Shown here piece by piece: positions 1-34,924 of a stretch of DNA of 34,924 bases (position 1 is its first letter; each line of letters begins with the position of its first letter). The stretch comes from an uncultured Spirochaetales bacterium. Its GTDB lineage: Bacteria > Spirochaetota > Spirochaetia > Treponematales > Treponemataceae. The position numbers and the translations under genes were made by a program. A model generated the notes under the pieces. That model worked only from the letters and a program-made list of their open reading frames with translations. It did no database searches and had not been told where the DNA came from. The stretch is from the NCBI GenBank assembly GCA_946061495.1, contig CAMGSV010000002.1, forward strand, positions 1 to 34,924, given 5' to 3'.

Positions 1-1293
1 CCCGGTCAGCATGAGCTGGCCCCCATCTACACCACCACCAACATCGCCGCCGACAACAACCAGATCACCATGGAAATCATGAAGAAGCTGGCTCCCCGCC
101 ACGGGCTGGTGTGCCTGCTCCACGAAAAGCCCTTCCAGGGTGTCAACGGCTCCGGCAAGCACAGCAACTGGTCCCTGTCCACCGACAAGGGGGAGAATCT
201 TCTGGAGCCGGGCAACACCCCGGAGGACAACGCTCAGTTCCTGCTGGTGCTCTGCGCCATCATCAAGGGAATCGACGAGTACCAGGACCTCCTGCGGATT
301 TCCGTAGCATCGGCAGGCAACGACCATCGTCTGGGGGCCAACGAGGCACCTCCCGCCATCATCTCCATGTTCTTAGGAGACGAGCTGGAATCCATCCTTG
401 AGTCCATCCAGAAGGGCAAGCCCTTCGACCGCAAGGCAAAGCAAGTGATGCAGCTGGGAGTGGACGCACTGCCCGCCTTCCCCAAGGACAACACCGACAG
501 GAACCGCACCTCCCCCTTTGCCTTCACCGGCAACAAGTTTGAGTTCCGCTCCCTTGGCTCCAGCATGTCCATCTCCTGCCCCAACCTCACCCTGAACACC
601 ATCGTGGCGGAGGAATTCCGGCAGTTTGCAGACATTCTGGAAAAGTCATCGGACTTCACCAAGGACTTAAACCAGCTCATCAAGACCACCCTGACACACC
701 ACCACCGCATCATCTTCAACGGCAACGGCTATTCCCAGGAATGGGTGGAGGAGGCGGCACGACGCGGCCTGTCGAACCTCAAGACCACCTCCGAGGCCCT
801 CCCCCGCTATCTGGAGGAGAAGAACATCGCCCTGTTCAGCGGCCACGGCGTGTACTCCGAGACGGAGATGCGGGCCCGCTACGACATCCTGATGGAAGAA
901 TATGTCAATGTGCTGATGATAGAGGCACGGACCATGCTGGACATGACCCAGAAGGAAATCCTCCCCGCCGCCTTCAAGTATGTGGCGGTGCTGGCCACCT
1001 CCCTTACCCAGGTGCGGGCCGCCATGATGGGCTTGGAATGCAGGGCCCAGGTCGAGAATCTGCGGCTGGTGCAGGAGACCATCGACAGGATCCACCGTGA
1101 GGCCGGCTCCCTCAAGCAGATTCTGGCGGACACCAGCGGCAGCCAGGACCTTACCGCCACCGCCACCTTCTACACCACCTGGATCATTCCGGCTATGGAG
1201 GGGCTGCGGGCGGCCGTGGACAGTCTGGAGATGATGATGGGCAGAGAATTCTGGCCCTTCCCCACCTACGGCGACCTGATGTTCACCAACTGA
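1..1293 (+). CDS. glnN: Glutamine synthetase type III, C-terminal part (5' end outside window)
   Basis: This would make glutamine from glutamate, ammonia and ATP in the cytoplasm. The frame is open from base 1, so the gene starts upstream; 430 residues are visible of a family usually about 700 long. The first visible codons read GQHELAPIY, followed by HEKPF and GVNGSGKH near residues 40-52, the active-site motifs typical of the GlnN (GSIII) class rather than GlnA. The end, with a helical region and a terminal FPTYGDLMF, matches the class-specific C-terminal extension. A hairpin lies just after the stop. Family assignment is by recognised motifs and is very secure; the missing N-terminus cannot be judged. 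Confidence 0.95.
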   Translation, partial: PGQHELAPIYTTTNIAADNNQITMEIMKKLAPRHGLVCLLHEKPFQGVNGSGKHSNWSLSTDKGENLLEPGNTPEDNAQFLLVLCAIIKGIDEYQDLLRISVASAGNDHRLGANEAPPAIISMFLGDELESILESIQKGKPFDRKAKQVMQLGVDALPAFPKDNTDRNRTSPFAFTGNKFEFRSLGSSMSISCPNLTLNTIVAEEFRQFADILEKSSDFTKDLNQLIKTTLTHHHRIIFNGNGYSQEWVEEAARRGLSNLKTTSEALPRYLEEKNIALFSGHGVYSETEMRARYDILMEEYVNVLMIEARTMLDMTQKEILPAAFKYVAVLATSLTQVRAAMMGLECRAQVENLRLVQETIDRIHREAGSLKQILADTSGSQDLTATATFYTTWIIPAMEGLRAAVDSLEMMMGREFWPFPTYGDLMFTN

Positions 1294-1304
1294 GACTGAA
1301 ATCC

Positions 1305-1337
1305 CCAGGGAAGCCTGATTGACTTGGCCTTCCCTGG
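1305..1337 (+). terminator. Hairpin after glnN
   Basis: CCAGGGAAG (1305-1313) pairs with CTTCCCTGG (1329-1337), nine base pairs starting 11 bases after the glnN stop. There is no T run after it, so it may be a weak terminator or an mRNA-stabilising end rather than a classical intrinsic terminator. Confidence 0.45.
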
Positions 1338-1387
1338 TACATTGAATACAAGGCCCGCTTCGGCTGGTCATACGACAGGAGGAAATT

Positions 1388-1900
1388 ATGGTTCATACCA
1401 TCAAGGGGCACAGCCCAAAGATTCACGAGAGCGTCTTCGTCGCCTGGAATTCCGAGATTACCGGAAACGTCACCATTGACGAAAACGCTTCCATCTGGTT
1501 CTCCGCCTCAATCCGGGGAGATATGAACAGCGTCACCATCGGAAAGGGCTCCAATGTCCAGGACAACTGCGTCATCCACACCGACTCCAACCGGGGAGCC
1601 GTCATCGGGGACAATGTGACGGTGGGACATGGCGCCATCCTGCATTCCTGCACCATCGGCAACAACACCACCGTGGGCATGGGTGCCATCGTGCTGGACG
1701 GAGCCAAGGTGGGGGCAAACTCCATGGTGGCAGCCGGCTCCGTGGTTCCCCCCGGCAAGGAATTCCCCGACAACAGCATGATCATGGGCTCACCCGCCAA
1801 GGTTGCCAGGGAAATGCGGCCGGAGGAAATCGAGGGCTTTGCCAAGAACTGCCAATCCTACGTGGCCATGGGACAGCTCTACCGGGCGGAGTGCAAGTAA
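1388..1900 (+). CDS. Gamma-class carbonic anhydrase family protein
   Basis: A 170-residue left-handed beta-helix protein of the gamma carbonic anhydrase/YrdA/PaaY family, expected to be cytoplasmic and trimeric and to bind one metal per active site. The repeating hexapeptide pattern (for example VTIGKGSNVQDN, AVIGDNVTVGHG) runs from about residue 25 to 140. The three metal-binding histidines are present: His64 in CVIHTD, and His81 and His86 in GHGAILHSC. The start is fixed by AGGAGG at 1377-1382, five bases before ATG. Length is normal. Many family members lack measurable carbonic anhydrase activity, so CO2 hydration is possible but not shown. Confidence 0.9.
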   Translation: MVHTIKGHSPKIHESVFVAWNSEITGNVTIDENASIWFSASIRGDMNSVTIGKGSNVQDNCVIHTDSNRGAVIGDNVTVGHGAILHSCTIGNNTTVGMGAIVLDGAKVGANSMVAAGSVVPPGKEFPDNSMIMGSPAKVAREMRPEEIEGFAKNCQSYVAMGQLYRAECK

Positions 1901-1930
1901 AAGAAAAAGGGTGGCGCAAAGGCCACCCTT
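1901..1930 (-). terminator. Intrinsic terminator of the DUF1963 gene
   Basis: AAGGGTGGC (1907-1915) and GCCACCCTT (1922-1930) form a nine-pair stem with a six-base loop. Read on the minus strand it is followed by a T-rich tail (TTTTTCTTT), so it ends transcription of the gene at 1939-2880. It lies between convergent genes and may also stall plus-strand transcripts. Confidence 0.8.
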
Positions 1931-1938
1931 GCTAGGAT

Positions 1939-2880
1939 TTAACAACAATCCCAGGTGTATAAGACTCCGGAAAAATCCAGCTGCTGCAAATCTTCTGGGG
2001 CAATGAAGAAGTTTCCCACTCCCATATCTCCCCACAAAATATCCTCAGAACTGTCCATTTGAAACAAGAGCCTAGTACAGGCAGCATAGTCTGGGCGAGA
2101 AAAACGAGGGTCATCCTGAGTAAAGTAAGGATACCCACCGAGCCAATGGCCTTCATTCCAGTCTGCCATCTGATTATACATGTCTTCACAGAATATATCG
2201 TAAAGGCTTGTTCCTTCTGGTGGCAGAGGAAGCCCAACGGCAACAAGGGCTTTTTGTAGCTCCTGCTGAAAATCGTCATGGGCACAGGGCCCCAGCCAAG
2301 TGTCTACCAATTCAAAATCAAGCTGGAACTCCCCAGCAAAGGGAAGTTCCGAGTCTTCTTCACTGCAGGTGGTAGGAAGATGTAATTCTGCTACCATAGC
2401 TTGAGTAATGGAAGCATCCACCACAGGATGATACACCACCCGCCAATTTTTCTGGCTCATCTGGTTATCAAAATCCAAGCCATAGGCATCATCATTGCTG
2501 ATAAAAAACTGGAGGAGACCAGCTTTGGGAAATCCTTCCAGCGGTGGCAGCTGTTGACAATCAAATTGAGCAAGCAGAACCAAGGGGCTTCCATCCTCAT
2601 TTGTTGGATAGGTTTCAGCAGGATTCCAGTAGGGGATGCCACCGAACTTGCTGGCAGTAAGAGCCAGTGGTGATGCAGCCTTTGTGGGATGAAGCCGAAT
2701 GGCTTTTCGTTGGGTCTGCCGCTGAATCTGAGCCATCAAGAGCTGCTGCTGCTCCAAGCTAAAAAATCCGTCTTGCTCTTCACTTTCATTTGAAGCGGGA
2801 GATGACGTTGTTGGTGCCGCTTGGACAGCTTTTTGCTGAGATTTTCCGAATCCAAAAAGCTTTTGTATCAGTCCCTCCAT
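1939..2880 (-). CDS. DUF1963 (YwqG-like) protein
   Basis: A 313-residue, probably cytoplasmic protein of the DUF1963/YwqG family, whose function is unknown. The family core is visible as FGGIPYWNPAETYP, then LVLLAQFDCQQLPPLEGFPKAG, LQFFISND and a C-terminal GGYPYFTQDDPR and LLFQMDSS. The ATG at 2880 is chosen because GGAGGT (2885-2890) lies just before it; an in-frame ATG at 2904 has that ribosome site inside its own coding region. A stretch rich in Q, A and S follows the first 15 residues. A good promoter (2915-2943) precedes it and a terminator follows, so it is a single-gene unit. Confidence 0.75.
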   Translation of the reverse strand: MEGLIQKLFGFGKSQQKAVQAAPTTSSPASNESEEQDGFFSLEQQQLLMAQIQRQTQRKAIRLHPTKAASPLALTASKFGGIPYWNPAETYPTNEDGSPLVLLAQFDCQQLPPLEGFPKAGLLQFFISNDDAYGLDFDNQMSQKNWRVVYHPVVDASITQAMVAELHLPTTCSEEDSELPFAGEFQLDFELVDTWLGPCAHDDFQQELQKALVAVGLPLPPEGTSLYDIFCEDMYNQMADWNEGHWLGGYPYFTQDDPRFSRPDYAACTRLLFQMDSSEDILWGDMGVGNFFIAPEDLQQLDFSGVLYTWDCC

Positions 2881-2914
2881 TTTACCTCCACAATTATTTG
2901 TCACTACTCCAGCA

Positions 2915-2943
2915 AGTGTACCACGAATTTATTGGCTGGACAA
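2915..2943 (-). promoter_or_regulatory. Promoter of the DUF1963 gene
   Basis: On the minus strand TTGTCC (2938-2943), a 17-base spacer and TACACT (2915-2920) match a sigma-70 promoter, 35 bases upstream of the ATG at 2880. Confidence 0.55.
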
Positions 2944-2982
2944 CCTTCGTGTCCTAAATGTATCTGGAATGGCCGCCCTCAC

Positions 2983-3011
2983 TTTACCAAATCCCCCGTC
3001 TGCTGTAAAAT
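2983..3011 (+). promoter_or_regulatory. Promoter of proS, giving a nearly leaderless mRNA
   Basis: TTTACC (2983-2988), a 17-base spacer and TAAAAT (3006-3011). Only nine bases separate the -10 from the proS ATG, so transcription would begin about 0-3 bases before the start codon. No Shine-Dalgarno sequence is present. Confidence 0.5.
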
Positions 3012-3020
3012 ACCTTCAAT

Positions 3021-4865
3021 ATGAAAGCTTCCAATACATTGATTGCCACTCTGCGGGAAGTGCCTGCAGAGGCTGTTATCGCCAGCCACCAGCTGATGCT
3101 GCGGGCGGGGCTCATTCGCAAGTTGGGCAACGGCCTGTTCACCTATTTTCCCCTGGGACTGCGGGCCTTCCGCAAGGTGGAGAATATTGTCCGTGAGGAA
3201 ATGGATGCCGTCGGGGCGCTGGAATGCAAGCCCTCCGTGGTGGTGCCAGGGGAGCTGTGGCGTGAGTCCGGCCGCTGGGAGACCATGGGAGCGGGAATGC
3301 TCCGCATGAAGAACCGGGTGGACCAGGAACTGGTGGTGAGTCCCACTGCCGAGGAAGCCTTTACTGCCCTGGTGCGGGACGAGCTTGAGTCCTACAAGCA
3401 GCTGCCCCTCACCCTCTACCAAATCAACACAAAGTACCGAGACGAAATCCGCCCCCGCTACGGCGTGATGCGCGGCCGTGAGTTCACCATGAAGGATGCC
3501 TATTCCTTCCACACCACGGCGGAAAGCCTGGACGAGACCTACCTCGCCATGGAATCTGCCTACAAGCGGATCTTCAAGCGGCTGGGACTTTCCGTCATTC
3601 CCGTTTCCGCCGACTCTGGCGCCATGGGTGGCAGCGGCTCCGAGGAATTCATGGTGGAGAGCGCCGTTGGCGACGACACCCTCATTCTCTGCCCCAACTG
3701 CGACTACGCCGCCAACACCGAGAAGGCGGCCTGTGCCCCTGACGTTGCCCTGGACAAGGACGGCAAGCCCCTGGTGGCCACGGAGCTGCCCATCGAGAAG
3801 GTGCCCTGTCCCGGCGTGGAGACCATCGCCCAGATGGAGGAATTCTTCAAAATGAGCGCCACCCAGTTCATCAAAGTGCTGATCTACAAGGTGCACAACT
3901 GCGAGCTGGACCTGCGGACTGCCCCCGGCGGCCAGGGCTTCAAGCGGGAGGTTGAAGGCGGTGTGCCGGTGTATCCCGTATGCTTCGTTGCAGTGGCCAT
4001 CCGTGGCGACCTGGACGTGAACGAGGCCAAGCTGGCTGCATCCCTCAAAGCCAGCGAGGTGGAGCTGGCGGAGGAGGCCGACGTCATCGCCTATTCTGGC
4101 GCTCCCCACGGCTTTGTGGGACCTGTTGGCCTCACCAAGCTGCCCTTGCTGGCGGACTTCAGCGTCATGACCCAGAAGGAGGACGGCAGCTTTGAGGCCC
4201 ACCTCCACGACACCGTGACCGGCGGCGGCTCCGCCGACGTGGACAACATCCACGTGGAGCCCATCCGTGACTTCACTCCCTTCATCACCGCCGACGTCCG
4301 CACCGTGGTGGCCGGGGACAAGTGTCCCTGCTGCAACAGCGAATTCTACAGCAAGAAGGGCAACGAGCTGGGCCACATCTTCAAGCTGGGCTACAAGTAC
4401 AGCAAGTCCATGAACGTCACCTACCTTGACGAGAACGGCAAGCAGCAGGTTCCCATCATGGGCTGCTACGGAATCGGGGTGGACAGAGCGCTGGCCTCCA
4501 TCATCGAGGAGCACCACGACGAGAACGGAATCATCTGGCCCATGAGTGCCGCCCCCTATCAGGTTGCCATCGTGCCGGTAAAGTACGACGGACAGATGAA
4601 GGAAGTGGCAGATTCCCTGTATTCCCAGTTACAAAAGCGTGGTGTGGAGGTTTTACTTGATGACAGGAACGAACGTCCCGGCGTAAAGTTCAAGGACATG
4701 GACCTGATTGGCATTCCCCTCCGCATTGTGGTGGGTGACAAGACCCTGCCCAATGTGGAGGTCAAGCTGCGCTCCCAAAAGGATGCCCAGCTGGTGGCCG
4801 CAGATGCCGCCGCAGAGGAGGTTGCCAAGCTGGTTCAGTCTGAGCTGGACCGCCTGAGGGCATAA
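3021..4865 (+). CDS. proS: Prolyl-tRNA synthetase
   Basis: Charges tRNA-Pro with proline in the cytoplasm. The 614 residues fit the bacterial-type ProRS with the editing insertion between motifs 2 and 3. Near the N-terminus SHQLMLRAG and FPLGLRAF match motif 1; RYGVMRGREFTMKDAYSFH (about 145-163) is motif 2; GCYGIGVDRALAS (about 481-493) is motif 3. The insertion carries CPNC near 224 and a second CPCC near 435. The C-terminal anticodon-binding domain starts about residue 515. The ATG at 3021 matches the usual N-terminus but lacks a ribosome site, with a -10 element nine bases upstream. Very secure. Confidence 0.97.
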   Translation: MKASNTLIATLREVPAEAVIASHQLMLRAGLIRKLGNGLFTYFPLGLRAFRKVENIVREEMDAVGALECKPSVVVPGELWRESGRWETMGAGMLRMKNRVDQELVVSPTAEEAFTALVRDELESYKQLPLTLYQINTKYRDEIRPRYGVMRGREFTMKDAYSFHTTAESLDETYLAMESAYKRIFKRLGLSVIPVSADSGAMGGSGSEEFMVESAVGDDTLILCPNCDYAANTEKAACAPDVALDKDGKPLVATELPIEKVPCPGVETIAQMEEFFKMSATQFIKVLIYKVHNCELDLRTAPGGQGFKREVEGGVPVYPVCFVAVAIRGDLDVNEAKLAASLKASEVELAEEADVIAYSGAPHGFVGPVGLTKLPLLADFSVMTQKEDGSFEAHLHDTVTGGGSADVDNIHVEPIRDFTPFITADVRTVVAGDKCPCCNSEFYSKKGNELGHIFKLGYKYSKSMNVTYLDENGKQQVPIMGCYGIGVDRALASIIEEHHDENGIIWPMSAAPYQVAIVPVKYDGQMKEVADSLYSQLQKRGVEVLLDDRNERPGVKFKDMDLIGIPLRIVVGDKTLPNVEVKLRSQKDAQLVAADAAAEEVAKLVQSELDRLRA

Positions 4866-4930
4866 GGTTCTCCGCCGCCTTGGACTTGGATTCAGGGCGG
4901 CCTGTTAAAATCTCTTTTCACAGGAATACA

Positions 4931-6064
4931 ATGAAAAAAACATCTGTTGCATCCATTCTTTTTGGACTTGTGTTGCTGGTGGCGGCACTCACTCCGGCAG
5001 CCGCCTTTCCCGGCATCCAAAGCTATTTGAAGGACGAGTCCGGCCAGTACGTGTACTACCGTGACTACACCTTTCCCTACGAGGCCTACGTGGGCTTCCT
5101 CCACTACGACGAGGGCACCTACGGCATGCGGTTCTATGCCCCCAACCAGCCCTTGGAGGGTGTCTCCCAGGCGGCGGCCCAGGCAGGGATGGCAGCCAAG
5201 GGCGGCATGGTGGGTGTCCCCAAGTCCGTGGAGATTCTATTTACCGTGAACACGGAGACCAAGGTGACGGAGATGACCGGGGAGAAATTCCTCACCACCA
5301 TCACCGGCAGCGACACGGAGATTGTGAACTACCTCCACGACCTGGTGTATGAATTCTCCGCCCGCCGCCGAAAGCTGGCAGACCCCGTGGTGACAAAGGC
5401 GGTCTCCAGCCGTGAGGACTTCCCCCAGTTCGGCGGCCCTGTCACCATGAAGTACTCCTTCGATATACCCATCTTCAACCTGCAGGAAATCATCGGAGCA
5501 GACGGAGCCCCCTCCTTCCAACTGGCCACCGTGGGAGCCTTGGCCTCCTCCAGCGACAACAGCTTCTTTGCCTTCACCGGCTTTCCCGCACCCATGCAGG
5601 ACAAGGCCAGGAATTTCACCTCCACCCAGAAGAAGCCCTCCCAGAAGATTCAGTACAAGGGGCAGGAAATCAAGCTGGATGAGCAGTGGACCCAGGCCGC
5701 CGAGAACATGTACCTGCTGGGTGACGTGGCCATGGTTGCCATGACGGAATTCCAGCCCTCGGAGCAGGTTGCCGCCGCCGGAACCGCCGCCATTCTGGAT
5801 GCCTTCTGCCGCACCCTTTCCCTAGGCTCCACCGGCTCCTACACGGACTGGGGCAACAGGAAGCTCAAGCGGAGCAAGAACAGCCTGGAGGTGAGCCTCC
5901 GCACCCACATCCCGGAGGACAATGCCGTGTCCCAGAACTTCAAGTTCATCACCAAGAACAAGGCCGGCGGCTACTCCATCATGACCCTCACCATCTTTGA
6001 CCGAGCCTACAAGGACAACCGCACCTACTTTGATGCCATCCTCAAAAGCTACAAGGTGAGGTAA
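4931..6064 (+). CDS. Secreted protein of unknown function
   Basis: A 377-residue protein I do not recognise. The first 23 residues (MKKTSVASILF, a hydrophobic core, then ALTPAAAF) form a signal peptide, probably cut after AAA, so it should be periplasmic or exported. There is no lipobox. The mature part is rich in aromatic residues early on (YVYYRDYTFPYEAYVGFLHY) and otherwise looks like a soluble mixed alpha/beta protein without cysteine clusters. The ATG at 4931 is chosen over 4880 because AGGA lies just before it and the signal peptide begins there. It starts 65 bases after proS with no strong terminator between, so read-through is possible. A clear terminator follows. Confidence 0.7.
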   Translation: MKKTSVASILFGLVLLVAALTPAAAFPGIQSYLKDESGQYVYYRDYTFPYEAYVGFLHYDEGTYGMRFYAPNQPLEGVSQAAAQAGMAAKGGMVGVPKSVEILFTVNTETKVTEMTGEKFLTTITGSDTEIVNYLHDLVYEFSARRRKLADPVVTKAVSSREDFPQFGGPVTMKYSFDIPIFNLQEIIGADGAPSFQLATVGALASSSDNSFFAFTGFPAPMQDKARNFTSTQKKPSQKIQYKGQEIKLDEQWTQAAENMYLLGDVAMVAMTEFQPSEQVAAAGTAAILDAFCRTLSLGSTGSYTDWGNRKLKRSKNSLEVSLRTHIPEDNAVSQNFKFITKNKAGGYSIMTLTIFDRAYKDNRTYFDAILKSYKVR

Positions 6065-6079
6065 ATCGGTGGTTTGAGG

Positions 6080-6108
6080 CAAGCGGGTGTGATTCCCGCT
6101 TGTTTTTT
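6080..6108 (+). terminator. Intrinsic terminator
   Basis: CAAGCGGG (6080-6087) pairs with CCCGCTTG (6095-6102) around a seven-base loop and is followed by TTTTTT. It ends the proS/secreted-protein transcription unit. Confidence 0.9.
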
Positions 6109-6129
6109 AGGAGTGGGAATGAGTACAAT

Positions 6130-6407
6130 CTATTTTCCAAATAAATCAGCATGTGCACCTGTGGCTGTTAAGGTGAGAATCAGAAGATTTTTCCACCTTG
6201 TAGATTAATAACCAGTCTGGTTTAATGTGTGCTTCTCGGTAGGAACTCCAATTTCCTGTCAAGGCATGATTCCGATATCGGGATGGCAGAATCTCACCTT
6301 GAGCTAGTCTTTTGATGATGCTTGTCAAAAGAGAAATATCGTATCCCCCTTCTCTTCATCAAGCGAACATCCTCCTCAAACTGTTTCGTGGTTTTTACCG
6401 TGTACAT
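6130..6407 (-). pseudogene. yafQ: YafQ-family mRNA-interferase toxin, broken by two frameshifts
   Basis: YafQ toxins cut mRNA on the ribosome. Read from the ATG at 6407 the frame gives MYTVKTTKQFEEDVRLMKRRG, then breaks at five C's (6345-6349, plus strand). The next frame gives TSIIKRLAQGEILP, NHALTGNW, REAHIKPDWLLIY. It breaks again at five T's (6188-6192), and a third stretch gives GAHADLFGK and a stop at 6130. Removing one base from each run yields one 91-residue protein of normal YafQ length with the family's active-site residues (His in RNH, His-Asp-Trp in AHIKPDW, final His and Phe). As read, no full toxin is made. The ATG overlaps the antitoxin stop (TGATG). Sequencing error is an alternative to true decay. 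Confidence 0.85.
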
Positions 6408-6703
6408 CAGACCTTGTATTCAGGCTCCTGCTCTGCCACCGACAAAATATCTTCCATCATCTTATTTATGTCGGTGTAGCCCTGAGCGTCTGGATCACTG
6501 GCGATTGCATCCGCTTCCTTGAATGCTTGCAGAAGCCGTGGGCTGGGGATGTCTGACTTTATCTCAAAAGGGATGCGCTGTTCCCGAACGACAGTCTTGG
6601 CAAACAAATTGAAGGCCGTTGAAACAGACATTCCAACAGAATTGCAGAATTCATCGAACCGTTGCTTTGTCTCGTCGTCCAGACGAATGCTTATGGCAGC
6701 CAT
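6407..6703 (-). CDS. RelB/DinJ-family antitoxin
   Basis: A 98-residue antitoxin expected to neutralise the adjacent YafQ-type toxin and, as in DinJ-YafQ, to repress its own operon. The N-terminal 45 residues form a ribbon-helix-helix DNA-binding unit (ISIRLDDETKQRFDEFC, then MSVSTAFNLFAKTVV), followed by the family's IPFEI and a variable acidic C-terminus that would wrap the toxin. AGAGAGGTGA lies just before the ATG at 6703. The frame is intact although the toxin next to it is broken, which is what selection would favour if the pair is decaying. Confidence 0.9.
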   Translation of the reverse strand: MAAISIRLDDETKQRFDEFCNSVGMSVSTAFNLFAKTVVREQRIPFEIKSDIPSPRLLQAFKEADAIASDPDAQGYTDINKMMEDILSVAEQEPEYKV

Positions 6704-6718
6704 ACATCACCTCTCTAC

Positions 6719-6733
6719 TCACAATTGTACTCC
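6719..6733 (-). promoter_or_regulatory. Possible toxin-antitoxin promoter and operator
   Basis: The minus strand carries TACAAT, a good -10 hexamer, inside the palindrome ACAATTGT about 20 bases before the antitoxin ATG. A palindrome over the -10 is where an autorepressing antitoxin could bind. No convincing -35 was found. Confidence 0.3.
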
Positions 6734-6788
6734 ATTTGCTGGCATTTGCATAGCATATCACCGTAATTTCACCCAGGAAGGGAGTCCG

Positions 6789-7685
6789 CTACTTGAAGCT
6801 GGCCACCGACAAGGGTGTGCCAATCCACACGCCCTCGCTGCCTAGGTACTCCTTCTTTTGGCCTTCGATGATGAACTGCACGCTGTCCACCGTGGGGAAG
6901 GATGCGGCGGTGTAGACAATCTGCATCAGCTGGTTAATGTAGCCATCCACCCCGTAGGTGTTGAACTCGAACTCCTCGCTGAAATTCAAGGTGGCCACCC
7001 GATTCTTCACCGAGGCGGAGAGGAGGCGACTTCCCTCTGGAATCAGTGTCATGCAATTTTCGATTATGTCGTCGTGATTGGGACCTTCCAAAAGGCTGTT
7101 GATGGAAGCCGACAAGGGGGAATTCGTCTTTGGAATGCGGCGAACCACCTCCTTGCGGGAAACAGTGCCGTCCTTGCCCAGCACCACGAAGAAGAGCTTC
7201 ACCTGGGTTTCCTCCGCAGGGATTCCAGCTGTCTGTTCAGCAGTGATGCTGCCATAGGGGGTCTCGATGATGGTCTCGCTGGGAAGTGGCAATGGCTCTG
7301 GTGGAAGGGCTGCCAGTTCATCGGCAGTGGAGGCGGGAACTGAGTCGGCATCCTCCACAGTAACCAAGCTGCCCAAATCGATGGTGGACAAATCCTGGAA
7401 CTCCACCACCGGTCCTGGTCCCTGACTTGAATTGTCCTGTATTATTACTGGGGAAGCAGTTTGCGTCAGCGTAGTTGGAGAAGAACCATCCTCCTCCAAC
7501 TGATAGTTCTCCACAAATGCAGGCTCAGAGCCGATGAGATGGGTAAAAAAACCGGTCTTTTTAAGGGTTGCCAGGATTTTATCCTGCATCAGGAAAAATG
7601 CAATCAGAAGAACAAGGGCCAGAAGCAACCACACGATGACTCCAAGGCTCAGTTTGAATTGTTTTTTTTGCTGACTCATGTCCAC
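6789..7685 (-). CDS. GerMN-domain membrane-anchored protein
   Basis: A 298-residue protein with a short cytoplasmic start, one membrane helix (about residues 12-34, VIVWLLLALVLLIAFFLM), a 110-residue acidic, proline/serine-rich linker, and a C-terminal GerMN domain from about residue 165 (VKLFFVVLGKDG, SPLSASINSLLEGP, IPEGSRLLSASVKNRVATLNFSEEF). GerMN domains occur in spore germination and lipoprotein families with unclear biochemical roles; no spore function is implied here. The GTG at 7685 is preferred because AAGGGGG lies nine bases upstream; an ATG at 7679 is an alternative. It is the last gene of the two-component operon, 26 bases after the kinase. Confidence 0.8.
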   Translation of the reverse strand: MDMSQQKKQFKLSLGVIVWLLLALVLLIAFFLMQDKILATLKKTGFFTHLIGSEPAFVENYQLEEDGSSPTTLTQTASPVIIQDNSSQGPGPVVEFQDLSTIDLGSLVTVEDADSVPASTADELAALPPEPLPLPSETIIETPYGSITAEQTAGIPAEETQVKLFFVVLGKDGTVSRKEVVRRIPKTNSPLSASINSLLEGPNHDDIIENCMTLIPEGSRLLSASVKNRVATLNFSEEFEFNTYGVDGYINQLMQIVYTAASFPTVDSVQFIIEGQKKEYLGSEGVWIGTPLSVASFK

Positions 7686-7711
7686 AGTATAATACCCCCT
7701 TTAAAATCATG

Positions 7712-9079
7712 TCAATGCGGGAACTTCAAAAACATGGTAGTTCCCTGCCCCACAAGGCTTTGGACTTCCAATTCCAAGTCCAGCCTGTCCACCAAGGTAC
7801 GGGCAATGGACAATCCCAATCCGGTGCCGCCAGTCTTCCTGTTGCGGGACTCGTCCACCCGGTAGAACCGATCAAAAATGCGGCCAAGGTCAGACTCGGC
7901 AATGCCCCAGCCCTGGTCCGCAACGGAAAGCTGTCCCGCCTCCCCATTCCAGCGGAGGGTCACGGAGGCAGGCTGCTGGCTGTAGGTGATGCTGTTTTTG
8001 ATGAATATACGTAAAATCTGCCGCAAGGCCTCTTGGTTACACTGAATGATAGCATGGCTGGGGCAGTCAAGCTGGAAAAGCACCTCGGGATGAATCAGAT
8101 TGAAATCAGCTGCAATCTCCTGCAGAAAGGGCTGGAGCTGGATGTTCTCCGGCAGATAGATGGAATCAGGGTTGTTTTCCGCCCTTGTCAGCTGCAAGAG
8201 ATTTTCTATCAGCAGTGACATGGAGCGACTTTCCTTCTGCAGGGTCTGAAGGGATTCCTCCAGCACCGCAGGATTTTCCTTGCCCCAGCGGCACAGCAAA
8301 TCCACATGGCCGGAAATCACCGCTAGGGGAGTTTTCAGCTCATGGGCGGCATCGGAGGTGAAGCGGCGCTGCTTGTCAAAGTCCTCCTCCAGCCGGGAAA
8401 AGAGCCGGTTGAAGGTCACGGCCAATTCCTGCAGCTCGTCCTTTGCCCCCGACTCATCAAGCCGGCTGTCCAACTTTTCGCTGGTAATCTCCTGGGCCTG
8501 CACGATTATGCGACGCAGGGGACGCAAAATGCGGCGACTCACGATGTAGGCGATTATGTTGGAAATCAGCAGCAGCGGGATAGCGGACAGCAGGAAAATT
8601 CGGGGCAAGCCTTGGAGAATCAGGTTGGCATTGTCCTGATGCAAATCCATCGCCACCTGGACCCGATAGCCGCCACCTTCGCTTGAGTTGCCGACCGTCC
8701 TTGCCATGTACAGGAGATTCAGATTGCCGTCGATGAAGAAGCCTTCCCGAAATTCCGTGGCAGCTTGGCCAGCCTCGGTATCTGGCAATGCGGGAACGAG
8801 GGCATCATTGGTCCGCACCAAGGAACCGTCCACCTTGGAAATGCGATACAAAATATAGTAGGGAATGGCATGGGAGGGGAAGGCAATACCATCCCGAACA
8901 GAATGCTCGTATCCCAGCTCCACAATGTTCAGAAAATGACTCAGTTCCTCGGTCTGCTTCCGCTCCAGGGACTGCTTGGTGAAGGTTATCATCAGGAAGG
9001 AAAAGAAAAAGACAGAGACAAAGATCAGCAGGGTGAAGATTGCCGTCAGTTTGACAGAAAGGGTGAGCTTGTAGTTCAT
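7712..9079 (-). CDS. Two-component sensor histidine kinase
   Basis: A 455-residue inner-membrane kinase. Membrane helices at about 10-34 and 161-181 enclose a periplasmic sensor region of about 125 residues; a HAMP linker follows (SRRILRPLRRI to about 235). The H-box is FTSDAAHELKTPL with phosphorylated His246. The ATP-binding domain shows the N-box (NSITYS), DQGWGI, FDRFYRVD and GGTGLGLSIA. It starts five bases after the response regulator ends, so the two are co-translated and almost certainly form a pair. The signal sensed is unknown; the periplasmic region has no domain I recognise. Confidence 0.93.
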   Translation of the reverse strand: MNYKLTLSVKLTAIFTLLIFVSVFFFSFLMITFTKQSLERKQTEELSHFLNIVELGYEHSVRDGIAFPSHAIPYYILYRISKVDGSLVRTNDALVPALPDTEAGQAATEFREGFFIDGNLNLLYMARTVGNSSEGGGYRVQVAMDLHQDNANLILQGLPRIFLLSAIPLLLISNIIAYIVSRRILRPLRRIIVQAQEITSEKLDSRLDESGAKDELQELAVTFNRLFSRLEEDFDKQRRFTSDAAHELKTPLAVISGHVDLLCRWGKENPAVLEESLQTLQKESRSMSLLIENLLQLTRAENNPDSIYLPENIQLQPFLQEIAADFNLIHPEVLFQLDCPSHAIIQCNQEALRQILRIFIKNSITYSQQPASVTLRWNGEAGQLSVADQGWGIAESDLGRIFDRFYRVDESRNRKTGGTGLGLSIARTLVDRLDLELEVQSLVGQGTTMFLKFPH

Positions 9080-9084
9080 TTCCG

Positions 9085-9801
9085 CTACAGGTCCTTCATG
9101 ATGTAGCCAATTCCCCGCAGGGTGGTGATGCAGGAGGTCTTGCCGTCTCCATCCAGCTTGCTCCGCAGATACCGCACATACACGTCAACGGAATTGGGAT
9201 CGATGAAGTGCTCCTCTCCCCACACCATATCGATAATCCGTTCCCGAGAAAGAGCCTCGTTCTTGTGGGACATGAAGCAATGGAGCAGCTGATATTCTGT
9301 CTTGGTGAGGGAGAGTTCCTGGCCGGAAAGACTGACGGTGCAGGACTTGGGATTCAGGGTGATGGCACCACAAGTCAGCACCTCTTCCACCACTCCCGCT
9401 GCCTTGCTATGGACGGTCTCCTCAGCGGGGCCGCTCCAGGCTGTTTTTCGTCTCAGGAGGCTACGGATTCGTGCCAGCAGCTCCTCAATGGCAAAGGGCT
9501 TGGGCAGATAGTCATCGGCCCCGGCATCCAGTCCCATCACCCGATCCATGGTGTCGCCACGGGCAGTCAGTAAGATGACAGGAACGGAGGAGGTCTTTCT
9601 TATCCGTCGCAGAACCTCCAACCCATTTATGCCGGGCAGCATGATGTCCAGCAGCACCAAATCCCACTGTTCCTGCTGAAACAACTCCAGTGCAGTTCTA
9701 CCGTCCTCTGCCACCTGCACCTTATATCCTTCGTGGGTCAACTCCAGCCGCACGAAGGATGAAATCCCCTGTTCATCCTCCACAATTAAAATTCGTTCCA
9801 T
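9085..9801 (-). CDS. OmpR/PhoB-type response regulator
   Basis: A 238-residue DNA-binding regulator phosphorylated by the adjacent kinase. The receiver domain (1-120) has the acidic pair in ILIVEDE, phosphorylation site Asp52 in LVLLDIMLPG, and LTARG and the conserved lysine in YLPKPF. After a roughly 30-residue linker the C-terminal winged helix shows LTKTEYQLLHCFM, IDMVWGEEHF and VDVYVRYLRSKLD with GIGYIM at the end. Two adjacent ATGs exist (9804, 9801); the second is better spaced from GGGGAGG and gives the usual MERILIVEDE start. Confidence 0.93.
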   Translation of the reverse strand: MERILIVEDEQGISSFVRLELTHEGYKVQVAEDGRTALELFQQEQWDLVLLDIMLPGINGLEVLRRIRKTSSVPVILLTARGDTMDRVMGLDAGADDYLPKPFAIEELLARIRSLLRRKTAWSGPAEETVHSKAAGVVEEVLTCGAITLNPKSCTVSLSGQELSLTKTEYQLLHCFMSHKNEALSRERIIDMVWGEEHFIDPNSVDVYVRYLRSKLDGDGKTSCITTLRGIGYIMKDL

Positions 9802-9831
9802 CATGCCTCCCCAACTGATGATGCTACAACC

Positions 9832-10254
9832 TCATTGCGGAATCTCATCCCACTCAAGCTCATCATCGGGCCCCAGGGAAAAAGTAGACAACGGCTCCAT
9901 CAGCTGGCCATGGAACGAAACCACCCCCTTCACCGCAATGGAAAGCACCCGTCCCCTCCACTCCGGCAACTCCCGAATCACCAGCTCATCTCCCCGCCGG
10001 TTGAAAAAGAACGACACCGTATCTGGCAGGGGCTTGCCCTCCACCAAAATTTTTTCCCGAGTAACTGACTCTGGATTCACGGGAACGCTGAAGTCAAAGG
10101 AGATTTCTCCATCATCCCGCTCAATTTCTTCAATATATAAAGGTTTGTTTTCAAAATAAGCGTTCCGCCGATTGCCAAAGACTGGTAGCAATGCCATTAT
10201 CAGCAAATAGAATGCAACACTTCTTTTTGACACGACATCACTCTCCATACTCAT
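9832..10254 (-). CDS. Small exported protein with an Ig-like (SbsA/Big_5-like) domain
   Basis: About 140 residues, first gene of the operon with the two-component pair. An N-terminal hydrophobic stretch (SVAFYLLIMALLPVFG) looks like a signal or anchor. The rest resembles one SbsA-type Ig-like domain: ISFDFSVPVNPESV, then KILVEG, and a closing VKGVVSFHGQ. Such domains occur in bacterial surface proteins as all-beta modules. The start is uncertain: ATG 10254, ATG 10248, or GTG 10233, which has GGAG nine bases before it and places the hydrophobic stretch right at the N-terminus. It may act with the kinase in envelope sensing; that is inferred only from position. Confidence 0.55.
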   Translation of the reverse strand: MSMESDVVSKRSVAFYLLIMALLPVFGNRRNAYFENKPLYIEEIERDDGEISFDFSVPVNPESVTREKILVEGKPLPDTVSFFFNRRGDELVIRELPEWRGRVLSIAVKGVVSFHGQLMEPLSTFSLGPDDELEWDEIPQ

Positions 10255-10274
10255 ATCATGCCCAATATTGAAGT

Positions 10275-10297
10275 GGAATGTCTAGCACAGACATTCC
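10275..10297. promoter_or_regulatory. Perfect 9-bp inverted repeat upstream of the two-component operon
   Basis: GGAATGTCT (10275-10283) and AGACATTCC (10289-10297) form a perfect palindrome around a five-base centre, about 20 bases upstream of the ATG at 10254. It lies outside the terminator of the upstream gene and has no T tail, so it fits an operator better than a terminator. Confidence 0.45.
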
Positions 10298-10304
10298 CTC
10301 ACAC

Positions 10305-10331
10305 AAAAAAGCCGGCGAATCAATCACCGGC
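10305..10331 (-). terminator. Intrinsic terminator of the PepSY-like gene
   Basis: On the minus strand GCCGGTGA pairs with TCGCCGGC (one G-T pair) around a five-base loop and is followed by six T's. It lies 16 bases after the stop of the PepSY-like gene. Confidence 0.88.
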
Positions 10332-10346
10332 ACAATCGCAACTCCC

Positions 10347-10772
10347 TTAGTCGTCGTACTTCTGTCCCCTGTACGTGCCGTCCTTGTCGAAGAACACTTC
10401 CATCCTGTTGGAAAGCTTCAGCTCAATGCTATTCCAATCCTTTTCTGCCTCCACAATCTTTGCATCGGCAAAATTCTTCTTCACATAGGAAGTGATTGCC
10501 TCTGGCAGCACTCCAGCAGGAATTCCCTCGTAGCTTTTGACGCTCTCCCACTCTCCATTGCCGCCGAACTCGATTTCAGTGCGGTCGCTCAGCTGCACCT
10601 CGAACTCGTTGAAATCCATCTCCACATACTGCACCGTCTTTCCGGCAAAATGTGCGGAGATGAAATCCTGTGCTGTCTTGGGCAGCTGATCTGCAGACAC
10701 AATCTTGTCCCGGGCGCTCACCGCAGCCAGAGCCACAACCAACACAACAGCAATCATTGCAATCTTCTTCAT
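10347..10772 (-). CDS. Secreted PepSY-like protein
   Basis: A 141-residue exported protein with a clear signal peptide (MKKIAMIAVVLVVALAAVSA, cut before RDK). The mature part has two similar units, each an acidic helix then a strand pair: PKTAQDFISAHFAGKTVQYVEMD...FEVQLSDRTEIEF and PEAITSYVKKNFADAKIVEAE...IELKLSNRMEVFF. This is the PepSY-like (BLIP-like) repeat pattern common in secreted proteins of Bacteroidetes and spirochaetes, whose role is unknown. ATG 10772 has AAGGAG upstream. It forms a single-gene unit with its own promoter and terminator. Confidence 0.8.
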   Translation of the reverse strand: MKKIAMIAVVLVVALAAVSARDKIVSADQLPKTAQDFISAHFAGKTVQYVEMDFNEFEVQLSDRTEIEFGGNGEWESVKSYEGIPAGVLPEAITSYVKKNFADAKIVEAEKDWNSIELKLSNRMEVFFDKDGTYRGQKYDD

Positions 10773-10825
10773 ATAAAACTCCTTGAATCCTTGTTCTACA
10801 GCCTTTCTCGCTGCCATCTGAACTA

Positions 10826-10831
10826 ATTATA
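10826..10831 (-). promoter_or_regulatory. -10 element of the PepSY-like gene
   Basis: A perfect TATAAT on the minus strand, 53 bases before the ATG at 10772. The hexamer 17 bases further upstream is a poor -35. Confidence 0.4.
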
Positions 10832-10921
10832 CTGGATTTCTTTCGGCGTTTCATTAAAACTTTCTGAGAGAACAACGGAGTTTTTCTTAAACCTGCTGAC
10901 AATGGCCTTTTATTCTGACAA

Positions 10922-10950
10922 TTGCACATTTTATGAAAAAGTGTTATCCT
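10922..10950 (+). promoter_or_regulatory. Promoter of the RNA methyltransferase gene, leaderless type
   Basis: TTGCAC (10922-10927), a 17-base spacer and an extended -10 (TGT before TATCCT, 10945-10950). The ATG at 10957 follows six bases later, which puts the expected transcription start on the start codon. No Shine-Dalgarno sequence is present. Confidence 0.45.
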
Positions 10951-10956
10951 CGGCTT

Positions 10957-12147
10957 ATGAACACCCTGGTGGCCCTCTGTGCCATTGGCGCAGAAAAGAT
11001 TTTGGGCAATGAAATAAAAAAGCTTGGTTATTTCCTCAAGGATATGGGCGGCAACAAGACCTTGGGTCGTGTCACCTTTTTAGGAGACGACGACGCACTG
11101 TTCCGCAGCAACCTTTGCCTGCGCACTGCTGACCGTGTGTACCTCCAGCTGGCCTCCTACAAGGCAGAAGACTTTGACGCACTCTTTGACAGCGTGTACT
11201 CAATTCCCTGGCAGGACTTTTTCTACAAGGATGTGCGGGTGGTGGTGGACAAGGTTCGCAGCCACAAGAGCCGCCTTTCCTCAGAGCACAGCATCCAGGG
11301 CGTTGTCCACAAGGCTATCTACACCAAGCTGGGGGATGTGTGGCGAATCCACACCATGCCGGAAAGCGGTGCCCGCAGCGATGTCCGCATTTACATAGAA
11401 AATGATGTGGTCACAGTGCTGCTGGACCTGTCCGGTGTGCCCCTCCATCGCCGGGGCTATCGCAGGGACGGTGGCATTGCCCCCATCCGCGAGACCATGG
11501 CGGCGGTCCTCTTGCAGCTGATGAACTGGCGGCGGAAGACGCCCCTCCATGACCCCTTCTGCGGGTCGGGAACCATTGCCAGCGAGGCCATGCTCTACGC
11601 CTACAACGTGGCTCCTGGCTTTGGCCGACGCTTTGCCTTGGAAAACCTCAGCATCTACGACGAGAGCCGAGCCTTCGAAATCAAGTGCCGTGAGGCGGAA
11701 AAAATTCAGCCGGAGTGCCAGACCCGCATCACCGGCACCGACATTGACGACGATGCGGTGGAGCGGGCCAGGGCCAACGCCGAGCGGGCAGGTGTCACTG
11801 CGGGCCGTGCCCTCCAGCTCATCGGCAGCGACCAGCGCATCCAGCGGCCGGACTTTGACCAAGCGGACTTCCGTGACCTGGGAGCACCCTACGACAGCGG
11901 CCTGCTGCTGGGAAATCCTCCCTACGGCGAGCGGCTGGAGGATGAGGCTTCCGCCCAGCTGCTGTACAAGGACATGGAGGAGCTCTTCCAGGCCTTCCCC
12001 GGCTGGGACATGGGGTTCATCACCTCCCGCTCCGACTTTGAGAGCCACTTGGGGCGGCAGGCCAATTCCACCAAGAAGCTGAAGGGCGGTAATCTGGACA
12101 CCTATTTCTATCAGTTCATCCAACCAAAAACAGGGGAAAAAAAGTAA
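10957..12147 (+). CDS. THUMP-domain SAM-dependent RNA methyltransferase (RlmL/YpsC family)
   Basis: A 396-residue cytoplasmic enzyme expected to methylate guanine N2 in 23S rRNA, by analogy with the N-terminal half of RlmL and with YpsC. The N-terminal ferredoxin-like/THUMP part runs to about residue 155 (LVALCAIGAEKILGNEIKKL, FRSNLCLRTADRVYL). The Rossmann domain has the SAM motif DPFCGSGTIASEA (about 198-210), DIDDDAVERARANAE and the catalytic NPPYGERL (about 320). ATG 10957 gives the family's usual beginning; an ATG at 10933 lies upstream of the -10 element. The stop overlaps the next ATG (TAATG). Exact target base is inferred from family. Confidence 0.88.
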   Translation: MNTLVALCAIGAEKILGNEIKKLGYFLKDMGGNKTLGRVTFLGDDDALFRSNLCLRTADRVYLQLASYKAEDFDALFDSVYSIPWQDFFYKDVRVVVDKVRSHKSRLSSEHSIQGVVHKAIYTKLGDVWRIHTMPESGARSDVRIYIENDVVTVLLDLSGVPLHRRGYRRDGGIAPIRETMAAVLLQLMNWRRKTPLHDPFCGSGTIASEAMLYAYNVAPGFGRRFALENLSIYDESRAFEIKCREAEKIQPECQTRITGTDIDDDAVERARANAERAGVTAGRALQLIGSDQRIQRPDFDQADFRDLGAPYDSGLLLGNPPYGERLEDEASAQLLYKDMEELFQAFPGWDMGFITSRSDFESHLGRQANSTKKLKGGNLDTYFYQFIQPKTGEKK

Positions 12148-12755
12148 TGGCCATTGTAGTTGAACACGACAAGCGGAAGCGGGAGATTCTCGACACCGCC
12201 CTAGCTCTTTTTATGGAGAAGGGGTTTGAGGAGGTGACCTTCCAGAAGATTGCCGACCGCTGCGGCATCACCCGCACCACCCTCTACATCTACTTCAAGA
12301 ACAAGAAGGAAATCTTTGTCTGGAGCATCAAGCAGCTCACCAGCGAGATTGAAGCCTCATTGATGGACATCATCAATGATGGAACAAAGTCGGTGACGGA
12401 ACGGCTGCTGCTGGTGCTGGACGCCATCCTAAACAAATGCGCCGAAAACCACCTGCTGTTCACCGTCACCCTCACCTACCTTTTGCAACTGAAGAAGTCC
12501 GGCAAGGATCCAGCTGTGCGGGTGAAGCGGCGCATCATCAGACTGCGGCACATCCTCTCCATGATTATCATCGAGGGAATCAACCGGGGGGAATTCCAGG
12601 AGGTGAATGTTCACGACGCCAACGAATTGCTCTACAGCGTCATTGAGGCGGCCATCTTCCGGCTGGCGGTGCTGGACCAGAAGGACATCAGCGAGCTGCG
12701 CCGCCCCTTCCACCTGACGGTGACGGGCCTTCTGGCCAAGACAGAAACGCCCTAA
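12147..12755 (+). CDS. TetR-family transcriptional regulator
   Basis: A 202-residue repressor-type protein. The N-terminal helix-turn-helix is typical: REILDTALALFMEKGFEEVTFQKIADRCGI then TRTTLYIYFKNKKEIF (about 12-57). The C-terminal helical ligand and dimer domain is not assignable to a particular ligand. Its ATG overlaps the stop of the RNA methyltransferase by one base, so it is translated by coupling. A link between the two functions is not obvious; TetR genes often control a neighbour, but no palindrome was recognised near 10.93 kb. Confidence 0.9.
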   Translation: MAIVVEHDKRKREILDTALALFMEKGFEEVTFQKIADRCGITRTTLYIYFKNKKEIFVWSIKQLTSEIEASLMDIINDGTKSVTERLLLVLDAILNKCAENHLLFTVTLTYLLQLKKSGKDPAVRVKRRIIRLRHILSMIIIEGINRGEFQEVNVHDANELLYSVIEAAIFRLAVLDQKDISELRRPFHLTVTGLLAKTETP

Positions 12756-12801
12756 CCTGGCAGCATGGCTCCTGTCCCGCCGCACAAACTGCTCGCCAGC
12801 A

Positions 12802-13227
12802 TCACTCGCCGTTGAGGAAAATTCTCACCTGCTCTCCCAGTTTTTTATCCTCCAGAACAATGTGCTGCACCAGCCAATTGGCAATGAAGGAATAGAGTTC
12901 ACCGAGATTTACTGCCTCCCCAGCAAAGAATTTCCCCAGCAGCCCTGACACGTACAGGTTGAAATCCCGGTGTTGTCCCAGATGGTTTTTCCGGGCAGCC
13001 CCTTCATACTCCACCTCATCCATCAGAGACTCTTCGCTGGAGAAATGAAAAAGAATGTATTCGGCACATTCCTGCAGCAGCTGCTCAACATAGGAACGTT
13101 CCCAAGCCACGCCTGCATCCAACACGTTGTACAACTTATCCGCCAGCTCAAAAAGATGCTGGTGCTGACTATCAATCATGGGGTGCCCCACCTTATATTT
13201 ATCATCCCATGCAATATGCTCAATCAT
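12802..13227 (-). CDS. Bacteriohemerythrin 1
   Basis: A 141-residue single-domain hemerythrin, a cytoplasmic four-helix bundle with a non-heme di-iron centre that binds O2. All seven ligand positions are present: His22, His61 and Glu65 (FHFSSEES), His82 and His86 (HLGQH), His122 and Asp127 (QHIVLED). The ATG at 13227 is preferred because GGAGA lies seven bases upstream; an in-frame TTG at 13239 would overlap that site. A terminator separates it from the second hemerythrin, but no promoter was recognised between them. Likely an oxygen scavenger or sensor in an anaerobe. Confidence 0.92.
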   Translation of the reverse strand: MIEHIAWDDKYKVGHPMIDSQHQHLFELADKLYNVLDAGVAWERSYVEQLLQECAEYILFHFSSEESLMDEVEYEGAARKNHLGQHRDFNLYVSGLLGKFFAGEAVNLGELYSFIANWLVQHIVLEDKKLGEQVRIFLNGE

Positions 13228-13247
13228 ACACTTCTCCAATCTCCCTT

Positions 13248-13290
13248 AAAATAAAAGAGGATGGCACCCTTCGGCAGGGGAGCATCCTCT
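13248..13290 (-). terminator. Intrinsic terminator of hemerythrin 2
   Basis: On the minus strand AGAGGATG pairs with CATCCTCT, with further pairing of the C-rich and G-rich inner arms, and is followed by TTTTATTTT. It lies between the two hemerythrin genes. Confidence 0.85.
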
Positions 13291-13339
13291 TCTTCAAAAC
13301 CACCGTACTACCATCTCCCTGTCAGTCTCGGGATAAAAA

Positions 13340-13753
13340 TTATGAGTCAACCTTTGCTACATAGGTTGCCAATTTCTTGTCTTCCGTAGAGATGTGCTGA
13401 ATAAGCCACTCAGCCACAAAATCGTAGAGCTTGTCCAAGTCGATTTTAACCCCACGAGAAAAATCACTCATCAAGGTGGCTACGTATGAGGTAAAGGCCT
13501 TGTGCTGGTTCATGTGCTCCTCCAGCTCCTCGTACTTGCTGTCCTGCATCAGCTTTTCCTCACAGCTGAAATGGAAGTTCACATACTTGGCACAATCCTG
13601 CAACACAAGGGCAGTGTCCGAATCCTTCCGATCCTGGGAAGATTGGGTGAGACTGTACAACTCATCGGCAATCTCGAACAGACGCTTGTGCTGACTGTCA
13701 ATCATAGGATGACCGACCTTGAAACTATCATCCCAGCTAATGTGCTTTGCCAT
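13340..13753 (-). CDS. Bacteriohemerythrin 2
   Basis: A 137-residue paralogue of the neighbouring hemerythrin; both begin with the WDD...KVGHPMIDSQH pattern. Ligands are His22, His61 and Glu65 (FHFSCEEK), His80 and His84 (HMNQH), His120 and Asp125 (QHISTED). AAGGAGG lies eight bases before the ATG at 13753. It sits downstream of nrdG on the same strand, with a 119-base AT-rich gap that probably contains its own promoter (TATACT on the minus strand near 13791-13796). Oxygen binding next to an oxygen-killed enzyme makes functional sense but is inference. Confidence 0.92.
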   Translation of the reverse strand: MAKHISWDDSFKVGHPMIDSQHKRLFEIADELYSLTQSSQDRKDSDTALVLQDCAKYVNFHFSCEEKLMQDSKYEELEEHMNQHKAFTSYVATLMSDFSRGVKIDLDKLYDFVAEWLIQHISTEDKKLATYVAKVDS

Positions 13754-13872
13754 AAAAAACCTCCTTAGGCAATGATTTTTGATATATCTATTGAGTATAT
13801 CGGTAAAATCAATGCTACCATAATAAAAATATCAATTAGGGTTCATTTTGTAAAGACAGCATTAAGGTCAGA

Positions 13873-14382
13873 TCAAAGAACTTTTCCTCCACCATACAAG
13901 GGGTGTCGCAAAATCCGTTGGTTGCGGGAACCTCGAAACTGCAGCCCCACCTCCTTTTCCGATTCCACAAAGGGACCGTCCACCAACACGTCAATGCAAG
14001 AAAGCAGCTGTTCCGTATATGCGGTGTGGCAGCGGCCCTGAACTGAAAGGATGTCCCGTTCCAAGATGCAGCCGGTAAAGCACCAGATGTCCTTCTGGGG
14101 AAACAGAAGCTTCACCCGCTGCAAAAAGGCGGCCAGCACCTGCTGGTTTTCCGGTTCAAAGGGCTCTCCCCCCAGCACCGTAAGGCCGCTGACATGGGGT
14201 GGCTCCAATGCCGTGAGCACCAGCTCCTCCGTGGCAGCGGTGAATTCCTGACCGTACTGGAAATCCCAAGTCTCCCGATTGAAGCAGCCGGGACAGCAAT
14301 TGCGGCACCCTGACACAAAGAGACTGACCCGCACTCCCTCCCCATTGGCAATGTCGTTCCGCTTGATTTCACCGTAATACAT
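13873..14382 (-). CDS. nrdG: Anaerobic ribonucleotide reductase activating protein
   Basis: A 169-residue radical-SAM enzyme that uses a [4Fe-4S] cluster and S-adenosylmethionine to place the glycyl radical on NrdD. The cluster motif CX3CX2C is Cys26, Cys30 and Cys33 (SGCRNCCPGCFN); next come TWDF and the SAM-binding GGEPFEPEN. The C-terminus has VLVDGPF and QFRGSRNQRI, typical of NrdG. It starts three bases after the nrdD stop, giving the usual nrdD-nrdG operon; there is no good ribosome site, so coupling to nrdD translation is likely. Confidence 0.95.
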   Translation of the reverse strand: MYYGEIKRNDIANGEGVRVSLFVSGCRNCCPGCFNRETWDFQYGQEFTAATEELVLTALEPPHVSGLTVLGGEPFEPENQQVLAAFLQRVKLLFPQKDIWCFTGCILERDILSVQGRCHTAYTEQLLSCIDVLVDGPFVESEKEVGLQFRGSRNQRILRHPLYGGGKVL

Positions 14383-14385
14383 AGG

Positions 14386-16548
14386 CTACAGGTGCAGCAC
14401 CCGCTCCTTGATTTCCTCGGTTCGGCCCTGGTTCCAGTACTGGGTTCCGATGTAGCCGCAGGTACGGCGGGCCACATTCATTTTTGACTGGTCACGGTTG
14501 CCGCAGTTGGGACATTCCCACACCAGTTTTTCGTTCTCGTCAGTGACAATGGCAATCTCGCCGGTGTAGTCGCACACCTGACAGCAGTCGCTTTTGGTAT
14601 TCAGCTCCGCATACATGATGTGGTCATAGATGTGGCGCAGCAGAGCCATGACAGCGGGGATGTTGTGCTCCATGTTGGGAACCTCCACATAGCTGATGGC
14701 CCCGCCGGGGGATAACGCCTGGAACTGGGACTCAAAGGTGAGCTTGGAAAAGGCATCTATGGGCTGGGTGACGTGGACGTGGTAGCTGTTGGTGATGTAG
14801 TTCTTGTCGGTGACACCGGGAATCACCCCGAACCGCCGCTTGAGGCATTTGGCGAATTTGTAGGCGGTGCTTTCCAAGGGTGTTCCGTAGAGGGAGAAGG
14901 CAATGGTGGTTTCTGAGCGCCATCTGTTGCAGGCATCATTGAGGTGACGCAAAACCGCCAGCGCAAAGGGGGTGGCCTCTGGATCTGTGTGGGGCTTTCC
15001 AGTCATGCGGCGGGTCATCTCCGTCAAGCCAGCATAGCCCAGAGAAATAGTGGAGTAGTTGTTGTACAGGAGGGAATCAATCTTCTCCCCCTTTTTCAGC
15101 CGGGCCAAGGCACCATTCTGCCACAGGATGGGAGCCGCATCCGAGAGGGTTCCCTTGAGCCGATTGTGGCGGGCCATCAAGGCACGACGGCACAGCTCCA
15201 GCCGCTCATCCAAAATCTTCCAGAAGGCATCCCGGTCTCCATCGGCAGAACAGGCCACATCCACCAGATTCAAGGTCACCACTCCCTGGTTAAAGCGACC
15301 GTAGAATTTCGGCTTGCCCTCCTGATCACGATACACGGTGAGGAAGGAGCGGCAGCCCATGCAGGGATAGCAGCAGCCCTCTTTGAGCTCCAGCATCTTC
15401 TTCTCGGAAATATAATCCGGCACCATGCGGCGGGCGGTACACCGTGCCGCCAGCTCCGTCAAATAGTAGTAGGGGCTGCCTTCCTGGATATTGTCCTCCT
15501 CCAGCACGTAAATCAGCTTGGGGAAAGCGGGCGTGACCCAATGTCCGCTCTCGTTCTTCACCCCCTGATACCGTTGCCGCAGCACCTCTTCTATAATCAG
15601 CGCCAGGTCATCCCGCTCCTGCTGGTTCCGAGCCTCTCCCAGATACATGAACACGGACACGAAGGGAGACTGGCCGTTGGTGGTCATGAGCGTCACCACC
15701 TGGTACTGGATGGTCTGGACTCCCCGCTGAATCTCCTCATCAAGCCGCCGTTTCACCAGGTAGTCGAACTGCTGCCGGGTATACTCAATCCCCATAATCT
15801 TGGCGGAATCCCGCAGGTCTTTGGCAATACGCTGGCGGCTCACCTCCACAAAGGGTGCCAAGTGGGTGAGGGAAATACTTTGTCCGCCGTACTGACAGCT
15901 GGCCACCTGGGCAATAATCTGGGTGGCGATATTGCAGGCCGTGGAAAAGGAGCGAGGTGTTTCGATATAGGTTCCGCTGATGACGGTGCCGTTCTGGAGC
16001 ATATCCTCCAGATTCACTAGGCCGCAGTTGTGCATGTGCTGGGCAAAATAATCGGAGTCATGAAAATGGATGACGCCCTCCTGGTGGGCCTGCACAATGT
16101 CTTCCTCCAGCAGAAAGCGCTTGGTAATGTCCTTGCTGACCTCCCCAGCCATGTAGTCACGCTGGACACTAACGACGGTGGAATTCTTGTTGGAATTCTC
16201 CTGCTTCACCTCCTCGTTGGAGCATTCCAGCAGGGAAAGAATCTGACGATCCGTGGAATTGGCCTTCCGCATCAGCTCATGCTTGTAGCGGTAGGTGATA
16301 TATTTCTTGGCTATGGAAAAGCCGCCAGCACGCATAATCTCCTCTTCCACCAAATCCTGAATGGACTCCACATGCATGGCGGTATGACTCTGACGACAGC
16401 TCTGAGCCACCCCTTCAGCGATTTCCATCACCTGTTGGGGAGAGAATTGCTCCACCAAGGGCACCTCCTTGTTGGCTTTGGAGATGGCCACGGCAATCTT
16501 ATTGATGTCAAAGGATACTTCCTGCCCGTTCCGCTTGATAATATTCAT
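14386..16548 (-). CDS. nrdD: Anaerobic (class III) ribonucleoside-triphosphate reductase
   Basis: Makes deoxyribonucleotides from ribonucleotides without oxygen, using a glycyl radical and formate. The 720 residues include an N-terminal ATP-cone (IIKRNGQEVSFDINKIAVAI, to about 95) that senses ATP/dATP, the catalytic barrel with the cysteine cluster in GCCYPCMGCRSF, and a C-terminal zinc site (CCQVC and CPNC). The radical glycine is in RRTCGYIG (about Gly698). The ATG at 16548 has AGAGGT five bases upstream; an in-frame TTG at 16554 lies too close to it. Two NrdR-like boxes lie about 50-80 bases upstream. Confidence 0.97.
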   Translation of the reverse strand: MNIIKRNGQEVSFDINKIAVAISKANKEVPLVEQFSPQQVMEIAEGVAQSCRQSHTAMHVESIQDLVEEEIMRAGGFSIAKKYITYRYKHELMRKANSTDRQILSLLECSNEEVKQENSNKNSTVVSVQRDYMAGEVSKDITKRFLLEEDIVQAHQEGVIHFHDSDYFAQHMHNCGLVNLEDMLQNGTVISGTYIETPRSFSTACNIATQIIAQVASCQYGGQSISLTHLAPFVEVSRQRIAKDLRDSAKIMGIEYTRQQFDYLVKRRLDEEIQRGVQTIQYQVVTLMTTNGQSPFVSVFMYLGEARNQQERDDLALIIEEVLRQRYQGVKNESGHWVTPAFPKLIYVLEEDNIQEGSPYYYLTELAARCTARRMVPDYISEKKMLELKEGCCYPCMGCRSFLTVYRDQEGKPKFYGRFNQGVVTLNLVDVACSADGDRDAFWKILDERLELCRRALMARHNRLKGTLSDAAPILWQNGALARLKKGEKIDSLLYNNYSTISLGYAGLTEMTRRMTGKPHTDPEATPFALAVLRHLNDACNRWRSETTIAFSLYGTPLESTAYKFAKCLKRRFGVIPGVTDKNYITNSYHVHVTQPIDAFSKLTFESQFQALSPGGAISYVEVPNMEHNIPAVMALLRHIYDHIMYAELNTKSDCCQVCDYTGEIAIVTDENEKLVWECPNCGNRDQSKMNVARRTCGYIGTQYWNQGRTEEIKERVLHL

Positions 16549-16596
16549 GCCCAACCTCTATATATACTGAATTATTCTCAAAAGTTGAAATACATT

Positions 16597-16628
16597 ACAC
16601 TATATCTAGTGTACACTAGATATAGTGT
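16597..16628 (-). promoter_or_regulatory. Two abutting NrdR-like boxes upstream of nrdDG
   Basis: ACACTATATCTAGTGT (16597-16612) is followed directly by its exact reverse complement ACACTAGATATAGTGT (16613-16628). Each differs at one position from the NrdR consensus acaCwAtATaTwGtgt. They lie just upstream of the likely nrdD promoter (TATATA near 16559-16564), the place expected for dATP-dependent repression by NrdR. The NrdR gene itself is not in this window. Confidence 0.8.
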
Positions 16629-16695
16629 CTTTGCAAAAATACTATACTACCAGTAGCGGTAAATGTCAATAAAAAAAGAACGATTTTTTTTCACA

Positions 16696-16729
16696 GAAAA
16701 AGGGGAATGACACAACGTGCCACTCCCCC
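16696..16729 (-). terminator. Terminator of the ABC transporter operon
   Basis: On the minus strand a 12-pair stem (two G-T pairs; arms 16717-16728 and 16702-16713) with a three-base loop is followed by TTTTTC. It lies about 35 bases after the stop of the ATPase gene. Confidence 0.87.
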
Positions 16730-16763
16730 AAAAACCTCTCGACTTCCCTGTACCGAAATCGGA

Positions 16764-17552
16764 CTACATGGCGATGGACAGGGGAACCACCGTGTTGTAG
16801 AGCTTGCCCTGCACCTCGAACTTGTGGATGGACACATTCACCCCAAAGGAATGGCACATATTTTCCTCGTTCACCACCTCCTGAATGGGGCCGTAGCAGT
16901 TAGTGCCATCCTTGTTCAGCAGCAGGGCCTTGTGAGCCACCTTCAGGGCATGGGCGGGATAGTGGGTGTTGACGATGGAGGCGATGTTCCTGTCCCTGGC
17001 AAGATGCTCCAGCACCTCAAGGATTACCAGCTGGTTCTTGAAGTCCAGGTTCGACTCCGGCTCGTCCAGCACCAGCATCTTTGGATCGGCAGTGAGGGCA
17101 CGGGCAATGAGCACCATCTGGAGCTCGCCGCCACTCATGCCGTTGCACATCTTGTCCTTGAGGTGGAGGATGCCGATGTCCTCCATGGCAGCCAGGGCGG
17201 CGGCCTCATCCTCTGCCCGTGGGCGGGACAGCATCCCCAACCGGGAGCTGCGTCCCATCACCACCATGTCCAGGGCGGAAAAGGAAAAGGCGGATGCCTT
17301 GGACTGGGGAACGTATGCGATGGTCTGCCACAGCTCCTTGTGGGAAAGTCCCGCAATATTCCTGCCATCCAGCAGGCTTTCGCCCTTCCGCCATTTCTGC
17401 AAGCCCATCATGCACTTCAGCAGGGTGGTCTTTCCCACCCCGTTGGAACCCAGCACCGCCAGCACCTCTCCGCTGGAAACGGAAAAGGAAATATCATTGA
17501 GGACAGTTCCCTTGCCGTAGCCAAAGGAACCATGCTTCACTTCAAAGGTCAT
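16764..17552 (-). CDS. FecE-type ABC transporter ATP-binding protein
   Basis: A 262-residue ATPase that would power uptake through the adjacent FecCD-type permease. Walker A is GSNGVGKT (35-42), the Q-loop is YVPQ, the signature is MSGGE (139-143), Walker B is MLVLDEP (159-165), and the switch His197 is in VNTHYP. The ATG at 17552 has GGAGG nine bases upstream and overlaps the permease stop as ATGA. The family serves iron-siderophore, heme and cobalamin uptake; the substrate cannot be fixed from the sequence. The frame stays open further upstream to 17789, inside the permease gene, but this lacks family similarity. Confidence 0.93.
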   Translation of the reverse strand: MTFEVKHGSFGYGKGTVLNDISFSVSSGEVLAVLGSNGVGKTTLLKCMMGLQKWRKGESLLDGRNIAGLSHKELWQTIAYVPQSKASAFSFSALDMVVMGRSSRLGMLSRPRAEDEAAALAAMEDIGILHLKDKMCNGMSGGELQMVLIARALTADPKMLVLDEPESNLDFKNQLVILEVLEHLARDRNIASIVNTHYPAHALKVAHKALLLNKDGTNCYGPIQEVVNEENMCHSFGVNVSIHKFEVQGKLYNTVVPLSIAM

Positions 17553-18565
17553 GACCAAACACCTCCAGTTTTTCTCAGCAGCCCGATGAAGAAGGGGGCG
17601 CCGATGATTGCAGTCAGAATTGAAATGGGAATCTCCGCCGCCGTAGCACTGCGGGCAGCGGTGTCGATTATCAGCATGAACACCGCCCCCAGGGACAGGG
17701 ACAGGGGAATCACCGTGTTGTTGTTGCTGCCCATGAGCATACGGGCAATGTGGGGAACCAGCAGGCCAACCCAGCCCACCAAGCCGCACATGGACACCAC
17801 CGAGGCGGTAATCAGGGAGGAGGCCACAATCACCAGCAGCCGCAGCAGCTTGATGTTCACCCCCATGGAACGGGCCTCATCCTCCGTCAGAGAAAGGATG
17901 TTCAGCCGCCACCGCAGCACAAAGATGATGACCGCCCCCAGCACAATGCAGGGCAGCCCGAAGAGCAGGTTAGTGTAGGTGACGCTGGACATGCTGCCCA
18001 GAAGCCAATAGGTGATGGAGGGAAGCTCGTCCTCCGGATCCGCCAGGTACTTCAGCAGGGACACAAAGGCCTGGAAGAGGGCGGACACCACCATGCCGGA
18101 AAGCACAATCATCACCACCGACCGCTGGGACTTCACCCGGCTGATCCAATAGGTTATGCCGCAGGCCACCAAGCCGCTGGCCAGAGCAAACAGCTGGATG
18201 ACAATCAGGTTGCCTCCCAGCATCATGGCCAGCACGGCTCCGAAGGATGCTCCGCTGGCCACGCCCAAGGTGTCGGGGGTGGCCAGGGGATTGGAGAACA
18301 GGCCCTGGAAGGCGGCACCGGAGCAGGCCAGCCCCGCACCAGCGGCAATGGCCAGCAGGATTCGGGGCAGCCGCACCTTGAAGATGACAGTGGTAGCCGT
18401 CCCCGCCCCTCCCCCACCAAAGAGGGAGGAAAAAATCACCTCCACCACCTCTGACAGGGGAATCGAATAGCGGCCGAAGCCCAAGCAAATCAGGGCAGTC
18501 AAAACCACCAGTCCAAAGGACAGGCCAATCACCAGTCCCTGGGTCTTCTTGTTGGAAATCAGCAT
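17549..18565 (-). CDS. FecCD-type ABC transporter permease
   Basis: A 338-residue inner-membrane protein with about ten hydrophobic helices. Family signatures are visible: RLPRILLAIAAGAGLACSGAAFQGLFSNPLA..TLGVASGASFGA near the start, EDEARSMGV, the GLVGWVGLLVPHIAR coupling region and a C-terminal GAPFFIGLLRK. A homodimer would form the channel. It follows the second binding protein after one base and overlaps the ATPase gene by four. As the only permease in the operon it presumably works with both binding proteins. Confidence 0.95.
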   Translation of the reverse strand: MLISNKKTQGLVIGLSFGLVVLTALICLGFGRYSIPLSEVVEVIFSSLFGGGGAGTATTVIFKVRLPRILLAIAAGAGLACSGAAFQGLFSNPLATPDTLGVASGASFGAVLAMMLGGNLIVIQLFALASGLVACGITYWISRVKSQRSVVMIVLSGMVVSALFQAFVSLLKYLADPEDELPSITYWLLGSMSSVTYTNLLFGLPCIVLGAVIIFVLRWRLNILSLTEDEARSMGVNIKLLRLLVIVASSLITASVVSMCGLVGWVGLLVPHIARMLMGSNNNTVIPLSLSLGAVFMLIIDTAARSATAAEIPISILTAIIGAPFFIGLLRKTGGVWS

Positions 18566-18566
18566 G

Positions 18567-19721
18567 CTACTTTCCCGATGCCTCTCGAGCCGGATGGTAA
18601 ATCATGTGCAGCTCCTCCTCCGTCAGCTCCACATTGTAGAACCGCTTGAAGTAGTCCCGCACCATCTGGTCCAGGTCGATGTCGGTGAACAGGTCGGGAT
18701 GCAGGGTCTTTGCCATCCACATCACTGCCAGGGGCGTGTCCGATGAGGGCGGGAACCAGCGGTACATGCCTAGGGGAAACTTGTACACCCGGCCCGTCTG
18801 CACCGCCGCCACGGAGCTCCAGTCGTCAGCGGCAATGGTGTTGCTGTAGAAGTCCTCCGGCAGGCGGGGGCTGAAGTTGGTGATGAAGATGGCGTCGGGA
18901 TTCCACTGGTACACCTGCTCCATGTTTACGCTGGGGGAGCCAGACAGTACCGCCGCCACATTCACGCCGCCTGCCACCTCAATCCAGTACTGGCCGAAGA
19001 AGTTGGAGCCGCTGGTGCGCAAGCCGCCAGCATCATCGTAGTAGAAGGCAATCATCACCCGGGGCTTGTCCTCCGGGGCCACCTCCGCCAGCCGCTCCTT
19101 CACCAAGGTCTCCACATCCCGTCCATACTGAACGATTTCTGCGGCACGGCCAGTGTCAATCCTGCGGTCACCAGCAAAAACCTGACCCAAAAGCTCAATC
19201 CAGCCGGCATAGGTCTCCACCGTGTTGTAGCCAGCCTGGGTGGTGCTGAAACCCACGGCCGGAATGCCTGCGTTGTCCAGGGCTTGCCGGGTCTGGGCGT
19301 TGCTGGAGCCATAGAACACCACGTCGGGCTCCAGCTCCAGCAGCCGCTCCACATTCACCACGTCGTTGGCCTCAAAGTCCGTGGGCAGGTCTGCCAGAGC
19401 GGGATAGGCCTGAATCAGCAGGGAATTTTCCGCCGCCGCCTTGGAGCTGGCAGGAATGCCCACCAAGCGGTCGCTGGAGCCGGTGTACAAGCAGTACACC
19501 GAGGGCATGGGCATGAGCCCTGCGATCACAATGCGGTCAATTTCGGCGGGCAGCACCACCTCCGCCCCTGTGTGGTCCACGATGGTGCGGGTACGGGCAG
19601 CCTTCCCCTCAGAGGACGCAGCCCCTCCGATGGCGGACGAATCCTTCTTGGTGCAGGAAACAAGTCCTGCCACCATCACCATAAGCAGCACACAGGCTGC
19701 TGTCGATACCATTCTTCTCAT
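18567..19721 (-). CDS. Iron-complex type ABC substrate-binding lipoprotein (copy 2)
   Basis: A 384-residue lipoprotein of the helical-backbone (FecB/BtuF-like) class. The lipobox GLVSC puts the lipid on Cys23. The mature protein begins with a Ser/Gly/Ala linker, then IVDHTGAEVVLPAEIDRIVIAG, the usual start of these domains, with VERLLELEPDVVFYGS and DDWSSVAAVQTGRVYKFPLGMYRWFPPSSDTPLAVMWMAK later. GAAGGAG precedes ATG 19721. It is a clear paralogue of the next protein upstream (shared DLFTDI/DLFADID, RDYFKRFYNVELT and related end motifs). The ligand is likely an iron chelate, heme or corrinoid, by family. Confidence 0.92.
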   Translation of the reverse strand: MRRMVSTAACVLLMVMVAGLVSCTKKDSSAIGGAASSEGKAARTRTIVDHTGAEVVLPAEIDRIVIAGLMPMPSVYCLYTGSSDRLVGIPASSKAAAENSLLIQAYPALADLPTDFEANDVVNVERLLELEPDVVFYGSSNAQTRQALDNAGIPAVGFSTTQAGYNTVETYAGWIELLGQVFAGDRRIDTGRAAEIVQYGRDVETLVKERLAEVAPEDKPRVMIAFYYDDAGGLRTSGSNFFGQYWIEVAGGVNVAAVLSGSPSVNMEQVYQWNPDAIFITNFSPRLPEDFYSNTIAADDWSSVAAVQTGRVYKFPLGMYRWFPPSSDTPLAVMWMAKTLHPDLFTDIDLDQMVRDYFKRFYNVELTEEELHMIYHPAREASGK

Positions 19722-19747
19722 GTACTACTCCTTCTTGAACGTGAACC

Positions 19748-20890
19748 TCACGCTCCCCCAGCCGCCTCACGGGAAGGATTCCAGATGGACTGGAGATCCG
19801 CAGCCGTCAGCTCAAGGTTGTAGAATTCCTTGTAGAAATCCGCCGTCACCTGATCCATGTCGATGTCGGCAAAAAGGTCAGGATGATGCTGCTTTGCCAT
19901 CCACAGGAGCATCAGGGGAGAATCCGTGTTGGTGACGTACCAGCGATAGATTCCCAGGGGAATCTTTTTCACCTGCTGGTCCTGCACCGCCTTCACGGTG
20001 CTCCAGTCGTGGCCCCCTAGGGCATTGCTGTACAAGTCCTCCGGCAGGGCATCGTTGAAGTTGGTGATGTAGATCCTGTCGGGATTCCAGCTATACACCT
20101 GCTCCATGGAGACGGAGGGGGTTCCTGCATTGTCCGCCCCCACATTACGGGCTCCGCTGGCAGTAATCCAGTAGTCCGCCCAGGTTCCTGTACCGGGAAC
20201 CGCCAGGGTGGCGTTGTCATACCGGTGGATGAACATGGCGCGAGGCCGCTGCTCCTCTGGAATTGTGGCAATCCGGTCCGCCACCAGCTGCTGAATCCTG
20301 CGGCCATACTCCACGTACTTGCTGTTGTCCCCCGGCTCCACCCCCATCACGGCGGCCAGCTGCTCGATCCAGGTGTGGATGGTCTCCACTGCGTTGTAGT
20401 CCTTGATGCTAAGGCTGAATCCCACGGCAGGAATGCCCGCTTGGGTGGCAATGTCGTAGTCCGCCATGACCCCCGACGCATAGAGCACCACATCCGGATC
20501 CAGAGCCAGCAGCTCCTCGGCGTTCAGGTTGCCGTTCTTGCTGAACCCCGTCTCGATGGAGCCGATGTCCGGTGCAATCTGTATCAGCATGGAATTCTCC
20601 GCCGCACTGACAATGGCGGGGTCAAGGCCCACCAGCTTGTCCGTGCCGAACATCTGGCAGTAGACCGAAGCCAGGGGCCACACCGAGGCGATGACCACCC
20701 GCTCAATCTTTTCTGGAAGGTGCACCGTATGCCCCACCTGGTCAACGATGGTGCGGGTGGCAGACTGGCTTGTCCCCTTGTCGGCCCCTCCGACGGCGGA
20801 ACCTGCCTCCTTCTTGGCGCAACCGGCAAGTCCTGCCACCATAAAAGTTAGCAATAGATAACTTATAGCGGTAAAAAAAATACGACGCAT
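19748..20890 (-). CDS. Iron-complex type ABC substrate-binding lipoprotein (copy 1)
   Basis: A 380-residue lipoprotein (lipobox GLAGC, Cys24) of the same class as the copy after it. Domain landmarks are IVDQVGHTVHLPEKIERVVIAS, AEELLALDPDVVLYASG, VSMEQVYSWNPDRIYITNF and IPLGIYRWYVTNTDSPLMLLWMAKQHHPDLF. The two copies differ most around residues 120-220, the lobe hinge and ligand side, so they may bind related but different ligands. Its ATG overlaps the preceding stop (TAATG), and AAAGGAGAG lies upstream. Arose probably by tandem duplication. Confidence 0.92.
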   Translation of the reverse strand: MRRIFFTAISYLLLTFMVAGLAGCAKKEAGSAVGGADKGTSQSATRTIVDQVGHTVHLPEKIERVVIASVWPLASVYCQMFGTDKLVGLDPAIVSAAENSMLIQIAPDIGSIETGFSKNGNLNAEELLALDPDVVLYASGVMADYDIATQAGIPAVGFSLSIKDYNAVETIHTWIEQLAAVMGVEPGDNSKYVEYGRRIQQLVADRIATIPEEQRPRAMFIHRYDNATLAVPGTGTWADYWITASGARNVGADNAGTPSVSMEQVYSWNPDRIYITNFNDALPEDLYSNALGGHDWSTVKAVQDQQVKKIPLGIYRWYVTNTDSPLMLLWMAKQHHPDLFADIDMDQVTADFYKEFYNLELTAADLQSIWNPSREAAGGA

Positions 20891-21525
20891 TAGGCACTCT
20901 CCTTTTGGGTCAGCTTGGCCTCAATGTCACTCACCACCCACTGCATAAATTTTTCCATGAAGGGAACGGTGGTGGGCATAAACCCCTGACCGATGTGGTA
21001 ATCAGGATCCAGGGAGGTAACGTACAGTGTTCCGGCAAAGTGGCAGTCATCCTTGTACAAGATAGGCCGCCCCACTTCATCCACCAGAATCTTCTGGCAT
21101 CCCTCATCCACCTCAAAGGTTCCGTGGTAGTGCCATTTGCACTCCCGCACCTCAAGGTAATTCCACAGACGATGATTTTTGTCATGGGCATAGAGGGGCA
21201 GATCCGCTCCGGGGTGAATCCACCACCAGAAATTCGTCTCGCAGGGCTGAAAGGAAATGTGGGGAATGTAGGGAGGACGCACGCTGCCGAAGGTCACCAC
21301 ATTGCCACCTTGTTCCAGATAGGACACAATTTTTTTGGAATTCTGCATCAGAAAATCTGGATTCAGTCCCGTGGCAATCACCACGCAGTCAAATTCATCA
21401 AGGGATTCCTCATGCAAACGAGGAAGGTAGAGCACCTTGTCGAATAGTGCACCAAATTTTCCGCCGTGAACCTTCAAAAAACCCTGCTGGAAGCTGGAGC
21501 CTCCAGTAATCAACGCCATTCTCAT
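20890..21525 (-). CDS. Uncharacterised protein, possibly glutamine-amidotransferase-like fold
   Basis: A 211-residue protein I do not recognise, with no signal peptide or membrane helix. It starts like a Rossmann-type or class I amidotransferase-like fold (ALITGGSSFQQG; DCVVIATGLNPDFL; KIVSYLEQGGNVVTFGS) and ends with YVTSLDPDYHIGQGF. An unusual aromatic stretch (ETNFWWWIHPGADLPLY) and several histidines (WKWHYH-like region near 140) could bind a metal or ring-shaped ligand; that is a guess. ATG 21525 has GGGAGG upstream and overlaps the previous stop as ATGA; its own stop overlaps the first binding-protein gene, so it belongs to the transport operon. Confidence 0.6.
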   Translation of the reverse strand: MRMALITGGSSFQQGFLKVHGGKFGALFDKVLYLPRLHEESLDEFDCVVIATGLNPDFLMQNSKKIVSYLEQGGNVVTFGSVRPPYIPHISFQPCETNFWWWIHPGADLPLYAHDKNHRLWNYLEVRECKWHYHGTFEVDEGCQKILVDEVGRPILYKDDCHFAGTLYVTSLDPDYHIGQGFMPTTVPFMEKFMQWVVSDIEAKLTQKESA

Positions 21526-22196
21526 GCTACCTCCCGTTCTCTCATGGCTTTTTCCAGCCACAGCATCAGGTTCACTCCCAGCCGCTTGGCCGTACTGCTT
21601 TCTGCCAGACCAAAGCCCACCAAATCGGCACCTGCAGTGCTGAGGATAACCCCCTTCGTTGTGGCTGCATCGATGTAGGCCACACACTCACCGTCAGAAT
21701 CCTTCAAAATGACAGCAGCGCCTTCCGGTGCCTTAAAAAATCCACGGTTGAAGAAGCCCTTCACCCCGCAGCGAAAATTCATATCGTATTCCCGCACGCC
21801 TTCGGTAATGGGATGACCACAGGCTACCACCATTCGCTCCTTGATTGGTGTAGGGCTAGCTTGATACAGGGAATTTCCCGGCAGCCACTCCAGATAATTC
21901 TGGGTAAAGCTGATGATGATGCCGCCCTTGTCCAGAAATTCCTGAATCTTCTCCTTATTTTCCAACAGCAGGATTTCATCCGCATTGGCAGGAATCTCCA
22001 CCACCTTGAAGTTCAGCAAGCCGTTTCCAGGCTGCTGGAACAACGTGTACCCGTCAACTTTTTTGAAAATACCATTGTAGAAGGAGTCCAAGGTGTTTCC
22101 TTCCATGGAAAGTCCCCCTCTCGTATCAATATAGGCAATGCCACCCTGGGATTTTAGGTAGTCATAGCAATTCTGGACATTGGAATAGTCCACCAT
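21522..22196 (-). CDS. Uncharacterised first gene of the transport operon, amidotransferase-like fold suspected
   Basis: A 224-residue soluble protein of unknown function. KIQEFLDKGGIIISFTQNYLEWLPG resembles the KIVSYLEQGGNVVTF segment of the next protein, and both end in a domain with a conserved GV/GT-x-Y/L-ST/TS pattern (GVILSTAGADLVGFG here). The two may be distant homologues with a ThuA/class I amidotransferase-like fold. A possible nucleophile Cys lies in VVACGHP. AGGAGG at 22206-22211 is nine bases before ATG 22196 and three before ATG 22202; the former is preferred. No signal peptide. Its place ahead of two binding proteins suggests a role in handling the imported compound. Confidence 0.6.
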   Translation of the reverse strand: MVDYSNVQNCYDYLKSQGGIAYIDTRGGLSMEGNTLDSFYNGIFKKVDGYTLFQQPGNGLLNFKVVEIPANADEILLLENKEKIQEFLDKGGIIISFTQNYLEWLPGNSLYQASPTPIKERMVVACGHPITEGVREYDMNFRCGVKGFFNRGFFKAPEGAAVILKDSDGECVAYIDAATTKGVILSTAGADLVGFGLAESSTAKRLGVNLMLWLEKAMREREVA

Positions 22197-22264
22197 GTTC
22201 ATGCACCTCCTGATAGAGCCAAACCTAATGGCTGCCATGAGATTTGGTCATTTGAAAACGTAGA

Positions 22265-22316
22265 AGTTACTCTATGCTAACTCGATAAAAAAGTCAATAG
22301 TTATCTTATGCTAACC
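22265..22316 (-). promoter_or_regulatory. Promoter of the transport operon flanked by a repeated operator-like sequence
   Basis: On the minus strand TTGACT (22292-22297), 17 bases and TAGAGT (22269-22274) form a good promoter. AGTTACTCTATGCTAACT (plus strand, 22265-22282) covers the -10 and AGTTATCTTATGCTAACC (22299-22316) lies just upstream of the -35; 14 of 18 positions match. Each copy has AGTTA and TAAC ends in inverted orientation. Two such sites bracketing a promoter suggest binding of a repressor, plausibly a metal-dependent one. Confidence 0.55.
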
Positions 22317-22342
22317 ATCGGGAAAATCATCATCAGTTTTTA

Positions 22343-22379
22343 CAAAAATGCCTGGCCTCCCCAAACGGCGAAACCAGGC
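22343..22379 (-). terminator. Terminator of the chemoreceptor gene
   Basis: On the minus strand GCCTGG (22374-22379) pairs with CCAGGC (22350-22355) around a partly paired 18-base loop and is followed by ATTTTTG. It lies about 75 bases after the chemoreceptor stop. Confidence 0.65.
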
Positions 22380-22453
22380 GTTCTCATCAGAAATTGTGGA
22401 CAGGCACATTCCCTGCTTCGACACAAGCGTCGGACCATGCACCCATCACAGAA

Positions 22454-24505
22454 TCAAGACAGCTTGAACTTTTCCAAAATCTTGTCCAGGATGTTGATGG
22501 CCACCTTGGTTCTTGTTGCCTGGTTTGACACATCCTCGGCCGCAGAGCTGATTTCATGGATGCCTGCACCCATCTCCTGCATACTGCTGGCAACGCTGTT
22601 GGCAATGGCCTCCAGGCTGTCGGCGGAGCTGTGGAGCTCTCCAATGTTGTCCCGCATTTCCTTGGAGGTCTGCTGAACCTTCATGCTCGCATCGTTTATG
22701 TCCCGCAAGGAAGACAGAACCTGCTTGGAGGCCTCCTGCTGCTCCAGCATGGCACCGTCAATTTCCCGCACCAGATTCTCCGTGCTGGAAACCTTGCCGC
22801 TAATCTGGTCGAATTCCTCCACAGATATGGCGGAGGTCTCCACCACATTCCTGATGGTGGCAGTGATGTTCCCCAGCTCCATCTTGATGGCCTTGGACTG
22901 GGTGGCGGCAGTTTCGGCGAGCTTGCGGATTTCGTCGGCAACCACGGCAAATCCCTTGCCGGACTCTCCCGCATGGGCTGCCTCGATTGCGGCGTTCATG
23001 GCCAGCAGGTTGGTCTGGCTGGCGATTTGGGAGATGACGTTGTTCGCCTCACCCAGATGGCGGGACTGCTCCGCCATGGTGTCAATCTGCTTGGCCACAT
23101 CGTTCTGCCGCTGGCGGCCCGACTCGGTGATGGTGATGAGCTCCTGGTATTCCTGAGCCATCTTGTTGATGGAGCCGGACACGGCGGAGATGTTTCCCAC
23201 CATCTCCTCTATTGCCGCCGACGACTCGATGATATCCGCCGACTGGTTCTCAATGAGGCTGTCCAGCTTGCCAATGCCCTCCACGCTGGTCTGGAGGATT
23301 CCCTTTACACCACCCATAGCCTCATTCTGCTGACGGACCTGCTGAGTCACGTCCTCAATGCCGACGGAAATCTGCTGGGCGGAGCTTGCAGCCGTCTTGG
23401 ACAAGCTGGAGAGTGTGTCGGCGCTTTCAGTGATGTGGTCGCTGGACTTCCGCACGCTCAAGATGATTTGATGCTGGGTGTCGATGAACTGGTTCACCTC
23501 GGAGCCCATGGAGCCAATCTCGTCGTCATACAGTATCTTGATGCGGTAGGTCAAGTCTGACAGGCCGCTGTCTCCGTTCAACTGGCAAAAGGCCCTGTTC
23601 AGGTTCTGGATGCGCCGGAGAATCAGCCTCCGCAGCAGCAGAATGATGATGATGGCCACCAGCAGAAACAGCACGGCCGCCTGCAGGATTACTGAGACTA
23701 CAATTATCAGGTAGGAGTGCCGCACGGCAGTGATAATCTGACCGGGCACAAAAAACACTGGCTCCTGCCCCTCCAGCTCTGGAGCCTGGAGCCTCTTGTA
23801 TACTGCCCAGAACTGCTGGCCGTCCACCGTGGTGAGGACGGGATAGGTTCCCAGGCGGAAAACCTCCTGGGCGATATCCGGGTTCATGGTGGCAGAGCCT
23901 GCGCCACCGGGGACAATGGTGCCGATTCGGTTGGTGCCCAAATAAAGACTGCAGTAGGTGTCCGGGACACTGATGACATCGGAAAGGAAGGCATGGGTGG
24001 AGAGGGACTTCTCCACCAGGAGCAGAGCATTCCCCTCTGGCAGGGAGACGGGGGCCACGCAAGAGGCGCAAATCTTTCCGTTGCCCGCCACGATGAAGGT
24101 CTGGATGCCACTGGCCCGGGCGGCGGCTATGGCCCGCTGCTCCACCGGCAGGGTGAATGCGCCCGGCTCGGCACTGACCATGACGGAGCCGCTTCCACCC
24201 AGTACCGCCGCATTTGACAGACCGTTGGCCCCACAGAATTCCTGCAGCCAGTTCCTGTCAGAAAGATTGCCGATGAGGGAGCCATCCTGCACCAGAAATT
24301 CCATGGCCGAAGCAAGCTTTTCCCGCTCCTCGTTGGCCTTGGCTAGGAAAAAGTCCGTTGTCACCAAGACATCCTCCAGCACCAAGTCTATCATCCGGCT
24401 TCGCACTTGCATAAAAATCAACACAGCCAAAATCAGCAGGCCCACAAAAATGACAATATTCACCGGCAAGATGATTCTGAATATCAGCTTGTTTTTTGTC
24501 TTCAT
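22454..24505 (-). CDS. Methyl-accepting chemotaxis protein
   Basis: A 683-residue chemoreceptor that would signal to CheA/CheW. Helix TM1 (about 8-32) and a second hydrophobic segment near 260-290 ([20 protein letters not shown]) enclose a roughly 225-residue periplasmic ligand domain, of Cache size. The cytoplasmic coiled coil contains the highly conserved hairpin tip [20 protein letters not shown] followed by [13 protein letters not shown]. The ATG at 24505 is chosen because GGAGGG lies ten bases upstream and TM1 follows directly; ATGs at 24541, 24526 and 24523 are alternatives. Ligand unknown. It lies next to the transport operon but has its own terminator. Confidence 0.94.
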
Positions 24506-24658
24506 GCTTATTTTACCCTCCATCATCCCATCCCCTCTCATAGCAAAACATCGGTAAAAATAGAGGGGAAGGAGACTATGAACATCTCCATTCTAGCATA
24601 ACTACAGGAAAAAACAACAAAATGAAAGGCTTTTTCCTACAAAAGTACGGGAGTTGTG

Positions 24659-26098
24659 CTACCACCCACCCACCAGCACCGCCCCGCTCTTGCGGTCAAC
24701 CCTGGGATTTCCAGGCTTCGGCAGCCTCACCAGCATTCCCGGCGCAAGCTCGTTCCCGGCGGCGGATTCCACCAGCACCAGTCCCCGGCGGCAGCAGCCG
24801 TAGTGGCCGATTTTGTCTCCCGGCAGGTTGATAGGCTCCGAGATGATTCGGATGGAAAGCAGGTCTGGGTTCCCGGCGGCAGCAGCTCCGGCAGAAGACG
24901 CCAGCACAAAGGCCAAGCTGGCACGATCCTTGGGGAGGCCGGCGCTGGCAGAAAGCCGTTGCAGCTTGGCAGGAGCAGCCTCCGTGGAAAAGGTGAAGTG
25001 GCACCACTTGCTGCCACGGCTGCCGTCCATGGGACAGCCACAGGAGTTCTTTTCCACCCCAGCCTTTTCCTGGCCACCAGTCCATTCCATACCGGCGGGA
25101 CAGGGAGCGGTGATGCGAAAGCCCTTGCGAGCCAGTGCCCCTCTGAAGGCAGTCAGAAACCGGGCAGATGGTGGCGTTCCCGGCTCCACCACCAGCACCT
25201 GGGACTCAGCAGCAGCATAATGGCTGATGATGTCAGCAGCCCGCTTGGCGGTAAATTCCGGAGGCTTTCCAGAGCCCTCCACCACCTCGTTGAACAGGTT
25301 GGCGGCAGTCACCAGCTGGACCTGCTGCCGTATGGACACCCCCAGCTCACCCTTGATGCGGACAATCCGCCAGGGCTCCACCTCATCTGTCGCACCTCCC
25401 GCATCCAGAGTTCGGGCCGAACTTGGTAAACGACAGGTTCGAGCCGCCACGGCAAGATACAGCTCCTCTCCCAAGGACAGGGCCTGCTGGGAATAGTCGA
25501 TGCAATACCAGGTGAGCCGCTTTTTCCGCAGGTCGGGACGGGCCAGCCACAGGGCAATGGGTACCGTCAGAGGGCCGCTCCCAATGTCCACGCAAACTCC
25601 CTCCTCAGGCAGATTCAGCTGGCTGGCCGTCAGCCCCGCAAACAGCTTGGTGAGCCGCAGCAGGTTCCACCACAGGAAATACCGCAGGTAAGCAGAAAGA
25701 TGGGCAGTGTCGTTGAGGTAGCCCACCCGTCGGCCTCCCCGTTGGTCCGTCAGCAGATGGGACAGGCTACGAATTTGCTCCGGCAGGGAAAGCATTTGCC
25801 GTGAGGAAAGGGGCCGCACTCCTTGGACAATTGTGTCAAAGCTGTCAAGAATCTGGCAGGAACCGGCAGGCAGCTGGGGCAACAGGTCCTCCAGCAGCTC
25901 CATTCTCGGCTCGGCAGGCCTTCTCGTTGCGGAATCTTTTTGGGGCCGCGACGCAATCCGCTGCCGAGACACAGCTTTCCCCCCGGTACTTTGTTTCGGC
26001 CCGACACTATGTTTCGGCCCGGTACTTGGTTCCGGCCCGGTACTTGGTTCCGGCCCGACCCCACCCTTGTCTTGATGAAAATTCTTATTGTAAGCCAC
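24659..26098 (-). CDS. Rsm22-family small ribosomal subunit protein/methyltransferase
   Basis: A 479-residue protein of the Rsm22/METTL17 family, involved in small ribosomal subunit assembly. A SAM-binding-like Rossmann core begins about residue 168 (VCVDIGSGPLTVPIALWL, then WYCIDYSQQAL). The C-terminal part has the family's cysteine motif CPMDGSRGSKWCHFTFS and a later HYGCC, which in relatives bind an iron-sulfur cluster. The start is GTG 26098, eight bases after GGAGG, overlapping the merR end by 14 bases. Residues 14-38 are a low-complexity GPEPST-type repeat, encoded by an 18-bp minisatellite, that is not part of the family core. Confidence 0.85.
   Translation of the reverse strand: MAYNKNFHQDKGGVGPEPSTGPEPSTGPKHSVGPKQSTGGKAVSRQRIASRPQKDSATRRPAEPRMELLEDLLPQLPAGSCQILDSFDTIVQGVRPLSSRQMLSLPEQIRSLSHLLTDQRGGRRVGYLNDTAHLSAYLRYFLWWNLLRLTKLFAGLTASQLNLPEEGVCVDIGSGPLTVPIALWLARPDLRKKRLTWYCIDYSQQALSLGEELYLAVAARTCRLPSSARTLDAGGATDEVEPWRIVRIKGELGVSIRQQVQLVTAANLFNEVVEGSGKPPEFTAKRAADIISHYAAAESQVLVVEPGTPPSARFLTAFRGALARKGFRITAPCPAGMEWTGGQEKAGVEKNSCGCPMDGSRGSKWCHFTFSTEAAPAKLQRLSASAGLPKDRASLAFVLASSAGAAAAGNPDLLSIRIISEPINLPGDKIGHYGCCRRGLVLVESAAGNELAPGMLVRLPKPGNPRVDRKSGAVLVGGW
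25986..26057 (-). repeat. 18-bp minisatellite, four copies, in the start of rsm22
   Basis: Four tandem 18-base units: 25986-26003, 26004-26021, 26022-26039 and 26040-26057. The last two are identical (GTACTTGGTTCCGGCCCG); the first two differ at a few positions. Being a multiple of three, copy changes keep the frame and would only lengthen or shorten the N-terminal GPEPST-like tail. Confidence 0.9.
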
Positions 26099-26447
26099 TC
26101 GAGGTGCCTCCAGTCTTGCGATATTTTTTTACCAGCATGAACAATTCCGTGAGGGAAGATCGCAGCTCGGCAATAGTTTCCAGTGCGGAGGACAACTCCT
26201 GCTGGGGAGAAACGTAGGCCCCAGCCTCGGCAATCATCTCCGACCGGGCACCCTCGATGGTAAAGCGGCGTTCCTGAATCAAGTACTTGAGCCGCATCAC
26301 CGTCTGGAAATCTCGCTGGGAATAGGAACGGCGGCCACCCAAGTCCTTCTTGGGGGCAAGACTGGGAATCACCTCCTCCCAGTACCGCAGCACGTGGGCC
26401 TTGATTCCCGTCAGCTCCTCCATCTCCCCAATCGAATAGGATGCCAT
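26085..26447 (-). CDS. MerR-family transcriptional regulator
   Basis: A 120-residue DNA-binding protein: YSIGEMEELTGIKAHVLRYWE is the MerR helix-turn-helix, and GGRRSYSQRDFQTVMRLKYLI with RFTIEGAR is the wing and second helix pair. The short C-terminal coiled coil (about 75-110) has no cysteine metal site, so it resembles the small HspR/GlnR/CarA-type members of unknown effector. ATG 26447 overlaps the der stop (TGATG), and GGGAG lies eight bases upstream. A frame open to 26471 is rejected because it runs back into der. Confidence 0.85.
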   Translation of the reverse strand: MASYSIGEMEELTGIKAHVLRYWEEVIPSLAPKKDLGGRRSYSQRDFQTVMRLKYLIQERRFTIEGARSEMIAEAGAYVSPQQELSSALETIAELRSSLTELFMLVKKYRKTGGTSSGLQ

Positions 26448-27937
26448 CAGAATTTCTCCCGGTCTTCCCACTTTTTGCGACTGGCCTTCAGCTCCAGCAT
26501 CACCGGAATCTTGTCAAAGCCCAGGTCGCTACGAATCTTGTTCTTGATGTAGGCCAGATAGGAATCGGACACCACCTCCGGACGGCTGGCGAAAATCAGG
26601 AAGCTGACGGGATTGGTGGAGGTCTGCACCATGTAGCGCATCTTGAAGTGGGCCGTTCGACTGGCAGGCGGCGGATAGGCGGCCACCCAGTCCTTCAAGG
26701 CCATGTTCAGGCTGCCGGTGTCTATCTTGCGGTGGAGCTGGGCCTGCATCTCCAAGGCCGTGTTCAACAGCTCCTGCATTCCCTTGCCCTCCAAGGCGGA
26801 GATGGCAACCACTGGGGCGTAGCCCATGTGGCCAAACATAATGCGGATGTTCTCCTCCGCCTGCCGCAGAGCCTTGCGTCCCTGCTCCTGGGTGTCCCAC
26901 TTGTTCAGCACAAAGATCACTCCCCGTCCCCGATCATGGGCCAGAGCGGCAATCTTCTTGTCCTGCTCCGCCAGCCCCTCCTGGGCGTCAATCATCAGGA
27001 ACACCACCTCGCAGCGGTCCAGGGTTTTGATGGCCCGGTTCACGGAGTAGTACTCCACGTTCTCCTTCACCTTGGCCTTGCGCCTGATTCCCGCCGTGTC
27101 CAGCACCTGGAAATTCCGCTCCTTGTAGATGAAGCTTCCCTCCACCACGTCACGGGTGGTTCCGGCGTAGTCGCAGACAATGGAGGCATCCGTGTGGGTC
27201 AGGCGGTTTGCCAGAGTAGACTTGCCCGTATTGGGCTTGCCCAAAATGGCCACCCGCACCGGCTCCCCGCCAAAATCCTCCTCCACCGCCGAAAAGTCCA
27301 GCCGTGCAAGGAGCTGCTCCTTCAGCTCAGGGATGCGATCCCCATGCTCGGCGGAAATGAACAGCAGGGTCTCAAAGCCGAACCGCATGTAGTTCCAGGC
27401 CTCTTCCTCCAGCCTGCCTCCCTCGGTCTTGTTGACGGCGGCAATCACCTTTTTCCAATAGGGCCGCAGCAGGTCGATGAACTCCTCGTCCTCCCCAGTA
27501 ATGAGCCCCGCATCCAGCAGCAGCAGGATGACATCAGCCTTTTCCAGAGAGCGGATGGTCTGCTCCACCACCAGCTCGTCCATCACTGCCTCCATGGAGC
27601 CACTGTCACGATCCAGTTTGAAGCCGCCAGTATCCATCAGGTTCACAGGATAGCCGTTGATGAAGGCCGTCTCCTGGATGGGATCACGGGTAACGCCGGG
27701 GGTTGGGTCTGTAATGGCACGGCGACGATGGAGCAACCGGTTAAAAAGGGTGGACTTTCCTACGTTAGGACGGCCGGCTATCACCACCAGGGGCAGATTG
27801 CGGTACCGCTTGTCCCGGCTGAATCCTGCCTCCTGCTCCATAACCAGTTCCTCTGAAATCTCTTGTGACTCTATCTGGGAAAAGTCCTCCGCCTGTGTCA
27901 TGGACAGCGGCTTTTCCTTGGTACATTTCTTGCTCAT
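26447..27937 (-). CDS. der: Ribosome-assembly GTPase Der (EngA)
   Basis: A 496-residue GTPase with two tandem G domains and a C-terminal KH-like domain that helps assemble the 50S subunit. Domain 1: P-loop GRPNVGKST (55-63), DTGG, NKTEG. Domain 2: GKPNTGKST (about 230), DTAGIRRK, LNKWD. The C-terminus has the basic KH-like segment. An N-terminal extension of about 48 acidic residues precedes domain 1 and is not usual in the family. GGAAGGAG precedes ATG 27937 and lies inside the end of ptsI. It is the second gene of the ptsI-der-merR-rsm22 operon. Confidence 0.96.
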   Translation of the reverse strand: MSKKCTKEKPLSMTQAEDFSQIESQEISEELVMEQEAGFSRDKRYRNLPLVVIAGRPNVGKSTLFNRLLHRRRAITDPTPGVTRDPIQETAFINGYPVNLMDTGGFKLDRDSGSMEAVMDELVVEQTIRSLEKADVILLLLDAGLITGEDEEFIDLLRPYWKKVIAAVNKTEGGRLEEEAWNYMRFGFETLLFISAEHGDRIPELKEQLLARLDFSAVEEDFGGEPVRVAILGKPNTGKSTLANRLTHTDASIVCDYAGTTRDVVEGSFIYKERNFQVLDTAGIRRKAKVKENVEYYSVNRAIKTLDRCEVVFLMIDAQEGLAEQDKKIAALAHDRGRGVIFVLNKWDTQEQGRKALRQAEENIRIMFGHMGYAPVVAISALEGKGMQELLNTALEMQAQLHRKIDTGSLNMALKDWVAAYPPPASRTAHFKMRYMVQTSTNPVSFLIFASRPEVVSDSYLAYIKNKIRSDLGFDKIPVMLELKASRKKWEDREKF

Positions 27938-27938
27938 A

Positions 27939-29687
27939 TCAACTCCTTCCCTGGCTACTGCCCTTCCCTTGACTCATCTTGAAGTCACCGCCAAGGCTCC
28001 CGTTGGCCATGGCCTCCAGCTCCTTCATGGTGTGGGAAGCCAGGGCCTTCTTGATGGCGCCAATCCGAGTGGGAACCATGCTCATGGTCCGCACGCCCAA
28101 GCCAGCCAGCAGCAATGCCCGATCAGGGGAACCAGCCATCTCACCACAAACCGACACGGGAATTCCGGCGGCGGCAGCACAATCCACGGTATATTTGATG
28201 AGCCGCAGCACCGCCACATTCTTGTCGTCATACAGCTCCGCCACAGAGGGATTCTCCCGGTCAATGCCCAGTACATACTGAGTCAAGTCATTTGTCCCGA
28301 TGGAGAAAAAGTCCGAATGGGCGGCAAAGATGTCGGCGGAAACAGCGGCGGCGGCAGTCTCCACCATGATTCCAACAGGCACATCAGGCTTGAAGGGGAG
28401 TCCCTCCGCCGTCAGCTCCTTCTGTATCTCGGCAATCAGCTCCAGTGTCTCCGTCACCTGAACTCCATGGGTAACCAGCGGGAGCATAATCTTGAGGTTT
28501 CCGTAGACACTGGCACGATACAAGGCCCGCAGCTGCCGCTTGAACAGGGATTTGTGGGCCAGCGTCAGGCGGATTGCCCGATTGCCCAGCAGGGGATTCT
28601 GCTCCGAATCCGTATGGATGCCCGCCTCCTTGATGAGCTTGTCGCCACCAGCATCCAAGGTCCTGATGATGACGGGCCGCTCCCCCATTATTTCCAGCAC
28701 CTGCCGATAGGCCGCCAGCTGGGCCGTCTCGGAAACGGAATGAATGCCAGAAGAACCAGCCTTGCGGGCATCCTGCACCGCCCCCATGAACAGGAACTCC
28801 GTGCGAAACAAGCCAATTCCCTCGGCACCCTCATCCAGGGCCAGCTGAGCCTCCTCCGGGGAACCGATGTTGGCCAGCAGGGTGAAGGAAACGCCATCAG
28901 AGGTGGTGGCTGCCTTACCCTTAAGCTTGGCAAGGCCCTTGGTTTCCTTCTGCTTGGCCACCTCGGACTTACGATATTTCTTCACGGTTTTTTCATCAGG
29001 ATTTGCAATCACCAGCCCCTGGGTTCCATCCACCACCACCTGCTGGCCCGACTCCAGCTTTGACGTGATGCCTTTGACACCAAACACTGCCGGCAAACGG
29101 TTGTTTCGGGCAAGAATTGCAAGGTGACTCGTAACGCCACCCTCGCTGGCCACCAATCCCACCAGCTTTCTTCTGAACAAGGCCACGGCATCCGCAGGAC
29201 TGACCGAGTCAGCCACCACCACCTTGCCCTCTGGAACGAGGTCATAGTCAAAGGGCTTGTATCCCAAAAGCTCATCCACCACCTGGCCAAACACATCGGT
29301 AATGTCACTGGCCCGTTCAGACAGATACTCGTCGCCGGAAGCACGCAACAAGTCCGCCATCTCATCAGTCTTTTTGTGGAGCACCGACTCAATATTCTGG
29401 AGACTCTTGGAAAGCAGGCTCCTGACCTGTCCTAAGAATTCCGTGTCGGACAACATGACGATGTAGGTCTGGAGGATGTCAGCATACTGACTGTTGGCAG
29501 TCCCCACCTGACTCTCCAGACGTTGACGCACCCGTTCCAAGGCACCCTCCAGACGGTGCCATTCTGTATCTATATCAGAACCTTGTATCGTATATTGGGG
29601 AATCACCCGGGAGGCCGAGGCGGGAACGAGGAACACCTCTCCAACACCAATGCCCTCAGAGGCAGCAAGACCCTTGTAGTTTTCCAT
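27939..29687 (-). CDS. ptsI: Phosphoenolpyruvate-protein phosphotransferase (PTS enzyme I)
   Basis: Enzyme I takes phosphate from phosphoenolpyruvate and passes it to HPr. The 582 residues are of normal length. The phosphorylated histidine is His188 in GGVTSHLAILAR; the C-terminal barrel has GIGLFRTEFLFM, the PEP-site GTNDLTQYVLGIDR, and the catalytic cysteine in VCGEMAG. No HPr or sugar-specific PTS gene is nearby, so in this operon with der and merR it may serve regulation more than sugar uptake, as proposed for spirochaetes with incomplete PTS. The ATG lacks a ribosome site and lies six bases after an extended -10. Confidence 0.96.
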   Translation of the reverse strand: MENYKGLAASEGIGVGEVFLVPASASRVIPQYTIQGSDIDTEWHRLEGALERVRQRLESQVGTANSQYADILQTYIVMLSDTEFLGQVRSLLSKSLQNIESVLHKKTDEMADLLRASGDEYLSERASDITDVFGQVVDELLGYKPFDYDLVPEGKVVVADSVSPADAVALFRRKLVGLVASEGGVTSHLAILARNNRLPAVFGVKGITSKLESGQQVVVDGTQGLVIANPDEKTVKKYRKSEVAKQKETKGLAKLKGKAATTSDGVSFTLLANIGSPEEAQLALDEGAEGIGLFRTEFLFMGAVQDARKAGSSGIHSVSETAQLAAYRQVLEIMGERPVIIRTLDAGGDKLIKEAGIHTDSEQNPLLGNRAIRLTLAHKSLFKRQLRALYRASVYGNLKIMLPLVTHGVQVTETLELIAEIQKELTAEGLPFKPDVPVGIMVETAAAAVSADIFAAHSDFFSIGTNDLTQYVLGIDRENPSVAELYDDKNVAVLRLIKYTVDCAAAAGIPVSVCGEMAGSPDRALLLAGLGVRTMSMVPTRIGAIKKALASHTMKELEAMANGSLGGDFKMSQGKGSSQGRS

Positions 29688-29693
29688 CCCGTC

Positions 29694-29702
29694 AATATAT
29701 CA
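29694..29702 (-). promoter_or_regulatory. Extended -10 element of ptsI, leaderless type
   Basis: On the minus strand TGA precedes TATATT (29694-29699), followed by six bases and the ptsI ATG. The expected start of transcription falls on or next to the start codon. A run of ten T's lies directly upstream; no good -35 was found. Confidence 0.5.
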
Positions 29703-29751
29703 AAAAAAAAAGCCTTTGACTATGGCGGGAATTTTTACATTGAATCAGACC

Positions 29752-29794
29752 TTGACAAAACATGAGGGGGGGGGGGAGAATGATAGTATATATT
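29752..29794 (+). promoter_or_regulatory. Lipoprotein promoter region containing an 11-G tract
   Basis: A perfect -35 TTGACA (29752-29757) is followed by an 11-base G run (29766-29776) and then TA-rich -10 candidates (TAGTAT 29784-29789, TATATT 29789-29794). The spacer is 26 bases or more with these -10s, longer than the 17 optimum, so tract length should set promoter strength. Confidence 0.6.
29766..29776 (+). repeat. Homopolymer of 11 G
   Basis: An uninterrupted run of 11 G between the -35 and the -10 region of the lipoprotein gene. Runs of this length are prone to slipped-strand change and to sequencing error. Confidence 0.95.
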
Positions 29795-29813
29795 CAGATA
29801 CAAAGGAGTGAAT

Positions 29814-30851
29814 ATGAAACTTATGAAGAAGGTGCTTGTTCTGGCACTGGTGGCTGCCACCATCCTGATGGTAGCCTGTGACAACGGAAATGGCGGCGGT
29901 GGAACCGGCAGTAGTGGAGCTGACGGAAATGGCGGCGGCACGAATACTGGTGGTGATACATTCGTTCCACCAACCCTGCCCAAAAACAAGGGAGACGATC
30001 CCTTTGCGGGACTGAAGACCTTGACTACAGACAGCGACACTGTACGTTACCAGGTGGACACCACAAAGAAGGTGCTCACAGAGGAGCGTTCTGAGGACGA
30101 TGGTAAAAATTGGAGCACGAGTGCGGAGTACAGCTACAGCTATGACGGCACAGCAAACCCACCCACCATCACCGGACGGATTGAGGCTCAGTACGAGGAA
30201 GGAACGAGATTCACCCTGGCTGAGGCGCTGGCCGCTTATGAACCCGAATTTAAGGCAGATTTTACCCAAGGATTTGGGGAGATGTTTGACCAGTTGAGTG
30301 GCCTAGACACAGCTCAGAAGGAGGCTGCACTTGAAGGGCTAAAAGAGCAATTCGGTCTCGACCTCACTGTGGCGGATCTTGCAGCAGACAAGAAGGCTGC
30401 CACCTTTGAAAAGGTTTGGAAATCAGAGACTGTTCAGGATATGCTCAAAGAGGGGCGGGATACACTGAAAAAGATGTTTTCCATGACACCCACCTATGCC
30501 GTGACGTTTACCGACAAAATCGAAACCACCGCCAAGCTTGCAGTGAAAGGACAGTACGACAGCACGCTTCCATGGCATGAGCAGACAGCCGGCACATTCT
30601 ACGGCAGGAGCAGCGACGATACTGCAAACGCTTCCTTTGGCCTAGGATTTGGTTCTGTCGAAACAAAAGATGGGTCTTATAAGGTCACGAAGATCACCGA
30701 AGGCACCATAACCTGTAAAGACAGAGATGGTACCTCTAAGTCCTTCTCCTATACCACCACCGGCACTGACAAGGACATGGTTGTCACTATAACTGTGGAC
30801 TCTGGCAAAACTATTGAATGCACCTGGCAGCCTAGCACCACAATCGGTTAG
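29814..30851 (+). CDS. Lipoprotein of unknown function with Gly-rich linker
   Basis: A 345-residue lipoprotein: signal MKLMKKVLVLALVAATILMVAC with the lipid on Cys22, then an about 30-residue flexible linker rich in Gly and Asn (DNGNGGGG..GNGGGTNTGG). The remainder is polar, with a helical middle (about 125-215) and a beta-rich end. I do not recognise the family. ATG 29814 has AAAGGAG five bases upstream; a GTG at 29808 would overlap that site. Because the promoter carries an 11-G tract, expression may vary between cells. A strong terminator follows; the next gene is a Wzi-like outer-membrane protein. Confidence 0.75.
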   Translation: MKLMKKVLVLALVAATILMVACDNGNGGGGTGSSGADGNGGGTNTGGDTFVPPTLPKNKGDDPFAGLKTLTTDSDTVRYQVDTTKKVLTEERSEDDGKNWSTSAEYSYSYDGTANPPTITGRIEAQYEEGTRFTLAEALAAYEPEFKADFTQGFGEMFDQLSGLDTAQKEAALEGLKEQFGLDLTVADLAADKKAATFEKVWKSETVQDMLKEGRDTLKKMFSMTPTYAVTFTDKIETTAKLAVKGQYDSTLPWHEQTAGTFYGRSSDDTANASFGLGFGSVETKDGSYKVTKITEGTITCKDRDGTSKSFSYTTTGTDKDMVVTITVDSGKTIECTWQPSTTIG

Positions 30852-30889
30852 TAGTAGTAAAACAACCGAGTAATAGCTATACAATCCAG

Positions 30890-30920
30890 TCCCCCGGAGC
30901 TTGTTTCGGGGGATTTTTTT
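30890..30920 (+). terminator. Intrinsic terminator of the lipoprotein gene
   Basis: TCCCCCG (30890-30896) pairs with CGGGGGA (30907-30913), followed by a run of seven T's. Confidence 0.9.
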
Positions 30921-30974
30921 GTGGTGGATTCTTGCCGGACTCAGGGTGGCAACCTTTCTTTTTTACCTAAATCC

Positions 30975-30983
30975 TGCTATACT
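30975..30983 (+). promoter_or_regulatory. Extended -10 of the first Wzi-like gene, leaderless type
   Basis: TGC then TATACT (30978-30983) forms an extended -10. Seven bases separate it from the ATG at 30991, so the mRNA would begin at the start codon. There is no Shine-Dalgarno sequence and no clear -35. Confidence 0.55.
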
Positions 30984-30990
30984 TACTTCC

Positions 30991-32892
30991 ATGAAAAAGC
31001 TTATCCTTAGTGTCGTCGTATCACTGTTTGCTGCAGCTTCCCTTGCAGCCCAAACCCATACCGCAGTTCCCTTGGACGACCCGATTTATACGGTCATCGA
31101 GCAGGCTCAGCTCAAGGGGCTGTGTCCTGTCTTGAGTGAGGCAAAACCCTATTCCCAGCATAAAATACAATCCATCATCAACACCATCCTGTCCACAGAG
31201 ACGGACCTCCCCTGGGCAGCCCTCACTGCCGCAGAGCGAGCCATCTTAAACCAGACCCTAGATTCCTTCCGAAAGGAGGAGGGATGGAGTTGGCTCAAGG
31301 GGGAAGCATTCCACCAGCACACCACAAAGTCAGGCATCCCCATGACCTTCAACGCAGGAGTATCCTGGCAGTCAGTGTTCTCAGGCTCCGCCCAAGCTGA
31401 AAACGGAGACCTGACAGGGGGAACAGACAACTGGGGCATTGTCTCTCTCAGCGGAGACATGGGCCCCGCCTTCTCCTGGCGTTTCTCCGCAGGCGGCGGA
31501 CTCATGCGTGCCCCCAGAGACTACCTGGGAAAAGCCTACACCTTTTATAAGGGTTTTGAAGACAAGGATATAGATGAGGCCAGAAAAGACCAGAACAAAA
31601 TTTACGATGTGATGACAGAGCCGCTTTCCTTCTTCCCCTACACCTACAGAAAGAACTGGGACGGCTCCATATTCAAGGGAGACAGCCTTGGCTCCAGCGG
31701 CTTCTTCGACTGGCCCCAGGGAATCTCCTTCGGCTACCAGTTGAACGGAGAGGCCGCCGTCTCCTTCTTGGACGATGCCATCTCTGTGCGGGCAGGACGC
31801 CTGATCCGAGAGTGGGGGGCGGGAACCAATGGCAGCAGCCTCGTGCTCAATGCCGCCGCCCGTCCCTTCTTCGGCGTGGAGGCAAACTTCGAGCCATTCA
31901 GCTGGCTCAGGATGGCAACCCTCACTGGTGTCCTGGAGTATTACAATGCAGAGGGCATCAGCGTCAGCTCCGCAACCTTCCAAAACCTCTTCTCCATCGG
32001 CATGGCTGAGGCAAACTACAAGAACTTTGTCCATTTCAGTCTCGGCTCCAGTGTCGTCTATCCAAAGCGGTTCGAGCTGGGCTACGCCTTCCCCCTGCTG
32101 AGCCGTTTCTTCTACCAGAACAATGTAGGAGACTTTGACAATCTGACCATGTTCGCCACCTTAATCGTGCAGTATCCAGGCATCGGAAAGCTCTGGGGCT
32201 CCGCCTATGTTGACGAGATGGATTTGACCAGCCCAGAATTCTTCAATCAGGACCGCAACATGTATGCCCTCCAAGCTGGTGCCGCTGCCACGCTCCCCAT
32301 TCCCGGACTGGCTTTCAGCAATTTCACCTTCCAGTACACCAAGCTAGAGCCCTACGTCTACACCCACCAGCTGGTAAAGACCCCTTGGTACGAAGTATGG
32401 ATGGAGGAGCCCTATATGAACAATGGTGTCTCTTTGGGCTACTACCTACCGCCCAACTCTGACGAGCTGAAAGTGCGGTTTGACTCTTCCTTTATAGGGG
32501 GGGGGGTATTAAATTTCCACCTTCAGTATCAGATGGTACGCCATGGTGCTGAATATGGAAGCCGGGCGGTGGATGGCAGTAGCCTCAATTCTCAGTTGGA
32601 CACCACAGGCCGCAACGACAAGGAAGGCAAGCCAGAGCTGTGGAAGCACTTCCTCCACGATGGTGCCTACCAGTGGCAGCATATCGTCAAGATTGGCGGC
32701 GACTACAATCTGGAAGGTTTCAACATCCCCGTCAAGCTGTTCTGCGACTTGGGCCTGGTCTACTCCTACTTCACCGACATCGACGGCAAGCCCAACTCCG
32801 GACAGCACCAGCCCATCCACAGAATCAACACCTCGGAATACCCCACCCAGACCCGGTTCATCGGAACGGTGGGATTCAAGCTTTACCCATAG
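30991..32892 (+). CDS. Wzi-like outer-membrane protein 1, with in-frame poly-G tract
   Basis: A 633-residue exported beta-rich protein. A signal peptide ends at Ala20 (SLFAAASLAA, then QTH), followed by VPLDDPIYTVIEQAQ. Alternating strands rich in Tyr, Phe and Trp continue to a terminal FIGTVGFKLYP, ending in aromatic-turn form like outer-membrane barrels. I place it in the capsule-assembly Wzi-like family; a role in capsule export is family inference only. It is a paralogue of the next gene (shared VPLDDPIY, FYQN(N/M)VGDFDNL, KHFLHDG-YQWQHI, INTSEYP). Codons 503-505 are in a 10-G tract: 9 G stops at codon 507, 11 G after residue 520. The frame is open as read. Confidence 0.75.
   Translation: MKKLILSVVVSLFAAASLAAQTHTAVPLDDPIYTVIEQAQLKGLCPVLSEAKPYSQHKIQSIINTILSTETDLPWAALTAAERAILNQTLDSFRKEEGWSWLKGEAFHQHTTKSGIPMTFNAGVSWQSVFSGSAQAENGDLTGGTDNWGIVSLSGDMGPAFSWRFSAGGGLMRAPRDYLGKAYTFYKGFEDKDIDEARKDQNKIYDVMTEPLSFFPYTYRKNWDGSIFKGDSLGSSGFFDWPQGISFGYQLNGEAAVSFLDDAISVRAGRLIREWGAGTNGSSLVLNAAARPFFGVEANFEPFSWLRMATLTGVLEYYNAEGISVSSATFQNLFSIGMAEANYKNFVHFSLGSSVVYPKRFELGYAFPLLSRFFYQNNVGDFDNLTMFATLIVQYPGIGKLWGSAYVDEMDLTSPEFFNQDRNMYALQAGAAATLPIPGLAFSNFTFQYTKLEPYVYTHQLVKTPWYEVWMEEPYMNNGVSLGYYLPPNSDELKVRFDSSFIGGGVLNFHLQYQMVRHGAEYGSRAVDGSSLNSQLDTTGRNDKEGKPELWKHFLHDGAYQWQHIVKIGGDYNLEGFNIPVKLFCDLGLVYSYFTDIDGKPNSGQHQPIHRINTSEYPTQTRFIGTVGFKLYP
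32497..32506 (+). repeat. Homopolymer of 10 G inside the first Wzi-like gene
   Basis: Ten G's encode Gly503-Gly505 and the first base of Val506. The matching part of the neighbouring paralogue has no such run (it reads MPLLFLEW there), so the tract is not needed for the fold. Confidence 0.95.
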
Positions 32893-32902
32893 GACACCCA
32901 CG

Positions 32903-32931
32903 GGGATTCCGGCTTACCCGGCTGGAATCCC
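32903..32931 (+). terminator. Hairpin after the first Wzi-like gene
   Basis: GGGATTCC (32903-32910) pairs with GGAATCCC (32924-32931), extended inward by a G-T pair and two G-C pairs to eleven pairs with a seven-base loop. No T run follows, so it may be a leaky terminator or mRNA end. Confidence 0.5.
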
Positions 32932-33081
32932 AACCCCTTCCCTCCCGCAAAGGCAAGCCCACAGCTATCTTCACAACGACAATTTCCTAGCAAAAGTCCT
33001 CTTCATCATAGCTTTCCAAGTGCTATGGAGACCATATATTCCAACCAAATTCCATCACCCTTAATCTATTTGGAGAAATAT

Positions 33082-34773
33082 ATGAACAGACTACTTTTCA
33101 GATTCCTTTTCCTTGCATCCATGTACCTGCCGCTTTCGGCCCAAACCCACAACTCGGTTCCCTTAGACGACCCGATTTACTTCCTGCTAGAAACAGCCTC
33201 CATCAAGGGCTATTGCACCCTACCAGCAATCCGTCCCTATTCCCAGAAGACCATCCTCAAGGCGCTGGAACAGATTGCAGCCAGTGATGATGCAAGTCCA
33301 CTGGAGCGGGACAGTGCCCAGGCTGCCATCCTGCGCCTGCAGCCTCCATCCCAGGAAGCCTGGTATAAAACGGGCCGGCTCAACTTCAACTACGATACAG
33401 CCAGCGGACTGAAAAACAGGCTGGGACTGGGGGTAAACCTTTCTGCCCACATCGGCTCCAACTTCACCAAGCCTTCTTTCACGTGGGAGGCTATTTTGGA
33501 CGCTTGGGTAAACGGAGACTTCACCAAGTACTTCTCCTACAAGCTGCTGATGGCAGCGGGTCTCTCCCACTACGACTTCGACGCATACCCGCCATACACC
33601 TTCTCTCAGCCGTACGATGGATTCCAATTCCTGCTGAATCCCATGGGAGACTTTACCGCAAAGTCCCAGGATGGCCACATCGGCATGAAAATCCAGCCGG
33701 AACTATCCTTTGGCTTTGGAGATGGCATGCTGAGCATCAACTTCTCCCGAATCAGGAGGGACTGGCAGCTGGCTCAGGGAGTCGGCGGATTGCTGCTGGC
33801 AGGTTCGGCCCGCCCCTTCATGGCTCTGGACATCTACTTTTCTCCCACTAAATGGCTGCAACTGGCCTTTCTCAACGGCGTACTGGAATACAACCGAGCC
33901 GACTCAGACACCATCCGTCCCTTTGACTTCCAAAACAGCTTCACTGCCATGAAGGCTCAATTCGGCCTGGGAAAATATGTGGATGCAGCCATCAACTCTG
34001 CGGTGGTATTTACAAAGCGATTCGAGATGGGTTACTTCAATCCGTTGATGGTTCCCCTTTTCTATCAAAACATGGTGGGTGACTTTGACAATCTGTATTT
34101 TGGTGGGACTCTCGTTGTCAAGCTCCCGCCCTGGGGACGAATCTTTGCAGATATTCTTCTCAGCGAGATTCGTTCCCTGGACATTGTATACACACCGCAG
34201 AATGTCTATGCCTGGCAGGCGGGCGGACAACTGGCAATTCCAGGCAGCCCAACAACCATCACACTGCAATACACCAAGATTGAGCCATTCATGTACACCC
34301 ATTATGGCACGATCACCCCTTGGACTGGTGATACGGAAATGAACACCAGCCTTGTAAACCACGGCGAGGGCATAGGCTCCAATCTACCGCCCAATACAGA
34401 CGAGCTCAAGCTTTCCGCCACCGGGATGCCCCTTTTGTTCCTGGAGTGGAACGCCTCCTACCGCATGGTTCGCCACGGCATCACACCACCGGGGAGCACC
34501 TACGAGCCAACCGAATACAGCGATATGCCCGACAGAAAGCACTTCCTCCACGATGGGGTCTACCAGTGGCAGCACATCTTCACGGTGGGATGCAGCTACA
34601 CTATGCAGCAGCTCCATATTCCCATAAACATTTTCTGTGATTTGGGTTTAGTGTATTCCTACCACACCGACACAACAGATGCCTCATCCTCTGTCATCCA
34701 CAGAATTAACACCTCGGAGTATCCAAACAGGCTTTCTGTCTTGGGAAAAATCGGAGTGAAGGTCTTTCCCTAG
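33082..34773 (+). CDS. Wzi-like outer-membrane protein 2
   Basis: A 563-residue paralogue of the preceding protein. The signal peptide ends at Ala20 (LASMYLPLSA, then QTH), followed by the same VPLDDPIY start. Shared blocks include AYPPYTFSQPYDG-type loops, FYQNMVGDFDNLYF, ITLQYTKIEPFMYTHYG, PPNTDELKLS, MVRHG, KHFLHDGVYQWQHIF and RINTSEYPNRLSVLGKIGVKVFP. It is about 70 residues shorter and lacks the poly-G tract. ATG 33082 has GGAG upstream; an ATG at 33025 has none. It would be made stably while the first copy may switch. Confidence 0.75.
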   Translation: MNRLLFRFLFLASMYLPLSAQTHNSVPLDDPIYFLLETASIKGYCTLPAIRPYSQKTILKALEQIAASDDASPLERDSAQAAILRLQPPSQEAWYKTGRLNFNYDTASGLKNRLGLGVNLSAHIGSNFTKPSFTWEAILDAWVNGDFTKYFSYKLLMAAGLSHYDFDAYPPYTFSQPYDGFQFLLNPMGDFTAKSQDGHIGMKIQPELSFGFGDGMLSINFSRIRRDWQLAQGVGGLLLAGSARPFMALDIYFSPTKWLQLAFLNGVLEYNRADSDTIRPFDFQNSFTAMKAQFGLGKYVDAAINSAVVFTKRFEMGYFNPLMVPLFYQNMVGDFDNLYFGGTLVVKLPPWGRIFADILLSEIRSLDIVYTPQNVYAWQAGGQLAIPGSPTTITLQYTKIEPFMYTHYGTITPWTGDTEMNTSLVNHGEGIGSNLPPNTDELKLSATGMPLLFLEWNASYRMVRHGITPPGSTYEPTEYSDMPDRKHFLHDGVYQWQHIFTVGCSYTMQQLHIPINIFCDLGLVYSYHTDTTDASSSVIHRINTSEYPNRLSVLGKIGVKVFP

Positions 34774-34802
34774 CATGGAGAATTCTATACTATGTCACAA
34801 TG

Positions 34803-34842
34803 GGTGCAAGCTCCAGGGGCCATTTTCCCCGAGGCTTGCACC
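34803..34842 (+). terminator. Hairpin after the second Wzi-like gene
   Basis: GGTGCAAGC (34803-34811) pairs with GCTTGCACC (34834-34842); an inner GGGG/CCCC pair extends it. No T run follows, so transcription may continue into the next reading frame. Confidence 0.5.
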
Positions 34843-34858
34843 GAGCAAAGGAGCCGTC

Positions 34859-34903
34859 ATGAAGTCTAAAATAATCCCCGCAAGAATTTGCCCCCCCCCA
34901 TGA
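34859..34903 (+). CDS. Start of a possible phase-variable gene, currently out of frame
   Basis: GGAG (34850-34853) five bases before ATG 34859 gives a good start. The frame reads MKSKIIPARICPPP and stops at TGA 34901-34903, directly after a run of nine C's (34891-34899). With eight C's the frame stays open to the window end (...CPPHEYNLIIY); with ten it stops four codons later. The rest of the gene, if real, is outside the window, so its product cannot be named. An alternative is that the tract lies in a promoter for a downstream gene. Confidence 0.4.
   Translation: MKSKIIPARICPPP
34891..34899 (+). repeat. Homopolymer of 9 C
   Basis: Nine C's just before the stop of the short reading frame at 34859 and followed by AT-rich DNA (TACAAT at 34905-34910). 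Confidence 0.95.
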
Positions 34904-34924
34904 ATACAATTTAATTATATATAA

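Follow-up and report, generated by a model that had tools for sequence, protein, structure and literature searches.

Introduction

Promoters that carry a homopolymeric tract have been described for surface-protein genes of several bacteria. In Neisseria meningitidis the opc promoter holds a poly-C tract that encompasses the -35 region (PMC7864442, PMC3447861), and in Bordetella the promoters of several surface-protein genes (fim2, fim3, and fimX) contain a C-stretch whose changes in length alter transcription (PMC1891110). Poly-G tracts occur in the promoters of tprE/G/J, tp0126, and tprL of Treponema pallidum, and tp0126 was at first mis-annotated as a longer frame running over its poly-G (PMC7864442).

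This report describes a poly-C tract located at the end of a contig from an uncultured, Treponema-like gut member of the Treponemataceae. The window, that is, the whole stretch of DNA analyzed, is the entire contig C2 of genome G000 (34,924 bp), base 34924 being the last base of the contig; the genome assembly (2.44 Mb in 278 contigs) is fragmented and 85.6% complete. We consider it fairly probable that the tract belongs to a phase-variable promoter, with the poly-C over the "-35" position, which drives the predicted surface-protein gene P0003, and that it is not a coding repeat.

The Poly-C Tract and the Gene Downstream

The nine Cs (34891–34899, forward strand) are preceded by an AAAGGAG ribosome site (34847–34853) and an ATG at 34859, from which a mini-ORF of 14 codons (MKSKIIPARICPPP*) runs to a TGA. 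An earlier note on this DNA had described these elements, together with a frame that is shut after nine Cs and that stays open to base 34924 when one C is removed, and all of this was confirmed when the sequence was read again. The opening with eight Cs covers 8–9 codons up to the end of the window, which carries little weight as an argument on its own, and a judgment from the window alone was dropped because the number of codons is too small. No Rfam element was detected at the C tract at the gathering threshold.

A DNA search in the genus yielded one relative, contig C44 of genome G004, which matches the last 79 bases of the window with 80% identity. In G004 this block carries 12 Cs, is preceded by the ortholog of the window gene at 30991–32892 and is followed by the gene for a 615-aa predicted outer-membrane protein, whose own ortholog in G000 shares 83% identity with it and starts close to the beginning of contig C169. 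The latter contig begins ATATAATACAAC (its opening sequence is also given as ATATAATACAACA) and overlaps the end of the window by six bases; the TATAA at 34920–34924 (forward strand) represents the first five bases of a -10-like TATAAT, with the sixth base on C169. The joined sequence aligns to G004 ungapped across the join, and gene order is as in G004 on both flanks, with a ptsI-type gene and P0002 upstream of the tract and the gene, and with the 614-aa gene followed by riboflavin genes or an FMN riboswitch. The proposed join of C2 and C169, based on the 6-base overlap and one relative, is well supported.

The gene reached in this way (P0003, C169:131–1975) has a GTG start and encodes a protein of 614 aa with a signal-peptide-like segment, predicted to be exported and of the β-barrel type. 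Its family is present in 195 of the 274 family genomes, its profile matches the two beta-rich paralogs of the window with a probability of 95.7%, and in several relatives P0003-type and window-paralog-type genes adjoin. Both paralogs lie on the forward strand and are predicted outer-membrane proteins, one of 633 aa (30991–32892), whose ortholog in G004 is the gene immediately ahead of the poly-C module, and the other of 563 aa (33082–34773), upstream of the tract; the AlphaFold model of a window paralog is poor (pLDDT 42.6). P0003 has no match in Pfam, NCBIfam or the PDB and stays below the Pfam gathering score for the Wzi capsule-assembly family, the model of which is weakly matched by one of 20 P0003 homologs (E 0.0018). 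The designation of P0003 as an outer-membrane protein is therefore a prediction.

Two further features of this family were observed. In G004 the C-terminal 58 residues of the protein are encoded once more (C44:35025–35198; 95% identity), some 1.5 kb downstream from the gene; this remnant could be a source for recombination. Most of the distant family members (L090–L117) are devoid of a recognizable ribosome site and show AT-rich, often TATAAT-like sequence just before the ATG, which suggests leaderless transcripts in these members.

A Module Common to Five Loci and Its Interpretation as a Promoter

The tract is the first part of a module composed of poly-C (9–12), 19 or 20 nt and TATAATACAAYAA-TTACA, which occurs at five loci in four genomes. 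It precedes the gene for the 614/615-aa protein at two of them (in G000 and in G004); at the other three (G000:C66, G003:C66, and G007:C72) an unrelated gene follows, which encodes a small basic protein. The C number over the five loci is 9, 10, 10, 9, and 12, with C12 in G004 and C9, C10, and C10 in the three paralogous modules; at the orthologous site, therefore, the 9 Cs of G000 and the 12 Cs of G004 represent a difference between species. The conserved spacer from the C tract to TATAAT comprises 20 nt in the window (34900–34919, forward strand) and either 19 or 20 nt at each of the five loci. Examination of ten genus genomes with the motif TATAATACAAYAWNTTACANAA gave five matches with 0–1 mismatch, every one of them behind a C9–12 run, while the remaining matches with two mismatches and the reversed-pattern controls were sporadic; across the 274 genomes of the family the complete module was detected in this genus only. 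The plain spacing pattern alone showed no enrichment (7 rows from 4 loci vs. 2 control rows), and the case for the putative promoter depends on the extended motif, not on this pattern. As the two types of gene share no clear similarity in their upstream sequences, the common part consists of the tract and the downstream promoter-like half. The module of the small-protein gene is found without a mini-ORF of the 34859 type. That gene (L120, L118, L052) is preceded by a leader of roughly 150 nt, which is well conserved and has AAGGAGG at its end.

According to the promoter explanation, the C run would sit at the -35 position of the P0003 promoter; with a 17-nt spacer counted from TATAAT, the -35 falls at the end of the run. 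A change in tract length by slipped-strand mispairing would shift the contact with upstream DNA, either by an activator at its site or by RNA polymerase, relative to the -10, and transcription would thereby go up or down, reversibly, in single cells. Translation would start at or near the GTG (C169:131), directly before the signal peptide, and the ATG at 34859, upstream of the proposed transcription start, would not be the start of P0003. Promoter activity, switching in the population and the C number that corresponds to the "on" state are likewise points that we infer from sequence. With a C9 run located 20 nt upstream of TATAAT in a predicted promoter, the locus agrees with the class of homopolymer promoters, which have a C/G run of about eight or more in the promoter. 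It does not agree with the spacer-type class (porA/tp0126), in which tract length sets a spacing near 17: a candidate TTGCCC...TATAAT promoter of this type was discarded because its spacing is 26 nt or more and none of the three paralogous modules has the TTG. No convincing -35 hexamer and no activator site were found at the module, the GTG start of P0003 lacks a clear ribosome site, and the conservation of the ribosome site and ATG in G004 is unaccounted for by the promoter model.

Between the upstream gene and the module lies a strong hairpin (34803–34842, forward strand; -25.5 kcal/mol, z -3.5; no T run), which is probably a transcript end or an insulator. G004 has a hairpin in the same position (z -4.0) with an unrelated sequence. 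Strong hairpins upstream in both species suggest that the gene needs its own promoter, and they are consistent with an independent transcript.

Other Homopolymeric Tracts in the Window and Genome

C/G runs of at least nine are not rare in the window given its composition, with 6 nine-base matches vs. a mean of 1.54 in dinucleotide shuffles, 3 of 100 of which reach 6. The whole genome (2.44 Mb) contains 23 C/G tracts of at least nine, three of them within 5.1 kb in this region; such clustering is unusual for the genome (about 0.026 clusters of this kind expected genome-wide). For six of the 23 tracts (on C2, C22, C140, C161, C228, and C244) the distance to a contig end is 100 bp or less, vs. 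0.5 expected: the assembly breaks at these tracts. Tract heterogeneity as a conclusion from these breaks was rejected, since poor sequencing through G/C runs explains them equally well.

Ahead of the lipoprotein gene at 29814–30851 is a predicted promoter (29752–29781, forward strand) with TTGACA, 18 nt including G11, and GAGAAT, which is conserved in G008 as TTGACA-18-TAGAAT, also with G11; the region 29752–29816 has the appearance of a textbook spacer-type phase-variable promoter like those of tp0126 and porA. The in-frame G10 of the 633-aa protein gene (32497–32506) encodes IGGGV, and relatives have nearly identical residues with shorter or interrupted runs, which indicates that this slippage-prone tract arose here, within coding sequence. 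G11 and G10 runs are also located inside lipoprotein signal peptides on C15 (L020, 1501–1511) and C255 (L044, 2083–2092), respectively. The former is in frame as assembled and the latter apparently so from reading of the sequence; both are likely to represent translational contingency genes.

Alternative Explanations

The earlier note had proposed a third gene switched by frame and caught in the off state, and had advised reading the next kilobase for a long frame in the 8-C or 11-C phase, especially one for an exported protein. Such a frame was found on C169: starting at ATG 34859 with 8 or 11 Cs, it is open for 677/678 codons and enters the 614-aa protein, and the lack of a long downstream frame that the note regarded as fatal to its proposal is thus not observed; with 7, 9, 10 or 12 Cs the frame stops within about 18 codons. 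Openness over 51 codons has a chance of about 5% at this composition, and the match of phase 1/3. A translational contingency gene, in which 8 or 11 Cs bring the protein in frame from ATG 34859, would also be in line with the conservation in G004 of the AAAGGAG, the ATG and ten mini-ORF codons (34847–34889, forward strand), where the single indel is of three bases, and with coding-type G tracts elsewhere in the genome, such as those in lipoprotein signal peptides on C15. We nevertheless hold this quite unlikely. In G004, with its 12 Cs, the corresponding phase meets a TAA at 54 codons, two single-base indels separate G000 and G004 between the tract and the GTG, and mismatches by codon position amount to 12/5/9 in this interval vs. 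50/47/125 in the gene body, that is, the excess at third positions sought between tract and gene is absent; together these features indicate that the leader is not coding-like. A start at 34859 would place about 90 residues ahead of the signal peptide, unlike the family members sampled (28 loci), in nearly all of which no more than a few tens of codons lie between the start and this peptide. Among the distant homologs inspected no C/G run of at least seven occurs upstream, such runs being restricted to the two genus species that share the leader, and a tract within a coding frame conserved in relatives, which defines the translational contingency class, was not encountered. In view of the frame on C169, the earlier idea of a contingency locus ahead of an exported protein is probably right; that of a coding frame shut by nine Cs, a third frame-switched gene in its off state, is probably wrong given the TAA and indels in G004.

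The length-polymorphic tract may instead be a functionally neutral spacer beside an ordinary promoter, given that TATAAT stands constantly 19–20 nt off at any C number, so that the -10 is not displaced, and that no activator site was identified. Homopolymers this long are mutable and would be expected to decay without selection, yet the C run is held at 9–12 in 5/5 module copies despite differing upstream sequences, and neutrality appears unlikely. It is very unlikely that the conserved mini-ORF encodes a leader peptide on read-through transcripts, with tract-dependent translation or termination attenuating the downstream gene: the conserved ribosome site, ATG and first codons with their 3-base indel fit such a role, but they come from two sequences only, the mini-ORF is missing before the small-protein gene and the hairpin is situated upstream of the ribosome site. 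A switch with two layers, the C run setting promoter strength and, on read-through transcripts, an N-terminal extension, is highly improbable; in this species 8 or 11 Cs would then give an N-terminally extended, export-deficient form and 9 or 10 Cs would give none.

Comparison with Known Homopolymer Promoters

If the interpretation of the module as a phase-variable promoter is true, uncultured gut treponemes share with T. pallidum, Neisseria and Bordetella the stochastic switching of surface-protein promoters, and a single poly-C promoter module has been placed ahead of unrelated genes. A practical warning is that where a homopolymer seems to close a frame, it can in fact belong to a promoter, which was the case for tp0126.

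The module resembles the opc promoter in that a poly-C of comparable length would cover the -35 position, before a -10 and a predicted surface protein gene; the organism and protein are unrelated, and dependence of expression on tract length is a prediction for the module. With the Bordetella fim genes it has in common a C-stretch within an element, here a predicted promoter, that is shared among genes, but fim promoters contain a conserved fim box while the poly-C module has no identified activator site. The T. pallidum examples belong to a related lineage and share a homopolymer in the promoters of predicted outer-membrane proteins as well as spurious longer frames over the tract (tp0126); they differ in that their poly-G separates the -35 from the -10 in tp0126 and covers the -10 in tprL, whereas in the G000 module it is Cs that the coding strand carries, 20 nt ahead of the -10. 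The opc, fim and treponemal promoters are best regarded as functional analogies to this module.
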